The notes beneath the pieces are model-generated. The model did no database searches, had not been told where the DNA came from, and saw only the letters and a list, made by a program, of their open reading frames with translations. Position numbers and translations under genes: made by a program. From positions 1,226,464-1,290,463 of the forward strand of contig NZ_CP022463.1 in NCBI RefSeq assembly GCF_002224485.1: a stretch of 64,000 nucleotides of DNA, written 5' to 3'. Numbering within the stretch: position 1 is the stretch's first letter; the number at the start of each line of letters is the position of its first letter. This DNA comes from Sinomonas sp. R1AF57 (lineage in GTDB: Bacteria; Actinomycetota; Actinomycetes; Actinomycetales; Micrococcaceae). Of the stretch, positions 1 to 64,000 are shown piece by piece.

Positions 1-305
1 CCCCGAAAGCCGCCGCCCCGGAACCGCCCCAGCCCACCGCCGACGCCCTGAACGGGCGCGAGGCCACCATCCGCACCGGCAGCCGCCCCAAGGGCGTCGT
101 CACGGTCTTCAACTGCCACTTCCTCCTCGGCGCCGCGTGGGCCGGCAAGGAAGTCCGCGTACTGCACGACCACCGCACCATCGCCTTCTACGACGAGGAA
201 GGCACCGAGATCCTCTCCCACCCACGACCGCCCCGAGGCACCAGATTCGTCCCGCGCAGCGGCCTCAAGCGTCCCGCACCGGACCAACCGTCCACGGACT
301 CCTGA
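1..305 (+). CDS. IS481-like transposase, C-terminal fragment
   Basis: The frame is open from the window edge to a TGA at 303-305 and encodes about 100 residues, so only the C-terminus is visible. The tail has the beta-rich pattern (KEVRVLHDHRTIAFYDEEG followed by HPRPPRGTRF) seen after the integrase core of IS481-type transposases, where it probably contacts the element end. The DDE catalytic residues would lie upstream of the window. The adjacent sequence contains repeated GAGACA..GTCCAC blocks typical of an element end, which supports the call. The exact IS family is uncertain. Confidence 0.6.
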   Translation, partial: PKAAAPEPPQPTADALNGREATIRTGSRPKGVVTVFNCHFLLGAAWAGKEVRVLHDHRTIAFYDEEGTEILSHPRPPRGTRFVPRSGLKRPAPDQPSTDS

Positions 306-366
306 GACACGAAAAGTCCACACTCACCTGAGACATGAACCGTCCACGAACTCACGAGACATCACA
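1..366 (+). mobile_element. right part of an insertion sequence
   Basis: After the transposase stop the sequence carries two imperfect copies of a CCTGAGACA..GAA..GTCCAC block (301-326 and 327-352) and ends in CGAGACATCACA near 366. Read inward from that point the end is TGTGATGTCTCG, a TGT-type terminus as in IS481-family elements. The left end is outside the window. The outer boundary is uncertain because the tandem repeat at 366-460 could also belong to the element. Confidence 0.5.
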
Positions 367-460
367 GCGTCAGGGCGCTGAATTTGGCGTACCCGAGAGC
401 GTCAGGGGCGCTGATTTCGCGTACCCGAGAGCGTCAGGGCGCTAATTTGGCGTACCCGAG
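366..460. repeat. three tandem copies of a ~32-bp unit
   Basis: Units at 366-397, 398-429 and 430-460 each read AGCGTCAGGG-CGCT-ATTT-GCGTACCCGAG with a few mismatches and one-base length changes. They are directly abutting, without spacers, and sit between the insertion sequence end and the stop codon of the DUF2249 gene. They could be transposase binding sites or a second nested element end. Confidence 0.85.
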
Positions 461-471
461 ACGGGGGGTGG

Positions 472-774
472 TCAGGCCTCCCGGCGGAACTGCACCTTCC
501 ACTCCTCCGGCCCCTCCGCGAGGTAGGACACCTCGAACGCGCCCTCGCGGTACCGCTGCTGCACCTGGGCCAGCAGGGGGAGCGGGTTGTGGTTGGCGAT
601 GATGACGAGCCCCGCCCCCACGGCCAGCGAGTCCAGCGCACCGAAGATCGTCGCGTGGCGGATGGCGTGGGGAATCAGGCGGACGTCGAGCTCGGGGAAG
701 CCCTCGCCGTCGTGCTCTCCGCACGCGCACGAAGACGTGGGGGTCAGGGTGAGGGGCTGGCGCTGGGTGTCCAT
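472..774 (-). CDS. DUF2249 domain protein
   Basis: A 100-residue protein with an N-terminal Cys-rich CACGEH motif followed by a DUF2249 domain (FPELDVRLIPHAIRHATIFG.., then NHNPLPLL and a C-terminal WKVQF). Proteins of this family occur beside denitrification and nitric oxide genes and are thought to be small redox or metal-related proteins; no reaction is established. The ATG at 774 is preceded by AAAGGA at a good distance. It diverges from the winged-helix regulator, with the promoters in between, so the regulator may control both sides. The gene ends 12 bases from a repeat tract that abuts an insertion sequence end. Confidence 0.8.
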   Translation of the reverse strand: MDTQRQPLTLTPTSSCACGEHDGEGFPELDVRLIPHAIRHATIFGALDSLAVGAGLVIIANHNPLPLLAQVQQRYREGAFEVSYLAEGPEEWKVQFRREA

Positions 775-803
775 GGCGGTCCTTTCGCGGTCACGACCTG
801 TGC

Positions 804-845
804 CCCAGACTTTACTACAATGAATTCCGTGGAAAATAGTCTGGG
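804..845 (+). promoter_or_regulatory. promoter with flanking inverted repeat (candidate operator)
   Basis: A -10 hexamer TACAAT lies at 816-821. It is bracketed by a perfect 8-base inverted repeat, CCCAGACT at 804-811 and AGTCTGGG at 838-845. The placement over the transcription start suggests an operator for the regulator encoded immediately downstream, hence autoregulation. This is inference from position and symmetry. Confidence 0.5.
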
Positions 846-1533
846 TCCCCGACCGACGTCCCCCGGCCCCGCGACGCCCCTCTCCGGCGCGCGCGCCGCA
901 CTCCTGGACCTCATCCGCGCCCACGGCGGCCCGTGCACCGTCGAGGACCTCGTGAGGGCGACCGGCCAGCACCCCAACACCGTGCGGGAGCACCTCGAAG
1001 CGCTCGTGGGCGCGGGGCTGGCCGCCGTCGTCGACGGCCCGGCGCCGCAGCGGGGTCCGGGGAAGCGCGGGCGGCCGGCGAAGCACTACCTCGCCCTCGA
1101 GCCCGAATCCCGCACCGAGGGCTACGCCGGCCTCGCGGGAGTCCTCGCGGCGGAGCTCGCCCGCCTGGCCCCCGACCCGGTCGCCGCCGGCGAGGACGCC
1201 GGCCGGCGCTGGGCGCGCCGCAGCCTCGGTCCCGCGCCTGCGCCCGCCTCGGCCCCGGACGCACGACGCCGCGTGCTCGCCGAGCTGGACGACCTCGGGT
1301 TCGGCGTCGAGCCCCGGCCCGAGCGGGTCAGCGCGCTGGACGAGTCCGAGACAGTCCGCCTCGTCTCATGCCCCCTCCTCGCCGCCGCCAGGGACGAGCC
1401 CGGCGTCGTGTGTGCTGTGCACGCAGGCCTGGTCGACGAGTCGCTGCGGCTGCTCGGCCATCCCGACCTCGCCTCGCGGCTCGAGCCGTTCGCGGAGCCG
1501 GGGGCGTGCCTCCTCACGATCGGACGGCGGTGA
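829..1533 (+). CDS. winged-helix regulator with C-terminal Cys/His metal-site motif
   Basis: The N-terminal half is a helix-turn-helix domain (TVEDLVRATGQHPNTVREHL) followed by a basic wing (GPGKRGRPAKHYL). The C-terminal part has SCPLLAAARDEP-GVVCAVH, a Cys-x14-Cys-x2-His arrangement as in SufR-like regulators that bind a metal or Fe-S cluster. I place the start at GTG 829 because a TACAAT -10 box ends 7 bases before it; the in-frame ATG at 820 overlaps that box and has no ribosome binding site. The stop overlaps the GTG start of the next gene (GTGA), so regulator, NnrS-like protein and nitrite reductase form one operon. A nitric oxide or nitrite sensing role is inferred from context. Confidence 0.75.
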   Translation: MENSLGPRPTSPGPATPLSGARAALLDLIRAHGGPCTVEDLVRATGQHPNTVREHLEALVGAGLAAVVDGPAPQRGPGKRGRPAKHYLALEPESRTEGYAGLAGVLAAELARLAPDPVAAGEDAGRRWARRSLGPAPAPASAPDARRRVLAELDDLGFGVEPRPERVSALDESETVRLVSCPLLAAARDEPGVVCAVHAGLVDESLRLLGHPDLASRLEPFAEPGACLLTIGRR

Positions 1534-2762
1534 CTGCCCGGGCAGCGCGGGCGCTGCAGGGCACGGCGCATCCGCCGCACCTCACCGAGCGTCCGCGCAC
1601 CCGCATCTGGCCGCGCGCGCTCCTCCTCGTCGCTGGCGGGGCATCGCTGGCCGCGGGCCTCGACGCGGCGCTCGTCCTCCTGGGCCTGCCCGCTCCCGTC
1701 GGGGGACCCGGGACCCCCGCCCTGCCCGCGTCCCACGGGGCCCTCATGGTGTTCGGGTTCGTCGGGACGCTCATCGCGCTGGAGCGGGCGGTCGCGCTGC
1801 GCCGGGCGTGGGGGTACGCGGCCCCGGCGCTCCTCGGTCTCGGGGCGCTCGCGCAGCTCGCCGCGCCTGCGTGGGGCTTCCCACAGTGGCTGCCGCGCGT
1901 CGTCGTGCTTGCCGGTGCGGTGCTGTTCGCCCTTGTCTACGTCCCGCTGTGGCAGCGCCAGCGCGACCCCGCCGTGCTCGTGCAGGCGTTGGGCGCCGTC
2001 GTTGCCGCGGGTGCGGCCGGCCTCCTGGCAGCGGGCGTTCCGGTCGCCGCCGTCGTGCCGTGGCTCGCCGCCTTCGTGCTTGCCACGATCGCGGGGGAGA
2101 GGCTCGAGCTGGCGCGCGTGAGGATCGGCGGCCGGTGGGCCGAGCCGCTCCTCGTCGTCGCGGCGTCGGCCCTCGTGGTGCTGTGCCCGGCGACGCTCCT
2201 GTGGCCGGCGGCGGGCTACCCGCTCTTCGGCGCCGCCCTGCTCGGTCTCGCCGCATGGCTCGTGGCCTACGACGTCGCCCGCGCCACTATCCGTTCGACT
2301 GGCCTGCCGCGCTTCGTGGCCGCCTGCCTCCTGGCCGGCTACGCGTGGCTCGCGGTGGCCGCGGCCGTGTGTCTCCTCGTGCCCGGTCCGCCGGCAGGGG
2401 CGGCCTACGACGCGTTCCTCCACGCTGTCTTCCTCGGCTTCGCGATGTCGTTGATCATGGCCCACGCGCCCGTCATCCTCCCGGCGATCCTGCGGCGGCC
2501 GCTCCCGTACCGCGCCGCGATGTGGGGCCCGGCCCTGCTCCTGCACGCGACCGTGGTCCAGCGCCTCGCCCTCGGGGACGCCCGCGGAGACGTGGCCGCG
2601 TGGCAGTGGGGCGGTGCCGGCAACGTCGTGGCGGTGCTCGCGTTCGCCGGTGTCGCGGCATACTCCGCCGCAGCCCACGGCGGCGGCCTGGCCGGCGCCC
2701 GCGGCACGGGTCGGTCCGTGCCGACGCGCCGCGGGATCCCTGCGGAGAGGACCGGCTCATGA
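1530..2762 (+). CDS. NnrS-like polytopic membrane protein
   Basis: A 410-residue, strongly hydrophobic protein with roughly ten to twelve predicted membrane segments after a basic N-terminus. Histidines lie inside or at the edge of membrane segments (SHGALMVFGF, LHAVFLGFAM, MAHAPVILP), a pattern like NnrS, a haem- and copper-binding membrane protein of denitrifiers that protects against nitrosative stress. The GTG start overlaps the stop of the upstream regulator and its own TGA overlaps the ATG of the nitrite reductase gene, so translation is probably coupled. The family assignment rests on context and on this histidine pattern and is not certain. Confidence 0.6.
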   Translation: MTARAARALQGTAHPPHLTERPRTRIWPRALLLVAGGASLAAGLDAALVLLGLPAPVGGPGTPALPASHGALMVFGFVGTLIALERAVALRRAWGYAAPALLGLGALAQLAAPAWGFPQWLPRVVVLAGAVLFALVYVPLWQRQRDPAVLVQALGAVVAAGAAGLLAAGVPVAAVVPWLAAFVLATIAGERLELARVRIGGRWAEPLLVVAASALVVLCPATLLWPAAGYPLFGAALLGLAAWLVAYDVARATIRSTGLPRFVAACLLAGYAWLAVAAAVCLLVPGPPAGAAYDAFLHAVFLGFAMSLIMAHAPVILPAILRRPLPYRAAMWGPALLLHATVVQRLALGDARGDVAAWQWGGAGNVVAVLAFAGVAAYSAAAHGGGLAGARGTGRSVPTRRGIPAERTGS

Positions 2763-5410
2763 CGCCCTCGATCAGCGCAGCCCCCGACCGTCGTCGGGAG
2801 CGTCCGGGGACCGGGCGGGCAGCGTGGCACCGCTGGGCGAACGCCCCGACGCTCGGGTGGCTGCTCGCCGTCGCCCTCCTGGCCGGCGCCCATCGGAGCG
2901 TGCCGGACTCGGGATGGCTCCTGACGCACCTTGCGCTCCTGGGCGCCGCCACGAACGCGATCCTGGTCTACTCGTGGCACTTCGCCGAGGCCCTCCTGCG
3001 CCTGCCTGTCCCGTCCCGCCGCGCGCTCGCGGCCCGGCTCGTCCTCCTCAACGCCGGCGCGGCCGCCGCCATGGCCGGCGTGGTGCTCGCCCTCTGGCCG
3101 GCGGCCGTCGCGGGGGCGGCAGCCGTCGGCGCGGCAGCCGCCTGGCACGGCGCAGCGCTGCTGGTCCGCGTCCGGAAGGCCCTTCCCTCGCGCTTCGCCT
3201 CCACGATCCGCTACTACCTCGCCGCGAGCGCGCTGCTGCCCTTCGGCGCGGCGGCAGGCGCCCTGCTCGCGCTGCCGGGCACCGACTCCGCCGGCGACCT
3301 CCACGCACGGCTCCTCCTCGCGCACGAGTCCATCAACGTCCTCGGCTGGCTGGGCCTGAGTGTGCTCGGAACCCTCGTCACGCTCCTTCCGACGATGCTG
3401 CGCACGCGCGCCGAGGACTCCGCGGAGCCGGTGTCCCGCCGCGCCCTCTGGATCCTCCTGGCCGGGGTCGCCGCCACCGCGATCGGGGCCCTCGAAGGGA
3501 ACCGGATCGCCGCCGCGGCCGGCGTGCTCGTCTACCTGGCCGGGACCGTGGTGTCGCTGGTGCCGCTTGCACGCGCGGTGGCGCGCAAGCCGCCGGTGGC
3601 CTTCGCACCGCTGTCCGCGGTCGCGGGCCTCGTGTGGCTCGTGGCCGGCCTGTCCAGGCTCGCCTGGCTCTGTGCCACGGCCCGGGACTGGGATGCCCTC
3701 CACCTCGCGCTCGGCGGCCTCACCCCGGTCCTGGCCGCAGGCTTCGCCGCGCAGGTCCTCGTCGGGGCGCTGTCCTACCTCCTTCCGGTCGTCCTGGGCG
3801 GGGGCCCGGCCCTGGTCCGCCGCCGCACGGAGACGCTCGACGCCGGCGCCTGGCTCCGCGCCGCGCTCGCCAACGGCGCGCTGGTCCTCTACCTCCTTCC
3901 CGTGCCGAGCACCGTCCGGGTGGCGGCCGCAGTCGTCGGGCTCATCGCGCTCGCGGCGTTCGTGTGGCTCGCGCTCCGCGCCGTGCTGGCCCGCACTGCC
4001 ACGCTCGCGGCGCGTCCGGGCCCCTCCCTCCGGAGCCGGCTCGGCTCCGGAGCGGTGGGACTCGCCGTCCTCGTGGCCGCCGTCGTGTCGGGCGTCGCCG
4101 CCGACCCCTCCGCCCTGCCCGTCGCCGCCGGCGGAACGCCTGCCGCCGGAACGCCCGCCGCTGGGGGCGGCGCCGTCGTGCCCACCGGCCACACGACCAC
4201 GGTGGACGTGCAGATGTCCGGAATGCGCTTCGTCCCGGACACGGTGACGGTGCCCGCCGGCGACCGGCTCGTCATCCGCCTCACGAACCGGGACGACACC
4301 GCCCACGACCTCGTTCTCGCGACGGGGCAGGACTCCTCGCGCGTCTACCCGGGCCAGAGCGGCGAGCTCGACGCCGGGGTCGTCACCCGGCCGGTCGACG
4401 GCTGGTGCTCGGTGGTGGGCCACAGGCAGATGGGCATGGTGTTTCGGGTCAACACGACGGACGCTCCCGCGTCGGGTGCGCCCCAGGCCGGCGCCGGGGA
4501 CATGCCCGGCATGCAGCACGCCCCGGCCGCGCCGCCCAGCGCCTCACCCACGCAGCACACCCCGTACTCCGCCGACCTCCCGCCGGTGCCCGCCGGCATC
4601 ACCCATCAGGTGACCCTGACGGTGCGGGACACCGTCACGGAAGTCGCCCCCGGCGTCGAGCAGGCCCTGTGGACGTACAACGGGACCGCCCCGGGGCCGG
4701 TCCTGCACGGCAGGGTGGGGGACAGGTTCGAGGTCACCCTCGTGAACGACGCCTCCGCCGGGCACTCGATCGACTTCCACGCGGGAGCGCTCGCGCCGGA
4801 CGGGCCGATGCGCACCATCGACCCGGGCCAGCAGCTGACGTACACGTTCACGGCCACCCAGCCGGGCATCTGGATGTACCACTGCAGCACGATGCCGATG
4901 TCCCTGCACATCGCCAACGGCATGTTCGGCGCCGTCGTGATCGATCCGCCCGATGCCCCGCCGGTGGACCGCCAGTTCGTGCTCGTGCAGAGCGAGCAGT
5001 ACCGCGGTGCGCAGGGCGGCATCGCGGACTCGGCGAAGATCACCGCGGGCACACCCGACGCGGTCGTGTTCAACGGGTACCCGAACCAGTACGACGCCGC
5101 GCCGCTCGCCGTGCGCGCAGGAGAGCGGGTACGGGTATGGGTCCTCGATGCGGGGCCGGACCGCGCGACGTCGTTCCACGTCGTCGGCGCACAGTTCAGC
5201 TCCGTCTGGGCCGAAGGCGCGTACCGCCTGGCGCCCGGTGCGGGCGGCGCCCCGATGGGCGCGTCCCAGGCGATGGACCTCGCACCTGCCCAGGGCGGCT
5301 TCGTGGACCTCTCGTTCCCCGAGGCCGGCCACTACCCGTTCGTGAGCCACTACATGGTGGACGCTGACCGGGGCGCGCACGGTGTCTTCGCCGTCGCTGC
5401 CCCGAAGTGA
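2759..5410 (+). CDS. nirK: membrane-cupredoxin-copper nitrite reductase fusion (NirK type)
   Basis: An 883-residue protein in three parts. Residues about 30-455 form some 12-13 membrane segments resembling the NnrS-like neighbour. Residues about 480-570 are a cupredoxin with a complete type 1 copper set (H516, C550, H555, M558 or M560). Residues about 620-883 are a two-domain copper nitrite reductase. All expected active-site residues are visible: HSIDFH at 669-674 (type 1 His, catalytic Asp672, type 2 His674), YHCSTMPMSLHIANGM with H708, C709, H717 and M722, the catalytic His807 in SFHVVGA, and H864 for the third type 2 ligand. The expected reaction is nitrite to nitric oxide at the outer membrane face, with the fused cupredoxin as likely electron relay. 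It is coupled to the upstream gene by an ATGA overlap. Confidence 0.85.
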   Translation: MTPSISAAPDRRRERPGTGRAAWHRWANAPTLGWLLAVALLAGAHRSVPDSGWLLTHLALLGAATNAILVYSWHFAEALLRLPVPSRRALAARLVLLNAGAAAAMAGVVLALWPAAVAGAAAVGAAAAWHGAALLVRVRKALPSRFASTIRYYLAASALLPFGAAAGALLALPGTDSAGDLHARLLLAHESINVLGWLGLSVLGTLVTLLPTMLRTRAEDSAEPVSRRALWILLAGVAATAIGALEGNRIAAAAGVLVYLAGTVVSLVPLARAVARKPPVAFAPLSAVAGLVWLVAGLSRLAWLCATARDWDALHLALGGLTPVLAAGFAAQVLVGALSYLLPVVLGGGPALVRRRTETLDAGAWLRAALANGALVLYLLPVPSTVRVAAAVVGLIALAAFVWLALRAVLARTATLAARPGPSLRSRLGSGAVGLAVLVAAVVSGVAADPSALPVAAGGTPAAGTPAAGGGAVVPTGHTTTVDVQMSGMRFVPDTVTVPAGDRLVIRLTNRDDTAHDLVLATGQDSSRVYPGQSGELDAGVVTRPVDGWCSVVGHRQMGMVFRVNTTDAPASGAPQAGAGDMPGMQHAPAAPPSASPTQHTPYSADLPPVPAGITHQVTLTVRDTVTEVAPGVEQALWTYNGTAPGPVLHGRVGDRFEVTLVNDASAGHSIDFHAGALAPDGPMRTIDPGQQLTYTFTATQPGIWMYHCSTMPMSLHIANGMFGAVVIDPPDAPPVDRQFVLVQSEQYRGAQGGIADSAKITAGTPDAVVFNGYPNQYDAAPLAVRAGERVRVWVLDAGPDRATSFHVVGAQFSSVWAEGAYRLAPGAGGAPMGASQAMDLAPAQGGFVDLSFPEAGHYPFVSHYMVDADRGAHGVFAVAAPK

Positions 5411-5444
5411 GCCGCCGCTCCTCGCGGGAGCCACCGAGGCCGCC

Positions 5445-5528
5445 TTCTGAAGGTCACCTCCTGAAGGTCACCTCCTAAAGGTCAGCTCCTGAGGGTCACC
5501 TCCTGAAGGTCACCTCCTGTGGGTCGCC
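5445..5528. repeat. six tandem copies of a 14-bp unit
   Basis: Exactly six back-to-back 14-base units fill this stretch (5445, 5459, 5473, 5487, 5501, 5515) with consensus TCCTGAAGGTCACC and one to four changes in the outer copies. An inverted copy of the unit junction, AGGAGGTGACC, lies at 5632-5642. The tract fills part of the 354-base spacer between nirK and proS, which holds no other gene. Confidence 0.95.
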
Positions 5529-5542
5529 GCCGGTGCCGCAGG

Positions 5543-5572
5543 CGCACGACGGCGCGCGGCCGCCGTCGTGCG
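5543..5572. terminator. 12-bp GC-rich hairpin downstream of nirK
   Basis: Perfect arms CGCACGACGGCG (5543-5554) and CGCCGTCGTGCG (5561-5572) enclose a six-base loop. There is no T tract, so termination is only plausible. Each arm contains one copy of the 10-mer GCCGTCGTGC or its complement that recurs across the window. Confidence 0.5.
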
Positions 5573-5764
5573 TCTGACCACGCCACCTCGCTGGGCCACC
5601 ATCCGCAAGACGTACCCCCAGCGTGACTCCCAGGAGGTGACCCCCAGAAGTGGGGCGCCCGGCGGGGTGCTCACGGCGCCGGCGCTCCGCTAAGCCGCGA
5701 AGTGAGAGGGCCGCTGCTGGGCTACATTGGTAGCTGACCTTTTCCTGCCCAGATTCGAGAACGG

Positions 5765-7576
5765 ATGCCCCGCGTGGTCCTGCGACTCTCCACCCTGTTC
5801 CTGCGCACCCTGCGCGAGGATCCCGCCGACGCCGAGGTCGCGAGCCACAAGCTGCTCGTGCGAGCGGGGTACATCCGCCGGGCCGCCCCGGGCATCTACA
5901 CGTGGCTCCCGCTGGGCCTGGCCGTGCTGCGCAGGGTGGAGCAGATCATCCGCGAGGAGATGGGCGCGATCGGGGCCCAGGAGGTCCACTTCCCGGCGCT
6001 CCTGCCGAAGGAGCCCTACGAGGCCACCAACCGCTGGACCGAGTACGGCGAGGGCATCTTCCGGCTCAAGGACCGCAAGGAGGCCGACTACCTCCTCGCG
6101 CCCACCCACGAGGAGATGTTCACCCTCCTGGTCAAGGACCTCTACTCCTCGTACAAGGACCTCCCGCTCGCGCTCTACCAGATCCAGAACAAGTACCGCG
6201 ACGAGGCGCGTCCCCGCGCCGGCCTGCTGCGCGGCCGCGAGTTCATCATGAAGGACTCCTACTCGTTCGACGTCGACGACGCCGGCCTCGACGCCAGCTA
6301 CGCCAGGCACCGCGAGGCGTACCTGAAGGTGTTCTCCCGGCTCGGGCTCGAGGTGATCCCGGTCAAGGCGACCGCGGGCGCGATGGGCGGCTCCAGGAGC
6401 GAGGAGTTCCTCCACCCGACCGAGATCGGCGAGGACACCTTCGTGCGCTCCGCGGGCGGGTACGCCGCGAACGTCGAGGCCGTCACGACCGTCGTGCCCG
6501 CCGAGATCGACTACACGGACGCCCCGGCGGCCCAGGTCCTCGACACCCCGGACACCCCCACGATCGACACCCTCGTCGAGGCCTCCCAGACCATCTTCCC
6601 TAACCCCGAGCGGCCCTGGACCGCCGCGGACACGCTCAAGAACGTCGTCCTGGCGGTCACGCTGCCCACCGGCGAGACCCAGCTCGTCGTCATCGGCGTG
6701 CCCGGCGACCGGGCGGTGGACCTCAAGCGCGTCGAGGCGAACATCGGCGCGTTCCTCCCCATCGCCGGGGAGATCGCCATCGAGGCGGCCAACGACGAGC
6801 AGCTCAAGGAGCAGCCGCTCATCGTCAAGGGCTACCTCGGCCCGGGACTCGACCGCGACGACGCCCTCCTCGGCCTCGAGGGCAAGGCCAAGCTGCTCTA
6901 CCTCGTGGACCCGCGCGTCGTCTCCGGCACGGCGTGGATCACCGGCGCGAACGAGCACGGCAAGCACGTCTACGGGCTCGTGGCAGGCCGGGACTTCGGC
7001 TGGGACGGCGTCATCGAGTGCACCGAGGTCCGCGCCGGGGACGAGGCGCCCGACGGCTCGGGGCCCCTTGAGACCGCGCGGGGGATCGAGATGGGGCACA
7101 TCTTCCAGCTCGGCCGCAAGTACGCGGAGGCGCTGGACCTGAAGGTCCTGGACCAGAACGGCAAGCAGGTCGTGGTGACCATGGGCTCGTACGGCATCGG
7201 CGTCACGCGCGCCGTCGCTGCCCTCGCGGAGTCCAACCATGACGAGCGGGGCCTCATCTGGCCCCGGTCCGTGGCCCCCGCAGACGTCCATGTCGTCGCG
7301 GTCGGCCGCGGCGAGGAGATCTTCGCGGAGGCCGAGCGCGTCACGGCCGAGCTCGAGTCCCGGGGCCTGACGGTCATCCTCGACGACCGGCCCAAGGTGT
7401 CCCCGGGCGTGAAGTTCGGCGACGCCGAGCTCATCGGCGTCCCGACCATTGTCGCCGTGGGCAAGGGGCTCGCGTCGGGAACCCTCGAGGTCAAGGACCG
7501 CCGGTCCGGTGCCGCCGAGGACGTCCCCGTGGCCGAGGTGGTCGACCGGGTCGTCGCCGCCGTCCGCGGCGCCTAG
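5765..7576 (+). CDS. proS: prolyl-tRNA synthetase
   Basis: Class II aminoacyl-tRNA synthetase, 603 residues, that charges tRNA-Pro with proline. The bacterial-type architecture is visible: the N-terminal catalytic motifs ([44 protein letters not shown]), an editing domain inserted in the middle (about residues 225-395), then [16 protein letters not shown] and the C-terminal anticodon-binding domain ([15 protein letters not shown]). The ATG at 5765 is used here; GTG at 5774 would give a start closer to the usual VLRLS beginning. A TACATT hexamer at 5722-5727 is a reasonable -10 box for it. It stands alone after a long spacer. Confidence 0.97.
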
Positions 7577-7588
7577 GACGCGCGCGGG

Positions 7589-8383
7589 GTGGTCTCAGGC
7601 CTCGAGGCGGTCGAACCGCTCACCCTGCTCCTCGTCGTCGCCGCCGGGTTCGCTGCCGGGTGGGTCGACGCCGTCGTGGGCGGGGGCGGGCTCATCCAGC
7701 TGCCCGCCCTCCTCGCGGTCCCCGGGATCACCCCGGTCCAGGCGCTTGCGACGAACAAGATGGGGTCGATCTTCGGCACGACGACGAGCGCCCTCACCTA
7801 CGCGCGGCGCGTGCGGCCTGACCTTGCCACCGCCATCCCCATGGCGCTCGTTGCGCTTGCCGGCGCCTTCGGCGGCGCCGCGCTCGCGACCGCGCTGCCT
7901 TCCCGGGTGTTCAAGCCGATCATCCTCGCGGCGATCGTCGCCGTCGCGCTGTTCACGGTGTTCAGGCCGCAGCTCGGCGAGTACACGAACCTGCGCCTCA
8001 AGGGCCGGCGCCACCTCGCCGCGGCCTGCGGGCTGGGCGCAGCGATCGGCTTCTACGACGGGCTCATCGGCCCCGGGACGGGCTCGTTCCTCGTCATCGC
8101 GCTCGTCTCCGGGATGGGCTACGCGTTCCTCGAGGCGAGCGCGAAGGCCAAGATCGTCAACATGGCCACCAACCTCGGCGCGCTGATCCTGTTCGTGCCC
8201 CACGGCGCGGTCCTGTGGGGCCTCGGGCTGGCTCTGGGCGCCGCGAACATGCTCGGCGGGTACACGGGTGCGCGCATGGCGGTGGCACGCGGCAACCGGT
8301 TCATCCGCTGGGTCTTCCTCGCGGTGGTCGCCGCGCTGGCCGTCAAGCTCGGACTTGACGTCTGGAGCGAGAACTTCGCCTGA
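7589..8383 (+). CDS. TauE/SafE family membrane protein
   Basis: A 264-residue membrane protein of the sulfite exporter TauE/SafE family (DUF81), with about eight hydrophobic segments. The family hallmark WVDAVVGGGGLIQLPALL is near the N-terminus and is repeated in weaker form at the second half (GFYDGLIGPGTGSFL), reflecting the internal duplication of the family. Such proteins move sulfur-containing or other small anions across the membrane; the substrate here is unknown. It starts at GTG 7589, 12 bases after the proS stop, so it may be cotranscribed with proS. Confidence 0.85.
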   Translation: MVSGLEAVEPLTLLLVVAAGFAAGWVDAVVGGGGLIQLPALLAVPGITPVQALATNKMGSIFGTTTSALTYARRVRPDLATAIPMALVALAGAFGGAALATALPSRVFKPIILAAIVAVALFTVFRPQLGEYTNLRLKGRRHLAAACGLGAAIGFYDGLIGPGTGSFLVIALVSGMGYAFLEASAKAKIVNMATNLGALILFVPHGAVLWGLGLALGAANMLGGYTGARMAVARGNRFIRWVFLAVVAALAVKLGLDVWSENFA

Positions 8384-8426
8384 ACCCACGCTGGGAGCGC
8401 TCCGGCCGCGGGCGTAGCATGCACCC

Positions 8427-9824
8427 ATGCTGCGTCCCGACGACTACAGCGCTCCCCTGGAGCGCGCGGCGCACCACGCACGGAGCTGGCTCGCCGGCGT
8501 CCCCGAACGGCACGTCGCACCGCGCACGACGGCGGATCGGCTCGCCGAAGCGTTCGGCGGCGGCCTGCCCGAGGAAGGCCTGGACGCAGCCGCCACCGTC
8601 GACCTCCTGGCCGCCACCGCGGAGCCCGGGCTCACGGCGATGGCCTCGGGGAGGTTCTACGGCTTCGTGATCGGCGGGACCCTTCCGGCGGCGCTGGCCG
8701 CCGACTGGCTCGTGAGCGCCTGGGACCAGAACACCGGCCTGCGCTTCGCGACGCCCGCCGTCGCCGCGGCCGAGGAGGCCGCGGGACGATGGGTCCTGGA
8801 CCTCCTCGGCCTCCCGTCCTCGTCCGACGTGGGCTTCACGACGGGGGCGAGCATGGCCAACTTCGCAGGCCTCGCGGCCGCCCGGTGGCGCGTCCTGGAG
8901 CAGGCGGGGTGCGACGTCAGCGTCCGCGGGCTCGCCGGTGCTCCCGCCGTCCGGGTCCTCGTCGGAGCCGAACGCCACGACACGGTGGACATGGCCCTGC
9001 GCTTCCTCGGGCTCGGAGCACCCATCCCCGTGTCGAGTGACCGGCAGGGCCGGATCGATCCCGAGGCCCTGCGCACGCAGCTCGCGGCCGGGGAGGGGCC
9101 GGCCATCGTGTGCCTCCAGGCGGGCAACCTCCACTCCGGGGCGTTCGACCCGTTCGCCGAGGCCATCGCCGCGGCGCGGGAGCACGGGGCGTGGGTCCAT
9201 GTCGACGGCGCGTTCGGGCTGTGGGCCGCGGCGTCGACCGCGACGCGCGGTCTCACGGCGGGCGTGGCCGACGCCGACTCGTGGGGCACGGACGCGCACA
9301 AGAACCTCAACGTGCCGTACGACTGCGGCATCGTCGCGTGCCGCGACGTCGTCGCGCTGCGCTCCGCCCTCGGGATGCACGGCGACTACCTCATGCACGA
9401 TCCGCACGGGGACCACGGGCCGGGGGACCCGCTGGAGAAGGTGCCCGAGCTCTCCCGGCGGGCGCGGGGCGTGACAGTGTGGGCGGTCCTGCGCTCGCTC
9501 GGCCGCGCGGGCGTCGAGGCCCTCGTCGCCGGTCTGGTCGCGCACGCCCAGGAGCTCGCGCGCCGCATCGGCGAACTCCCCGGCGCCGAGGTGCTCAATG
9601 ACGTGGTCTTCAGCCAGGTCTCGCTCGCGTTCGGGTCCGATGCCCGGACCCGAGCGGTGGCCGACTGGCTGATCGAGGACGGCAGGGTGTGGATGACGGC
9701 GTCGCGCTGGCAGGGCCGCGCGGTGCTGCGGATCTCCGTGGCCAACTGGTCCACGGACAGCGCGGACGTCGAGGTCTCGGTCGCCGCGGTCCGCGATGCG
9801 CTCGCCGCCACCGAGGGGCTCTGA
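8427..9824 (+). CDS. group II PLP-dependent decarboxylase
   Basis: A 465-residue pyridoxal-5'-phosphate enzyme of the aspartate aminotransferase fold, glutamate/aromatic amino acid decarboxylase branch. The phosphate-binding FTTGASMANFAGLAAAR, the Asp of WVHVDGAFGLW and the Schiff-base Lys292 in TDAHKNLNVPYDCG are present. The substrate cannot be read from sequence; family members act on aspartate, glutamate, tyrosine, tryptophan or DOPA. A TAGCAT hexamer at 8415-8420 lies 6 bases before the ATG, so the transcript is probably leaderless. Nothing in the neighbourhood indicates a pathway. Confidence 0.88.
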   Translation: MLRPDDYSAPLERAAHHARSWLAGVPERHVAPRTTADRLAEAFGGGLPEEGLDAAATVDLLAATAEPGLTAMASGRFYGFVIGGTLPAALAADWLVSAWDQNTGLRFATPAVAAAEEAAGRWVLDLLGLPSSSDVGFTTGASMANFAGLAAARWRVLEQAGCDVSVRGLAGAPAVRVLVGAERHDTVDMALRFLGLGAPIPVSSDRQGRIDPEALRTQLAAGEGPAIVCLQAGNLHSGAFDPFAEAIAAAREHGAWVHVDGAFGLWAAASTATRGLTAGVADADSWGTDAHKNLNVPYDCGIVACRDVVALRSALGMHGDYLMHDPHGDHGPGDPLEKVPELSRRARGVTVWAVLRSLGRAGVEALVAGLVAHAQELARRIGELPGAEVLNDVVFSQVSLAFGSDARTRAVADWLIEDGRVWMTASRWQGRAVLRISVANWSTDSADVEVSVAAVRDALAATEGL

Positions 9825-9866
9825 GCACCTCCAGGCCGGGGCGAGGCGCGCCGAGCCGATCCGGTC

Positions 9867-10592
9867 CTAGGCCACACCGGCGACGCCGAGCAGGCTGCCG
9901 AGCCCGAACGTCGCCGCGAGTGCGAGGGCGCCGCCGAGCACGACCCGGGCGGAGGCCCGGAGCCGGGATCCGCCGCCGATCCACGCGCCGACCCACCCGG
10001 TGATCGCCAGGGCCACTAGCACGGTCACGAAGGTGAGGGGAACGCGGATGCCTTCGGGGAAGAAGAGGATCGAGAGCATGGGCAGGACCGCGCCGAGGAG
10101 GAATGCGACGGCGGAAGCGGCGGCCGCGTGCCAAGGGCTCACGATCTCGTCCGGGTCGATCCCGAGCTCGATGTCCAGATGGGCGCGGAGGGCGTCCTTC
10201 TCGGTGAGCTCGTGCGCGACCCTCGTGGCCGTCTCCTCGCTGAGCCCCTTGGCCCGGTAGAGCGACACGAGCTCGGCCAGTTCGGCCTCAGGCTGCTCGC
10301 GCAGCTCGTCTGTCTCCTTCTTGATGAGGTGCTTCTGGCTGTCGCTCTGGCTGCTCACCGAGACGTACTCCCCGAGAGCCATCGAGATCGCTCCGCCGAC
10401 CACAGCCGCTGCGCCCGCGGTGAGGATCGGGCCGGTCTCGGCGGTCGCGCCGGCGACACCCACGACCACCGCCGCCACCGAGACGATGCCGTCATTGGCA
10501 CCGAGGACCCCCGCGCGCAGCCAGTTGAGCTTGGCGGCAAGGTCCGTTCCCTGGGGCTCTGCGTGGAGGTGCGTGACAGATTCGCTGCTCAT
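9867..10592 (-). CDS. VIT1/CCC1-type transporter
   Basis: A 241-residue membrane protein of the VIT1/CCC1 iron-manganese transporter family. The first helix pair carries the family motif AGVLGANDGIVSVAAVVVGVAGA, and ISMALGEYVSVSSQSD follows the second helix with the conserved charged cytoplasmic loop (DELREQPEAELAELV..). Three further hydrophobic segments end the protein. Family members move Fe2+ or Mn2+ out of the cytoplasm. The ATG at 10592 gives a length normal for the family. It converges with the PLP decarboxylase gene and follows the DUF4439 gene. Confidence 0.9.
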   Translation of the reverse strand: MSSESVTHLHAEPQGTDLAAKLNWLRAGVLGANDGIVSVAAVVVGVAGATAETGPILTAGAAAVVGGAISMALGEYVSVSSQSDSQKHLIKKETDELREQPEAELAELVSLYRAKGLSEETATRVAHELTEKDALRAHLDIELGIDPDEIVSPWHAAAASAVAFLLGAVLPMLSILFFPEGIRVPLTFVTVLVALAITGWVGAWIGGGSRLRASARVVLGGALALAATFGLGSLLGVAGVA

Positions 10593-10645
10593 GGATCCCA
10601 CTGTGGCACCGGCGGCCCCGGCGTGCCAGCGAAGCAAGCCTAGCC

Positions 10646-11776
10646 TCAGCCGCCGGGGGTGGCGGCCGGCGACGGCTGCGGCGCCCGCGACGCCGCACTG
10701 CGCGCCTCCGCGTGGCCGGGGAAGGCTTCCTCCTCGGGTGTGATGCCGAGCGGGGCGAGCCGTCGGGCAGCCGCGGCCAGTCCGTCGGCAGCCGCCTCCC
10801 GCTGCCGGGGGGCAGCGGCCCCGACCAGCTGCGACCACGCCTGGGCTGCGGAGTCCTCGAGCGCGGTGAGCGATGCGGGGCTGGCGGCATCGGCGGCGAG
10901 GGCGAAGCCGGGCGCGTCGGCCGGCGGCCGGACGCAGGAGGCGTCGGCGATGGCCCGCGCCGCGTCTGCCTGCGAAGCATGCGCCGCCGCCGAGGCCAGA
11001 TGCCCGGCGCGCACGGCGCCCTGGGACCGTGCGGCCAGGACCGTGTAGGTCCACACCGCAGCCTGCTCGGCCCGCACCGTCGCCGCGAGCTCGCTGCTGC
11101 CCTGCGCCGAACCGGCACTGGGTGCGCGCACGGACGACGGTCCCGCCGAGGACGGGCCCCCCGCCCGGCTGCACGACGGGACGGACGACGGCGACGGTTC
11201 CGCCGAGGGCGCGGCCGGCGGCGCCGTCGGGGGTGGGGCAGGCGCGGACGCTCCGCGGACGGCCGCGCGGAGGCGGTCGGCCTCCACCTGCTGGCCCGCG
11301 GCGAGCGATGCCAGCAGCCTTGCGGTGGGCCCGTCGACCGCGCCCAGGTCCCGGCGCCGGGTCTGTGCACTCGCGTCCAGGGCCTCCGCCAGGCCAGCGG
11401 CATCGGCTTGCGGCGTGGCGGCGGTCGCCGGCGCCGTCGGACTGGCCGGGCCGGGAGACCCCGCGAGGAGGCCGCGCTGCAGGTCCAGCACCCCGGCGGC
11501 CCGCGCTGCGGCCTGCTGGACGCCGTCGACCTGAGCCGCGGCGGCGCCAGAGGTGGACAGCCCCGCAGCGGCAGCGGCCAGGACGGCGGCGTCCGCTTCG
11601 GCGTGGGCGAGCGCCGTCTCGCTCGCCGTCGGACCAGGGGGGACGGCGGGCGGCGCCGCGAGTAGGGCCGTTCCGGATCCGACGGCGAGGGCCACCCCGA
11701 CTGCGGCCAGCCACATCCCGGTGCGGCTCCGTCGCCGCACGTCGGGACGGGCGGGGCCAGGGGTGGTGGAATTCAC
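10646..11776 (-). CDS. DUF4439 domain secreted or membrane-anchored protein
   Basis: A 376-residue Ala/Pro-rich protein with an N-terminal membrane anchor or signal (MWLAAVGVALAVGSGTALL after RRRSR). The middle has a low-complexity Pro/Ser/Ala stretch, and the C-terminal third (ELAATVRAEQAAVWTYTVLAARSQG.. to the end) matches the helical ferritin-like DUF4439 domain commonly encoded next to rimP in Actinobacteria. Its function is unknown. It starts at GTG 11776 and diverges from rimP, 96 bases apart. Its stop is 53 bases from the VIT1-like gene, which could be in the same transcript. Confidence 0.75.
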   Translation of the reverse strand: MNSTTPGPARPDVRRRSRTGMWLAAVGVALAVGSGTALLAAPPAVPPGPTASETALAHAEADAAVLAAAAAGLSTSGAAAAQVDGVQQAAARAAGVLDLQRGLLAGSPGPASPTAPATAATPQADAAGLAEALDASAQTRRRDLGAVDGPTARLLASLAAGQQVEADRLRAAVRGASAPAPPPTAPPAAPSAEPSPSSVPSCSRAGGPSSAGPSSVRAPSAGSAQGSSELAATVRAEQAAVWTYTVLAARSQGAVRAGHLASAAAHASQADAARAIADASCVRPPADAPGFALAADAASPASLTALEDSAAQAWSQLVGAAAPRQREAAADGLAAAARRLAPLGITPEEEAFPGHAEARSAASRAPQPSPAATPGG

Positions 11777-11872
11777 GGTCTCGATGATCCCACGGCCCCG
11801 GGGAGCTGCCGCGCGCGGGCGGCGGGAACCGATAGGCTAGGGAGACAACTGAGTTAAAGGAGGCGGACCCCC

Positions 11873-12502
11873 ATGTCCGAGCCCGATCTGCCCTCGCCGG
11901 GCATCCCGACGCAGGCAGAGCCGGTGCCGCACGCGGGCGGAGAGGAATCCCGGCTCCGGGAACTGCTCGAGCCCTCCGTCCTCAGCCGCCGACTCGTCCT
12001 CGAGGGCGTGTCCGTCAAGACCGCCGGGAAGCGCCGGACCGTCCAGGTCGTCGTCGACCTTCCGGATGACGAGACAGGGGGCGTTTCCCTCGACACGATC
12101 GCGGAGGTCTCCCGCGAGCTCTCCGAGCTCCTGGACGCCGACCCCGATTCGGACACCCGCCCCTACGACCTCGAGGTCTCCTCGCCCGGTGTGAGCCGGC
12201 CGCTGACGGAACCGCGCCACTGGCGGCGCGCCCGGGGCCGGCTCGTCAAGGTGAACGTGATCGGCGGGGAGAACGTCACGGGCAGGCTCATCGAGGTCGC
12301 CGACGACGGCGTCGTGGTGGTCCCCGACCTGCCCGCGAAGAAGGGCGTGAAGCCGAAGCCGGGAGAGCCGGTCAGGCTTCCCTTCGAGCAGATCCGCAGC
12401 GGCAGGGTGGAGATCGAGTTCTCGCACCTCGACGACGCCGCCGCGCCGGGCGCGGACAGCGCCGCAGACCACGCTGACACCGAGAACGCCGAGGAGGCCT
12501 AG
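11873..12502 (+). CDS. rimP: ribosome maturation factor RimP
   Basis: A 209-residue cytoplasmic factor for assembly of the 30S subunit. The N-terminal domain ([21 protein letters not shown]) and the signature [20 protein letters not shown] are present, followed by an SH3-like domain ([18 protein letters not shown]) and an acidic tail. An AAAGGAGG ribosome binding site precedes ATG 11873 and a TAGGCT -10 box lies at 11833-11838, giving a leader of about 30 bases. The stop shares its G with the GTG start of nusA, the conserved order of the rimP-nusA-infB operon. Confidence 0.96.
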
Positions 12503-13470
12503 TGGACATCGACATGAGCGCGCTGCGCCTGCTGGAGCGCGAGCGCGACATTCCCGTCGACAAGCTCATCCCCACCATCGAGCAGGCGCTCCTGCTCGCG
12601 TACCACAAGTCCCCCGGGGCGATCGACCGAGCGCGCGCCGAGGTGGACCGCCGCAGCGGACACGTGACGATCTGGGCGACCGAGATCGACGACGAGGGCA
12701 ACCCGGTCGGCGAGTTCGACGACACCCCTGAGGGGTTCGGCCGCATCGCCGCCATGACCGCCAAGCAGGTCATCCTGCAGCGCCTGCGCGATGTGGAGGA
12801 CGACAACGTCCTCGGCGAGTTCAAGGGCCGCGAGGGCGAGCTCATCGCGGGCCTCATCCAGCAGGGCCACAACCCGAACATGGTCCAGGTCAACCTCGGC
12901 GCCGTCGAGGCAGTCCTGCCGCCGCCCGAGCAGGTCCCCGGCGAGAGGTACCTCCACGGGTCCCGCATCCGCGCCTACGTCGTGGACGTCCACCGCGGCC
13001 TCAAGGGCCCCTCGATCACGCTCTCGCGCTCGCACCCTGGCCTCGTCAAGAAGCTCTTCGAGCTCGAGGTCCCCGAGATCGCCGAGCGCAGCGTCGAAAT
13101 CGTCGCGATCGCGCGCGAGGCCGGCCACCGGACGAAGATCGCCGTCCGCGCCAACATCCCGGGCGTCAACGCCAAGGGGGCGTGCATCGGCGAGATGGGC
13201 TCCCGTGTCCGCGCCGTCATGACCGAGCTGAACGACGAGAAGATCGACATCGTCGACTACAGCGACGATCCGGCGACGTTCATCGCGAACGCGCTCTCGC
13301 CGTCGAAGGTCACCAACGTGACCATCGTGGACGAGGCCACCAGGTCGGCGCGCGTGCTCGTCCCCGACTACCAGCTCTCGCTCGCCATCGGCAAGGAAGG
13401 GCAGAACGCCCGCCTGGCCGCGAAGCTCACGGGCTGGCGCATCGACATCGGCTCCGACACCCAGTCCTGA
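12502..13470 (+). CDS. nusA: transcription termination/antitermination factor NusA
   Basis: A 322-residue RNA polymerase accessory factor that modulates pausing, termination and antitermination. The N-terminal polymerase-binding domain (residues 1-130), an S1 domain (about 135-200, [17 protein letters not shown]) and two KH domains ([20 protein letters not shown] and [21 protein letters not shown]) are visible. It lacks the acidic C-terminal repeats of the E. coli protein, as is usual in Actinobacteria. The GTG start is fixed by overlap with the rimP stop. Confidence 0.97.
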
Positions 13471-13533
13471 CCGTCCGGGGTGAGGTCCCGGGCCCGGGAG
13501 CCCGCCATTCGGCGGTTCCCGGGGGGGAGGGTC

Positions 13534-13539
13534 TAGAAT
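13534..13539 (+). promoter_or_regulatory. -10 box upstream of ylxR
   Basis: TAGAAT lies between nusA and ylxR, about 84 bases before the ylxR start. It would provide an internal promoter for ylxR-infB. It also argues against the in-frame ATG at 13542, which would fall before or at the transcription start. Confidence 0.5.
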
Positions 13540-13622
13540 AGATGAGTCCGGGTCTGCGCCCGGCGGCATTGCGGGACGAGAGTCCCCGCCGGGCACTGCC
13601 CGGCCGAGGTGGGAGAGCAGGG

Positions 13623-13970
13623 ATGAGGGCCAGTACTGACGCGCCGGCCGCAACCCGTCCCCAGCGCACCTGCATCGGCTGCCGCCAGACCGCAGCCCGG
13701 TCGGAACTGCTCCGGCTGGTGAAGGACCTCGACGACGCCGCGCGCGTGGTCGTGGATCCGCGCCGCCGACTGCCCGGCCGCGGTGCGTGGCTGCACCCCG
13801 ACTGGGCCTGCCTGAAGCAAGCCCTGCGACGGCGGGCGTTCCAGCGTGCCTTCCGGGGCGCGGTGGACCACCGCCCCGTCGAAGACTACTTCGGCACCTC
13901 CGTCCCGGCACCCGCCGGGGCGGACGATGACCTCCCTGAGGTCCACGTTGAAAGCGGGTCAGAAATCTGA
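13623..13970 (+). CDS. ylxR: YlxR (DUF448) RNA-binding protein
   Basis: A 115-residue protein of the YlxR family, found between nusA and infB in many bacteria and thought to bind RNA or nucleoid. The signature RTCIGCRQTAARSELLRLV and the GRGAWLHPDWACLKQALRRRAF segment are present. ATG 13623 follows a GGGAGAGCAGGG ribosome binding site. The acidic C-terminal extension is not part of the conserved domain. Confidence 0.92.
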   Translation: MRASTDAPAATRPQRTCIGCRQTAARSELLRLVKDLDDAARVVVDPRRRLPGRGAWLHPDWACLKQALRRRAFQRAFRGAVDHRPVEDYFGTSVPAPAGADDDLPEVHVESGSEI

Positions 13971-14126
13971 TGGACACCCGATGAGTCCCCGTCCCATGAG
14001 TGCGTAGCAATGATCACTCTGTTGCGCACCGCAAAGGGCTCTGAGGCGCACCCCCGCGCCGAGGGAGCCTGCAGCAAGCAGTAGACGGTCCGTGCCTGGC
14101 TCGGCGCGGACCGAGACAGGAGAAAT

Positions 14127-17024
14127 GTGGCCAAGGTCCGCGTACACGAGCTCGCCAAGGAGCTCGGTATCACCTCTAAGGACGCCGTCGCCAAGCTCGC
14201 GGAGCTCGGCGAATTCGTGCGTTCTGCGTCCTCGACGATCGAGGCGCCCGTCGTGAAGAAGCTTCGCGACGCCTACCCCGCCGGTGGCGAGAAGGCGACC
14301 CGCCCGTCGTCGTCCTCGCGTCCCGCATCGCCTGCGCGCCCTGCGCCTGCGCCCGGCCCGGCCCGCCCGGCCGCCCCCGCGCCGTCGCCCGCCCCCGCGC
14401 AGCGCTCCGCCGAGGCGGCCCGCCCCGCCGAGACCTCGCGTCCTGCCCCTGCCGAGGCCTCCCGCCCGGCGCCGTCCGCGCCGCGGCCCGCTCCCGCGCC
14501 TTCCGGCCCCCGCCCGGGTTCCGATGGCCCGCGTCCCGGCGGCCGCTCCGGCGCTCCCGCCCGCCCCGGCCCGAGTGGCCGCAGCGGTGAGGGCGCGCCG
14601 TCGTCGCGTCCGAAGGCGACCCCGGGTCCCCGCCCCAGCGGTCCCCGTCCGGGCAACAACCCGTTCTCGTCGTCCCAGGGCATGCAGCGCCAGGGGCGCG
14701 ACGGCGATCGCGCCCCCCGTCCGGGCAACAACCCGTTCGCATCGTCGCAGGGCATGCCCCGTCCCGGCGGCGGCCGCGACGGCGACCGCCCGGGTGGTCC
14801 CCGCCCGGCGGCACCGCGCCCCGGCGGCACCTCCGGCATCCCGCGCCCCGGCGCTCCCCGTCCCGGCGCTCCGCGGCCGGGTGCTCCCCGTCCGGGCGCC
14901 CCGCGTCCCGGCGGCGCCGGTGGTCCCCGCCCGAACCCGGGCATGATGCCCCCGCGCACCGACCGGCCTCAGCCGGGCGCCCGGCCCGCCGGCACCGGCG
15001 GACGCGGCCCGGGCCGTCCCGGTGGTGGCCCCGGTGGCGGCGGTCCCGCTGGCGGCGGCTTCGGCAAGGGCGGCCGCGGACGCGGCGGTACCCAGGGTGC
15101 CTTCGGCAAGGGTGGCGCCGGTCGCGGCAAGCAGCGCAAGTCGAAGCGCGCGAAGCGCCAGGAACTGGAGCAGATGAGCGCACCGTCGCTCGGCGGCGTC
15201 TCGGTGCCCCGTGGCGACGGCAGCACCATCGTGCGCCTGCGCCGCGGTGCGTCCATCACGGACTTCGCCGAGAAGATCGATGCCAACCCGGCGTCGCTCG
15301 TCACGGTGCTGTTCCACCTCGGTGAGATGGCAACCGCCACGCAGTCCCTCGACGAGGAGACGTTCTCGGTCCTGGGCGAGGAGCTCGGCTACAAGATCCA
15401 GGTCGTGTCGCCGGAGGACGAGGAGCGCGAGCTGCTCGAGTCCTTCGACATCGACCTCGAGGCTGAGCTCGAGGCGGAGACCGACGAGGACCTCGAGAAG
15501 CGTCCGGCCGTCGTGACCGTCATGGGCCACGTCGACCACGGTAAGACGCGCCTCCTCGACGCCATCCGCAACACCAACGTGGTGGCTGGCGAGCACGGCG
15601 GCATCACGCAGCACATCGGTGCGTACCAGATCGCCTTCGACCACGATGACCGGCAGCGCAAGCTGACGTTCATCGACACCCCGGGCCACGAGGCGTTCAC
15701 CGCCATGCGTGCCCGTGGTGCGCAGGTCACGGACATCGCGGTGCTCGTGGTGGCCGCGGATGACGGCGTCATGCCGCAGACCGTCGAGGCGCTCAACCAC
15801 GCCCAGGCCGCGAACGTGCCGATCGTGGTGGCGGTGAACAAGATCGACAAGGAGGGCGCGAACCCGGACAAGATCCGCGGCCAGCTCACCGAGTACGGCC
15901 TCGTTCCCGAGGAGTACGGCGGCGACACGATGTTCGTCGACGTCTCGGCCCGCCAGAACCTGCACATCGACGACCTGCTCTCGGCGATCCTCCTCACGGC
16001 AGACGCCGCGCTGGACCTCCGTGCGAACCCGAACAAGGACGCGCGCGGCGTCGCCATCGAGGCGAACCTGGACAAGGGCCGCGGCGCCGTCGCAACCGTG
16101 CTCGTCCAGTCCGGCACGCTCCACGTCGGCGACACGATCGTCGCGGGCACGGCCCACGGCCGCGTCCGCGCGATGTTCGACGAGGACGGCGAGGCCGTCG
16201 AGGCCGCGACGCCGTCGCGTCCGGTCCAGGTCCTGGGCCTGTCCTCGGTGCCGCGCGCCGGTGACACGTTCCTCGTGACCGAGGACGAGCGCACCGCACG
16301 CCAGATCGCCGAGAAGCGCGAGGCTGCCGAGCGCAACGCCCAGCTGGCCAAGCGCCGCAAGCGGATCAGCCTCGAGGACTTCGACCAGGCTGTGGCCGAG
16401 GGCAAGATCGACACCCTCAACCTCATCCTCAAGGGCGACGTGTCCGGTGCCGTCGAGGCGCTCGAGGACTCGCTGCTCAAGATCGATGTGGGCGAGGACG
16501 TCCAGCTGCGGGTCATCCACCGCGGTGTGGGCGCGATCACCCAGAACGATGTCAACCTCGCGACGGTCGACAACGCGATCATCATCGGCTTCAACGTCAA
16601 GCCGGCTGAGCGCGTCGCCGAGCTGGCCGACCGCGAGGGCGTCGACATGCGCTTCTACTCGGTCATCTACGCGGCGATCGACGACATCGAGCTGGCCCTC
16701 AAGGGCATGCTCAAGCCGGAGTACGAGGAGGTGCAGCTCGGTGCCGCCGAGGTGCGCGAGATCTTCAAGTCCTCCAAGTTCGGCAACATCGCCGGTTCGA
16801 TCGTCCGCAGCGGCCTGATCCGCCGCAACGCCAAGGCGCGTGTCCTGCGCAACGGCGTCGTGGTGGGCGACAAGCTGACGATCGAGTCGCTCAAGCGGTT
16901 CAAGGACGACGCGACCGAGGTCCGCGAGGGCTTCGAGTGCGGTATCGGCCTCGGGTCGTTCAACGACCTCCAGCTCGAGGACATCATCGAGACGTTCGAG
17001 ATGCGCGAGAAGCCGCGCTCCTAG
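14127..17024 (+). CDS. infB: translation initiation factor IF-2
   Basis: A 965-residue GTPase that brings fMet-tRNA to the ribosome. Residues 1-50 are an IF2N domain ([21 protein letters not shown]), about 55-345 is a long Pro/Ala/Arg/Gly-rich linker with internal repeats, about 370-435 a second IF2N domain, then the G domain with GHVDHGKT at 470-477, DTPGHEAF and NKID, followed by domains II-IV. The GTG start follows an ACAGGAG ribosome binding site. The linker is longer than in E. coli, as expected for high-GC Actinobacteria. A strong hairpin terminator follows. Confidence 0.98.
14844..14903 (+). repeat. four 15-bp repeats inside infB (Arg-Pro-Gly-Ala-Pro)
   Basis: Four consecutive 15-base units encode RPGAP repeated, with mostly synonymous differences between copies, and a fifth partial RPGG unit follows. 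They are part of the flexible linker of IF-2. The two related GNNPF-SSQGM blocks near 14655 and 14727 lie in the same linker. Confidence 0.85.
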
Positions 17025-17037
17025 TCGCCTCGAGGAG

Positions 17038-17065
17038 AAGGGGGTCCCGCACGGGGCCCCCTTTT
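17038..17065 (+). terminator. rho-independent terminator after infB
   Basis: Arms AAGGGGGTCCC and GGGGCCCCCTT form an 11-bp stem with one G-T pair around the loop GCAC, followed by TTCCC. It lies 14 bases after the infB stop. Confidence 0.85.
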
Positions 17066-17120
17066 CCCGGTGCCCCCGGGAGATGTCCCGGACCGACCCG
17101 ACCACACGAAGGAGAACCAC

Positions 17121-17600
17121 ATGGCCGATCCAGCACGCGCCGCCCGGCTCGCGCAGCGCATCAAGGTGGTCGTGGCCGAGGCCCTGCGCAAGGCCGTCAA
17201 GGACGAGCGCGCCGAGGCCATCACCGTCACCGACGCCCGTGTCACCAACGACCTCCAGCATGCGACCGTGTACTACACCGTCCTCGGTGACACCGCCGCG
17301 GCCCACGGCGCGCGCGACCTCCTCGAGGCGAAGAAGGGCGTGCTCCGCCGCGAGGTGGGGCGCAACCTGACGATCAGGCTGACCCCGACCCTTGAGTTCG
17401 TCGCCGACGAGATCCCCGTCAACGCCTCGCACCTCGAGGACCTCCTGCGCGAGGCCAAGGCCCGCGACGCCGAGGTGGCGAAGCTCGCCTCGGGCGCGCA
17501 GCCAGCCGGCGACGCCGACCCGTACCGCAAGGACGAGCCGGAGGACGACGACTACGAGGACGAGGGCGAGTTCGACGGCGTCGAGGAGCCCCAGGACTGA
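17121..17600 (+). CDS. rbfA: 30S ribosome-binding factor RbfA
   Basis: A 159-residue KH-like cold-shock and 16S maturation factor. Conserved segments are RAARLAQRIKVVVAEALRKAVKDER, ITVTDARVTNDLQHATVYYTV and RREVGRNLTIRLTPTLEFVAD. An acidic tail of about 25 residues follows, longer than in E. coli. ATG 17121 has the site GAAGGAGA upstream. The infB terminator lies between, so rbfA depends on readthrough or an unseen promoter. Confidence 0.96.
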   Translation: MADPARAARLAQRIKVVVAEALRKAVKDERAEAITVTDARVTNDLQHATVYYTVLGDTAAAHGARDLLEAKKGVLRREVGRNLTIRLTPTLEFVADEIPVNASHLEDLLREAKARDAEVAKLASGAQPAGDADPYRKDEPEDDDYEDEGEFDGVEEPQD

Positions 17601-17618
17601 GCCTCACCTGAGGACGCG

Positions 17619-17654
17619 AGAAGCGGGCGGTGCCATCCGGCGCCGCCCGCTTCT
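17619..17654. terminator. bidirectional hairpin terminator after rbfA
   Basis: Perfect 12-base arms AGAAGCGGGCGG (17619-17630) and CCGCCCGCTTCT (17643-17654) lie between the convergent rbfA and ScyD-like genes. Both flanks can supply a short T run. Confidence 0.85.
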
Positions 17655-17671
17655 GCTTGCCGCCCTGAGCG

Positions 17672-18754
17672 TCAGGGTGTCAGCCTCTGCGAGATGAGCG
17701 TTCCGTTTCCGAAGACGTCGGTTGTCGCGTAGAGCATGTTGCCCTGGACCGTCACGTCGGCGGTGGATGGCTTGTCCAGGAACGGCTGCGCCGTCTGCGT
17801 CCCGGCCGCTGCCCTGAGAACCCCCGTGCCGAAGAGCGAAGCGATGTAGAGGTTGCCCGAGCCGTCGAAGGCCAGACCGGTCGGGGACATGATGCCCTGG
17901 ATCCAGGGTTGGACAGCTCCCGTTGACGGGCTGACCCGGAACACGGCACCCCGCGCGCCGAGGCTTGCATCCTCGGGACCACCTGGGAGCGAGGTGACGT
18001 AGAGCCACCCGTCCGAGCCGATCGCCACGTCGGTAGGCACGGGTTCGAAGTTGTAGGTCTGGCCGATACACGCCGGAAGTCCGTACTGCTCGGCGAAAGC
18101 CTGCGTGATGGTTGCGGGCCGGGGAGGCAGCACTGCCACCGTCTGGATGGCGCCGGTGCTCAGATCGACGGCCAGCACGTCGTTGCCCCCCGCGTCCGCC
18201 ACATAGGCGGTGTTGCCCCGAACAGCGACGGCGTAAGGGTGGGAATCGGTCTCTCCCGTGTAGGACGCCGGGAAGCCGAGACTGGTCAGCTGGCTGGCAC
18301 ACTCCGCCGGGGCGTTCGGTCCAAGTCCGTAATGCACGTCCCCGTCAGGATTGTGGGCGGTCTCGTAGGCACCAATCTGGTCTGTGATCGTCCTGGCTCT
18401 CCCCTTGGCGTCGACGGCCACAAGGCGCCCAGCGAGCGGCCGCGGGTCTTCCGGTCCGGCGCCTTGGCTCTCGATGACATACGTGGTGCTGCCCTGAGTA
18501 GCGGTCCCAGCGACGTCCCACTGCTCGTCTGCAGGGGGTGCGTACAGGACGGTCTTCGTTCCCCCCTCGATGCGCGTGAGCCTGCCGGCGAATTCTTCTG
18601 AGACGATGACACTGTTGCCGGTCCCGGCAGACACGTGGAGTGGGCCCACCAGACCGTCGACAGAAGGCGGCGGGGATGGCGGCGCAGCCGTGGCTGGCCC
18701 TGCGGGAAGAACGATGAGTGCTCCAGCCGCGAGCAGTGCGAGCGACTTCTTCAT
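17672..18754 (-). CDS. secreted ScyD/ScyE-like beta-propeller protein
   Basis: A 360-residue protein with a clear Sec signal peptide (MKKSLALLAAGALIVLPAG..ATAA). The mature part has repeated NHL/SMP-30-like propeller blades (GRLVAVDAKGRARTITD, PTDVAIGSDGWLYVTSLPGG, GLAFDGSGNLYIASLFG). This matches the ScyD/ScyE family; despite the name, from a cyanobacterial pigment cluster, actinobacterial members have no known activity. Codons are less GC-biased than in neighbouring housekeeping genes. It diverges from another secreted protein, and the two might be exported together or share a regulator. Confidence 0.8.
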   Translation of the reverse strand: MKKSLALLAAGALIVLPAGPATAAPPSPPPSVDGLVGPLHVSAGTGNSVIVSEEFAGRLTRIEGGTKTVLYAPPADEQWDVAGTATQGSTTYVIESQGAGPEDPRPLAGRLVAVDAKGRARTITDQIGAYETAHNPDGDVHYGLGPNAPAECASQLTSLGFPASYTGETDSHPYAVAVRGNTAYVADAGGNDVLAVDLSTGAIQTVAVLPPRPATITQAFAEQYGLPACIGQTYNFEPVPTDVAIGSDGWLYVTSLPGGPEDASLGARGAVFRVSPSTGAVQPWIQGIMSPTGLAFDGSGNLYIASLFGTGVLRAAAGTQTAQPFLDKPSTADVTVQGNMLYATTDVFGNGTLISQRLTP

Positions 18755-19058
18755 TGAACTGACTCCTCACGTGGGATAACCCCGAGACTGCTGGCCAGCT
18801 CCCCCGGCAGAGAGCTTATCCGCAGCCCGAGTTCGTCACCATGGGCGACGCCGTGTGCCCGCTTCTTCAGGGTCATCTGACGGTGTGGCGCGGGTCGGCC
18901 CACAGAAAGATGTTTGTTCAAAAGAGCCCGCGGGAAAGAGGTGGCGTGTCCGAGACCACACTGGCCGGACCTTCAGAGGGACAACAAACACCGATCGCGG
19001 GCGCGGGCGACGAGGGCTCCATCCTCATCGGTACCGCCCGTCGAAGGAGAGAACACCC
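18755..19058. other. intergenic region between two divergent secreted-protein genes
   Basis: About 300 bases without a supported gene. It must contain the promoters of both flanking genes. An 8-base inverted repeat, TGTTTGTT at 18911-18918 and AACAAACA at 18983-18990, is the only notable structure and could be a regulator site. No clear -10/-35 pair was found. Confidence 0.5.
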
Positions 19059-19613
19059 ATGAAAGCCAAGATCATCGCCCCTGTGCTTGCCGCGACGCTT
19101 TCCGGAGCCGCGCTGATGGGAGCCGCCGTTCCCGCGTCGGCAGCGCCGGCACCGACGGCGCAGCAGGCCGCGTCCACTCCCCGAGCCACAGCGCCGACTA
19201 CTGTGCCGATCACCGGAACGACGAATGGTGTGACCTCGTTTGTGGGGTCTTTCAACCTCACCCAATTCGTGGTTCAGAACGGCCAGTTGATGGCCTTGGG
19301 TAACCTCACCGGCACGCTGACTAACCCCATCACGGGCGCGGTGCAGAACGTGGACCAGCAGGTCGCGCTTCCGGTCGGCGGTAATGCAACCACGTCGGGC
19401 ACCTGTGACATCCTGCACCTCGACCTCGGCCCGCTGAATCTGGATCTCCTCGGCCTCCAGGTGCACCTGAACGAGGTCGTGCTCGACATCACCGCGCAGC
19501 CCGGCCCGGGCAACCTCCTCGGCAACCTGCTCTGCAGCGTCGCGGGCCTGCTCGACAACGGGACCGGTCTGAACGGATTGGCCAACCTGCTCAACCATCT
19601 CCTCGGACTCTGA
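19059..19613 (+). CDS. secreted hypothetical protein
   Basis: A 184-residue protein with a Sec signal peptide ending at SASAAPAP. The mature protein contains a beta-rich half (TTNGVTSFVGSFNLTQFVVQ, GNLTGTLTN) and a Leu/Gly-rich half (CDILHLDLGPLNLDLLGLQVHLNEV, then PGPGNLLGNLLCSVAGLLDN) with two cysteines that may pair. Similar small exported proteins are common in Actinobacteria, but no function is known. ATG 19059 follows GAAGGAGA at ideal spacing. A strong terminator follows. I cannot assign a role. Confidence 0.75.
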   Translation: MKAKIIAPVLAATLSGAALMGAAVPASAAPAPTAQQAASTPRATAPTTVPITGTTNGVTSFVGSFNLTQFVVQNGQLMALGNLTGTLTNPITGAVQNVDQQVALPVGGNATTSGTCDILHLDLGPLNLDLLGLQVHLNEVVLDITAQPGPGNLLGNLLCSVAGLLDNGTGLNGLANLLNHLLGL

Positions 19614-19652
19614 TCGAGCAATACTGATACCAACCAGGCACTAGCGGGTTCC

Positions 19653-19687
19653 GGAGCGGGCCCGGCCGAATCGGCCGGGCCCGCTCC
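19653..19687. terminator. long hairpin terminator
   Basis: A near-perfect palindrome with 17-base arms (GGAGCGGGCCCGGCCGA and its complement) follows the secreted-protein gene. It lacks a T tract but is by far the strongest hairpin nearby. Confidence 0.75.
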
Positions 19688-19709
19688 GCGCGTTCCGTAC
19701 GATGGCCCC

Positions 19710-20213
19710 ATGACCGAGCCTGACGCGAACGCGCAGTCCGCCGACGCCCAGACCTACCTCGAGCGGGCGATCGACGTGGCCGTCGCGAACGTGGCCGCTG
19801 GCGGCGGTCCGTTCGGCGCCGTCGTGGTCCTGCCCGACGGGCGCGTGTTCGAGGGGGAGAATCGGGTCACGCGGGACAACGACCCCACCGCGCACGCGGA
19901 GGTCGTCGCGATCCGGCGCGCCGCCGCGGTCGCGGGCTTCGACCTGAGCGGCGCGGCGCTGTACGCGAGCTGCGAGCCGTGCCCCCTGTGCCTCGCCGCG
20001 GCCCTCTGGGCGCGCGTCGCCTCGGTGCGATTCGCCGCGGACAGGCAGGACGCTGCCGCCGTCGGATTCGACGACGCTATCTTCTACGAGTATTTCGCCG
20101 CCGGCGGCGCGCACGGCGACGGCTCCCTCATGCCGGTGGTCCGCTCCGCCGTGGTCGGCCGTGAACGTCCGTTCGAGGCGTGGAACGCGTTCGAGGGCCG
20201 CATCGAGTACTGA
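19710..20213 (+). CDS. nucleoside/guanine deaminase of the CDA superfamily
   Basis: A 167-residue zinc deaminase. The zinc and catalytic motifs HAEVVAIRRA (His ligand and proton-shuttle Glu) and CEPCPLCLAA (two Cys ligands) are intact. The C-terminal part (DRQDAAAVGFDDAIFYEYF) resembles guanine deaminases of the GuaD type more than tRNA adenosine deaminase TadA, so guanine or a related base is the likely substrate. TACGAT at 19698-19703 lies 6 bases before the ATG, indicating leaderless mRNA. Confidence 0.85.
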   Translation: MTEPDANAQSADAQTYLERAIDVAVANVAAGGGPFGAVVVLPDGRVFEGENRVTRDNDPTAHAEVVAIRRAAAVAGFDLSGAALYASCEPCPLCLAAALWARVASVRFAADRQDAAAVGFDDAIFYEYFAAGGAHGDGSLMPVVRSAVVGRERPFEAWNAFEGRIEY

Positions 20214-20249
20214 ACAGCGGAGGCTCCCCGGCTCCATATACTGGAAGGC

Positions 20250-21137
20250 GTGCTTTCTGGACTGGTGATCGTGGACAAGCCGCGTGGGTGGACAAGCCAT
20301 GACGTGGTGGGGAAGATCCGCAGGCTCGCGGGCACGCGCAAGGTGGGCCACGCCGGGACCCTCGATCCGATGGCGACGGGCGTCCTCGTCGTCGGCATCA
20401 ACAAGGCCACCCGTCTGCTCTCGTACATCGTGGGCACAGAGAAGACGTACACCGCGACCATCCGGCTCGGCCAGAGCACGGTGACGGACGACGCCGAGGG
20501 CGAGGTCGTCGCGGAACGCATCGCCGCGGCGGTGACCGAGGAGCAGATCAACGACGCCGCCGCCCGCCTCACGGGCGAGATCCTGCAGGTGCCCAGCAGC
20601 GTCAGCGCCATCAAGGTGGCAGGGCAGCGCTCGTACGCGCGCGTCCGTGCGGGGGAGGAGGTCGCCCTCGAGGCGCGCCCCGTCACGATCCACTCGTTCG
20701 AGGTCCACGAGGTGCGCCGCCTCCGCGGCGGGAAGCTCCAGGACGTCGACGTCACGGTCCGCTGCTCCTCCGGCACCTACATCCGCGCCCTCGCGCGGGA
20801 CCTCGGCGCCGATCTGGGCGTCGGCGGGCACCTCACGGCGCTGCGCCGGACCCAGGTGGGGCCCTACGGCATCGAGGAGGCCGCCACGCTCGAGGAGCTC
20901 GCCGAGGACCTCCGCGTCCTCGACCTCTCCGCGGCGGCCCGGTCGCTGCTGCCGGTGCGCGAGCTGAGCGCCGACGAGGCCGTCGAGCTCTCCTTTGGGC
21001 GCCGCATCCCGGCGACCGGGACCTCCGGGCTCACCGCGGCCTTCGCGCCCGAGGGCCCGCTCGTTGCGCTCGTGAAGGACGTGGGAGGGCAGGCCAAGCC
21101 GGAGCTCGTGTTCGCCGCCCACGGTGACGACGCATGA
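20250..21137 (+). CDS. truB: tRNA pseudouridine-55 synthase
   Basis: A 295-residue enzyme that makes pseudouridine 55 in the T loop of tRNAs. GWTSHDVVGKIRRL and the catalytic Asp39 in GHAGTLDPMATGVL are present, followed by the KTYTATIRLG core and the RCSSGTYIRALARDLG motif; the C-terminal domain is the actinobacterial type. TATACT at 20237-20242 is 7 bases before the GTG start. The stop overlaps the ATG of a small membrane protein (ATGA). Confidence 0.97.
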   Translation: MLSGLVIVDKPRGWTSHDVVGKIRRLAGTRKVGHAGTLDPMATGVLVVGINKATRLLSYIVGTEKTYTATIRLGQSTVTDDAEGEVVAERIAAAVTEEQINDAAARLTGEILQVPSSVSAIKVAGQRSYARVRAGEEVALEARPVTIHSFEVHEVRRLRGGKLQDVDVTVRCSSGTYIRALARDLGADLGVGGHLTALRRTQVGPYGIEEAATLEELAEDLRVLDLSAAARSLLPVRELSADEAVELSFGRRIPATGTSGLTAAFAPEGPLVALVKDVGGQAKPELVFAAHGDDA

Positions 21138-21508
21138 CCCCGGACCCCTTCTTCTTCGTCGGCGCCGCCATCTGCGCGCTGTCGCTGGTGATCTGCGTCG
21201 TCGCCGCCGCGACCAAGACGTACCCGGGCGACGCCGCGATCGTGTCTGTGGCCGCCGTCGAGCTGTTCCTCGTCGCCTACGGCATCGGGGCGGCCATCCG
21301 CCAGGCCGGCGGAGAGGCGCTGCGCGGCGAGCCGTGGGAGTTCTGGGGGTACCTCGCGACGGCGCTGATCCTGCCCGTCGCCGCGTTCTGGTGGGCCGTC
21401 CTGGACAAGACCCGCTGGAGCAACGCCGTGCTCGCCGCGGTGCCACTGACCATTTTCGTGATGCTGTTCCGGATGGAGCAGATCTGGGACGGAGCCCCCC
21501 TGTCATGA
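21134..21508 (+). CDS. small four-helix membrane protein
   Basis: A 124-residue hydrophobic protein with four likely membrane segments (FFFVGAAICALSLVICVVAAA, VSVAAVELFLVAYGIGAAI, YLATALILPVAAFWWAVL, AVLAAVPLTIFVMLF). I do not recognise the family. It overlaps truB by ATGA and the next gene by ATGA, so the three are translationally coupled. The tight packing between truB and ribF suggests a constitutive, low-level protein. Confidence 0.8.
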   Translation: MTPDPFFFVGAAICALSLVICVVAAATKTYPGDAAIVSVAAVELFLVAYGIGAAIRQAGGEALRGEPWEFWGYLATALILPVAAFWWAVLDKTRWSNAVLAAVPLTIFVMLFRMEQIWDGAPLS

Positions 21509-21990
21509 CCGCTGACCCCTCGGGAACCAAGCCCTCCACCGGGACCACGGAGCACTCGCCCAGGACGCGCAGCGTGGGGCTGGGCAGGATCATCGTCGCC
21601 GTCTACGGCGTGTTCGCCCTCTCCTCGACGGCGCGGGCCGGCTACCAGATCGCGACCAAGTTCTCCGAGGCGCCGGTCGCGTACCTCCTGAGCGCCGCAG
21701 CCGCCGCCGTGTACATCGTCGCGACCGTTGCGATGGCGAAGCGGGGGGTGACGAGCTGGTACGTGACGCTCGCGGCCATCGTCGTCGAGCTGATCGGGGT
21801 CCTCGCGGTCGGGACCGCGACTATCATCGACGCGGCGGCGTTCCCCCACGACACCGTCTGGAGCGGGTTCGGCCGGGGCTACGGCTACGTCCCGCTCGTG
21901 CTGCCCCTCGTGGGGCTCGTCTGGCTCTTCGTGAACCGTCCGCGCACGCCGGCCGCCGGGCGCGGCGGGGCCCCGTCCGCGAGCCGGTAG
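21505..21990 (+). CDS. membrane protein of unknown function
   Basis: A 161-residue protein with a polar Thr/Ser-rich N-terminus, then about four hydrophobic segments (IIVAVYGVFALSSTARAG, AYLLSAAAAAVYIVATVAM, WYVTLAAIVVELIGVLAVG, YVPLVLPLVGLVWLFV) and a short basic tail. The second and later segments resemble uncharacterised actinobacterial membrane proteins encoded near ribF. It is coupled to the upstream gene by ATGA overlap. No motif indicates an activity. Confidence 0.78.
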   Translation: MTADPSGTKPSTGTTEHSPRTRSVGLGRIIVAVYGVFALSSTARAGYQIATKFSEAPVAYLLSAAAAAVYIVATVAMAKRGVTSWYVTLAAIVVELIGVLAVGTATIIDAAAFPHDTVWSGFGRGYGYVPLVLPLVGLVWLFVNRPRTPAAGRGGAPSASR

Positions 21991-22027
21991 GCTAGGGACG
22001 CGACATGCAGGCGACGAGGCGAGGACG

Positions 22028-23032
22028 ATGGGCTTGATCTGGCACGGTGTGGACGAGGTTCCCGATGACTTCGGCCCGACAGCCGTCACCATCGGCAACT
22101 TCGACGGCGTCCACCGCGGCCACCAGCAGGTCCTCGCCCGGCTCAAGGCCGCCGCCGCAGCCTCCGGCAGCCGGGCCGTCGCCGTGACCTTCGACCCGCA
22201 CCCCGCCCGGGTCCACCGCCCGGACACGGCGCCGCACCTCATCATGGGCATCGAGGACCGGCTCGCCGCCCTGGCGGCCTACGGGCTCGACGCGATCCTC
22301 GTCATCCACTACACGCTCGAGTTCGCCCAGCAGACGCCCGAGGAGTTCGTGCGCGGCGTCTTCGTCGACGGGCTCAAGGCGAGCCACGTCGTCGTGGGCC
22401 ACGACGTGCGCTTCGGCCGCGGCAACGCCGGCGACCTGGCGACGATGCAGGAGCTGGGGGAGCGGTTCGGCTTCGAGGTCGTGGTGGTCGAGGACTTCAC
22501 CGAGCCCGCCGCGCCCGTCGAGCGCGGCCAGGCGGACGACGCCGAGGAGCGCCGCTGCTCCTCGACGTGGGTCCGCGAGGCGCTCGACGCCGGCGACGTC
22601 CGCACCGCTGCGGAGATCCTCGGGCGCCCGCACGCCATGCACGGCGAGGTCGTGCACGGTGCGGCGCGCGGCAGAGCCCTCGGGTTCCCCACCGCCAATC
22701 TCGACCACGACTCCGCGGGCCACATCCCCGCCGACGGGATCTACGCCGGCTGGCTCGTCGACGAGAAGGGCACCCGCTGGCCCGCCGCGATCTCGGTCGG
22801 GTCCAACCCGACGTTCGCCGGCGTGGCGCGACAGGTCGAGGCGCACGTGATCGACCGCCCCGACGAGGCACCCGAGGACTTCGACCTTTACGGCCAGCGC
22901 GTCGTCGTCGAGTTCGTCGAGCGGCTGCGCGGCATGGTCGCCTACCGCGGGCCCGATGCCCTCATCGACCAGATGAAGCTCGACGTCGAGCAGGCCCACG
23001 CGATCCTCTCCGCCGCCGGGCGCTCGGTCTAG
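22028..23032 (+). CDS. ribF: bifunctional riboflavin kinase / FAD synthetase
   Basis: A 334-residue enzyme that phosphorylates riboflavin to FMN and adenylylates FMN to FAD. The N-terminal nucleotidyltransferase part has AVTIGNFDGVHRGHQQVL and VVGHDVRFGRGNAGDL; the C-terminal flavokinase part has GRALGFPTANL and SVGSNPTFAG. TAGGCT at 21988-21993 provides a -10 box, and the 30-base leader contains a GAGGCGAGG site. No FMN riboswitch fits in this leader. Confidence 0.97.
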   Translation: MGLIWHGVDEVPDDFGPTAVTIGNFDGVHRGHQQVLARLKAAAAASGSRAVAVTFDPHPARVHRPDTAPHLIMGIEDRLAALAAYGLDAILVIHYTLEFAQQTPEEFVRGVFVDGLKASHVVVGHDVRFGRGNAGDLATMQELGERFGFEVVVVEDFTEPAAPVERGQADDAEERRCSSTWVREALDAGDVRTAAEILGRPHAMHGEVVHGAARGRALGFPTANLDHDSAGHIPADGIYAGWLVDEKGTRWPAAISVGSNPTFAGVARQVEAHVIDRPDEAPEDFDLYGQRVVVEFVERLRGMVAYRGPDALIDQMKLDVEQAHAILSAAGRSV

Positions 23033-23080
23033 CGGCACCGCCCGCCGAACCACGTTTCGACAGGGCGCGGCGCGGAGCGA

Positions 23081-23086
23081 TAGAAT
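23081..23086 (+). promoter_or_regulatory. -10 box for rpsO
   Basis: TAGAAT lies about 140 bases before the rpsO start in an otherwise GC-rich region. The long leader is consistent with the autoregulated rpsO leaders known in other bacteria, though no specific S15-binding fold was worked out. Confidence 0.45.
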
Positions 23087-23224
23087 TCTCTGTGGCCCTC
23101 GCTGCAGTCCGTGGCGGCCTGGGCCGCGCCGGATCTGCCGCCCACCAGCGAGAAGGCCCGGCGTTCCCCGAGGACGCAGCGTTCTGCGGGCCGCACGGCA
23201 CGACACGAGAGGTACCGAAACCAC

Positions 23225-23494
23225 ATGGCTTTGGATCCCGCCGTCAAGCAGGAGATCATCAAGGAATACGCGACCAAGGAAGGCGACACGGGCTCCCCGG
23301 AGGTCCAGATCGCCGTCCTGACGAAGCGCATCAAGGACTTGACTGAGCACATGAAGCAGCACAAGCACGACTTCCACACCCAGCGCGGCCTGCTCGCGCT
23401 CGTGGGTCGCCGCAAGCGCATGCTCGCCTACCTGCACGACACCGACATCGCGCGCTACCGCTCGCTCATCGAGCGGCTCGGCCTCCGCCGCTAG
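23225..23494 (+). CDS. rpsO: 30S ribosomal protein S15
   Basis: An 89-residue ribosomal protein, the normal length. The conserved [39 protein letters not shown] and [20 protein letters not shown] segments are complete. S15 nucleates the 30S platform on 16S rRNA. It precedes pnp, as in most bacteria. Confidence 0.99.
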
Positions 23495-23502
23495 TCTGTG
23501 GA

Positions 23503-23540
23503 GCGGCCCGCCTCTTCTTTCAAGGGAAGCGGCGGGCCGC
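23503..23540 (+). terminator. hairpin after rpsO
   Basis: Arms GCGGCCCGCC (23503-23512) and GGCGGGCCGC (23531-23540) enclose an 18-base loop that can itself pair CTTC with GAAG. It separates rpsO from pnp and may serve as a processing or attenuation site. Confidence 0.75.
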
Positions 23541-23714
23541 ATCACCATCCAGCAAGCGTTCTCGTACCGACTAAGACAATCCATCGTGAGGCGCCGGCAA
23601 TCTGCGGTCCTCGGTAGTGGCCTTTGCGGGCGTCCTCACCGGCCGCGCGAAGGGCCTCGATCGAAGACCGGGTTCCGCCGCCTCCGAGCAACACGAAACG
23701 GAGGTGGCTCTCCC

Positions 23715-25967
23715 ATGGAGGGTCCCGAGATCCAGTTCTCAGAGGCCGTGATCGACAACGGCCGCTTCGGCCAGCGCGTCGTGCGCTTCGAGACCGGTCG
23801 CCTCGCCAAGCAGGCCGCCGGCGCCGCGATGGCGTACATCGACGACGACACCGCCCTGCTCTCCGCCACGACCGCGGGCAAGTCCCCGCGTGAGGGCTTC
23901 GACTTCTTCCCGCTCACGGTGGACGTCGAGGAGCGCATGTACGCCGCGGGCCGCATCCCCGGCTCGTTCTTCCGCCGCGAGGGCCGCCCCTCGACCGAGG
24001 CCATCCTCGCGTGCCGCCTCATGGACCGCCCGCTGCGCCCCGCGTTCGTCAAGGGCCTGCGCAACGAGGTCCAGGTCGTCGTGACCGTGCTCGCGATCAA
24101 CCCCGACGAGCTCTACGACGTCGTCGCCATCAACGCGGCCTCGATGTCCACGCAGCTCGCGGGCCTGCCCTTCTCCGGCCCGATCGGCGGCGTCCGCGTA
24201 GCGCTCGTGCACGACGAGCACGGCGCCCAGTGGGTCGCGTTCCCGAAGCACTCGCAGCTGCAGCGCGCGACGTTCGACATGGTCGTCGCGGGCCGCATCG
24301 CCGGTGACGACGTCGCCATCATGATGGTCGAGGCCGAGGCCACCGACCACTCGTGGGGCCTCATCAAGGACGAGGGCGCCACCGCCCCGACCGAGGAGGT
24401 TGTGGCCGAGGGCCTCGAGGCCGCCAAGCCGTTCATCCGCGCCCTCTGCGAGGCCCAGCAGGACCTCGCGAACCGCTCCGCCAAGCCCACTGCCGAGTTC
24501 CCGGTCTTCCTCGACTACGAGCAGGACGCGTTCGACGCCGTCGAGGCGGCCGCCGCGGACAAGCTCGCCGAGGTCTTCCAGATCGCCGACAAGCAGGCCC
24601 GCGAGAACGCCTCCGACCAGCTCAAGGACGAGGTCCTCGCCCAGCTGGGCGGGCAGTTCGAGGGCCGCGAGAAGGAGCTCTCGGCTGCCTTCCGCTCGCT
24701 GACCAAGAAGATCGTGCGCCAGCGCATCCTCAAGGACCAGGTCCGCATCGATGGCCGTGGCCTGACGGACATCCGCCAGCTCACCGCCGAGGTCGAGGTG
24801 CTCCCGCGCGTCCACGGGTCCGCGATCTTCGAGCGCGGCGAGACTCAGATCCTCGGCGTCACCACGCTGAACATGCTCAAGATGGAGCAGCAGATCGACT
24901 CGCTCTCCCCGGAGACGCACAAGCGGTACATGCACAACTACAACTTCCCGCCGTACTCCACCGGCGAGACGGGCCGCGTCGGCTCCCCGAAGCGCCGCGA
25001 GATCGGCCACGGCGCCCTCGCCGAGCGCGCCCTCGTGCCGGTGCTGCCGAGCCGCGAGGAGTTCCCCTACGCGATCCGCCAGGTGTCCGAGGCCCTCGGC
25101 TCCAACGGCTCGACGTCGATGGGCTCCGTGTGCGCCTCGACCCTGTCGCTGCTCAACGCCGGCGTGCCGCTCAAGGCGCCGGTCGCGGGCATCGCCATGG
25201 GCCTCGTGTCCGACGAGGTGGACGGCCAGACCCGCTACGCGGCGCTGACCGACATCCTCGGTGCCGAGGACGCCTTCGGCGACATGGACTTCAAGGTCGC
25301 CGGCACGTCCGAGTTCGTCACCGCGATCCAGCTCGACACGAAGCTCGACGGCATCCCCGCCTCGGTGCTCGCGGCTGCGCTCAAGCAGGCGCGCGAGGCC
25401 CGCCTGCACATCCTGTCCGTGATCAACGCCGCGATCGAGGGCCCGGACGAGCTCTCCGAGTTCGCTCCGCGCATCATCGCGATCAAGATCCCCGTGGACA
25501 AGATCGGCGAGGTCATCGGCCCCAAGGGCAAGATGATCAACCAGATCCAGGAGGACACTGGCGCGGACATCTCCATCGAGGACGACGGCACCGTGCTCAT
25601 CGGCGCGACCGACGGCTCCTCGGCCGAGGCGGCCCGGGCCGCGATCAACGCGATCGCCAACCCGCAGCTGCCCGAGGTCGGCGAGCGCTACCTCGGCACG
25701 GTCGTCAAGACCACGACGTTCGGTGCGTTCGTCTCGCTCACCCCGGGCAAGGACGGCCTGCTGCACATCTCCGAGCTGCGCAAGCTCGCGGGAGGCAAGC
25801 GCGTGGACAACGTCGAGGACGTCGTCTCCGTGGGCCAGAAGGTCCAGGTCGAGATCACCAAGATCGACGACCGCGGCAAGCTCTCCCTCGCGCCCGTCGT
25901 GGCCGAGGACGGCGCTGCGGCCGAGGCGTCGGCCGAGCCGGCCGACGCCGCAGCGGCCGACGCGTAA
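23715..25967 (+). CDS. pnp: polyribonucleotide nucleotidyltransferase
   Basis: A 750-residue phosphorolytic 3'-5' exoribonuclease (PNPase). Two RNase PH domains are visible, the second with the active-site [35 protein letters not shown] and the metal-binding [10 protein letters not shown], followed by a KH domain ([21 protein letters not shown]) and an S1 domain ([21 protein letters not shown]). An Ala/Glu-rich tail ends the protein. ATG 23715 follows GGAGGT; an upstream in-frame GTG at 23586 would add 43 non-conserved residues and is unlikely. M16 peptidase follows 4 bases later. Confidence 0.97.
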
Positions 25968-25971
25968 CCGG

Positions 25972-27333
25972 ATGGCCACTGTCGAACTGCCGCTGACCGC
26001 TGGCCGGCTCGTGGACGGCGCCCCCGCGTCGACCACCGTCTTCGGGAAGGAGGGCGGCGCCGTCGTGCGCCGTTCCGTCCTCCCCGGGGGCGTGCGCGTC
26101 CTCACGGAGGCGATGCCGGGCCAGCGGTCGGCGGCGATCGGCTTCTGGGTGGGGGTGGGATCCCGTGACGAGGCCGCCGGCCAGCACGGGTCCACCCATT
26201 TCCTCGAGCACCTGCTGTTCAAGGGCACCCAGCGGCGCACCGCGCTCGAGATCGCCTCGGCGTTCGACGAGGTGGGCGGAGAGTCGAACGCCGCGACGGC
26301 GAAGGAGAGCACGTGCTACTACGCGCGCGTGCTCGACACCGACCTGCCGATGGCGATCGACGTGATCGCGGACATGATCACCTCCGCCGTCCTGGACCCC
26401 GACGAGCTCGAGCAGGAGCGCGACGTCATCCTCGAGGAGATCGCCATGGACGGCGACGACCCGACCGACGTCGCGCACGAGCACTTCGTGGCCTCCGTCC
26501 TCGGCGAGCACCCGCTGGGACGGCCGATCGGCGGCACGCCCGAGGCGATCCGCGCCGTCGCCCGTGACTCGGTGTGGGAGCACTACCGCCGCTACTACCG
26601 CCCGAACGAGCTGGTGGTCACCGCTGCGGGCGGCCTTGAGCACGACGTCGTGTGCCGGCTCGTGCTAGACGCCCTCCACGGTGCGGGCTGGGACCTGACG
26701 GAAGGCGCCCCGCCCGTCGGAAGGCGCTCGACCGTCGCCGCGGAGATCAGCGGGAGGCCCGGCCTCACCGTGATCACGCGGCAGGTCGAGCAGGCCAACG
26801 TCATCATGGGCTGCCCGTCGATCACGGCGACCGACGACCGCCGGTACGTCATGAGCGTGCTCAACGCCGTCCTGGGCGGGGGCATGTCCTCGCGCCTGTT
26901 CCAGGAGATCCGCGAGAAGCGCGGCCTCGTCTACTCGACCTACTCGTTCGCCTCGGCCTACGCCGACGCCGGGTACTTCGGGATCTACGGCGGCTGCGCC
27001 CCGGCCAAGGTCCCCCAGGTCCTGGCCCTCATGGGCGCCGAACTCGAGAAGCTCGCGGAGCACGGCATCACCGAGGAGGAGCTCCGCAAGGCCGTCGGGC
27101 AGCTTTCCGGCGGGATCGTGCTCGCCCTCGAGGACACGGGCTCGCGCATGTCCCGGCTCGGACGGGCCGAGCTCGTCTCCGGCGAGTTCCAGGACATCGA
27201 GGAGACCCTCGCGCAGATCTCCGCGGTCACTGCGGACGAGGTCCAGGACCTCGCGCGCCTCCTCGCGAACGCGCCGCGGACCGTCACGGTGGTGGGCCCG
27301 TTCGAGCAGACGGAGACCTTCGGCCTCGCCTGA
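25972..27333 (+). CDS. M16 family zinc peptidase
   Basis: A 453-residue processing-peptidase-like protein (pitrilysin/MPP family). The inverted zinc motif HFLEH is at residues 76-80, with the third ligand in the DELEQERDVILEEIAM helix, and the C-terminal half carries the typical GLVYSTYSFASAYADAG segment. Unlike some partners, the motif is complete, so it should be active. It follows pnp by 4 bases, an order conserved in many Actinobacteria and Firmicutes. The biological substrate is not known. Confidence 0.92.
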   Translation: MATVELPLTAGRLVDGAPASTTVFGKEGGAVVRRSVLPGGVRVLTEAMPGQRSAAIGFWVGVGSRDEAAGQHGSTHFLEHLLFKGTQRRTALEIASAFDEVGGESNAATAKESTCYYARVLDTDLPMAIDVIADMITSAVLDPDELEQERDVILEEIAMDGDDPTDVAHEHFVASVLGEHPLGRPIGGTPEAIRAVARDSVWEHYRRYYRPNELVVTAAGGLEHDVVCRLVLDALHGAGWDLTEGAPPVGRRSTVAAEISGRPGLTVITRQVEQANVIMGCPSITATDDRRYVMSVLNAVLGGGMSSRLFQEIREKRGLVYSTYSFASAYADAGYFGIYGGCAPAKVPQVLALMGAELEKLAEHGITEEELRKAVGQLSGGIVLALEDTGSRMSRLGRAELVSGEFQDIEETLAQISAVTADEVQDLARLLANAPRTVTVVGPFEQTETFGLA

Positions 27334-27359
27334 GAGCTGTCTCCTCCACGACAGCGACG

Positions 27360-27392
27360 TGACCCCTCAACCGCCTCGCGGCTGAGGGGTCA
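27360..27392. terminator. hairpin between convergent genes
   Basis: TGACCCCTCA (27360-27369) pairs with TGAGGGGTCA (27383-27392), and the inner CCGC/GCGG extends the stem around a CTC loop. It lies between the M16 peptidase gene and the convergent ABC permease gene. Confidence 0.7.
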
Positions 27393-27440
27393 TCTCCGTG
27401 ACGTTGAGGGGTCATGTCCCTGATGGGGGGTCATGTCCCT
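27383..27440. repeat. three tandem copies of a ~21-bp GGGGTCATSTCC unit
   Basis: Copies begin at 27383, 27405 and 27425 and read TGAGGGGTCATCTCCGTGACG, TGAGGGGTCATGTCCCTGATG and TGGGGGGTCATGTCCCT. The first copy doubles as the right arm of the terminator hairpin. The array runs right up to the stop codon of the ABC permease gene. Confidence 0.85.
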
Positions 27441-28315
27441 TAGGCGAGGATGTCCTTGGTCGCGAAGCGGCCGTAGGCGAGGGCACCGAACAGGGCGACG
27501 TACCCGGCCTGGAGCCACGCGTTCTGCCCGAACGAGTCCCAGGAGATCGGCTCCCGCAGGAGGTCTGCGAGGCCCAGCCACTGGTCGGTGAAGAGCCACG
27601 GGTGCAGCCACTCGAGCTGGTCGAGCGCACCGAGGATCTGGGAGACGACGGCGAGCACCGCGGTCGCGGCCATGGTCCCGACGGGGACGGACGTGAGCGT
27701 CGAGGCGAACAGGCCGATCGCGGCCAGCCCGAGCAGCGAGACGGTCACGTAGGCCGCCATCAGGAGGAGCCGCCCGAACGCCTCCGCCGCTCCGACCTGC
27801 GCCCCGGACAGGAGCGTGGCCTGCCCGAGCGGGAACAGCAGCGCCCCGATCAGGGCCCCGCCGAGCACGACGGCGAGCGCGGCGGCCGCGCAGAACACCG
27901 CGGCGCTGAGGTACTTCACCACGAGCAGCCGCACCCGCCCGACCGGGGCCACGAGCAGGTACCGCAGCGTCCCGAGGCTCGCCTCGCCGGCGACCGCGTC
28001 CCCGGAGACGACGCTCACGGTGAGCGGCAGGAACAGCGGCGTGCACACCACGAGGCCCACCACGCCGGCGAAGAGCCCGTTGTCGGTGATCTGGTCGAGG
28101 AACGCCGGACCGCGGCCGCTCGGGGGCCGGCCCGGCGCGAACTTGACGGCCAGGCCGATCAGCACGGGCACGGCCGCGAGCGCCGCGAGCATCGTCCAGG
28201 TCCGCCACCGCCCGAACAGGACCCGCAGCTCCGAGCCGAGCAGGCGCGCGGTGTGCGCGGCGGGGCTGGCTGCCGTGCCCCGGGAAGCCGGGAGCGCTTC
28301 CTCAGCCCGCGACAT
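27440..28315 (-). CDS. ABC transporter permease (ABC-2 type)
   Basis: A 291-residue membrane subunit with about six hydrophobic segments and a cytoplasmic N-terminus. The segment SVVSGDAVAGEASLGTLRYLLVAPVGRVRLLVVKY is the typical ABC-2 permease loop before the second helix pair. It is the partner of the ATPase encoded just upstream on the same strand, whose coding region overlaps it by 14 bases. With the LolA-like secreted protein at the head of the operon it may export a lipophilic or peptide substrate, unknown here. Confidence 0.88.
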   Translation of the reverse strand: MSRAEEALPASRGTAASPAAHTARLLGSELRVLFGRWRTWTMLAALAAVPVLIGLAVKFAPGRPPSGRGPAFLDQITDNGLFAGVVGLVVCTPLFLPLTVSVVSGDAVAGEASLGTLRYLLVAPVGRVRLLVVKYLSAAVFCAAAALAVVLGGALIGALLFPLGQATLLSGAQVGAAEAFGRLLLMAAYVTVSLLGLAAIGLFASTLTSVPVGTMAATAVLAVVSQILGALDQLEWLHPWLFTDQWLGLADLLREPISWDSFGQNAWLQAGYVALFGALAYGRFATKDILA

Positions 28316-29303
28316 CGAATCCCTCGCCGGTCAGCTCGACGAACCGCTCCTCCAGGCTCGCGGTCTCTGCCGTGAAGCCCCGCACCCGCACCCCAGCCCC
28401 CACGAGCGCCGCGACGACCGCCTCCGGTGCGGGCGCGCCGTCGTGCGTCGCCGCCGCGAATCCGCCCGCCGCAGCGGCGCCGTCCGGGACCGCGGCGGCG
28501 ACTACCCCCGGGCCCGCGGCCTCGACGGCGAGCCCGAGCCGGCGCAGCACCTCGGCGGCCCCGGCCGTGTCCGGGGTGCGCACCTCGATCCGGGCCCTGG
28601 CGGACCCCCGCAGCTCGTCCAGAGGGCCCTGCGCGACCAGCTTCCCGGCGCGCAGGACGGCGGCATGGCTGCAGATCTGCTCGACCTCGGCCAGGAGGTG
28701 GCTCGAGATGAACACGGTGGTGCCGTCCTCGGCGAGCGAGCGGATGAGCCCACGGACCTCGCGGGTCCCCTGGGGGTCGAGCCCGTTGGTGGGCTCGTCG
28801 AGCACGAGCAGGTCGCGGGGGGCGAGCAGGGCCGCCGCGAGGCCCAGGCGCTGCTTCATGCCCAGCGAGTAGGCGTGGACGCGCTTGCGGGCCGCGTGCG
28901 AGAGGCCGACCCGGTCGAGCGCCTCGCCGATCCGCGCGGCGCGCGTCCGGGGCAGCGACCGGGGATCGGCGACGTCGAGCCGGGCGAGGTTCGCCGCGCC
29001 GCTCAGGAACGGATAGAACGCTGGCCCCTCGACGAGTGCCCCGACCCGGGGCAGGACCGCGCGGGACCCTTGGGGCATGTCCTCGCCGAGCACCTCCGCG
29101 TGGCCGCCGGTGGGCGAGACGAGGCCCAGCAGCATGCGGATGGTCGTCGTCTTGCCCGAGCCGTTGGGCCCGAGGAAGCCGAACACCGCGCCGCGCGGCA
29201 CCTCGAGGTCGAGGCGGTCCACGGCAGTGTGGTGGCCGAAGCGCTTCGTGAGCCCGCGGGCGCGGATCGCCGGCTGCAGGGCGTCCCCGGCACCCCTGCT
29301 CAC
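28302..29303 (-). CDS. ABC transporter ATP-binding protein
   Basis: A 333-residue ATPase with Walker A (FLGPNGSGKTTTIRMLLGL), signature (YSLGMKQRLGLAAAL), Walker B (LLVLDEPTNGLDPQG) and the H-loop SSHLLAEVEQ. A C-terminal extension of about 110 residues, rich in Ala and Gly, follows, as in multidrug/bacitracin-type exporters. I choose GTG 29303, which overlaps the stop of the LolA-like gene (GTGA); longer upstream readings would run antisense-like through that gene's codons. Confidence 0.9.
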   Translation of the reverse strand: MSRGAGDALQPAIRARGLTKRFGHHTAVDRLDLEVPRGAVFGFLGPNGSGKTTTIRMLLGLVSPTGGHAEVLGEDMPQGSRAVLPRVGALVEGPAFYPFLSGAANLARLDVADPRSLPRTRAARIGEALDRVGLSHAARKRVHAYSLGMKQRLGLAAALLAPRDLLVLDEPTNGLDPQGTREVRGLIRSLAEDGTTVFISSHLLAEVEQICSHAAVLRAGKLVAQGPLDELRGSARARIEVRTPDTAGAAEVLRRLGLAVEAAGPGVVAAAVPDGAAAAGGFAAATHDGAPAPEAVVAALVGAGVRVRGFTAETASLEERFVELTGEGFDVAG

Positions 29304-30361
29304 CTGGCCGCCGCGGCCTCGAGGGTCGACGCCGGCACCGCGCCGGCGAGGACGCGCCCGTCGTCGGCGAGGAAGACCGTGAAGAGCGACGACGTGAGCA
29401 CCCGGCCGCCCGCCGCCGGCGCCGCGAGCTGCTTGACCAGCGGCGAGTCGGCGAATCCGGCTGGCACACGGTCGGCGGGGATCACCGCGACCGAGTCCCA
29501 CCCGGGCGCCTGTGCGGCTGGCGGGGCGCCCTGCGCGTGGTCCTTGGCCGGGGCAGTCCGCGCCGGCACCTGCTTCTCGGTCACGGTCGCCCCGGGTGGC
29601 GGCGTGAAGGCGAAGACGGCGGCGTCCGGGGCCGCGAGGGACAGCTGCGTGAAGGCTGCGTGCAGCGCGGCCGGCTCCTGGCCCTTCGCGTACACGTCCA
29701 CCGCCAGCGGAAGCCCGGTGGTCGCCTCGACGGCGATCCTCACCGAGCCGACGAGGGTTCCCGCGGCCTTGGGCGTGAGGACGAGGGTGTACGCGCTGTG
29801 GCCTGCCACGCTGGTCGCGTCGCCGAGGCTCACGTCTGTGCTCGGCCCTGCGGCGGCGAGGAAGCGCTGGGCGAGCTGGTCAGGGATCAGGGCGGACGCG
29901 GCATCGGGGGACGGCTGGCCGGCTCCCGCGGGGAGCACCGCATGGGTCACGGTGTTCGCCTTCGAGTCATACGTCCACGCGTCCGGGCCGTTGCGGACCG
30001 CGTCCCGCTCGGCGAGCTGGTCCAGCACCTGCACGCGCAGCCGCTGCGGGCCGTCGGCGTAGACCTTGGCGGTGTGGCCGCTCGTGAGGAACTCGAGCGC
30101 GGCGGCCTCCGAACCGAGAGCCGAGCTCTTCGTCGCAGGCCCGAGCGCTTGGGCCGGGATCGCCGGGAGCCCGAGGTCGGCGCGCTGCTCCACCTGGCCG
30201 GAGAAGGCACGGGCCTGATGGCCGGCGGCGAGTGCGAGGACCTGCTCCGGGGTCGCGGGCGGGGGAGGGGACTCGGCTGTCGCGCCTGTGGCGAGCACGC
30301 CCACGGCGATGACCGCCGGGACGGCGGCTGCCGGAATCCAACGGAGCCATCGGCGCTGCAT
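29300..30361 (-). CDS. LolA-like secreted protein (outer-membrane lipoprotein-sorting fold)
   Basis: A 353-residue protein with an N-terminal signal or anchor (WIPAAAVPAVIAVGVLATGATA). The body has the LolA/LppX-type pattern of amphipathic strands (AFSGQVEQRADLGLPAIPA, VYADGPQRLRVQVLDQLAERD, DAWTYDSKANTVTHAVLP, GHSAYTLVLTPKAAGTLVGSVRIAVEATTGLPLAV). Such proteins carry lipids or sense envelope state. ATG 30361 has GAGGAGG five bases upstream; the ATG nine codons earlier lacks a site. It heads an operon with an ABC ATPase and permease, so it may be a substrate-binding component. Confidence 0.75.
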   Translation of the reverse strand: MQRRWLRWIPAAAVPAVIAVGVLATGATAESPPPPATPEQVLALAAGHQARAFSGQVEQRADLGLPAIPAQALGPATKSSALGSEAAALEFLTSGHTAKVYADGPQRLRVQVLDQLAERDAVRNGPDAWTYDSKANTVTHAVLPAGAGQPSPDAASALIPDQLAQRFLAAAGPSTDVSLGDATSVAGHSAYTLVLTPKAAGTLVGSVRIAVEATTGLPLAVDVYAKGQEPAALHAAFTQLSLAAPDAAVFAFTPPPGATVTEKQVPARTAPAKDHAQGAPPAAQAPGWDSVAVIPADRVPAGFADSPLVKQLAAPAAGGRVLTSSLFTVFLADDGRVLAGAVPASTLEAAAAR

Positions 30362-30466
30362 GGCGACCTCCTCACGAGTCTGGTTCAACGCTACGCCGCC
30401 GTCGTGCCGGTGTCGTCATCCCTCGGGAGTATCTCGAGTCGGCGGCCGCTCCGCTGTCCCGGGCCC

Positions 30467-30763
30467 TCAGCCCCCAGCGAAGGGCGGGAGGACGTCCACG
30501 ACGTCCCCGTCGGCAAGCGGCCGGGAGCGGTCCTTCGCCGCGACCTCGTTGACCAGGAACGAGCAGCGCCGCAGCACCTCGGCGAACGCCGGGGCGTCCC
30601 GGCGCGCGCTGGCCGCGGCGTCGCTGACGGCCGCGGTGCGGTCGACGGCGAGGGCCGCCTCGAGCGCCTGGGCGAGGCTCGCGCCGTCGGGCGCGGTGAG
30701 CGGCTCCTCGGCGACGCCCGCGGCGGCCTGGGCCGCGGCGTAGTACCGCAGGGTGATCTGCAC
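30467..30763 (-). CDS. moaD: molybdopterin synthase small subunit MoaD
   Basis: A 98-residue ubiquitin-fold protein ending in the Gly-Gly tail (VVDVLPPFAGG) that is thiocarboxylated and donates sulfur to molybdopterin. The start RYYAAAQAAAGVAEE and SFLVNEVAAKDRSRPLADGD are typical. The GTG start at 30763 has GGAGGA upstream. It follows moaA, whose stop is 74 bases upstream. Its partner MoaE is encoded at 36088. Confidence 0.88.
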   Translation of the reverse strand: MQITLRYYAAAQAAAGVAEEPLTAPDGASLAQALEAALAVDRTAAVSDAAASARRDAPAFAEVLRRCSFLVNEVAAKDRSRPLADGDVVDVLPPFAGG

Positions 30764-30837
30764 TGTGTCCTCCAGCTCGTGGTGGCCGACGGCGCGGCGG
30801 GTCGAAGGGTCGTGGCGGGGTCGGGGCCGGGGGGCTC

Positions 30838-31980
30838 TCAGCCGCCGATGGCGGACATCGAGCGGTCCGGCTGGACGAAGTCCCCGGCCCCCAGCCCCGT
30901 GTGGTCCATGCCGTGCGCTCTGGGCTTGAGCCACATCGCGTCCTGCCAGCGCGCCGCGACATCCTCGTCGGAGGTGTCGGAGCGCAGCAGCTGGCGGAGG
31001 TCGACCTCCTCGTGCGAGAAGAGGCAGCTCATGACCTTGCCCTCGGCCGTGATCCGCGTCCTCTTGCAGTCCGCGCAGAACGGCTCCGTCACGGAGGCGA
31101 TGATGCCCACGGTGCCCAGGAGGCGGGCGGAGGGGGCGCCGTCGTGCGTGCGGCCCGTGCGGGTGCGGACCTCGAAGCGCTCGGCGGGGGCGCCGTCGCG
31201 CTCGCGCGGGTCGGGGGAGAGGGCGAACCGCTGCGACAGGAGGGTGCGGATCTCGGCAGCCGTGACCATGCCGTCGCGGGTCCAGCCGTGGTCGGCGTCG
31301 AGCGGCATCTGCTCGATGAAGCGCAGCTCGTACCCGCGCTCGAGGCACCAGGCGAGCAGGTCCCCGGCACCGGCGTCGTTGATGCCCCGCATGAGGACGG
31401 AGTTGATCTTGATCGGGCCGAGGCCGGCGGCGTCTGCCGCCTCGATCCCGGCGAGGACCCGGTCGAAGAACGGCCGACGGGTGAGCTGCGCGAAGGTCTC
31501 GGGATGGAGCGTGTCGAGGGAGATGTTGATGCGTGTGAGCCCGGCCGAGGCGAGGGCGGCCGCCTTCGCATCGAGTCCCACGGCGTTGGTCGTGAGGGCG
31601 ATCGGCAGGGTCGGGTGCGCGGCGCGCAGCGCGGCCACGATGTCGACGAGGTCGGCCCGCACGAGCGGCTCGCCTCCCGTGAGCCGCAGCTCCCGCACGC
31701 CGAGGAGGCGCACGCCGATGCCCACGATCCGCACGACCTCCTCGGCGGTGAGCACCGAGTCCTTCGTGAGCCAGGGGAGGCCCTCGGCGGGCATGCAGTA
31801 CGAGCAGCGCAGGTTGCACTTGTCCGTCAGGGACAGGCGCATGTCGGTGGCGACGCGGCCGTACCGGTCGCGCAGGCCCTCGAAGGCGGGCCGGTCAGCG
31901 CCTGTGGCCCCCGATGGCCCGGCCGTTCCCGACCCCGGGGCTGCGCCCCTCACCGTGGGGATGCCGAGCTGGACTGTCAT
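30838..31980 (-). CDS. moaA: GTP 3',8-cyclase MoaA
   Basis: A 380-residue radical SAM enzyme catalysing the first step of molybdenum cofactor synthesis, GTP to the cyclic intermediate. The radical SAM cluster motif CNLRCSYC, the LTGGEPLVR glycine motif and the C-terminal second cluster (CADCKRTR..C) are present, as is the terminal Gly-Gly. TACGGT (31993-31988 on the minus strand) lies 7 bases before the ATG, so a leaderless transcript is likely. The gene diverges from the sulfite-oxidase-like enzyme that should use the product. Confidence 0.97.
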   Translation of the reverse strand: MTVQLGIPTVRGAAPGSGTAGPSGATGADRPAFEGLRDRYGRVATDMRLSLTDKCNLRCSYCMPAEGLPWLTKDSVLTAEEVVRIVGIGVRLLGVRELRLTGGEPLVRADLVDIVAALRAAHPTLPIALTTNAVGLDAKAAALASAGLTRINISLDTLHPETFAQLTRRPFFDRVLAGIEAADAAGLGPIKINSVLMRGINDAGAGDLLAWCLERGYELRFIEQMPLDADHGWTRDGMVTAAEIRTLLSQRFALSPDPRERDGAPAERFEVRTRTGRTHDGAPSARLLGTVGIIASVTEPFCADCKRTRITAEGKVMSCLFSHEEVDLRQLLRSDTSDEDVAARWQDAMWLKPRAHGMDHTGLGAGDFVQPDRSMSAIGG

Positions 31981-32063
31981 GCCTTCTACCGTACGCCAGT
32001 GCGGGCGGTCACGTCCGAGGGTGAGGTGCGCCACGGGCCCGACGCCGGAACTATTCTGGACGC

Positions 32064-33719
32064 ATGGGAGCGCCTGAACCGCGCGCCGGCGTGCCCGGTC
32101 CGCGCCGCGGGCACGGTGCCGTCGGTGCTGCGAACGTCCGGTGGTGGTCAGCACTGTCCGGCGTCCTCGCCGCGCTCGCGGGCGTCCTCGCCGGCGAGTT
32201 CGCGGCCGGTCTCGTGAGTCCATCGCTCAGCCCCCTCTTGGCTGTGGGAGCAGCAGTCGTGGACTTCGCCCCGGGCGCGGCCAAGGACTGGGCCATCCAG
32301 ACCTTCGGCACCGGGGACAAGGCCTTTCTCGTGGTCTCCGTCACCCTCGCTGTGGTCGTGCTGGGTGCCGTGTCCGGAATCCTCGAACTGCGCCGGTCCG
32401 GCCTCGGGGTGGGCCTGGCGGCACTTGTGGGCGCTGCCGGAGCGCTCGCGGTCGTGACCCGCTCGCTCGCGTCCCCTGGCGCCGTCGCCTGCGCCCTCGC
32501 CGCCGGGATCGTGGCGATGTCGCTCGTGCGGTGGCTCGTGGGTCGGCTCCGCCGCGACGCCGCGTCCGCCGGGCAGCCGCTCGGATCCCGCGCGCACGAC
32601 GCCGGCCCCCCGCCCGTCGCCGCGGCCGCGCCCGAGAGGCCACATCGCCTCGCCCGGCGCGGCTTCCTCCGGGCGCTCGCGGGCACCGCCGCCGCCGTCG
32701 CGCTGGGAGGCGCGCTGACCGCCGTCGTGCGCGGAGCCTCGCTCGCTGCCGCGGCAGCTCGCGACGCCCTGCGGCTCCCGGCCCCGGCGTCCCCGGCCGA
32801 GCTGGTCCCGCCAGCGGCGGACCTGTCGGTTCCGGGCGCTGCCCCGCTCGTGACCCCCAACCGGGACTTCTACCGGATCGACACCGCGCTCGTCGTGCCG
32901 TCGGTCGACCCCGGCGGGTGGCGGATCGACGTGACCGGCAGGGTCGCCGAGCCCGTCACGCTCACGTGGGCGGAGCTGCTGGCGCAGCCGCTCGTGGAGC
33001 GCCACGTGACACTGGCCTGCGTGTCCAACCCCGTGGGCGGCGACCTCGTCGGCAACGCGCTCTGGCTCGGGTGGCCGGTCCGCGAGCTGCTCGCCCGTGC
33101 GCGGCCCCTGCCCGGCGCGGACATGGTGCTCTCCCGCAGCGTCGACGGCTTCACTGCCGGGACCCCGCTCGAGGCCCTGACGGATCCGGGGCGCGATGCC
33201 CTCCTCGCCGTCGGGATGAACGGCGAGGCACTCCCGCCCGAGCACGGCTTCCCCGTCCGGCTGGTGGTGCCGGGCCTCTACGGCTACGTGTCCGCGACCA
33301 AATGGGTCACCCAGCTCAAGGTCACCTCCTTCGCCGCAGACACCGCATACTGGAGCACCCGCGGCTGGAGTGAGCGCGGGCCCATCAAGACCGCCTCCCG
33401 CATCGACGTTCCCCGAGGGGGCGCCCGCGTCCCGGCCGGCGAGGTCACGGTGGCGGGCGTCGCCTGGGCGCAGCACCGTGGGATCACAGCGGTGGAGGTG
33501 CAGGCGGACGACGGCGCGTGGCAGCCCGCGCAGCTCGGAACCGGGATCTCCCGCGACACGTGGTACCAGTGGATGGCCCGCATCGCCCTCCCCTCCGGCT
33601 CGCACCGGCTCGCCGTGCGCGCGACGGACGGGAACGGCGACGTCCAGACCGCGTCCGTCGCCCCGCCGGCCCCGGACGGTGCCACGGGATACCACACCAT
33701 CACGATCGAGGTGACATGA
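32064..33719 (+). CDS. membrane-anchored sulfite-oxidase-family molybdoenzyme
   Basis: A 551-residue protein. Residues about 25-165 contain four hydrophobic segments, then an RRGFLRALAGTAAAVALG stretch forms a fifth, twin-arginine-like anchor. From about residue 250 the sulfite oxidase molybdopterin fold follows (RVAEPVTLTWAELL..) with the Mo-coordinating Cys319 in TLACVSNPVGG, and the C-terminal immunoglobulin-like dimerisation domain (about 455-551). The substrate is unknown; families of this type act on sulfite or reduce oxidised methionine (MsrP-like). The catalytic domain should face outward. TATTCT at 32052-32057 is 6 bases before the ATG. Its stop overlaps the moeA start. Confidence 0.9.
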   Translation: MGAPEPRAGVPGPRRGHGAVGAANVRWWSALSGVLAALAGVLAGEFAAGLVSPSLSPLLAVGAAVVDFAPGAAKDWAIQTFGTGDKAFLVVSVTLAVVVLGAVSGILELRRSGLGVGLAALVGAAGALAVVTRSLASPGAVACALAAGIVAMSLVRWLVGRLRRDAASAGQPLGSRAHDAGPPPVAAAAPERPHRLARRGFLRALAGTAAAVALGGALTAVVRGASLAAAAARDALRLPAPASPAELVPPAADLSVPGAAPLVTPNRDFYRIDTALVVPSVDPGGWRIDVTGRVAEPVTLTWAELLAQPLVERHVTLACVSNPVGGDLVGNALWLGWPVRELLARARPLPGADMVLSRSVDGFTAGTPLEALTDPGRDALLAVGMNGEALPPEHGFPVRLVVPGLYGYVSATKWVTQLKVTSFAADTAYWSTRGWSERGPIKTASRIDVPRGGARVPAGEVTVAGVAWAQHRGITAVEVQADDGAWQPAQLGTGISRDTWYQWMARIALPSGSHRLAVRATDGNGDVQTASVAPPAPDGATGYHTITIEVT

Positions 33720-35041
33720 CAGGACACACCGAGCCGCCCGCCCGCGGCCGAGGAGGAGCGCACGGCCACCGGACGGTGCAGGAGCACCGGGCCCGGCTCG
33801 CCGAGCTCCTCGCGCCCCTCGCCCAGCGCCCGGCCGAGGAGCGGCCGCTGGGTGCCGCGCTCGGCGCAGCGCTCGCGGCGGACCTCGTCGCGCCCGTGAG
33901 CCTCCCGCCGTTCGACAACTCCCAGATGGACGGCTTCGCCGTGCGTTCGGCGGATTTCAGGGGTGACGTCGGCGGCACACGGGGTGACCTCGGGGCCACA
34001 GGGGGTGACCTCGGCGCCACAGGGGGTGACCTCGGGCGGGAGTTCACGGTCGCCGCGGCGATCGCCGCCGGGGACGTGCCAGCGCCTCTCCAACCCGGGC
34101 AGGCGGCGCCCATCATGACCGGTGCCCTCCTCCCCGAGGGCGCGGACGCCGTCGTCCCTGTCGAGCGGGCCGTCCCGTCCCGGTTCCCCGAGGCGGGGGC
34201 GACCGTGGCGCTGCCGGCGGTCGAGGCGGGCACCTATGTGCGGCGGGCCGGGAGCGACGTGGCCGCGGGCGCCGTCGTGCTTCCCGCAGGCACTCCGATC
34301 GGCGCGCGGCAGATCGGCCTCGCCGCGGCACTCGGCTTCACGGCGCTGCCGGTGCGGGCCCCGCTGCGCGTCCTGGTGATCAGCACCGGCGCCGAGCTGG
34401 CCCCCGGTGGCGACCGTCTCGGGCCGGGCCAGATCTACGACGCGAACGGCTGGCTCCTGTCCTCGGCCCTGCGTGAGGACGGCCTCGAGGCCGAGAACGC
34501 CGTCTCCCGCTCGGACGATCCCGCGTCCCTCCGGCTCGAGCTCGCGGAGGCCGCCCGCGCGGCCGAGGAGGGCCGCCTCGACCTCGTCATCACCACGGGC
34601 GGCGTCTCGAAGGGGGCGTTCGAGGCCACGAAGCTCGCGCTCGACGGGCACGACGTCGAGTTCGCGCACCTCGCGATGCAGCCCGGCGGCCCGCAGGGGC
34701 TCGGCTCCTTCGAGGGGCTCCCCGTTGTCGCCTTCCCCGGCAACCCCGTGAGCTGCTGGATCTCGTGGGAGGTGCTCCTGAGGCCGGTGCTCGCCGAGCT
34801 GGTCGGCGCGCCGCGGTGCCGGAGGCGCCTCACGGCGCCGCTCGCCGCGCCGCTCGAGTCCCCCCACGGCAAGCTCCAGGTGCGCCGGGCGAGCCTCCGC
34901 CAGGACGGGTCCGTCGCGCTCGTAGGCGGTCCGGGCTCCCACCTGCTCGGAGCGCTCGCGGTGTCCGACGCCCTCGTGCTCGTCCCCGAGGACGTCACGG
35001 ATCTGGCCGCCGGAGCCGACGTGGAAGTATGGCTCACGTGA
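33716..35041 (+). CDS. moeA: molybdopterin molybdenumtransferase MoeA
   Basis: A 441-residue enzyme inserting molybdate into adenylated molybdopterin. The conserved [46 protein letters not shown] and the [11 protein letters not shown] motif are intact. Between residues about 82 and 107 an in-frame repeat tract (GDLGATG copies) replaces a short loop seen in other MoeA proteins. ATGA overlap couples it to the upstream oxidase gene, and the moaC ATG at 35029 lies 12 bases inside its end. Confidence 0.95.
33961..34036 (+). repeat. four 21-bp repeats inside moeA
   Basis: Units of 21 bases have TGAC cores at 33964, 33985, 34006 and 34027, with consensus GGGTGACCTCGGCGCCACAGG. They keep the frame and encode [21 protein letters not shown] and GDLGRE. 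The core GGTGACC is the complement of the GGTCACC core in the tract at 5445-5528. Confidence 0.9.
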
Positions 35042-35592
35042 CAGACATCCCACAGAGCGACCCGGAGGCGGGCACCCCCTCCGGGCTCACCCACGTCCGC
35101 GCCGACGGCAGCGCCCACATGGTCGACGTCAGCGCCAAGCCCGAGACCACGCGCGAGGCGACGGCCCAGGCGGTCCTGACGACCACTCCACAGGTCATCG
35201 AGCTCCTGGCCGAGGGCGGGCTTCCCAAGGGCGATGCGCTCGCCGTCGCGCGCGTGGCCGGAATCATGGCCGCGAAGAAGACCCCCGAGCTCATTCCGCT
35301 CTGCCACCCCCTCCCGATCTCCAAGGTCACGGTCGATTTCGAACTCGGCACCGGGTCCGTGCGGGTCGTCGCGAGCGTCAGGACCCGCGGCGTGACCGGG
35401 GTCGAGATGGAGGCCCTGACGGCCGCCTCCGTCGCCGCGCTCGGGGTGTACGACATGGTCAAGGCGGTTGACAGGCACGCGGTCATCTCCGACATCAGGG
35501 TCCTCGCGAAGTCCGGCGGCAAGAGCGGCGACTGGGCCCTCGAGGAGGGCAGCCAAGGGGTGCCGCGCCACGGGGGAGCGGAGCCGCGATGA
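35029..35592 (+). CDS. moaC: cyclic pyranopterin monophosphate synthase MoaC
   Basis: A 187-residue enzyme that works after MoaA to form cyclic pyranopterin monophosphate. Conserved segments are [35 protein letters not shown] and [28 protein letters not shown] 35029 overlaps the moeA end; GTG 35038 is an alternative. The C-terminal 15 residues extend past the conserved fold and overlap the next start by ATGA. Confidence 0.95.
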
Positions 35593-36098
35593 GGCGAGCA
35601 GGCATCGTCATCGCCTCGACCCGCGCCGCCACCGGGGTCTACGAGGACCGGTCGGGGCCGGTGATCGCGGATTGGCTCGCCGACCACGGCTTCGAGGTGA
35701 TCCCGGCCGCCGTCGTCCCCGACGGGCCGAGCGTGGGGGCCGCGGTCCGCGCGCTCCTGGCGTTGGGTCCCGCGGTCATCGTCACGAGCGGGGGCACCGG
35801 CCTCAGCCCCGACGACCTCACCCCCGAGGAGACCCTCCCCCTGCTGGACCGCGAGGTGCCCGGCATCATGGAGGCGATTCGCCGGGCCGGCGCGGCCAAG
35901 ACGCCGCTCGCACCCCTGAGCCGGGGCCACGCAGGAACCGCCGGGCGCACGTTCATCGTCAACCTGCCGGGATCCCCCTCCGGGGTCATGGACGGGCTCA
36001 CCGTCCTCGACCCCCTGATCGGGCACATCTGCGACCAGGCGGAAGGCGCAAAGGACGGCGCCGAGCACAACCACGGAGGCACCGGCCATGGCCACTGA
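35589..36098 (+). CDS. mog: molybdopterin adenylyltransferase MogA/MoaB
   Basis: A 169-residue protein of the MogA/MoaB family, which adenylylates molybdopterin before MoeA acts. The motif [21 protein letters not shown] and [11 protein letters not shown] are present. The C-terminus is His-rich ([12 protein letters not shown]), which may bind metal or be an incidental extension; it overlaps the start of moaE by 11 bases. The ATGA overlap couples it to moaC. Confidence 0.92.
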
Positions 36099-36561
36099 CC
36101 AGCACGCGTACCCCGTCGACGTCGTCCACGCGGCTGTCGGCACCGAACCGCTCGACGAGGCCACGGCGCGCGGCGCGGTCGACGCCCCGGACGCCGGCGC
36201 CGTCGTCCTCTTCTCCGGCGTGGTCCGCGACCACGACGGCGGCCGCGGCGTGAGCCGGCTGTCCTACACGGCGCACCCCACGGCCCAGAACACACTGCGC
36301 ACGGTCGTGGAGACCGTCATCGCCGAGCACCGCGCCTCGGAGCCGGCCTCCGAGCGTGCGATGCGCGTGTGGATCGCGCACCGGGTCGGCGACCTCAAGG
36401 TCGGGGACGCGGCGTTCGTGTGCGCGGTCTCGGCCGCCCACCGCGGGGAGGCGTTCCGCCTCTGCTCCGACCTCGTGGACCGGGTCAAGGCCGAGGTGCC
36501 GATCTGGAAGGAGCAGTTCTTCGACGATGGCGGCACCGAGTGGGTCGCGGCGCTCGGCTGA
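36088..36561 (+). CDS. moaE: molybdopterin synthase large subunit MoaE
   Basis: A 157-residue catalytic subunit that transfers sulfur from MoaD to the pterin. Conserved parts include AVVLFSGVVRDHDGGR, RVWIAHRVGDLKVGDAAFVCAVSAAHRGEAF and the active-site Lys segment VPIWKEQFFDDG. It is the last gene of the plus-strand molybdenum cluster, 93 bases before dapB. Confidence 0.95.
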   Translation: MATDQHAYPVDVVHAAVGTEPLDEATARGAVDAPDAGAVVLFSGVVRDHDGGRGVSRLSYTAHPTAQNTLRTVVETVIAEHRASEPASERAMRVWIAHRVGDLKVGDAAFVCAVSAAHRGEAFRLCSDLVDRVKAEVPIWKEQFFDDGGTEWVAALG

Positions 36562-36654
36562 CGTCGCGGCGTGGACCGGCGGGGCCAGCCCCGCGCACCG
36601 GGCCGCGCATCCCCCGATTCTGAGGGGGCGCCCAGCCGCCGGTACTCTGGCGGC

Positions 36655-37413
36655 ATGGCAGAACGACTTCCCGTGGCAGTGCTGGGCGCGAATGGGCGCA
36701 TGGGCTCCGAGGCCGTCAAGGCCGTCGGTGCGGCGCCCGACATGGAGCTCGTGGCGGCGCTCGGCCGCGGCGACTCCCTCGAGGCCGTGCTCGACGCCGG
36801 CGCGCGCTACGTGGTGGACCTCACCGTTCCGGACTCCACCGAGGAGAACGTCCGCTTCGCCGTCGAGCACGGCCTCCACGCCGTGGTCGGCACGACCGGA
36901 TGGACCGCCGAGAGGCTCGCCTCCCTCGAGGCCCTCCTCGCCGAGCACGCCGGCACAGGGGTCCTCATTGCCCCGAACTTCGCCCTCGGGTCCGTCCTCG
37001 CCTCCGCCTTCGCCGCGAAGGCCTCGAAGTACTTCGAGTCCGTCGAGATCGTGGAGCTCCACCACCCGGACAAGGTGGACGCGCCCTCCGGCACTGCCGT
37101 CCGCACGGCCCAGCTCATCGCCGCCTCGCGCTCCGCGGCGGGCGTGGGCCCGTCCCCGGATGCGACGGTCAAGCAGCTCGACGGAGCCCGCGGCGCGGAC
37201 GTCGAGGGAGTGCGCGTGCACGCGGTGCGGCTGCGCGGCCTCGTCGCCCACCAGGAGGTGCTCCTCGGCGGCCCCGGCGAGCAGCTCACGCTCCGGCACG
37301 ACTCGTTCGACCGCGCCTCCTTCATGCCCGGAGTCCTCCTCGGCCTGCGCGAGGTCGCCGCGCACCCGGGCCTCACGGTCGGCCTCGACGGCTACCTGGA
37401 TCTGGGCCTGTGA
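36655..37413 (+). CDS. dapB: 4-hydroxy-tetrahydrodipicolinate reductase
   Basis: A 252-residue NAD(P)H-dependent enzyme of the diaminopimelate/lysine pathway. The dinucleotide-binding AVLGANGRMGSEAV, the GTTGWTAERLASL segment, IAPNFALGSVL and the active-site ELHHPDKVDAPSGTA are present. TACTCT at 36643-36648 lies 6 bases before the ATG, indicating a leaderless transcript. The stop overlaps the next gene's GTG. Confidence 0.97.
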   Translation: MAERLPVAVLGANGRMGSEAVKAVGAAPDMELVAALGRGDSLEAVLDAGARYVVDLTVPDSTEENVRFAVEHGLHAVVGTTGWTAERLASLEALLAEHAGTGVLIAPNFALGSVLASAFAAKASKYFESVEIVELHHPDKVDAPSGTAVRTAQLIAASRSAAGVGPSPDATVKQLDGARGADVEGVRVHAVRLRGLVAHQEVLLGGPGEQLTLRHDSFDRASFMPGVLLGLREVAAHPGLTVGLDGYLDLGL

Positions 37414-37889
37414 CCGGGTCAGGGCTCGCGGACTGGTTCCGTGCGAACCGTGCCAAGGTCGGCGTCGCCGCCGTCACGCTCCTGCTCGTCTTCTACCTGG
37501 TCGTCACCTTCGACCGGGCGCGGCTCCTGCTCGCGGATCCGGAGCCGGTCGCGAAGGCGATCGGTGCGGCCTACCTCGTGCTCCCCGTCGTCGGGGCGTG
37601 GGCGCTCGCGCGCGAGCTGATGTTCGGGGCCCGCCTCGAGCGGCTCGGCCGCCAGCTCGACGCCGAGGGCGCGCTGCCCGAGGACACCCTCCCGCGTACC
37701 CCGGGCGGCCGGATCGTGCGCTCGGCGGCCGACGCCGAGTTCGGCCGCTACCGCGCCGAGACCGAGGCAGCGCCCGAGGACTGGCGCGCGTGGTACCGCC
37801 TCGGACTGGCCTACGACGCCTCCGGCGACCGGAAGCAGGCGCGTGCAGCCATGCGCCAGGCGATCGCGCTGCACCGCAAGGCCGACTAG
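37410..37889 (+). CDS. membrane protein with a C-terminal TPR-like repeat
   Basis: A 159-residue protein with two N-terminal hydrophobic segments (VGVAAVTLLLVFYLVVTF and AIGAAYLVLPVVGAWALA), then a charged region ending in a single tetratricopeptide-like helix pair (WRAWYRLGLAYDASGDRKQARAAMRQAIAL). The GTG start overlaps the dapB stop, so it is coupled to dapB. Proteins of this layout follow dapB in related Actinobacteria; no function is known. Its end overlaps the end of the convergent acyltransferase-like gene by 4 bases. Confidence 0.8.
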   Translation: MTGSGLADWFRANRAKVGVAAVTLLLVFYLVVTFDRARLLLADPEPVAKAIGAAYLVLPVVGAWALARELMFGARLERLGRQLDAEGALPEDTLPRTPGGRIVRSAADAEFGRYRAETEAAPEDWRAWYRLGLAYDASGDRKQARAAMRQAIALHRKAD

Positions 37890-39154
37890 CCCGAGCGTCC
37901 GGGGGGCGCCCCGCGCTGGCCGCCGCGCGCCGTCGTGCGCCCGGCGGCCAGGCCCAGGCGCGCGGCCCGGTGGGCGAGCGCCTCGAGCGGTCCGCGCCAC
38001 CCGTTGGCCTGGACGAGCAGGCCCAGCGCGAGCGCCGCAGCGACGTGCACCGCCAGCAGGGGCTCCCGCTCCAGACCGGCGTCCTGCACGGCGGGCCACG
38101 AGAGGGCCCAGACGTGCAGCGAGTACAGCGTGAGCGTCATGGCGCCCGCCCCGGCGAGCGGGGCCAGGAACCCGGTACGCATGAGCGGTGCCACGCGGGC
38201 CACGAGCAGGAACGCCCCGATAGCCGCCGCCGAGGTCCCCGAGGTGTGCAGGAGGTCCAGGGGTGTCCCCGAGTGCGGTGCCGCCGTCGTGAGCCACCAC
38301 CACGTGCCCAGCTGGTCGACGCCGCTCAGGTTCGCCTCCAGCATCGCCCGCAGGGGCCAGATTGCGGCCTGGTCGGTCGCCATGAGGGCGTTGATCCCCC
38401 CGAGGGGCACGAGGAAGGACCATGCTGCGGTCTTGGCCGCCACCGCCACGGCCGCGCCGCCCACGAGCAGCCCGATCTGGGTGGACGCGCGGGCCAGGGG
38501 AGCGCGGCCGATCCACAGGCCCACAAGCAGGTAGGAGAACCACTGGAGGACCGGGTAGTACCCCGTCACCATGAGGTCCGCGAGGAGCCGACCCGGGTCC
38601 CCGAGGTCCTCCCAGGTCGGGTTGTGCGAGAGGTGCGGGGAGGGCCCCGGACCCAGGAGCACCGGACGGACGAGGAACGCGACGACCGGCGAGAGGAGGA
38701 TCCACGCCCCGGCAAGCAGCCCGAGCGCGCGGCGCCCCAGCCCGACCACCGGGAGCGCACACCAGAACAGGAGCGCGTAGTGCACGAGGATCACCGCGAC
38801 GTTCACCTCGACGAGGCCGAGCGTGAGCCCGACGACGGCGATCACCCCAGCGCGCAGCGCGAGTCCGAGGCGGTTGCGGGCGGCCGGGACGCGGCCGAGC
38901 GTGAGCGAGACCCCCGCCAGGACGGCGAACAGGGCGGCGGCGCGCCCGGACAGGGAAGTGCCGACCCACGTCGCAGACCAGAGCAGCGTCGTGGGGTCCT
39001 GCTGGAAGGTGGGCAGGATGTGCGTCGTCATCATCGCGACGAGTGCGGTGCCCCGGGCCATGTCGAGCCCGACCAGACGGGTGCCCGAGGCGCCCGCGGC
39101 AGGTCCGCGCCTGCCCGGGAGCGGCGCGCGTGCGCCCGTGCCCCTTCCACCCAT
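37886..39154 (-). CDS. DUF418/heparan-acetyltransferase-like membrane protein
   Basis: A 422-residue membrane protein with about ten hydrophobic segments. The N-terminal LVGLDMARGTALVAMMTTHILP and the RAAALFAVLAGVSLTLGR segment match acyltransferase-like proteins of the DUF1624/DUF418 group. The C-terminal SLHVWALSW segment carries the conserved His of the DUF418 part. These proteins are thought to acylate cell envelope sugars, but no substrate is established. It is convergent with the preceding gene. Confidence 0.82.
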   Translation of the reverse strand: MGGRGTGARAPLPGRRGPAAGASGTRLVGLDMARGTALVAMMTTHILPTFQQDPTTLLWSATWVGTSLSGRAAALFAVLAGVSLTLGRVPAARNRLGLALRAGVIAVVGLTLGLVEVNVAVILVHYALLFWCALPVVGLGRRALGLLAGAWILLSPVVAFLVRPVLLGPGPSPHLSHNPTWEDLGDPGRLLADLMVTGYYPVLQWFSYLLVGLWIGRAPLARASTQIGLLVGGAAVAVAAKTAAWSFLVPLGGINALMATDQAAIWPLRAMLEANLSGVDQLGTWWWLTTAAPHSGTPLDLLHTSGTSAAAIGAFLLVARVAPLMRTGFLAPLAGAGAMTLTLYSLHVWALSWPAVQDAGLEREPLLAVHVAAALALGLLVQANGWRGPLEALAHRAARLGLAAGRTTARGGQRGAPPGRSG

Positions 39155-39170
39155 GCAGGGATCGTCTCAT

Positions 39171-39194
39171 GAGCGCATGAGCGCATGAGCGCAT
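39171..39194. repeat. three tandem copies of an 8-bp unit
   Basis: GAGCGCAT is repeated exactly three times just upstream of the acyltransferase-like gene. At this length it could vary by slippage and so change the promoter region. Confidence 0.85.
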
Positions 39195-39418
39195 GTGCGA
39201 GGGCTGCGCGCCTTCGAGGGAGACCCTTGATGTTCGTATATATGTTCGAGTAGGCTGCGGTGCATGGTCATCCCGGATGCCGCGCCGGGACGGCCAGAGT
39301 CCCGTCCGCCGCCCCGGTCCTGTCCCCCGGGGCGGCGGACGACCGCCTCGCGGCCGCAGGGCGGCAGCCGGGAAGGAGGTCCGGGGGCTGCCCGGCAGCG
39401 TGTCCTAGGATGGGCCCT

Positions 39419-40174
39419 ATGTCCGCCGAGCTCACCGTGGCCGCAGTGCAGTCCGTCCCCCTGCCGGGAGGGATCGCCGCGAACATCGACGAGCACATCC
39501 GCCTCCTCGAGGACGCGGACGACCACGGCGCCCGGCTCGCCGTCTTCCCCGAACTCTCGCTCACCGGCTACGACCTGTCCCTCCTCTCGGACGAGGCGAA
39601 CTGGCTGACGAGCCCCTCCGCCCAGCTCGCCCAGCTCCAGGCAGCCTGCGAGGACATGGGCATCATCGCCGTCGTGGGCGCCGCGGTCCGCGAGCCCGAC
39701 GGCACGCCGCGCCTCGCGTCGGTGCTCGTCCGGCCCGGCGCCGCCCCCCTGATCGCCGGGAAGGTGCACCTCCACGGCGCCGAGGCAGAGCTCTTCGAAC
39801 CCGCAGACCAGCCGACGCTCGTCGACGTCGACGGCTGGTCCCTCGCCCTCGCGGTGTGCTTCGATGTCGCCCAGCCCAGCCACGCGGCCGAGGCGGCCGC
39901 CGCGGGCGCCGACCTGTACGCGGCGTCGGCGGTCTACGTCGTCGGCGAGGAGCGGAGGCTCGACCTCCACTTCGGGGCGCGCGCGATGGACAGCCGGTTC
40001 TTCGCGCTCCTCGCCAACGCCGGCGGCGAGAGCGCCCTCGGCCGGTCCTGCGGCCTGAGCGGGGTCTGGGGGCCGGACGGGCACCGGATCTCGCGCGCTT
40101 CGGGGACGGGAACGGAAGTCGTCTCGGCGCTCCTGTTCCGCTCAGCGCTCGAACACCAGCGCCGCTCCGCCTGA
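39419..40174 (+). CDS. carbon-nitrogen hydrolase (nitrilase superfamily)
   Basis: A 251-residue protein of the nitrilase superfamily. The catalytic triad is readable: Glu in FPELSLTGYDL, Lys in AGKVHLHGAEAELF and Cys in LALAVCFDVAQPSHA. The substrate is not evident; the second half resembles omega-amidase-like members. TAGGAT at 39406-39411 lies 7 bases before ATG 39419, which makes this start more likely than the ATG at 39410 inside the hexamer. Confidence 0.87.
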   Translation: MSAELTVAAVQSVPLPGGIAANIDEHIRLLEDADDHGARLAVFPELSLTGYDLSLLSDEANWLTSPSAQLAQLQAACEDMGIIAVVGAAVREPDGTPRLASVLVRPGAAPLIAGKVHLHGAEAELFEPADQPTLVDVDGWSLALAVCFDVAQPSHAAEAAAAGADLYAASAVYVVGEERRLDLHFGARAMDSRFFALLANAGGESALGRSCGLSGVWGPDGHRISRASGTGTEVVSALLFRSALEHQRRSA

Positions 40175-40222
40175 ACCGCCCGCGTTGCCCAAAGCGGCGC
40201 CGCACAGGGTAACGTTCTTTGC

Positions 40223-41131
40223 ATGGCTGACACGGACATTCGCACGCGCATTTTCGGGACCCTCCTCACCGCGATGGTCACCCCGTTCACTGCAGACGGC
40301 GATGTCGACTACGATGCAGCGGGCAAGCTGGCCGCCAAGCTCGTCGACGACGGCTGCGACGGCCTGGTCGTCACCGGCACCACCGGGGAGACCTCGACCC
40401 TGACCGACGAGGAGAACCTCGGCATGTTCAAGGCGGTCCTCGACGCCGTCGGCGGCCGCGCAAAGGTCATCGCAGGCACCGGGACGAACGACACCCGCCA
40501 CTCGGTGAGCCTGTCCCGCCGTGCGGCGGAGATCGGCGTCGACGGACTCCTGCTCGTCACCCCGTACTACAACAAGCCCAGCCAGGCCGGCGTCCAGGCG
40601 CACTTCGAGACGATCGCCTCCGCGACGGACCTCCCGGTCATGCTCTACGACATTCCCGGCCGGTCGGGCATCCCGATCGCCACCGAGACGATGCTCCGCC
40701 TCGCGGAGCACCCCAACATCGTCGGCCTCAAGGACGCGAAGGCCGACTTCGGCGCCGTCTCGGTTGTCCTGGCCAAGACGGACCTTGCCGTCTACTCCGG
40801 CGACGACGGTCTCACGCTGCCGTGGATGGCCGCCGGCGCGCTCGGCGTCGTCTCCGTCACGGCCCACGTCGCGACCCAGCAGTTCCGCGCGCTCGTGGAC
40901 GCGGGGCTCGCCGGGGACTTCGCGGCGGCGCGCAAGGTCCACTTCGAGCTCGAGCCCGCGATCCGCGGCATCATGACACGCGTCCAGGGTGCCGTCGCAG
41001 CCAAACAGGTTCTCAAGTGGCAGGGTGTCCTGCCCAACTCCGTCGTCCGGCTCCCGCTCGTGGAGCCCGGTGAGGCGGAGCTCGCCCTTATCCGCAACGA
41101 TCTGGCCGAAGCCGGAATGGACTTCGCCTAG
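40223..41131 (+). CDS. dapA: 4-hydroxy-tetrahydrodipicolinate synthase
   Basis: A 302-residue aldolase-type enzyme condensing pyruvate with aspartate semialdehyde. The pyruvate-binding Lys170 in IVGLKDAKADFG, Tyr142 in LYDIPGRSGIPI and GTTGETSTLTDEE are present. TAACGT at 40210-40215 is 7 bases before the ATG, so the transcript is likely leaderless. RNase J follows 13 bases after the stop, the conserved actinobacterial dapA-rnj order. Confidence 0.97.
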   Translation: MADTDIRTRIFGTLLTAMVTPFTADGDVDYDAAGKLAAKLVDDGCDGLVVTGTTGETSTLTDEENLGMFKAVLDAVGGRAKVIAGTGTNDTRHSVSLSRRAAEIGVDGLLLVTPYYNKPSQAGVQAHFETIASATDLPVMLYDIPGRSGIPIATETMLRLAEHPNIVGLKDAKADFGAVSVVLAKTDLAVYSGDDGLTLPWMAAGALGVVSVTAHVATQQFRALVDAGLAGDFAAARKVHFELEPAIRGIMTRVQGAVAAKQVLKWQGVLPNSVVRLPLVEPGEAELALIRNDLAEAGMDFA

Positions 41132-41144
41132 GAAGAAGCACAGC

Positions 41145-42836
41145 ATGACCCAACGCGCCCTGCCCGTCCTCACCACACCGCCCCCGCTGCCCGCGGGGTC
41201 ACTGCGGGTCGTCCCGCTGGGAGGGCTGGGCGAAGTCGGACGGAACATGGCCGTCTTCGAATTCGGCGGCAAGCTCCTGATCGTGGACTGCGGCGTCCTG
41301 TTCCCAGAGGAGACCCAGCCCGGCGTCGACCTCATCCTGCCCGACTTCTCGTACATCGAGGACCGGCTGGCAGATGTCGTGGCCGTGGTCCTCACCCACG
41401 GCCACGAAGACCACATCGGCGCCGTGCCCTACCTCCTGAGGCACCGGCGTGACATCCCGCTCGTCGGCTCGCAGCTGACCCTCGCGCTCGTCGAGGCCAA
41501 GCTCGCGGAGCACCGCATCACCCCGCGGCTGCGTGTCGTCGAGGAAGGGCAGGTGCTGGACTTCGGTCCGTTCCAGACCGAGTTCGTCGCCGTCAACCAC
41601 TCGATCCCGGACGCCCTCGCCGTGTTCATCCGCACCGCGGGCGGCACGGTGCTGCACACGGGCGACTTCAAGATGGACCAGCTCCCGCTGGACGGCCGCA
41701 TCACCGACCTGCGCCATTTCGCCCGCCTCGGCGAGGAGGGCGTGGACCTCTTCATGGCGGACTCGACCAACGCCGACGTCCCGGGGTTCACGACCGCGGA
41801 AAAGGAGATCGGCCCCACCCTCGACCGGCTCTTCGGCCAGGCGCGGAAGCGGATCATCGTGGCGAGCTTCTCCTCCCACGTCCACCGCGTGCAGCAGGTG
41901 CTCGACGCCGCCCACCACCACGGCCGCAAGGTCGCCTTCGTGGGACGCTCCATGGTGCGCAACATGGGCATCGCCGCGAAGCTCGGGTACCTGGACATCC
42001 CGCCGGGCATCCTCGTGGACATCAAGGCGATCGACGACATCCCCGACCACCGTCTCGTCCTCATGTCGACCGGCTCCCAGGGCGAGCCCATGGCGGCCCT
42101 GTCCCGCATGGCCAACGGCGACCACCGCGTGCAGGTGGGGGAGGACGACATGGTCATCCTCGCGTCGTCCCTGATCCCGGGCAACGAGAACGCCGTGTTC
42201 CGGGTCATCAACGGGCTCCTCAAGCTCGGTGCGAAGGTGATCCACAAGGGCACGGCGAAGGTCCACGTCTCGGGCCACGCCGCTGCCGGCGAGCTGCTCT
42301 ACTGCTACAACATCATCGAGCCGCTCAACGCGATGCCCGTGCACGGCGAGACCCGGCACCTCATCGCCAACGGGAACCTCGCGCTCGAGACGGGCATGGA
42401 GCCCGAGAGCGTGATCCTCGCCGACAACGGGACCGTGGTCGACCTGGCCGGGGGTGTCGCGAAGATCGTCGGACAGGTCGAGGTTGGCTTCGTCTACGTG
42501 GATGGATCGAGCGTGGGCGAGATCACCGACGTCGACCTCAAGGACCGCCGGATCCTGGGCGAGGAGGGCTTCATCTCGGTCATCACGGTCGTCAACCGCT
42601 CCACCGGCAAGGTGGTGACCGGACCCGAGATCCACGCCCGCGGCGTGGCCGAGGACGACGCGGTGTTCGATGACATCATTCCCAAGATCAACGCCGCACT
42701 CGAGGAGGCGATCCTCGCCAAGGCCGACCACAATGCCTACCAGCTGCAGCAGGTTGTCCGCCGCGTCATCGGGACGTGGGTGAGCCGGAAGCTGCGCCGC
42801 CGCCCCATGATCATCCCCGTGGTGCTCGAGGCGTGA
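41145..42836 (+). CDS. rnj: ribonuclease J
   Basis: A 563-residue metallo-beta-lactamase/beta-CASP ribonuclease with endo- and 5'-3' exonuclease activity in mRNA decay. The metal motif HGHEDH is at residues 85-90, followed by NHSIPDALAVFI, HTGDFKMD and the beta-CASP motifs (ADSTNADVPGF, FSSHVHRVQQV, MSTGSQGEPMAAL) and HVSGHAAAGEL. A C-terminal domain completes it. A strong hairpin follows the stop. Confidence 0.97.
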   Translation: MTQRALPVLTTPPPLPAGSLRVVPLGGLGEVGRNMAVFEFGGKLLIVDCGVLFPEETQPGVDLILPDFSYIEDRLADVVAVVLTHGHEDHIGAVPYLLRHRRDIPLVGSQLTLALVEAKLAEHRITPRLRVVEEGQVLDFGPFQTEFVAVNHSIPDALAVFIRTAGGTVLHTGDFKMDQLPLDGRITDLRHFARLGEEGVDLFMADSTNADVPGFTTAEKEIGPTLDRLFGQARKRIIVASFSSHVHRVQQVLDAAHHHGRKVAFVGRSMVRNMGIAAKLGYLDIPPGILVDIKAIDDIPDHRLVLMSTGSQGEPMAALSRMANGDHRVQVGEDDMVILASSLIPGNENAVFRVINGLLKLGAKVIHKGTAKVHVSGHAAAGELLYCYNIIEPLNAMPVHGETRHLIANGNLALETGMEPESVILADNGTVVDLAGGVAKIVGQVEVGFVYVDGSSVGEITDVDLKDRRILGEEGFISVITVVNRSTGKVVTGPEIHARGVAEDDAVFDDIIPKINAALEEAILAKADHNAYQLQQVVRRVIGTWVSRKLRRRPMIIPVVLEA

Positions 42837-42868
42837 CGCGTTCGGCGCCCCCGGGCGCCTGAGGCCGG

Positions 42869-42912
42869 AAGGGCCGCCGACTCCGTGGTGATCCGCGGAA
42901 TCGGCGGCCTTT
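42869..42912 (+). terminator. terminator hairpin after rnj
   Basis: Left arm AAGGGCCGCCGACTCCG pairs with CGGAATCGGCGGCCTTT with a few mismatches around a short loop, ending in TTT. It lies between rnj and ftsK. Confidence 0.75.
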
Positions 42913-42930
42913 CGCGGTACGGTGGCGAGT

Positions 42931-45837
42931 ATGGCGACTCGCACCTCCTCCACGCCTAAAGCCAGCGCCTCTAAAGCCAGCGCCTCCAAGACGGGTTCGT
43001 CCCGTGCGGGCGGCTCCGGGTCCTCCCGTGCTGCCGCGGCCAGGGGACGCGGCACGGCCAAGGGAGGCACGACGGCGCGCGGCCGGGTCACGAGCACCGA
43101 CGCCGGCCAGCCGTGGCTCTCCCGGGTGATCGGGGGCGCCTGGCTCGCCCTCGCACACGCGGTGGGCGGCGGCGTGCGGCGCATCGGCACCGACGTGAGC
43201 GACCTCGAGCCCGAGGACCGCCGCGACGGAGCCGCCCTGTTCAACCTGGTGCTGGCCGTCTTCATCGCGACCTTCGCGTGGTGGGGCTGGCAGGGGTGGT
43301 TCCCGGACGCCGTCTACGCAGTGGTCAACGGCACGTTCGGCTGGGTCTCCCTCCTGCTGCCGCTCATGCTCGGGGTGTGCGCCTTCCGCCTGTTCCGGAA
43401 GCCGGCGGACCACCGCGGCAACAACCGCGTGGGGATCGGCTTCCTCGTCATGGCCTTCTCGGCCACGGGACTCGCGCACGTCCTCGGAGGACTGCCGTCG
43501 GCCTCTGCCGGGTTCGAAGGGCTCCGCAGGGCCGGCGGGATGCTGGGATTCCTCGCGTCCTCCCTGCTCGCCGTCGTCCACCCGGCGGTGCCCGTCGTCG
43601 TGTACTCGGTGCTGGCGTTCGTCTCGGTGCTGATCGTCACCGCCACCCCCTTCGCGGCGATTCCGCGCCGCATCCGCGAGGGCTGGGAACACCTCATGGG
43701 GGTCGACCTTCCGCGCGACGAGCAGGGCGACGGGCACGACCGCAGCTACCTCTACGACTCCGACCGCCGGGCCGAGGCGGCGTCGAAGGCCGGGCGCCCC
43801 AAGAAGAAGCGCAGGCTCTTCGGGAAGGACGAGGAGCAGCCCACCGAGGCGCTCGACGGATTCGCGGGCGACGAGCCGTACGAGCGCGCGGTCGTGGACG
43901 AGGAGGACCACGACGCCACGGCCGCGATGCCTGCTCCCGCCGCGGGCCGGTCCCAGGCGGAGGCCGCAATCGAGAAGATCCGGGCCGCGCAGGGCCGGCC
44001 GGGGCAGCCGGAGAAGGCGCCCGAGGGCGCGACCGAGGCAATTCCCACAGTCGGGCTCCCGACGCCGAACCCGGGCGCAGTGCCCAAGGTCCCCTCGACC
44101 CCGGTGGCGCCGACCCCGCCGCCCACCCCGATCCCGCAGCGCACCGAGCAGCTCCAGCTCTCCGGCGACGTCGCCTACACGCTGCCGACCTCGGACTTCC
44201 TCGTCCAGGGCAGCGCGCCGAAGGAGCGCACCGAGGCGAACGACGCCGTCGTGGCCGCGCTGACGGACACCCTGACGCAGTTCAACGTCGACGCGGAGGT
44301 CACCGGCTTCTCCCGTGGCCCCACGGTCACCCGGTACGAGATCGAGCTCGCGCCGGGGACGAAGGTCGAGAAGGTCACCGCCCTGAGCAAGAACATCGCC
44401 TACGCGGTGGCGAGCTCAGACGTGCGCATCCTCAGCCCCATCCCGGGCAAGAGCGCGATCGGCATCGAGATCCCCAACACCGACCGGGAGACGGTCTCGC
44501 TCGGCGACGTCCTGCGCAGCCAGAACGCGCGCCGCACGGACCACCCGATGGTGATGGGGGTCGGCAAGGACGTCGAGGGAGGCTTCGTCGTGGCGAACCT
44601 CGCCAAGATGCCGCACCTGCTCGTCGCGGGCGCGACCGGCGCGGGCAAGTCCTCGTTCGTGAACTCGATGATCACCTCGATCCTCATGCGTGCCACCCCG
44701 GACGAAGTCCGCATGGTCATGGTGGACCCGAAACGCGTGGAACTGACCGCGTACGAGGGCGTGCCGCACCTCATCACACCGATCATCACGAATCCGAAGA
44801 AGGCCGCCGAGGCCCTCCAGTGGGTGGTCCGCGAGATGGACGCGCGCTACGACGACCTTGCCAACTACGGCTTCAAGCACATCGACGACTTCAACAAGGC
44901 AGTGCGCGCGGGAAAGGTCATTCCGCCGCCCGGGTCTGAGCGCAAGGTCAAGCCCTACCCCTACCTGCTCATCATCGTGGACGAGCTCGCCGACCTCATG
45001 ATGGTCGCCCCGCGCGACGTCGAGGACTCCATCGTGCGCATCACCCAGCTCGCCCGCGCTGCAGGCATCCACCTCGTGCTCGCGACCCAGCGTCCCTCCG
45101 TCGACGTCGTCACGGGACTGATCAAGGCGAACGTGCCCTCGCGCATGGCGTTCGCGACATCGTCCGTCACCGACTCCAGGGTCGTCCTCGACCAGCCGGG
45201 CGCCGAGAAGCTCATCGGACAGGGCGACGCGCTCTTCCTCCCGATGGGCGCCTCGAAGCCCATGCGCGTCCAGGGCGCCTGGGTCTCTGAATCGGAGATC
45301 CACAAGGTCGTCGACCACGTCAAGGGACAGCTGCAGGTCACCTACCGCGACGACGTCGCCGCCGAGCCCGAGAAGAAGCAGATCGACGAGGAGATCGGCG
45401 ACGACCTCGAGGTCCTCATCCAGGCCACGGAACTCGTCGTCACCACCCAGTTCGGTTCGACGTCGATGCTCCAGCGCAAGCTGCGCGTCGGCTTCGCCAA
45501 GGCGGGACGCCTCATGGACCTCCTCGAATCCCGCGGCGTGGTCGGCCCCTCCGAGGGTTCCAAGGCGCGCGACGTCCTCGTCAAGCCCGACGACCTGCCC
45601 GCCGTGCTCGCCGCGCTCCGTGGCGACGACGCGCCGTCGTCCGCATCCAACCCGACCGATGCCGCGCTGGCCGACAACGCCAGCGCCAACCACCGCACGG
45701 GCGAGTACGAGAACGACTCGCCGTACGCCGAGGACCTCGTGGCCCGTGACCTCGACGCCCGCCCGCAGGCCGTGGACTACCACGACGGCGAGGACGACGG
45801 CGGCGGCGAGGACGCGTGGCAGCTCACCGGACGCTAG
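42931..45837 (+). CDS. ftsK: DNA translocase FtsK/SpoIIIE
   Basis: A 968-residue septal DNA pump. A Lys/Ala/Ser-rich N-terminus is followed by about four membrane segments (residues about 105-245), a low-complexity linker (about 270-410) and the motor domain with Walker A GATGAGKS at 567-574, Walker B IIVDELADLMM and ATQRPSVDVVTGLIKANVPSR. The C-terminal gamma winged-helix domain (VVTTQFGSTSMLQRKLRVGF..) that reads orienting DNA motifs is present. TACGGT at 42918-42923 is 7 bases before ATG 42931; the GTG at 42922 overlaps that box and is rejected. Confidence 0.97.
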   Translation: MATRTSSTPKASASKASASKTGSSRAGGSGSSRAAAARGRGTAKGGTTARGRVTSTDAGQPWLSRVIGGAWLALAHAVGGGVRRIGTDVSDLEPEDRRDGAALFNLVLAVFIATFAWWGWQGWFPDAVYAVVNGTFGWVSLLLPLMLGVCAFRLFRKPADHRGNNRVGIGFLVMAFSATGLAHVLGGLPSASAGFEGLRRAGGMLGFLASSLLAVVHPAVPVVVYSVLAFVSVLIVTATPFAAIPRRIREGWEHLMGVDLPRDEQGDGHDRSYLYDSDRRAEAASKAGRPKKKRRLFGKDEEQPTEALDGFAGDEPYERAVVDEEDHDATAAMPAPAAGRSQAEAAIEKIRAAQGRPGQPEKAPEGATEAIPTVGLPTPNPGAVPKVPSTPVAPTPPPTPIPQRTEQLQLSGDVAYTLPTSDFLVQGSAPKERTEANDAVVAALTDTLTQFNVDAEVTGFSRGPTVTRYEIELAPGTKVEKVTALSKNIAYAVASSDVRILSPIPGKSAIGIEIPNTDRETVSLGDVLRSQNARRTDHPMVMGVGKDVEGGFVVANLAKMPHLLVAGATGAGKSSFVNSMITSILMRATPDEVRMVMVDPKRVELTAYEGVPHLITPIITNPKKAAEALQWVVREMDARYDDLANYGFKHIDDFNKAVRAGKVIPPPGSERKVKPYPYLLIIVDELADLMMVAPRDVEDSIVRITQLARAAGIHLVLATQRPSVDVVTGLIKANVPSRMAFATSSVTDSRVVLDQPGAEKLIGQGDALFLPMGASKPMRVQGAWVSESEIHKVVDHVKGQLQVTYRDDVAAEPEKKQIDEEIGDDLEVLIQATELVVTTQFGSTSMLQRKLRVGFAKAGRLMDLLESRGVVGPSEGSKARDVLVKPDDLPAVLAALRGDDAPSSASNPTDAALADNASANHRTGEYENDSPYAEDLVARDLDARPQAVDYHDGEDDGGGEDAWQLTGR

Positions 45838-45846
45838 GCTGACTCC

Positions 45847-46443
45847 GTGACAACCCCGCCGGCGGCTGCGCCTTCGCAGCTGTGGAACCTTCCGAACATC
45901 CTCACGATGGTCCGCATCGTCCTCGTGCCGTTCTTCGTGTGGTTCCTCCTGGCCGACGCTTCCGGGTACGGAGTCCTGCGCTGGCTCGCATTCGCCGTGT
46001 TCGCCGTCGCGATCTACACCGACCAGCTCGACGGCGCGATCGCGCGCAAGCGCAACCTGATCACCGACTTCGGCAAGATCGCGGACCCGATCGCCGACAA
46101 GCTGCTGACCGGCGCGGCGTTCGTCCTGCTGTCCGCGCTCGGCGAGCTGCCCTGGTGGATCACCGTCGTCGTCCTCGGCCGCGAGTGGGGGATCACTGCC
46201 CTGCGGTTCGTGGTCATCCGCTACGGGGTCATGCCTGCCTCGCGCGGCGGCAAGCTCAAGACCATCCTGCAGACGGTGGCGCTCCTGCTCTACCTGTTCC
46301 CGCTCACGCCCGGCAATCCTGTGCTCACCGCGATCGCTTTCGTGGTGATGCTGCTCGCGCTCGCCGTGACGGTCGTGACCGGCGTCGACTACGTGGTCAA
46401 GGCCATCCGCCTCCGCACGTCGGCGCTCGGGGGAGGGGCGTGA
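45847..46443 (+). CDS. pgsA: CDP-diacylglycerol-glycerol-3-phosphate phosphatidyltransferase
   Basis: A 198-residue membrane enzyme making phosphatidylglycerol phosphate. The CDP-alcohol phosphotransferase motif is complete (DQLDGAIARKRNLITDFG then KIADPIADK). About five hydrophobic segments surround it. TAGGCT at 45835-45840, which overlaps the ftsK stop, lies 6 bases before the GTG start, so it has its own leaderless promoter. The stop overlaps the cinA GTG. Confidence 0.93.
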   Translation: MTTPPAAAPSQLWNLPNILTMVRIVLVPFFVWFLLADASGYGVLRWLAFAVFAVAIYTDQLDGAIARKRNLITDFGKIADPIADKLLTGAAFVLLSALGELPWWITVVVLGREWGITALRFVVIRYGVMPASRGGKLKTILQTVALLLYLFPLTPGNPVLTAIAFVVMLLALAVTVVTGVDYVVKAIRLRTSALGGGA

Positions 46444-46934
46444 ACGCGGCGGAGACGGCTGTGGCGCCGCAGGAGGTCGTGGCAGCATTCCTCGACCGCG
46501 GGGCGACAGCCGCCACCGCGGAGTCCCTTACCGCAGGCCTGGTCGCCGCGGCGCTGGCCGAGGTGCCCGGGGCGTCGGGAATGCTGCGGGGCGGCGTGGT
46601 GAGCTATGCCAGCGAGGTCAAGGCCGCCCTGCTCGGGGTCTCCCCGGAACTGCTCGCAGAGGCCGGCTCCGTCGACGCCGAGGTCGCCCGCCAGATGGCC
46701 CAGGGAGCCCGAGCGGCGTGCGGCGCCGACTACGCCGTCGCCACGACCGGAGCCGCTGGTCCCGAGCCGCACGACGGGAAGCCGGTGGGAACGGTCTTCG
46801 TGGCCGTCGCCGGCCCGCACTCGACCAGCGTCCGGGAGCATCTCTTCCATGGAGGCCGCGCTGACATCCGGTCCGCCGCGACGCAGGCCGCGCTGGCTGC
46901 TCTGCGCAGCGCTGTGGTGGCCGACACGCCCTGA
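46440..46934 (+). CDS. cinA: nicotinamide-nucleotide amidohydrolase (CinA C-terminal domain)
   Basis: A 164-residue stand-alone CinA C-terminal domain (PncC type) that deamidates NMN to NaMN. The motif ATAESLTAGLVAAALAEVPGAS and VVSYASEVKAALLGV are typical; the usual TGIAGP reads TTGAAGP here. It lacks the N-terminal domain of full-length CinA. The GTG start overlaps the pgsA stop. The order pgsA-cinA-regulator-recA is conserved in many Gram-positive bacteria. Confidence 0.9.
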   Translation: MNAAETAVAPQEVVAAFLDRGATAATAESLTAGLVAAALAEVPGASGMLRGGVVSYASEVKAALLGVSPELLAEAGSVDAEVARQMAQGARAACGADYAVATTGAAGPEPHDGKPVGTVFVAVAGPHSTSVREHLFHGGRADIRSAATQAALAALRSAVVADTP

Positions 46935-47117
46935 GGCGGGAGAGCCCCAAGCTGGGAGCGCCCTGTGAATCCGCGTAGGGTCGTTACTGGGTGGGAACAA
47001 ACCACCTGTACAGCGAGTTGTGGATAGTGTCGTCATCCAACGGCGGCACAACTAAGATGAGTCAGACCGGAGCCCCGGGGAGCCGGGGAACCCCAGTTGA
47101 GGAGCGAGTCGATACAG

Positions 47118-47543
47118 ATGGTTAAGCAGCCCGTGTCCGTCAATGGCGTGGTCCGCTGGCGCGATGTGGGCTTGGCCGGAATCGCGAAGCCAGATCAGAA
47201 GGAGCGCAAGATGGTTGTTCTGCGTCATGAGATCGGAGACGTCCTCCGTGACGTTCGCCAGCGCCAGGGCCGCACGCTCCGCGAGGTTTCGCACAACGCC
47301 CGGGTGTCGCTCGGATATCTGAGCGAAGTGGAGCGCGGACAGAAGGAGGCCTCCTCGGAGCTGCTCTCCTCGATCTGCGGCGCGCTCGATGTGCCGCTGT
47401 CCGTCATGCTGCGTGAAGTGAGCGACAGGGTGGCAGTGGCCGAGGGCATCACCATCCCGGACACCGTGCCGCAGGAGTTCGCCCAGCGCTACGGCCGGGA
47501 CATCAACGCCGACTTCGATGCCGAGCTGAGCAAGGTCAGCTGA
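47118..47543 (+). CDS. clgR: ClgR-like XRE family regulator
   Basis: A 141-residue helix-turn-helix protein. The core [32 protein letters not shown] matches ClgR, which activates clp protease and some repair genes in Actinobacteria. ATG 47118 has a GAGGAG site 12 bases upstream; ATG 47211 has an ideal AAGGAG site and begins at the usual conserved [11 protein letters not shown], so either start is possible. A TAAGAT box at 47053-47058 gives a leader of about 50 bases. A strong terminator follows. Confidence 0.88.
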
Positions 47544-47558
47544 GGCATCTCCGACCTG

Positions 47559-47588
47559 AGGGGGCCGGGCATCATGCCCGGCCCCCTT
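47559..47588 (+). terminator. rho-independent terminator after clgR
   Basis: AGGGGGCCGGGCAT (47559-47572) pairs perfectly with ATGCCCGGCCCCCT (47574-47587), ending in TTT. It is the clearest terminator in the window. Confidence 0.9.
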
Positions 47589-47621
47589 TCGTGTGCCGCT
47601 GCGGCCTCGCTCCCGGAGGCG

Positions 47622-48080
47622 TCACTGGCGCGGTGACATGGCCTCGTTGAGCCGTCCGAGATAGGACGCGAGGGCGTGGATGTCGTCGGGGGTCCAGTCA
47701 GCGAGCCGGTCGCGGAAGAACTCGTGCCGGTGCACGCGCAGGGATGCGACATGCTCGGTCCCCGAGTCGGTGAGCGTGACATTGTGGGCGCGGCCGTCGT
47801 GCGGGTCGGCTTCCTTGCGGACGAGCCCGAGGTCTGTGAGGAGCGCAATCTGCCGGCTCACGGTGGGCTTGCCCACCCCTACGGTTGCGGCGAGGTCGGT
47901 GACGCGGAGAGGCCCTTCGCGGTCCAGAATGGACAGGAGGCCGTATGCGGCCGAGTCGAGGTCCGGGTGGAGCGTCCTCGAGAGCGCCTGTGACGCCGCG
48001 CGTCCGCGGCGCCACAGGAGGGCGATCTGCTGCTCGACGTCGAGCAGGGCGGCATCGAAGTCGCTGTGCGAGGGGGGCAT
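47622..48080 (-). CDS. MarR family transcriptional regulator
   Basis: A 152-residue winged-helix dimer protein. The DNA-binding part [42 protein letters not shown] is typical of the family. The ligand is unknown. TATGAT (48092-48087 on the minus strand) is 6 bases before the ATG, so it is probably leaderless. It diverges from the DUF3046 gene, 57 bases apart, and may repress it or itself. Confidence 0.88.
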
Positions 48081-48137
48081 GGGCCCATCATAGGCGCGGG
48101 GGCGAACTGTCCGGCGCCTCTACAGGAGAATGGATCA

Positions 48138-48359
48138 GTGCGGAACAGCGATTTCTGGCTCCTCATGGAGGACGAGTTCGGCAGCGGCTACGCCTACCAT
48201 CTGGCGTCGTCTGCGGTCCTGGCTGCGGTGGGGGGCCGCACGGCAGAAGAGGCGCTCCGGGCGGGCGTCGACCCACGGGACGTGTGGTTTGCGGTGTGCG
48301 ACCTCCAGGACGTGCCCCACGAGCGGCGCCTCGGCCGGGACAGGCCGATCCGGGACTAG
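48138..48359 (+). CDS. DUF3046 protein
   Basis: A 73-residue protein of the actinobacterial DUF3046 family, conserved directly upstream of recA. The segments [49 protein letters not shown] and the basic end are complete. The start is GTG 48138. Its function is unknown; the conserved position suggests a link to recA. Confidence 0.85.
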
Positions 48360-48405
48360 GCGTGCGCACCGGGGCCCGCTCGTCCGCGACACGCCGCCGA
48401 ACGTT

Positions 48406-48419
48406 CGAAGATGTGTTCG
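48406..48419. promoter_or_regulatory. LexA (SOS) box upstream of recA
   Basis: CGAAGATGTGTTCG matches the Gram-positive SOS box CGAACRNRYGTTYG at all but one position. It lies 177 bases before the recA ATG; a TATTCT hexamer at 48428-48433 is a candidate -10 box close by. Confidence 0.75.
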
Positions 48420-48595
48420 GGGGAGGGGTATTCTCCTCCACAGGAGAGAATTCAGCCTTTCTGCCTGGGTTGTCCACATACGCCCGCGCGCTGCGTGAAG
48501 TGTCGGTGGGCCTCGGTAGCGTAGCGACTGGATCTAACGGCGCACCTCGTCACCAGGGGACGCCAGAGCCCGTACCAATCGACCGGAGGTGCACC

Positions 48596-49616
48596 ATGGC
48601 GGCAACGCCAGACCGCGAGAAGGCGCTCGAAGCGGCCCTCGCCCAGATCGACAAGCAGTTCGGCAAGGGATCGATCATGCGCTTGGGTGACGACACCCGT
48701 GCACCGATCGAGGTCATCCCCACCGGTTCGATCGCCCTGGATGTCGCTCTCGGCATCGGCGGCCTGCCGCGGGGCCGTGTCGTGGAGATCTACGGCCCGG
48801 AATCCTCGGGTAAGACGACGGTGGCCCTGCACGCCGTCGCGAATGCGCAGCGCAACGGCGGGATCGCGGCGTTCATCGACGCCGAGCACGCCCTCGACCC
48901 GGAGTACGCGGCCAAGCTCGGTGTCGACACCGACGCGCTCCTGGTGTCGCGAGATCATGGACATGCTCGTGGGCTCCGGCTCCCTCGACATCATCGTCAT
49001 CGACTCGGTGGCCGCGCTCGTCCCCCGCGCGGAGATCGAGGGTGAGATGGGCGACAGCCACGTGGGCCTCCAGGCCCGGCTCATGAGCCAGGCCCTCCGC
49101 AAGGTCACAGGCCGGCTCAACCAGACGAAGACGACGGCGATCTTCATCAACCAGCTCCGCGAGAAGATCGGCGTCTTCTTCGGCTCGCCTGAGACCACCA
49201 CCGGTGGCAAGGCGCTCAAGTTCTACGCCTCGGTGCGCATCGATGTCCGCCGTATCCAGACCCTCAAAGAGGGTGCCGATTCGGTCGGAAACCGGACCAA
49301 GGCGAAGATCGTCAAGAACAAGATGGCACCGCCCTTCAAGCAGGCCGAGTTCGACATCATCTACGGCCAGGGCATTTCCCGCGAGGGCGGCATCATCGAC
49401 ATGGGCGTGGAACACGGCATCATCAAGAAGTCTGGCTCGTGGTTCACCTACGACGGCGACCAGCTCGGCCAGGGCATGGAGAACTCCCGTCGCTTCCTCC
49501 GCGACAACCCTGAGCTCGCCGAGGAGCTCGAGCGCCTGATCAAGGAGAAGCTGGGCGTGGGCGTGAAGGCCGCCACAGAAGAGCAGCCGCGCCTGAAGGC
49601 CGTTGACGGCGAGTAG
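48596..49616 (+). pseudogene. recA: recA with a frame-shifting 26-nt deletion
   Basis: The reading frame from ATG 48596 (site GGAGGT) encodes a normal RecA N-terminus with Walker [10 protein letters not shown] up to VDTDALLVS at 48949. The expected next residues QPDTGEQAL are absent: the DNA passes from TCG (48947-48949) through one C straight to GAG ATC ATG (48951), where RecA resumes one frame over ([19 protein letters not shown]) and runs normally to the stop at 49616. A family RecA has 27 bases there, so 26 are missing. The original frame runs on to a stop at 49045. The lost segment includes the catalytic glutamate (E. coli Glu96). As written the gene cannot make a working RecA; a sequencing or assembly error is possible. 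Confidence 0.85.
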
Positions 49617-50142
49617 CCGCCCGGGTCCGCCTCCTGAGGAGGATCCGGAGGCGGACCCGGAGTCGGTGGCGCGCGCCATCCTCCTGCGGCAGCTCACCCT
49701 CGGTCCACGGACGCGGCTCCAGCTCGAGCGGAAGCTGCGCGAGCGCAATGTCCCCGAAGAGACCGCTGATGCAGTGCTCGCACGCTTCGAGGACGTGGGG
49801 CTCATCAACGATGCGGAGTTCGCCCGCATGTGGGTCCGCAGCCGCGGGGAGTCCAAATCGCTGGGCCGTGCGGCGCTGCGGCGGGAGCTCGGTGAGAAGG
49901 GGATCCTGGGGGAGGTCGCTGAGGATGCGCTCTCCGCGGTCAGCGACGAAGACGAGGCGGCGGCCGCGAGGCGCCTGCTCGAACGCCGGGTGCGCGCCGT
50001 GGACCGTTCCGATCCTGCGGCGCGTGACCGGGAACTGCGGCGCCTCGTCGGGATGCTCGCCCGCAAGGGGCACTCACCGGGAGCCGCGTTCCGGATTGCA
50101 GCCGAGGTCCTCGACGCCGGCGGCGGTGCACCGCCCCAGTGA
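49603..50142 (+). CDS. recX: regulatory protein RecX
   Basis: A 179-residue RecA modulator. The three-helix repeats are visible ([63 protein letters not shown]). TTG 49603 lies 14 bases inside the recA end, the usual overlap; GTG 49666 is a later alternative. It is intact even though recA is broken. Confidence 0.9.
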
Positions 50143-50287
50143 CGCGGCCGCCAGGCCGCACGGGACGGACCAGGCGGCACGGGGAGAACATCGTTTCCCG
50201 GGTTGCGCGGCGCCGACGGCGTGGATCCCACGGGTCCGGCGCTGGTGCTAGACGGGGATGCCGTGCATCCCCGATACTCCCCGCAGG

Positions 50288-51547
50288 ATGTCACGAATCC
50301 GAGCCCCACGAGCACCCGGCGGGGACCTGTCCGGCGGGGCAATGGTCCACGGGGTGGCCCTCGGCGCCATGGTCATCCGCGTGGTGGCCCTCCGCGTGGT
50401 GGCCGCGCTCGTCACCGCTGTCGTTGCCCTCGCGCTCTCCGGCTCCATGGCGGTCGCCGCGGATGACGCCCCGCCGTCGGGCTTTCCCACGTGGGCAGAC
50501 GTGGAGGCCGCCAAGGCGAATGCGGAGGCCGCACGGATTCAGGCCGATCGCATCTCGGCGCTGCTGGCGCAGGTCAAGGCCACCGCAGCTGACGCCTCGG
50601 CCGCGGCAGTCACGGCAGGGGCCGCGGCCGCCAGAGCCCAGCAGGACGTGCGCTCCCAGGAACGGGTGGTCGAGCGGCTCGAATCCGAGGCCGACCGCCA
50701 GGCGACCGACCGCGACGCCGCCCAGGACGCAGCCGGGCAGCTCGCAGCTGCCGCCTACATGGGCGGGCCCGGCATCGGCCCCTTCGAGACGTTCAGCCTG
50801 CTCAGTCGCCCCGATTCGATCGATGAGCTGCAAGCGCTCCAGATCCTCAACGAGCAGGCCGCGCAGTCCTTGGCCGACTACCGCGTGGCAGCGAACGCGG
50901 CCTCGGCAGCCCATCAGGCCGCCCAGGCCGCACGGGACGAACTAGCCCAGCTCGCAGCGAAGGCCGAACGCGACCTCCAGGCCGCCCAGTCCGCCCAGCG
51001 GGCCGCGCAGCGGGCGGTGGCCGAGGCCCAGGACAAGGAGACCACGCTGCTCGCCCAGCTTGCCGACCTCAAGGGCACCTCGGCAGATGTCGAGCGGAAG
51101 TACCGCGAGGGGGTCGAGGCGCGTGCAGCCTATGAGGCGGCGCAGAAGGCGAAGAGCCTCGCGGCGCAGGCGCAGGGAGGGCTTTCAGGCGCCGCGCTGC
51201 TCGCCACCAACCCCGTCAGCTCAGGCGCGGGCGTCGTGAACGACCCAGCCGGGGCGCAGGCCTTTGCCTCGTCCCTCATGGGCAGCCGCGGATGGGACCA
51301 GGCAGAGTTCGGATGCCTCGTCCAGCTGTGGACGCGCGAGTCGAACTGGCTCACTGACGCGACGAACCCGTCCAGTGGGGCGTACGGGATCGCCCAGGCA
51401 CTGCCGGCATCGAAGTATGCCTCGGCGGGCAGCGACTGGCTCACGAACTACCGCACCCAAGTGTCCTGGGGCGTCGGCTACATCGCCGACCGGTACGGGA
51501 CTCCCTGCCGCGCGTGGGATCATTCGAACGCGGTCGGCTGGTACTGA
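50288..51547 (+). CDS. secreted coiled-coil protein with a transglycosylase-like domain
   Basis: A 419-residue exported protein. A signal segment (VIRVVALRVVAALVTAVVALALSGSMAVA) is followed by an Ala/Gln/Glu-rich coiled coil (about residues 55-275, like the hinge of NlpC or PcsB-type hydrolases) and a C-terminal lysozyme-like fold (WDQAEFGCLVQLWTRESNWLTDATNPSSGAYGIAQALP, with the catalytic Glu in RESNW). It should cleave peptidoglycan. The start is uncertain: ATG 50288 is used; ATG 50342 or 50372 would also keep the signal segment. Confidence 0.85.
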   Translation: MSRIRAPRAPGGDLSGGAMVHGVALGAMVIRVVALRVVAALVTAVVALALSGSMAVAADDAPPSGFPTWADVEAAKANAEAARIQADRISALLAQVKATAADASAAAVTAGAAAARAQQDVRSQERVVERLESEADRQATDRDAAQDAAGQLAAAAYMGGPGIGPFETFSLLSRPDSIDELQALQILNEQAAQSLADYRVAANAASAAHQAAQAARDELAQLAAKAERDLQAAQSAQRAAQRAVAEAQDKETTLLAQLADLKGTSADVERKYREGVEARAAYEAAQKAKSLAAQAQGGLSGAALLATNPVSSGAGVVNDPAGAQAFASSLMGSRGWDQAEFGCLVQLWTRESNWLTDATNPSSGAYGIAQALPASKYASAGSDWLTNYRTQVSWGVGYIADRYGTPCRAWDHSNAVGWY

Positions 51548-51585
51548 CGAGGGCGAGCACACCCGGATCCCGGTACCCTTGATGG

Positions 51586-53121
51586 GTGAGTTCCACCCTG
51601 CCCGCCGCGACCCCCTCGTCCGCTGCCACCGCCGCTCCCCGCACCTATGAGGTGCGCACGTTCGGCTGCCAGATGAACGTGCACGATTCGGAGCGCATGT
51701 CAGGCCTGCTCGAGACCGCCGGCTACGTCAAGGCCGCGGACGGAAGCGAGCCGGACGTCGTCGTGTTCAACACCTGCGCGGTGCGTGAGAACGCCGACAA
51801 CCGGCTCTACGGGCATCTGGGCCAGCTCCGGCCTGTCAAGGAGAAGCATCCCGGCATGCAGATCGCCGTCGGCGGCTGCCTCGCGCAGAAGGACCGGGAC
51901 ACGATCCTCGCGAAGGCGCCCTGGGTGGACGCCGTGTTCGGGACCCACAACGTCGGGGCCCTTCCTGCCCTCCTCGAGCGTGCGCGCCACAACGAGGAAG
52001 CGCAGCTCGAGATCCTCGAGTCGCTCGAGGTCTTCCCCTCGACCCTGCCCACCAAGCGCGACTCCGTCTACAGCGGCTGGGTGTCGATCTCGGTCGGCTG
52101 CAACAACACGTGCACGTTCTGCATCGTCCCGAGCCTGCGGGGCAAGGAGCGCGACCGCCGCCCCGGGGAGATCCTCGCCGAGGTGCAGGCGCTCGTGGAC
52201 GACGGCGCGATCGAGGTCACCCTGCTCGGCCAGAACGTCAACTCCTACGGCGTGGAGTTCGGCGACCGGCTCGCGTTCGGCAAGCTCCTGCGGGCGTGTG
52301 GGGAGATCGAGGGCCTCGAGAGAGTGCGCTTCACGAGCCCGCATCCCGCGGCGTTCACCGACGACGTCATCGAGGCCATGGCCGAGACGCCCAACGTCAT
52401 GCCCCAGCTGCACATGCCGCTCCAGTCCGGCTCGGACCGGATCCTGCGCGAGATGCGGCGCTCCTACCGCAGCGCGAAGTTCCTCGGCATCCTCGACAAG
52501 GTCCGGGCCCGCATCCCGCACGCAGCCATCACCACGGACATCATCGTGGGCTTCCCCGGCGAGACCGAGGAGGACTTCCAGGCGACCCTCGACGTGGTCG
52601 AGCGGTCCCGCTTCTCGAACGCCTTCACCTTCCAGTACTCGCAGAGGCCGGGCACGCCTGCGGCGTCGCTGCCGGCCCAGCTGCCCAAGGCGGTGGTCCA
52701 GGAGCGGTACGAGCGGCTCATCGCCCTCCAGGACCGCATCGCCGCCGAGGAGAACGCGCAGCAGGTCGGCCGGACCATCGAGGTCATGGCGACCGCGCAG
52801 GCCGGCCGCAAAGCCGGTGAGACGCATCGGCTGTCCGGCCGGGCGCGGGACAACCGGCTCGTCCACTTCTCGGTCCCCGCCGGCGCCGAACCGCCCCGGC
52901 CTGGGGACCTCGTGACCGTCACCGTGACCGAGTCCGCGCCCTTCCACCTGATCGCCGACCCGGCAACGGCCTCCGACTACGCGCTCCGCCGCTCCCGGGC
53001 CGGCGACGCCTGGGATCGGGCGCAGGCGGACTCGTGCGGCGTCCCGGGCCCCGCGGCGGCCGGTCCAGGCGCGGGCTCCGTGAGCCTGGGCATGCCCTCG
53101 CTTCCGGTCCGCACCGCCTAG
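51586..53121 (+). CDS. miaB: tRNA-2-methylthio-N6-dimethylallyladenosine synthase
   Basis: A 511-residue radical SAM methylthiotransferase modifying A37 of tRNA. The N-terminal cluster cysteines (FGCQMN, NTCAVRE, GGCLAQ), the radical SAM motif CNNTCTFC and the C-terminal TRAM domain are present. TACCCT at 51574-51579 is 6 bases before the GTG start. An extra 50-residue tail follows the TRAM domain. It precedes miaA by 3 bases, whose product makes its substrate. Confidence 0.96.
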
Positions 53122-53124
53122 CCC

Positions 53125-54105
53125 GTGGCTCTGCCCATCGTCGCCGTCGTGGGGCCGACCGGCTCGGGCAAGACCGACCTCGCCGTCGAGCTCGCGCTCG
53201 CCCTCGGCGGGGAGGTGGTCAACGCCGACGCGCTGCAGTTCTACCGCGGAATGGACATCGGCACTGCCAAGGCCACGCCTCAGGAACGCCGGGGTCTCCC
53301 GCACCACCTGCTGGACGTCCTCGACGTGACCGAGGAGGCCTCGGTCTCGACGTTCCAGAGCTGGGCGCGCGCAGCGATCGCGGACATCCAGAGCCGCGGC
53401 AGGCGCGCCATCCTTGCCGGGGGCTCGGGCCTGTACGTGCGCGCGGCGCTCGATGTCCTCGAGTTTCCCGGCACCGACCCGGCCGTGCGTTCGCGCCTCG
53501 AGGCCGAGGCCGAGCGGGACGGCATCGCAGCCCTCCGCGCCCGTCTGGAGTCGGTCGACCCCGTGTCCGCAGGCCGTCTCGGGGACCTGCGGCGGATCGT
53601 CCGCGCGCTCGAGGTCCACGAACTCACCGGCCGGCCGTTCAGCTCCTTCATGCCCGAGCGGCAGTACGCGGCACCCGCGGTCCAGATCGGGCTCGACCTG
53701 GACCGCGCGGTCCTCCATGAACGTCTCGCGGCGCGGGTCCGCCGCATGGTCGACGCCGGCCTCCCCGCCGAGGTGGCGAGGCTCGCCGAGGCTGGGCTGC
53801 GCGAGGGCAGGACGGCGTCGCGGGCGCTGGGCTACGGGCAGTTCCTGCGTGTCCTCGACGGGGAGTCGACCCCGGAACAGGCCGCCGAGGAGACGATCGT
53901 CGCGACGCGGCAGTTCGCCCGCCGCCAGCTGACCTGGTTCCGCGCAGACCCCCGGGTGCACTGGCTCGATGCCCTCTCGCCGCACCTCGCGGAGGAGGCG
54001 CTCGCCGTCGTGCGCGAGGCCGACCGCGCCGCCGCGCAGGGCGAAGGCCCCGACCAGCCGGCCACCCGCGGGCACGCGCCGCTGCAGCAGAGGGCCGGCC
54101 GGTAG
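53125..54105 (+). CDS. miaA: tRNA dimethylallyltransferase
   Basis: A 326-residue enzyme adding a dimethylallyl group to A37 of tRNA. The P-loop [18 protein letters not shown], the [17 protein letters not shown] segment and the [14 protein letters not shown] and RALGYGQFL parts are typical. The GTG start follows the miaB stop by 3 bases, so the two are cotranscribed. Confidence 0.95.
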
Positions 54106-54114
54106 GCTGGGACC

Positions 54115-55068
54115 ATGACTCCACCCGCCACCACGGCCGCCGCCGACGCCATCGCTGCCCTCGAACGCCTCGCCGGGCTGCCGTTCGCCAAGGGCCACGG
54201 GACCGGCAACGACTTCGTGCTCGTGGCGGACCCCGACGGTGGACGCGTGCTGGGGGAGGCCGAGGCCGCGGCCCTGTGCAACCGCCACCTCGGCATCGGC
54301 GCCGACGGGCTCATCCGCGCCATCCGCTCGAGTGCACTGCCCGAAGGCCGCGCTGTCCTCGCCGAGGAGCCGGCCGCGGAGTGGTTCATGGACTACCGCA
54401 ATGCGGACGGGTCCCTGTCCGAGATGTGCGGCAACGGAGTCCGCGTCTTCGTCGCCTTCCTCCTCGACCAGGGGCTCGTGCACCTCGCACCCGGGGAAGT
54501 GCTTCCCATCGGGACGCGGGCCGGAGTGAAGCGGGTGGAGCGGCGGGGCCAGGGCTTCGCCGTAGACATGGGTCCGTGGGAGTTCATCTTCCCCGCCCAG
54601 GCCCAGACGGAGGCCGCGGACTCGACGGTCGAGGCGGTCGGGCTCGACGTCGCGCGCCCCGCGCTGAGCGTGAGCATGGGCAACCCGCACACGGTCGTCG
54701 CGCTCGCCGAGGCTGCCGAGCTCGTGGGGCTGGGCCTCCACACGGCGCCGGCGGTCGAGCCCACGCCTCCGCACGGAACCAACGTCGAGTTCGTGGTCCC
54801 TGCGGAGCCGCTCGTGGCCGACGGCGCCGGCACCATCACGATGCGCGTCCACGAGCGGGGCGTGGGGGAGACGCAGTCCTGCGGGACGGGCGCGTGTGCC
54901 GCAGCCGTCGCAATCCGCCACTGGGCCGGCGCGGGGGCGCCGGACCGATGGCACGTGAATGTCCCCGGCGGCAGGGTCGAGGTTGCCTTCGTGCCCGGTC
55001 CCGAGGGCCGCGAGCATGTCGAGCTCGCGGGACCCGCGGTGGTCGTGGCCCACGGCACCCTCGGGTAG
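54115..55068 (+). CDS. dapF: diaminopimelate epimerase
   Basis: A 317-residue cofactor-independent epimerase converting LL- to meso-diaminopimelate, the last step before cell wall or lysine use. The two catalytic cysteines lie in EMCGNGVRVF and QSCGTGACAAAVA; GHGTGNDFVLV and NPHTVVAL are conserved. TAGGCT at 54103-54108, overlapping the miaA stop, is 6 bases before the ATG. Together with dapA and dapB, three steps of the pathway are in this window. Confidence 0.96.
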   Translation: MTPPATTAAADAIAALERLAGLPFAKGHGTGNDFVLVADPDGGRVLGEAEAAALCNRHLGIGADGLIRAIRSSALPEGRAVLAEEPAAEWFMDYRNADGSLSEMCGNGVRVFVAFLLDQGLVHLAPGEVLPIGTRAGVKRVERRGQGFAVDMGPWEFIFPAQAQTEAADSTVEAVGLDVARPALSVSMGNPHTVVALAEAAELVGLGLHTAPAVEPTPPHGTNVEFVVPAEPLVADGAGTITMRVHERGVGETQSCGTGACAAAVAIRHWAGAGAPDRWHVNVPGGRVEVAFVPGPEGREHVELAGPAVVVAHGTLG

Positions 55069-55075
55069 GCACCCG

Positions 55076-55594
55076 TCACGCCGGAGGGTAGGTGATCCCG
55101 CCGTCGGCCACCCTGGCGAAGGGCGTGAGCTCCGCCTGTGCCGCCGAGGTGGCGGAGATGAGGTGCGTGACCTCGATCCCGGCGACGATCAAGGCGTCCG
55201 TGATGAGCCTCCGGTGGCACCGCCAGGGCACCGCCTCGCTGCACATGATGGCCGGGACGGACTCCTGCGCCAGTTCCGCCAGCTCCGCGAGCCCGGCGGC
55301 GAACTGCGGCGTCGCCATGTAGTCGGCGTAGTCGCGGAAGCCCTTCACACGCCACCCGCCGTTCGGGCTCGGGACACCGGCGGGGGTGTGCCGCCGCCCG
55401 CCGAGCGCACGGATCCACCGGTACTCCAGACTGGGTGGGAGGGCCTCGACGATCGCGTCCTGATCCCACTGCGGATGCTTGCGCGACGCCGGGAACGAGC
55501 GCACGTCGACCAGATGCGTGATCCCGTAGGGGCGCAGCAGGGCGAGCAGCTCCTCGAACTCGCGCGTCGAATGGCCGACCGTGAAGACCCTCAC
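55076..55594 (-). CDS. DUF488 family protein
   Basis: A 172-residue protein of the DUF488 family. Conserved features are FTVGHSTREFEELLALL, VDVRSFPASRKHPQWDQ and the Cys/His motif CSEAVPWRCHRRLITDAL. The family is widespread and may bind DNA or nucleotides; no activity is established. The start is GTG 55594. It converges with dapF, with only 7 bases between stops. Confidence 0.83.
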   Translation of the reverse strand: MRVFTVGHSTREFEELLALLRPYGITHLVDVRSFPASRKHPQWDQDAIVEALPPSLEYRWIRALGGRRHTPAGVPSPNGGWRVKGFRDYADYMATPQFAAGLAELAELAQESVPAIMCSEAVPWRCHRRLITDALIVAGIEVTHLISATSAAQAELTPFARVADGGITYPPA

Positions 55595-55609
55595 CGGTAA
55601 CCGGCGGGT

Positions 55610-55951
55610 TCAACCCTGAACGAGGCCGATGAGGTTCCCGTCGCCGTCCTTGAGCACCGCGACGAGGGCGCCGCCGCCGACGTCCTTCGGGCTGTCGAGC
55701 ACCTCCGCCCCGGCGGCCGTGAGCGTGGCCACCTCGGCCGCGATGTCCGAAGTCTTCCAGAACGCGATCGGGCCGGCGTGGCCGTGCGCGTGGCCGTTGG
55801 GGTCGAGCCCGATCTGAACGCCCTCCGCCATGTAGCCGACGTAGTACGGGGAATCCGCGAACGGCTCCGCGCCGAGCAGCGCGGTGTACAGCTTCTTCGC
55901 CGCGTCGAGGTCTGTCACGGGGATCGCGATGTTGTTGAGCTCCTTGGCCAT
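55610..55951 (-). CDS. VOC family protein
   Basis: A 113-residue vicinal-oxygen-chelate fold protein (glyoxalase/bleomycin resistance type). The paired beta-alpha-beta units (IAIPVTDLDAAKKLYTALLG and GGGALVAVLKDGDGNLIGLVQ) are complete. The substrate is unknown. ATG 55951 with site GGAGGAAGG is preferred over a start 13 codons earlier. Confidence 0.83.
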   Translation of the reverse strand: MAKELNNIAIPVTDLDAAKKLYTALLGAEPFADSPYYVGYMAEGVQIGLDPNGHAHGHAGPIAFWKTSDIAAEVATLTAAGAEVLDSPKDVGGGALVAVLKDGDGNLIGLVQG

Positions 55952-56011
55952 GGCCGCGCCTTCCTCCCGGGTTGCGGTGCACTGCGTCACAACCCTACGA
56001 CGACGAGGCGG

Positions 56012-56623
56012 TCAGCGCATGCGCGTGACCCGCAGCAGCCTGAACCCCTTCGAGGTCGCCTCCCGCGCGACCTCGAACGCGTCGCCGAGCTCGTCCGCGA
56101 GCCAGCGCTGGAGGGAGTCGGCCCCGAGGTTCTTCTGGACGACGAGCCAGGCATCGCCGCCGACCGCGAGGCGGGGGAGCCAGGTCAGAAGGAGCTCGTG
56201 GAGGGCCTGTTTGCCGATCCGGATCGGCGGGTTGGACCAGATCGTGGCGAAGCGGAGCTCGGGGTCCACCTCGCCGGGCAGCCCGGCCACCACATTGGAC
56301 AGGCCCAGAGCGCTCGCGTTGTCCCGGGTGAGCGCGACACTGCGGGTGTTGACGTCGACGGCGTGGACCGTGGCCTCCGGCGAACGCAGCGCCATCGTGA
56401 GGGCGATCGGCCCCCATCCGCACCCGATGTCAAGCAGGTCGCCCTGCCCGGCCGGGTCGGGGGCCTCGCCCAGAAGGACCGCCGTGCCCTTGTCGATGCC
56501 GTCGGGGCTGAAGATGCCGGACGAGGTCGTGAGCTTCACCGGGCGCCCGTCGAGCACGACGTCGAGCGGCTTGCGCGCATCGGGGACGTCGGGCTCGGCA
56601 TTGAAGTAGTGGGCAGGCTCCAT
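56012..56623 (-). CDS. class I SAM methyltransferase, RsmC/RlmG-like
   Basis: A 203-residue methyltransferase. The SAM-binding LLDIGCGWGPIALTMAL, VHAVDVNTRSVALTRDNA and the target motif WSNPPIRIGKQALHEL (N-P-P) mark the rRNA guanine-N2 type. The substrate is probably 16S or 23S rRNA. TAGGCT (56637-56632 on the minus strand) lies 8 bases before the ATG, giving an almost leaderless transcript. Confidence 0.85.
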   Translation of the reverse strand: MEPAHYFNAEPDVPDARKPLDVVLDGRPVKLTTSSGIFSPDGIDKGTAVLLGEAPDPAGQGDLLDIGCGWGPIALTMALRSPEATVHAVDVNTRSVALTRDNASALGLSNVVAGLPGEVDPELRFATIWSNPPIRIGKQALHELLLTWLPRLAVGGDAWLVVQKNLGADSLQRWLADELGDAFEVAREATSKGFRLLRVTRMR

Positions 56624-56671
56624 AGCCCTCCAGCCTAGTGCCCGGGCGCGAGGAGGCGCGTGCGCGTCCGG

Positions 56672-56677
56672 TATACT
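56672..56677 (+). promoter_or_regulatory. upstream hflX -10 box
   Basis: TATACT is 7 bases before the ATG of the five-codon leader ORF and about 250 bases before the hflX ATG. The same hexamer-to-start distance occurs at other leaderless genes here. Confidence 0.6.
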
Positions 56678-56684
56678 GGATGGC

Positions 56685-56702
56685 ATGTTCCTGTTCAAGT
56701 GA
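56685..56702 (+). CDS. leaderless leader peptide MFLFK
   Basis: ATG TTC CTG TTC AAG TGA follows the -10 box by 7 bases, so the first transcribed base is about the A of the ATG. The stop overlaps the next ATG (TGATG). It would be the first ORF that ribosomes meet on the hflX transcript. It is too short to be a protein with its own function; a regulatory role is inferred. Confidence 0.5.
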   Translation: MFLFK

Positions 56703-56734
56703 TGCCTCCGCCGCGCGCAGCCGGTGTCAGATGA
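56702..56734 (+). CDS. second leader ORF, MPPPRAAGVR
   Basis: It starts in the TGATG overlap of the first leader ORF, so it could be translated by reinitiation. Its second to fourth codons are three prolines, a sequence known to slow ribosomes. Its own stop overlaps an ATG at 56731 that is in frame with hflX and could give a 65-residue N-terminal extension. Confidence 0.4.
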   Translation: MPPPRAAGVR

Positions 56735-56833
56735 CGCCCCCCGGCGCCCCCGCGGACGCAGCGAGCCGAGCCGATGTGCCCTTCCGGCCGGACCGAACAG
56801 ACATTCCCAGGAGAATCCTCGTGACACCCGAGC

Positions 56834-56861
56834 ACCCCGCGGGGTCTTTTCCACAGACCCC
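56834..56861 (+). promoter_or_regulatory. possible attenuator in the hflX leader
   Basis: ACCCC-GC-GGGGT (56834-56845) can fold and is followed by CTTTT, a terminator-like arrangement although the loop is short. Alternatively GGGGTCT (56841-56847) pairs with AGACCCC (56855-56861) around a 7-base loop. The two structures share GGGGT and exclude each other. Whether ribosomes choose between them is untested. Confidence 0.4.
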
Positions 56862-56895
56862 TCCCTCTGACACTGCCGGCGACCGGAGCCAGCAC

Positions 56896-56901
56896 TATTC
56901 T
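56896..56901 (+). promoter_or_regulatory. second hflX -10 box
   Basis: TATTCT lies 24 bases before the ATG at 56926, whose GAAGGAG site would be in a short leader. It would bypass the upstream leader ORFs. Confidence 0.5.
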
Positions 56902-56925
56902 GGAATTGCATCTTCGAAGGAGACC

Positions 56926-58560
56926 ATGACCGACAATCAGCCGAATCAGCCCTCTGACCGCGGCGCCGACGCGGCCCCGCAGGACCTGAGCCCAGCAGAC
57001 ATCCAGGCCGTCATCGACCGGATCCTCGCCAAGGAGGAGGCAGCCGCAGCGAAGGGTGCCCGACGGGACGGGAGCGCTGACGGCCGCGCCGAGCGCGGAG
57101 GCGAGGGTGAGACGCGGACTCGCCGGGGGCTCGGCGACGGCAAGGCGCTGGCGCTCTCGGACCTCCAGTCCGAGCACGGCGACTACGACGGCGAGCAGCA
57201 GGACCTCGAGGAGCGCCGCGCGCTCCGCCGCGTGGCCGGCCTGTCGACCGAACTCGAGGACGTCACCGAGGTTGAGTACCGGCAGCTGCGCCTCGAGCGT
57301 GTCGTGCTCGCGGGACTCTGGACCGAGGGGACGCTCGAGGACGCGGAGAACTCCCTGCGCGAGCTCGGCGCGCTCGCGGAGACAGCCGGGTCGGAGGTGC
57401 TCGACGGCGTCGTGCAGCGCCGGATGAAGCCCGACGCCGGGACGTTCCTCGGCTCGGGCAAGGCGCTCGAGCTGCGTGACATCGTCGCGGCGACCGGGGC
57501 GGACACCGTGGTGGTCGACTCGGAGCTCTCGCCTTCACAGCGGCGCGGACTCGAGGACATCGTCAAGGTCAAGGTCATCGACCGCACTGCCCTGATCCTG
57601 GACATCTTCGCCCAGCACGCGAAGAGCCGCGAGGGCAAGGCCCAGGTCGAGCTCGCCCAGCTCGAGTACCTCCTCCCGCGCCTGCGCGGCTGGGGCGAGT
57701 CGATGTCCCGGCAGGCGGGTGGCCGTGTCGGTGCCGCCGGCGGCGGGATCGGCTCGCGTGGGCCCGGCGAGACCAAGATCGAGCTGGACCGGCGCCGCAT
57801 CCGCACCCGCATGGCCAAGCTGCGGCGGGAGATCGCCGGGATGAAGCCGGCCCGCGAGACGAAGCGCGCGAACCGCAAGCGCAACGAGATTCCCTCGGTG
57901 GCGATCGCGGGCTACACCAACGCAGGCAAGTCGTCCCTGCTCAACAGGCTCACCGACGCCGGGGTGCTGGTGGAGAACGCCCTCTTCGCCACCCTTGACC
58001 CGACCGTGCGCCGGGCGGAGACGCCGGACGGGCTTCCCTACACGCTCGCGGACACCGTCGGGTTCGTGCGGTCGCTGCCGACCCAGCTGGTCGAGGCGTT
58101 CCGGTCCACGCTCGAGGAGGTGGCCGACGCCGACCTCATCCTCCACGTCGTCGATGCCTCGCACCCCGACCCCGAGGGCCAGATCGCAGCGGTCCGCCAG
58201 GTCCTCGCGGAGGTCGACGCGCGCAAGGTCCCGGAGATCATCGTCCTGAACAAGGCGGACGCCGCTGACCCGTTCGTCCTCGAGCGGCTCCGGCAGCGGG
58301 AACCGCGCCACGTCGTCGTCTCCGCGCGGACCGGCGCGGGCATCGCCGAGCTCAAGGAGGCGATCAGCGACGCCATCCCGCGTCCGAGCGTGACGCTGAC
58401 CATCCTGGTCCCGTACAGCCGCGGTGACCTCCTCAACCGCCTGCACACCTCGAGCTCGGAGATCCGCTCCCTCGAGCATGTGGAGGAGGGCACCCGCGCC
58501 GAGGTCGTGGTCCGCGAGGAGCTCGCGGCGGAACTCGCGCCCTTCGTGGTCCATGACTGA
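56926..58560 (+). CDS. hflX: ribosome-splitting GTPase HflX
   Basis: A 544-residue GTPase that splits stalled ribosomes and, in several bacteria, confers resistance to ribosome-targeting antibiotics. An N-terminal acidic extension (about residues 1-100) precedes the HflX domain (GTFLGSGKALELRDIV, GGGIGSRGPGETKIELDRRRI) and the G domain with GYTNAGKSSLLNRL (residues 329-342), DTVGFVRSLP and NKAD. ATG 56926 has the site GAAGGAG. In-frame starts at 56821 (GTG, site AGGAGA) and 56731 are possible for a longer form from the upstream promoter. Confidence 0.95.
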   Translation: MTDNQPNQPSDRGADAAPQDLSPADIQAVIDRILAKEEAAAAKGARRDGSADGRAERGGEGETRTRRGLGDGKALALSDLQSEHGDYDGEQQDLEERRALRRVAGLSTELEDVTEVEYRQLRLERVVLAGLWTEGTLEDAENSLRELGALAETAGSEVLDGVVQRRMKPDAGTFLGSGKALELRDIVAATGADTVVVDSELSPSQRRGLEDIVKVKVIDRTALILDIFAQHAKSREGKAQVELAQLEYLLPRLRGWGESMSRQAGGRVGAAGGGIGSRGPGETKIELDRRRIRTRMAKLRREIAGMKPARETKRANRKRNEIPSVAIAGYTNAGKSSLLNRLTDAGVLVENALFATLDPTVRRAETPDGLPYTLADTVGFVRSLPTQLVEAFRSTLEEVADADLILHVVDASHPDPEGQIAAVRQVLAEVDARKVPEIIVLNKADAADPFVLERLRQREPRHVVVSARTGAGIAELKEAISDAIPRPSVTLTILVPYSRGDLLNRLHTSSSEIRSLEHVEEGTRAEVVVREELAAELAPFVVHD

Positions 58561-60610
58561 GGCGGCGGTAGCGCACGCCAGCGCGGGACGGGGCAGCGCC
58601 GGGGCCGCGGAGAAGGCGCTCTCCCTGCTCGACGCTGCCGTCGCGTCGATGGGCGGCCAGCAGCGCGACGGGCAGCACGAGATGGCCCGACAGGTTGCCA
58701 CTGCCATCGAGGAGCAGAAGCACCTGCTCGTGCAGGCGGGCACCGGGACGGGGAAGTCCCTGGCCTACCTGGTTCCGCTGATCGCGCACGCCCAGCACAG
58801 CGACCGGCCCGCGGTCGTCGCGACGGCGACGCTCGCGCTCCAGGCCCAGATCGTGGGCCGCGACATCCCGCGCCTGCTTGAGGCCATCACGCCCAAGCTC
58901 GACCGGCCCGTCGACGTCGCGCTCGTCAAGGGCCGGTCCAACTACCTCTGCCGGCACAAGCTCGAGGGTGGGTTCCCGACCGACGAGGCCGCGGAGGGGC
59001 AGCTGTTCAGCCTGGGCGAGGACTCCGCCGTCGGGCATCCCGGAGCCGGCCCGGCGACCCAGCTCGGACGGGAGGTGGCGCGCCTGCGCCAGTGGGCCGA
59101 GGAGACGGAGACGGGGGACCGCGACGACCTCGTGCCCGGGGTCACCGACCGGGCGTGGCGGCAGGTCTCCGTCACGGCGCTCGAGTGCCTCGGGGCGCAG
59201 AAGTGCCCCTTCGCGGCCGAGTGCTTCAGCGAGCTCGCCCGGCAGCGCGGCGCCGAGGCCGACATCGTTGTGACGAACCATGCGCTCCTCGCGATCAACG
59301 CGTTCGAGGGTCTCAACGTGCTCCCGGAGTACGAGGTCGTGGTGGTCGACGAGGCGCACGAGCTCGCGGACCGCGTCACCGGCGCGGTGAGCGGTCAGCT
59401 CTCTGCCCAGATGATCCAGGCCGCGGCATCGAGCGCGCGCCGCCACTGCGGGATCACTGTCGATTCCCTGCAGGCCGCCGCGACCGCCCTCGAGCTCTCG
59501 CTCACCTCCGCGCCGACGGGGCTGCTCGCGCGCGGGCTGAACGAGGAGCAGGCACAGGATGTCGCCCTCGTACGGGACGCGTGCCGCGTGGCGCTGTCGG
59601 ACTCGAAGCCCGGGGACGGGCAGTCGGCGGACGGCGGGCGCCAGATCGCCCGGTCGCGCCTCCTCGCCGTCCTCGAGGTCTGCGAGCGGCTTCTCGAGGC
59701 GGAAGCCAACCGGGAGGTCATGTGGGTGACCCGCACGGGCGCGCCGGATCCCGTGACGGGCTACGCAGCCGCCGACGACGACGCCCCCGCCACGCTGCAC
59801 ATCGCACCGCTCGGCGTGGGCGGCCGGCTGCGGGAGGGGCTCTTCGACGGGCACACGGTCGTCCTGACGAGCGCGACCCTCGCGATCGGGTCTGCGTTCG
59901 AACCGACCGCGGGCGGACTGGGGCTGCTGGGCGCAGGGGCGCCTTCGTGGACCGGAGTCGACGTCGGATCCCCCTTCGACTACCCCAGGCAGGGCATGCT
60001 CTACGTCGCCAGGCACCTCCCGCGACCGGGACGCGGACTCTCCCCGGAGGCGGTCGACGAGCTCGAGGCACTCCTGCGGGCCTCCTCGGGCGGGGCGCTG
60101 TGCCTGTTCTCCTCCCGGAGGGCCGCTGAGGAGGCCGCAGACGAGCTGCGCCTCCGGCTCGACGTCGAGATCCTCTGCCAGGGCGAGTCATCGATGAGTG
60201 CCCTCGTGAAGCAGTTCGCCGCCGAACCCGACACCTGCCTGTTCGGGACGATGTCGCTGTGGCAGGGCGTGGATGTCCCAGGCCCTTCGTGCCGTCTGGT
60301 GGTGATCGACCGGATACCGTTCCCGCGGCCGGACGATCCGCTCACGACGGCGCGCTCCCGCGCCGTTGCCCAGGCAGGCGGGAACGGCTTCATGGCCGTC
60401 TCGGCGACCCATGCGGCCGTGCGCCTCGCGCAGGGTGCAGGGCGGCTGATCCGGTCGACGGAGGACCGCGGCGTCGTCGCCGTCCTCGACTCGAGGCTTG
60501 CGACGGAGCGCTACGGAGCGTTCCTGCGCGGAGCGCTCCCGCCGCTGTGGGGGACGGCCGATCGGAAGGTCGTGACCGACGCGCTCAGGCGTCTCGCCGC
60601 CGCCGGCTGA
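58553..60610 (+). CDS. dinG: DinG-like ATP-dependent DNA helicase
   Basis: A 685-residue superfamily 2 helicase of the XPD/DinG group. Walker A AGTGTGKS is at residues 62-69, the DEAH box in VVVDEAHELADRV, four Fe-S-type cysteines between them (CRHKLEGG, CLGAQKCPFAAEC), and the C-terminal motif QGAGRLIRSTEDRGVV. It unwinds DNA with 5' tails or R-loops. ATG 58553 overlaps the hflX end by 8 bases. It converges with lexA; no SOS box was found for it. Confidence 0.92.
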   Translation: MTEAAVAHASAGRGSAGAAEKALSLLDAAVASMGGQQRDGQHEMARQVATAIEEQKHLLVQAGTGTGKSLAYLVPLIAHAQHSDRPAVVATATLALQAQIVGRDIPRLLEAITPKLDRPVDVALVKGRSNYLCRHKLEGGFPTDEAAEGQLFSLGEDSAVGHPGAGPATQLGREVARLRQWAEETETGDRDDLVPGVTDRAWRQVSVTALECLGAQKCPFAAECFSELARQRGAEADIVVTNHALLAINAFEGLNVLPEYEVVVVDEAHELADRVTGAVSGQLSAQMIQAAASSARRHCGITVDSLQAAATALELSLTSAPTGLLARGLNEEQAQDVALVRDACRVALSDSKPGDGQSADGGRQIARSRLLAVLEVCERLLEAEANREVMWVTRTGAPDPVTGYAAADDDAPATLHIAPLGVGGRLREGLFDGHTVVLTSATLAIGSAFEPTAGGLGLLGAGAPSWTGVDVGSPFDYPRQGMLYVARHLPRPGRGLSPEAVDELEALLRASSGGALCLFSSRRAAEEAADELRLRLDVEILCQGESSMSALVKQFAAEPDTCLFGTMSLWQGVDVPGPSCRLVVIDRIPFPRPDDPLTTARSRAVAQAGGNGFMAVSATHAAVRLAQGAGRLIRSTEDRGVVAVLDSRLATERYGAFLRGALPPLWGTADRKVVTDALRRLAAAG

Positions 60611-60635
60611 ACGGGCCGCCGGCTCAACGGCCGGC

Positions 60636-61343
60636 TCACACCGACCGCAGGACCGAGACGACCTTGCCCATGATGGTGGCGTGGTCGCCGAGGATGGGCT
60701 CGTAGCGGGTGTTCTGCGGCAGGAGCCAGGTGTGCCCGTCGCGCTGGCGGAAGGTCTTGACCGTCGCCTCGTCGTCGAGCAGCGCGGCCACGATGTCGCC
60801 GTTCTCCGCCGCGTTCTGCCGGCGCACGACCACCCAGTCCCCGTCGCAGATGGCGGCGTCGATCATGGAGTCGCCCTTGACCTTGAGCATGAACAGCTCG
60901 CCGTAGCCCACCAGCTGCCGGGGGAGCGGCATGACGTCCTCGACCGCCTGGTCCGCAAGGATGGGGCCACCAGCGGCGATGCGCCCGACCAGCGGAACGA
61001 GCGCGGTGTCGGCCGCGCTGGCCATGTCCCCGAGCGGGACCCCCGTCGCGCCGCGCAGGGCGGCGGCTTCCTCGGCCGGAACGCTCAGTTCGCCTTCGTC
61101 CAGCGTCAGCGGCATCAGGACCTCCATGGCGCGGGGGCGCTTGGGATCGCGGCGCAGGTAGCCGAGCTTCTCGAGCTGCATCAGCTGGTGCGTGACGCTT
61201 GAGAGGCTTGCGAGGCCCACCGTGTCCCCGATCTCGCGCATGGACGGCGGGTAGCCCTTGAGCTGCACGGAGCGCTGGATCGTCTCGAGGATCCTCTTCT
61301 GGCGCGCCGTCAGTCCTTTGGCTGCTCTGGTCCGTGATGCCAT
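60636..61343 (-). CDS. lexA: SOS repressor LexA
   Basis: A 235-residue repressor. The N-terminal winged helix has [25 protein letters not shown]; the C-terminal protease has the Ala124-Gly125 cleavage site (RIAAGGPIL), Ser159 in KGDSMIDA and Lys196 in ATVKTFRQ. All residues for RecA-stimulated self-cleavage are present, so induction would need a working RecA. ATG 61343 follows GAGAGGCAGGA. Its promoter contains a LexA box. Confidence 0.97.
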
Positions 61344-61497
61344 GCCGTCCTGCCTCTCCACCGGGGGCGCCACGCCTCCGGGATCCCGTCCGTCGATGCC
61401 CCGGGGCCTCCCTGCGAGAACTGTCGTACCCCCTCGGCAGGATGTCGTCATGGTCGACGGGGGCGGGCAGCTCGGCGTGGAACCCGGTGCTACCCCC

Positions 61498-61526
61498 ACC
61501 GTAGGCCAGTCGGACAGGCCTTTCAA
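61498..61526 (-). promoter_or_regulatory. lexA promoter
   Basis: On the minus strand TTGAAA (61526-61521) and TACGGT (61503-61498) are separated by exactly 17 bases. The LexA box overlaps the -35 element, as expected for autorepression. Confidence 0.75.
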
Positions 61527-61537
61527 ACATGTGTTCG
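61524..61537. promoter_or_regulatory. LexA box in the lexA promoter
   Basis: CAAACATGTGTTCG matches CGAACRNRYGTTYG at 13 of 14 positions. It also lies just upstream of the divergent LysM gene promoter (TGGACA at 61546, TAAGAA at 61570). Confidence 0.8.
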
Positions 61538-61588
61538 ACCGTGTCTGGACAGGCATCGTGGACAGGTGCTAAGAAAGAGTCATCACTT

Positions 61589-61602
61589 CGAACGTTTCTT
61601 CG
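61589..61602. promoter_or_regulatory. second LexA box, LysM gene side
   Basis: CGAACGTTTCTTCG matches the consensus at 12 of 14 positions and lies downstream of the likely LysM-gene start of transcription, where a bound repressor would block it. Confidence 0.6.
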
Positions 61603-61675
61603 AAACACTGCGCAGAGTGCCGCCGATGTGTTCGCACTCGACGTCGTTCGGCGACTGCGCAGGGGAAGGCGCATC

Positions 61676-62119
61676 ATGGCACTCGCGATCCTCGCTGGAA
61701 ATGGGCACGGGGCTCCCCTTCCGGCCGAGCAGGAGGCACGCCACCGGCTGAAGGTCGTCCACTGCGTCCCGGCGGCGCCGGCCACGGACTTCCGGTCCGG
61801 GGCCGCTCACGCCCCGCTGCGCCTCACCCGCAGGGGAAGGCTCGTCCTCGTCGTCCTGCCGGTGTTCGCTGCGGCGCTGGCGGTACTCGTCGCGTGGTCC
61901 GCGCTCATGGCGCCGGCGAAGGCGGCCGGGGAGGCGGTCGGCCCCGGCGCTGTCGAAACGGTGACCGTGCAGCCCGGCCAGTCGCTGTGGAGCATCGCCG
62001 AGGGCCGTGTGCCCGACCAGGACCCGCGCGTGACGATCAGCCAGATCCGCCAGCTCAATGACTTGGAGAGCACCAGAGTGCTCCCCGGCGAGCAGATCGT
62101 CGTTCCGCTTGCCCGCTGA
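61676..62119 (+). CDS. LysM domain membrane protein, possible SOS division inhibitor
   Basis: A 147-residue protein with a basic N-terminal part, one membrane segment (LVLVVLPVFAAALAVLVAWSALMA) and an outward-facing LysM domain (VTVQPGQSLWSIAEGRVPDQDPRVTISQIRQLNDLESTRVLPGEQIVVP). A LysM protein divergent from lexA is the layout of the division inhibitor YneA in Bacillus, and such genes occur beside lexA in many Gram-positive bacteria. LexA boxes on both sides of its promoter support SOS control. ATG 61676 has GGGGAAGG upstream. Confidence 0.85.
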   Translation: MALAILAGNGHGAPLPAEQEARHRLKVVHCVPAAPATDFRSGAAHAPLRLTRRGRLVLVVLPVFAAALAVLVAWSALMAPAKAAGEAVGPGAVETVTVQPGQSLWSIAEGRVPDQDPRVTISQIRQLNDLESTRVLPGEQIVVPLAR

Positions 62120-62162
62120 ACCTCTCCGCCCGCTGAACCTCTCCGCCCGCTGAACCTTTCCG
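62114..62162. repeat. three tandem copies of a 17-bp unit
   Basis: CGCTGAACCTCTCCGCC starts at 62114, 62131 and 62148 (third copy diverged). The LysM gene stop lies in the first copy; each further copy repeats the TGA in the same phase change, so the C-terminus is not extended. Confidence 0.9.
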
Positions 62163-62247
62163 GGGCGAGCGGCATGGTGCCGCTTGCGGGGTCTTCGGCT
62201 GCGCCCCCGGAATGTGGGCGCCGGCGCCGCTGGCGTAGGCTGGACCG

Positions 62248-63348
62248 GTGGACGACCAGCTCGAACGACTCAACAGCCTCCCCCTCCGCGACGATCTCCG
62301 CGGACAGCACCCCTACGGTGCGCCGCAGCTTGACGTCCCCATCCAGCTCAACGTCAACGAGAACACGTACGGGGTCCCCGCGGACGTGCAGGAGGCCATC
62401 GTCGAGGCTGTCCGAGCGGTGGCCGGCGGTCTCAACCGCTACCCCGACAGGGAGTTCACCGAGCTGCGCGAGGCCCTCGCCGAGTACCTCGGCCACGGGC
62501 TGTCCGCAGAGCAGCTCTGGGCCGCGAACGGCTCCAACGAGGTCCTGCAGCAGCTCCTGCAGGCCTTCGGCGGACCCGGCCGCGCGGTCCTGAGCTTCCC
62601 GCCCACGTACTCCATGTACCCCCTGCTCGCGAGCGGCACCGGGACGGCGTACCTCCGGGGCGAGCGGTCGGCCGACTTCAGCCTGAGCCCCGAGTCCGCA
62701 GCCGCCCAGGTGCGTGAGCACGCGCCGAACATCGTCATCCTCTGCTCGCCGAACAACCCGACCGGGACGGCACTCGGCCTCGACGTTGTCGAGGCCGTCT
62801 ACGAGGCGGGGGAGGCGAGCCAGAGCATCGTCATCGTCGACGAGGCGTACGCCGAGTTCGCCCAGGCAGGGACGTCGACGGCGCTCACGCTCCTTCCCGG
62901 GCGCCCCCGGCTCGTCGTCACGCGGACCATGAGCAAGGCCTTCGCCCTCGCCGGTGCCCGGCTCGGCTACCTCGCGGCGGCGCCCGAGGTGATCGACGCC
63001 CTCCGCCTCGTGCGGCTTCCCTACCACCTCTCCGCCGTCACCCAGGCCACCGCGCTCGCAGCGCTCCGGCACCGCGACTCCCTGATGGCAGAGGTCGAGG
63101 CCATCAAGGCCCAGCGCGACAGGATCGTCCGCGAGCTGATCCGACTCGGGCTCACCCCCGCCGCCTCGGACTCCAACTTCGTGTTCGTCACGGGCTTCGA
63201 GGATCCGCAGGCCGTGTGGCGCGGACTTCTCGAGGTCGGCGTGCTGGTGCGCGACGTCGGAATCCCCGGGAGCCTTCGGGTGACCGCCGGGACCGAAGCG
63301 GAGACTACCGCGTTCCTCACGCGGCTCGAGGAGCTGCTCGCGCACTGA
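62248..63348 (+). CDS. hisC: histidinol-phosphate aminotransferase
   Basis: A 366-residue PLP aminotransferase of histidine synthesis. LNVNENTYGVPADV, ANGSNEVLQQLL, CSPNNPTGTALG and the PLP Lys230 in RTMSKAFALAGARLGY are conserved. TAGGCT at 62236-62241 is 6 bases before the GTG start. hisB follows about 100 bases later, with its own promoter. Confidence 0.96.
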   Translation: MDDQLERLNSLPLRDDLRGQHPYGAPQLDVPIQLNVNENTYGVPADVQEAIVEAVRAVAGGLNRYPDREFTELREALAEYLGHGLSAEQLWAANGSNEVLQQLLQAFGGPGRAVLSFPPTYSMYPLLASGTGTAYLRGERSADFSLSPESAAAQVREHAPNIVILCSPNNPTGTALGLDVVEAVYEAGEASQSIVIVDEAYAEFAQAGTSTALTLLPGRPRLVVTRTMSKAFALAGARLGYLAAAPEVIDALRLVRLPYHLSAVTQATALAALRHRDSLMAEVEAIKAQRDRIVRELIRLGLTPAASDSNFVFVTGFEDPQAVWRGLLEVGVLVRDVGIPGSLRVTAGTEAETTAFLTRLEELLAH

Positions 63349-63372
63349 GCGCGGCGGTCCCTGACCGCGCGC
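63349..63372 (+). terminator. weak hairpin after hisC
   Basis: GCGCGGCGGTC and GACCGCGCGC pair with one bulge directly after the hisC stop. There is no T tract, so termination is uncertain. Confidence 0.35.
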
Positions 63373-63412
63373 CGCCCCGCGGCCCCCGGCACGGGGCGTG
63401 CTGCGAGGCGAA

Positions 63413-63418
63413 TAGAAT
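63413..63418 (+). promoter_or_regulatory. -10 box for hisB
   Basis: TAGAAT lies 32 bases before the hisB ATG, which has a CGAAGGA ribosome binding site. Confidence 0.5.
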
Positions 63419-63450
63419 AGAGACCACCCCCTCACCCGAAGGACACATCC

Positions 63451-64000
63451 ATGAGCACCGAGCTGCAGACCGCGGACCTCCAGGAGCGGACCGGGCGGCG
63501 CGCGCGGATGGAGCGCACGACGAGCGAGTCATCGGTCCTCGTCGAGATCGACCTGGACGGCACCGGCCGCTCGGACATCTCCAGCAGCGTCCCGTTCTAC
63601 GACCACATGCTCACGGCCCTGGCCAAGCACTCGCTCATCGATCTGACCGTCAAGGCGACGGGGGACACCCACATCGACGTCCACCACACGGTGGAGGACA
63701 TCGCGATCACGCTCGGAGAGGTCCTCAAGCAGGCGCTGGGCACCAAGGCGGGCATCCGCCGCTTCGGCGAGGCGAGCGTGCCGCTGGACGAGGCGCTCGC
63801 GCACGCCGTCGTCGACGTGTCCGGGCGCCCCTACCTCGTGCACGGCGGCGAGCCTGCCGGACAGGAGTACCACCTGATCGGCGGCCACTTCACGGGCTCG
63901 CTCACGCGGCACGTGTTCGAGGCGATCACCCTGCACGCCGGGATCTGCCTGCACATGACCGTCCTCGCCGGTCGGGACCCCCACCACATTGTCGAGGCCC
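63451..64000 (+). CDS. hisB: imidazoleglycerol-phosphate dehydratase (cut by window end)
   Basis: The first 183 residues of an enzyme that dehydrates imidazole glycerol phosphate in histidine synthesis. The metal-binding motifs [34 protein letters not shown] and [22 protein letters not shown] are present. The C-terminus lies outside the window; only about 20-25 residues should be missing. Confidence 0.96.

What the first reader, a model, noticed from the sequence alone, without database searches (positions are those of the whole stretch)
48596..49616. recA disrupted by a 26-nt deletion that removes the catalytic glutamate segment
RecA runs normally to VDTDALLVS, then the frame is lost because only one base lies between TCG (48947-48949) and the GAG that resumes RecA in another frame (48951). 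RecA proteins have nine residues there (QPDTGEQAL), so 26 bases are missing. This region contains the catalytic glutamate (Glu96 in E. coli). The rest of recA, its SOS box and recX are undamaged, so the event is recent, or it is an assembly error. A true recA null would disable LexA cleavage and recombination in a free-living actinobacterium.
Basis: partly seen in the sequence, partly recalled or inferred. Interest (0 to 1): 0.85.

Follow-up and report, generated by a model that had tools for sequence, protein, structure and literature searches.

The report
Broken recA, probably an assembly gap
In this soil bacterium's genome sequence the DNA-repair gene recA lacks 26 letters and cannot be read through; the loss looks so fresh, and sits where some other assemblies also fail, that a sequencing or assembly error is the likeliest cause, with a recent real mutation second.

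Summary
In detail: recA (48596-49616) lacks 26 nt after codon 118 relative to all 8 same-genus relatives aligned, and no second recA was found. One detail is wrong: the lost residues QPDTGEQAL are E. coli RecA 118-126; catalytic Glu96 lies in FIDAEHAL and is intact at 48884-48886. Both halves still show strong purifying selection (dN/dS about 0.03), so the loss is very recent or not real. The '1-contig' genome is a scaffold: five 100-N gaps in the 1.2 Mb read, one ending at the base before the window. G405, same family, has a 37-nt recA deletion containing our 26 nt; G653, same order, is 63 nt short there with an N at the junction. Against an artefact: recA is the only clearly broken gene among 428 G002 query genes matched, the junction has no N, Ku for end joining is present, and my prediction of a break hotspot failed in the class survey (0 of 6 examined). 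Artefact about 0.60; genuine recent recA null about 0.33. Only reads or a PCR product can decide.

The parts
48405..48420 (+). SOS-box-like site upstream of recA
   Evidence: 2 mismatches to a recalled actinobacterial consensus; in the whole window 13 such matches against 3.3 expected by chance
48596..48949 (+). recA 5' part, 118 codons, with Walker A (48794-48817) and the Glu96 codon (48884-48886)
48947..48953 (+). junction: TCG, C, GAG; 26 nt present in 8 of 8 aligned relatives are absent; 1-nt microhomology
48951..49616 (+). recA 3' part in another frame, 221 codons and stop, with Walker B (48990-49004) and the RecA C-terminal domain
49603..50142 (+). recX, open reading frame
   Evidence: ORF; RecX_HTH1 and RecX_HTH2 over the Pfam cut-off, RecX_HTH3 under it
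60636..61556 (-). ORF holding lexA (LexA DNA-binding domain at 61128-61319), with SOS-box-like sites at 61523-61538 and 61588-61603

Best explanation
The 26-nt loss is most likely an artefact of a draft, scaffolded assembly of a high-GC genome, and the living strain probably carries an intact recA. Shown: the genome record is a gapped scaffold; the gene shows no sign of decay; two other assemblies lack DNA at this segment, one of them with an N at the junction. Inferred: the segment folds on itself, reads were thin or truncated there, and the ends were joined across the gap with a one-base overlap. Not shown: the reads, the sequencing method and the assembler, which are not available here.
For: Five 100-N gaps in 1.2 Mb, one directly before the window. 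No decay: dN 0.014 against dS 0.54 to G002, and the only window-specific residues are the junction codon and two in the variable tail. G405's 37-nt deletion contains our 26 nt (chance of containment about 0.016, of any overlap about 0.08). G653: 22 profile positions missing with a single N in the 3 nt between the pieces. G377's contig ends about 35 nt from the site. The segment ranks in the top 0-12% of recA for folding in 11 of 11 intact relatives tested (best of about 8 windows, so the rank is flattering). Known recA losses that I saw in papers are in host-restricted bacteria.
Against: The own junction has no N. Genes around it look clean: recA is the only frame-disrupted one among 158 and 139 tested, and the only one with both pieces at 85% identity or more among 428 G002 and 233 G013 queries matched. 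My written prediction that breaks gather at Pfam 100-137 failed in the class survey: 0 of 6; pooled 4 of 13, p about 0.11. G405 has no N in the loci held. Other stretches of recA fold more strongly in most relatives.
Confidence: 0.6

Rival explanations
1. A genuine, very recent recA null in the sequenced culture. A break or slip in the segment was sealed with loss of 26 nt, for example by Ku-dependent end joining. The cell makes a 149-residue fragment (118 RecA residues with Walker A, then 31 foreign) and no functional RecA, so it should be deficient in recombination and LexA cleavage. The deletion step is inferred; the frame loss is shown.
For: No N at the junction; little other gene damage; Ku present, 190 of 190 profile positions; 1-nt microhomology at the junction; no second recA or copy of the missing motif; a recent event fits the absence of decay.
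Against: recA loss was not seen as a decayed gene in any genome that I opened; the lesion must fall in about the last 3% of the branch (my arithmetic); the nested deletion in G405 and the N in G653 point to a site-specific assembly problem. LigD was not searched for.
Confidence: 0.33
2. The culture is mixed: some cells carry the deletion, and the assembler kept that version.
For: Compatible with a junction without N and an undecayed gene.
Against: No second allele in the deposited sequence; not testable without reads.
Confidence: 0.04
3. Translational recoding (frameshift or bypass) rescues RecA.
For: The two pieces abut and both are conserved.
Against: Nucleotides are missing, not added: even perfect recoding would give a RecA without most of residues 118-126, which are present in all 8 relatives aligned and in E. 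coli. No recoding signal was sought.
Confidence: 0.01

Closest known systems
Intact recA of the same genus (Sinomonas albida L033/G001; G002, 87.5% DNA identity)
   Same: Same gene, same neighbours (recX downstream in the window), strong constraint on both halves
   Different: They carry the 26 nt and one frame
   Same: Deletion contains our 26 nt, also shifts the frame, no N in the loci held
   Different: Other genus, other end points and length; reads not available, so artefact or mutation is equally open there
   Same: Loss over the same segment
   Different: The N marks it as an assembly gap; the frame is kept
Natural recA loss in host-restricted bacteria: Borrelia recurrentis (PMC2525819, passages seen); Calyptogena clam symbionts (PMC3202245, abstract seen)
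   Same: recA inactivated or lost in a sequenced genome
   Different: In-frame stop or large loss in reduced or decaying genomes; here a 3.9-Mb genome with an undecayed gene

Membership tests
RecA recombinase (PF00154) | Profile match over the whole family length in one frame | tested here: not met
   Two pieces, 1-112 and 119-262, in different frames
RecA recombinase (PF00154) | Catalytic Glu96, Walker A and Walker B present in the DNA | tested here: met
   48884-48886, 48794-48817 and 48990-49004, but on two different frames
Natural recA pseudogene | Further decay (stops, relaxed constraint) | tested here: not met
   dN/dS about 0.03 overall, no stop in the 3' part before its end; a very young pseudogene would look the same
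Natural recA pseudogene | Lesion present in the organism | not testable with these tools
   needs reads or resequencing
Assembly artefact | Draft-quality, gapped assembly | tested here: met
   five 100-N runs in 1.2 of 3.94 Mb
Assembly artefact | Breaks recur at the same segment in other assemblies | tested here: inconclusive
   4 of 7 non-insertion breaks at Pfam 100-137 in the family and order surveys (own included), 0 of 6 of those examined in the class survey; pooled p about 0.11
Assembly artefact | Other broken conserved genes in the same assembly | tested here: not met
   recA alone among 158 and 139 genes tested by frame; 12 and 8 stop flags left unresolved
Ku-dependent end joining | Ku gene and a junction with little microhomology | tested here: met
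   this permits the mechanism, it does not show it

The most novel reading that the evidence does not exclude
The 118-126 segment of recA is a genuine deletion hotspot in high-GC Micrococcaceae: breaks at one folded site, sealed by Ku-dependent end joining, repeatedly create short-lived natural recA nulls in free-living soil bacteria (this Sinomonas and G405 independently).
Probability: 0.12. Interest if true: 0.6.

Novelty: not a real feature. Interest (0 to 1): 0.22.

Why it matters
If real, it would be a free-living actinobacterium without RecA, hence without LexA cleavage and homologous recombination, testable by simple UV and mitomycin assays, and a natural background for Ku-dependent repair. 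If an artefact, it is a caution: the genome held for this species would be read as recA-minus, and two other genomes from the family and order surveys lack DNA at the same segment.

Tried and rejected
Second recA copy or relocated missing segment: not found. Intein scar at the site: the insertion-like splits that I opened fall at Pfam 63-69, 193-198 and perhaps 244, not at 112-119; that they are inteins is inferred from long open frames, I did not scan them for intein domains. Fixed-site nuclease (homing endonuclease): considered because two deletions share a centre; no element at this site was found in the loci opened. Slippage on direct repeats: only 1 nt is shared at the junction; the repeat GGTGTCG at 48920 and 48943 has spacing 23, not 26. 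General error load of the assembly: not seen by frame, but one search flagged 12 of 158 and 8 of 139 own genes for a stop inside the match, many near match ends, and I did not resolve them; one search flagged 14 G002 and 14 G013 queries by a loose rule (recA in both lists), the others with at least one piece under 85% identity, and 2 in-frame gaps of 8-9 residues. The own stretch 675001-1075000 had few counterparts, since the matching G002 stretch could not be fetched. Break hotspot prediction: not met in the class survey. N-gap flanks: no exact overlap of contig ends; 2 of 5 gaps had matches in the relatives' stretches. SOS-box pattern over the genome: 30 matches against 20 for the reversed control pattern, so weak. 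E. coli base rate: recA covers at least 80% in 5362 of 5426 genomes, 2 have a partial match and 62 none; I did not look into the 62. Paper searches: among the listings I saw no report of recA loss in Sinomonas or Arthrobacter. Odds: on re-checking, G793 (below) is less clear than I first held, so the artefact reading went from 0.62 to 0.60.

Full report
Observation. recA starts at 48596 and reads as RecA for 118 codons to TCG 48947-48949. One base (C 48950) separates this from GAG 48951, where RecA resumes in another frame to the stop at 49616. Aligned with 8 recA genes of the same genus, the window alone lacks 26 nt; the other 6 of 14 same-genus genomes give one unbroken RecA match each. Pfam PF00154 matches the own genome only as these two pieces, and an exact degenerate pattern for the missing peptide has 0 hits in it. 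As it stands the first ORF gives 149 residues, 31 of them foreign; the 3' part codes for 221. recX is open. An SOS-box-like site with 2 mismatches ends 176 nt before the start codon. lexA is in the window. The genus is Sinomonas by best match: S. albida, 97% over the 3' part.

Correction. Numbered on E. coli RecA (from NZ_CP051706.1), QPDTGEQAL is residues 118-126, while Glu96 is in FIDAEHAL. The window keeps that motif, with the Glu codon at 48884-48886. Glu96 as a hydrolytic residue is from PMC8548320 (passages seen). Walker A is in the 5' part and Walker B in the 3' part, so the frame loss would still destroy the protein.

Age. Against G002, the closest recA among the loci held (87.5% DNA identity), dS is 0.54 and dN 0.014. 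Of 339 codons compared, three window residues are unique: one is the junction codon itself and two are in the variable C-tail. If half of dS fell on the window's branch, about 207 amino-acid-changing substitutions would be expected over that branch without constraint. With 2 seen, the inactive period is at most about 3% of it (my arithmetic, Poisson upper limit). So the lesion is very recent or not real.

Assembly. G000 is listed as one contig, but the 1.2 Mb that I read holds five runs of exactly 100 N, one at 1226364-1226463, ending at the base before the window. It is a scaffold of draft contigs. By frame the genes look clean. Among G002 genes intact in G013, 158 could be tested in the own genome, and among G013 genes intact in G002, 139; recA was the only frame-disrupted one in both sets, with 12 and 8 further genes carrying an unresolved stop flag. 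The same test gave 7 of 157 and 6 of 142 frame disruptions in G002, and 4 of 152 and 4 of 157 in G013. With more sequence, 428 G002 and 233 G013 query genes were matched; 14 and 14 were flagged by a loose rule, and only recA had both pieces at 85% identity or more.

Other genomes. Three surveys of PF00154 covered 395 genomes of the family, 396 of the order (at least 95% complete) and 394 of the class; by my count of handles 1107 are distinct. In the family and order lists I found 11 rows besides G000 with a best E-value weaker than 1e-135, and opened all 11. Five of them (G420, G425, G545, G629, G484) look like insertions in a long open frame. The six breaks were: G405, 37-nt deletion containing our 26 nt, no N; G653, 63 nt short at the same segment with a single N at the junction; G377, contig end about 35 nt from the site; G312, a 100-N gap near Pfam 155; G064, contig ends near Pfam 32-48; G356, frame break near 44-51 in a 62% complete genome. 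With G000 that is 4 of 7 at Pfam 100-137, where 14.5% would be expected (p about 0.011, range chosen after seeing them).

Failed prediction. I then wrote the prediction down and surveyed the class. By my count 39 rows besides G000 had a best E-value weaker than 1e-135 and 5 had no match. I opened 14 of the 39. The 25 not opened are 21 with best E between about 1e-108 and 1e-104, like the insertion-bearing genes, and 4 with trace matches. Of the 14, six (G763, G860, G931, G1083, G768, G938) look like insertions; G778 and G868 end or begin next to the insertion sites and were left out; the six breaks counted lie near Pfam 50 (G889), 91 (G905), 93 (G878), 155 (G829), 160 (G776) and 81/190 (G793). 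That is 0 of 6 with an end in the predicted range, though the stretch lost in G793 spans it. Pooled, 4 of 13, p about 0.11. In G793 one contig joins Pfam 81 directly to 190, and another contig holds 61-214: a misassembly or a second copy, not resolved.

Why this segment. In 11 of 11 intact relatives folded as single strands in 60-nt windows, the best window at the site ranks in the top 0-12% of recA for stability. It is the best of about 8 windows, so the rank is flattering, and other stretches are stronger in most. Loss of coverage at high GC in Illumina data, and at palindromes and inverted repeats in clone-based Sanger data, is described in PMC4053816 (passages seen). The link from folding to this loss is inference.

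Judgement. Artefact is favoured by the gapped scaffold, the absence of decay, the nested deletion in G405 and the N in G653. A real mutation is favoured by the junction without N, the otherwise intact genes, and Ku with a 1-nt microhomology junction. Known recA losses that I saw in papers are in host-restricted bacteria: Borrelia recurrentis (PMC2525819, passages) and clam symbionts (PMC3202245, abstract). I put 0.60 on artefact, 0.33 on a genuine recent null, and the rest on mixed alleles, recoding or something else. Only reads or a PCR product can decide.

Noticed in passing
L185, L186 (G405:C2:448852-449600): A second Micrococcaceae genome with a frameshifting recA deletion (37 nt) that contains the 26 nt lost here.
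   Followed up: partly
L197 (G653:C9:228641-229363): recA 63 nt short at the same segment with a single N at the junction, in an assembly listed as 99% complete.
   Followed up: partly
L278, L270 (G793:C34:41324-41639 and C17:1-462): One contig joins RecA profile position 81 to 190; another contig holds 61-214. Misassembly or second copy.
   Followed up: no
L192-L195, L198-L201, L267, L271-L273 and others: recA genes of the order and class interrupted by about 1-kb in-frame insertions at profile positions 193-198 and 63-69 (perhaps 244 too), probably inteins; not scanned for intein domains.
   Followed up: partly
L079, 4189-4404 and 5701-6470: Allonocardiopsis opalescens recA is interrupted by about 1.3 kb near codon 73 (Walker A), probably an intein.
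   Followed up: no
G000:C1:1226364-1226463: A 100-N gap ends at the base before the window, so the window starts at a contig end.
   Followed up: yes
G805 (class survey): Listed as 100% complete with 7% contamination, yet no RecA match at all.
   Followed up: no
E. coli genomes: 62 of 5426 complete E. coli genomes show no recA match, and a DH5alpha record (NZ_CM135829.1) covers only 27% of recA.
   Followed up: no
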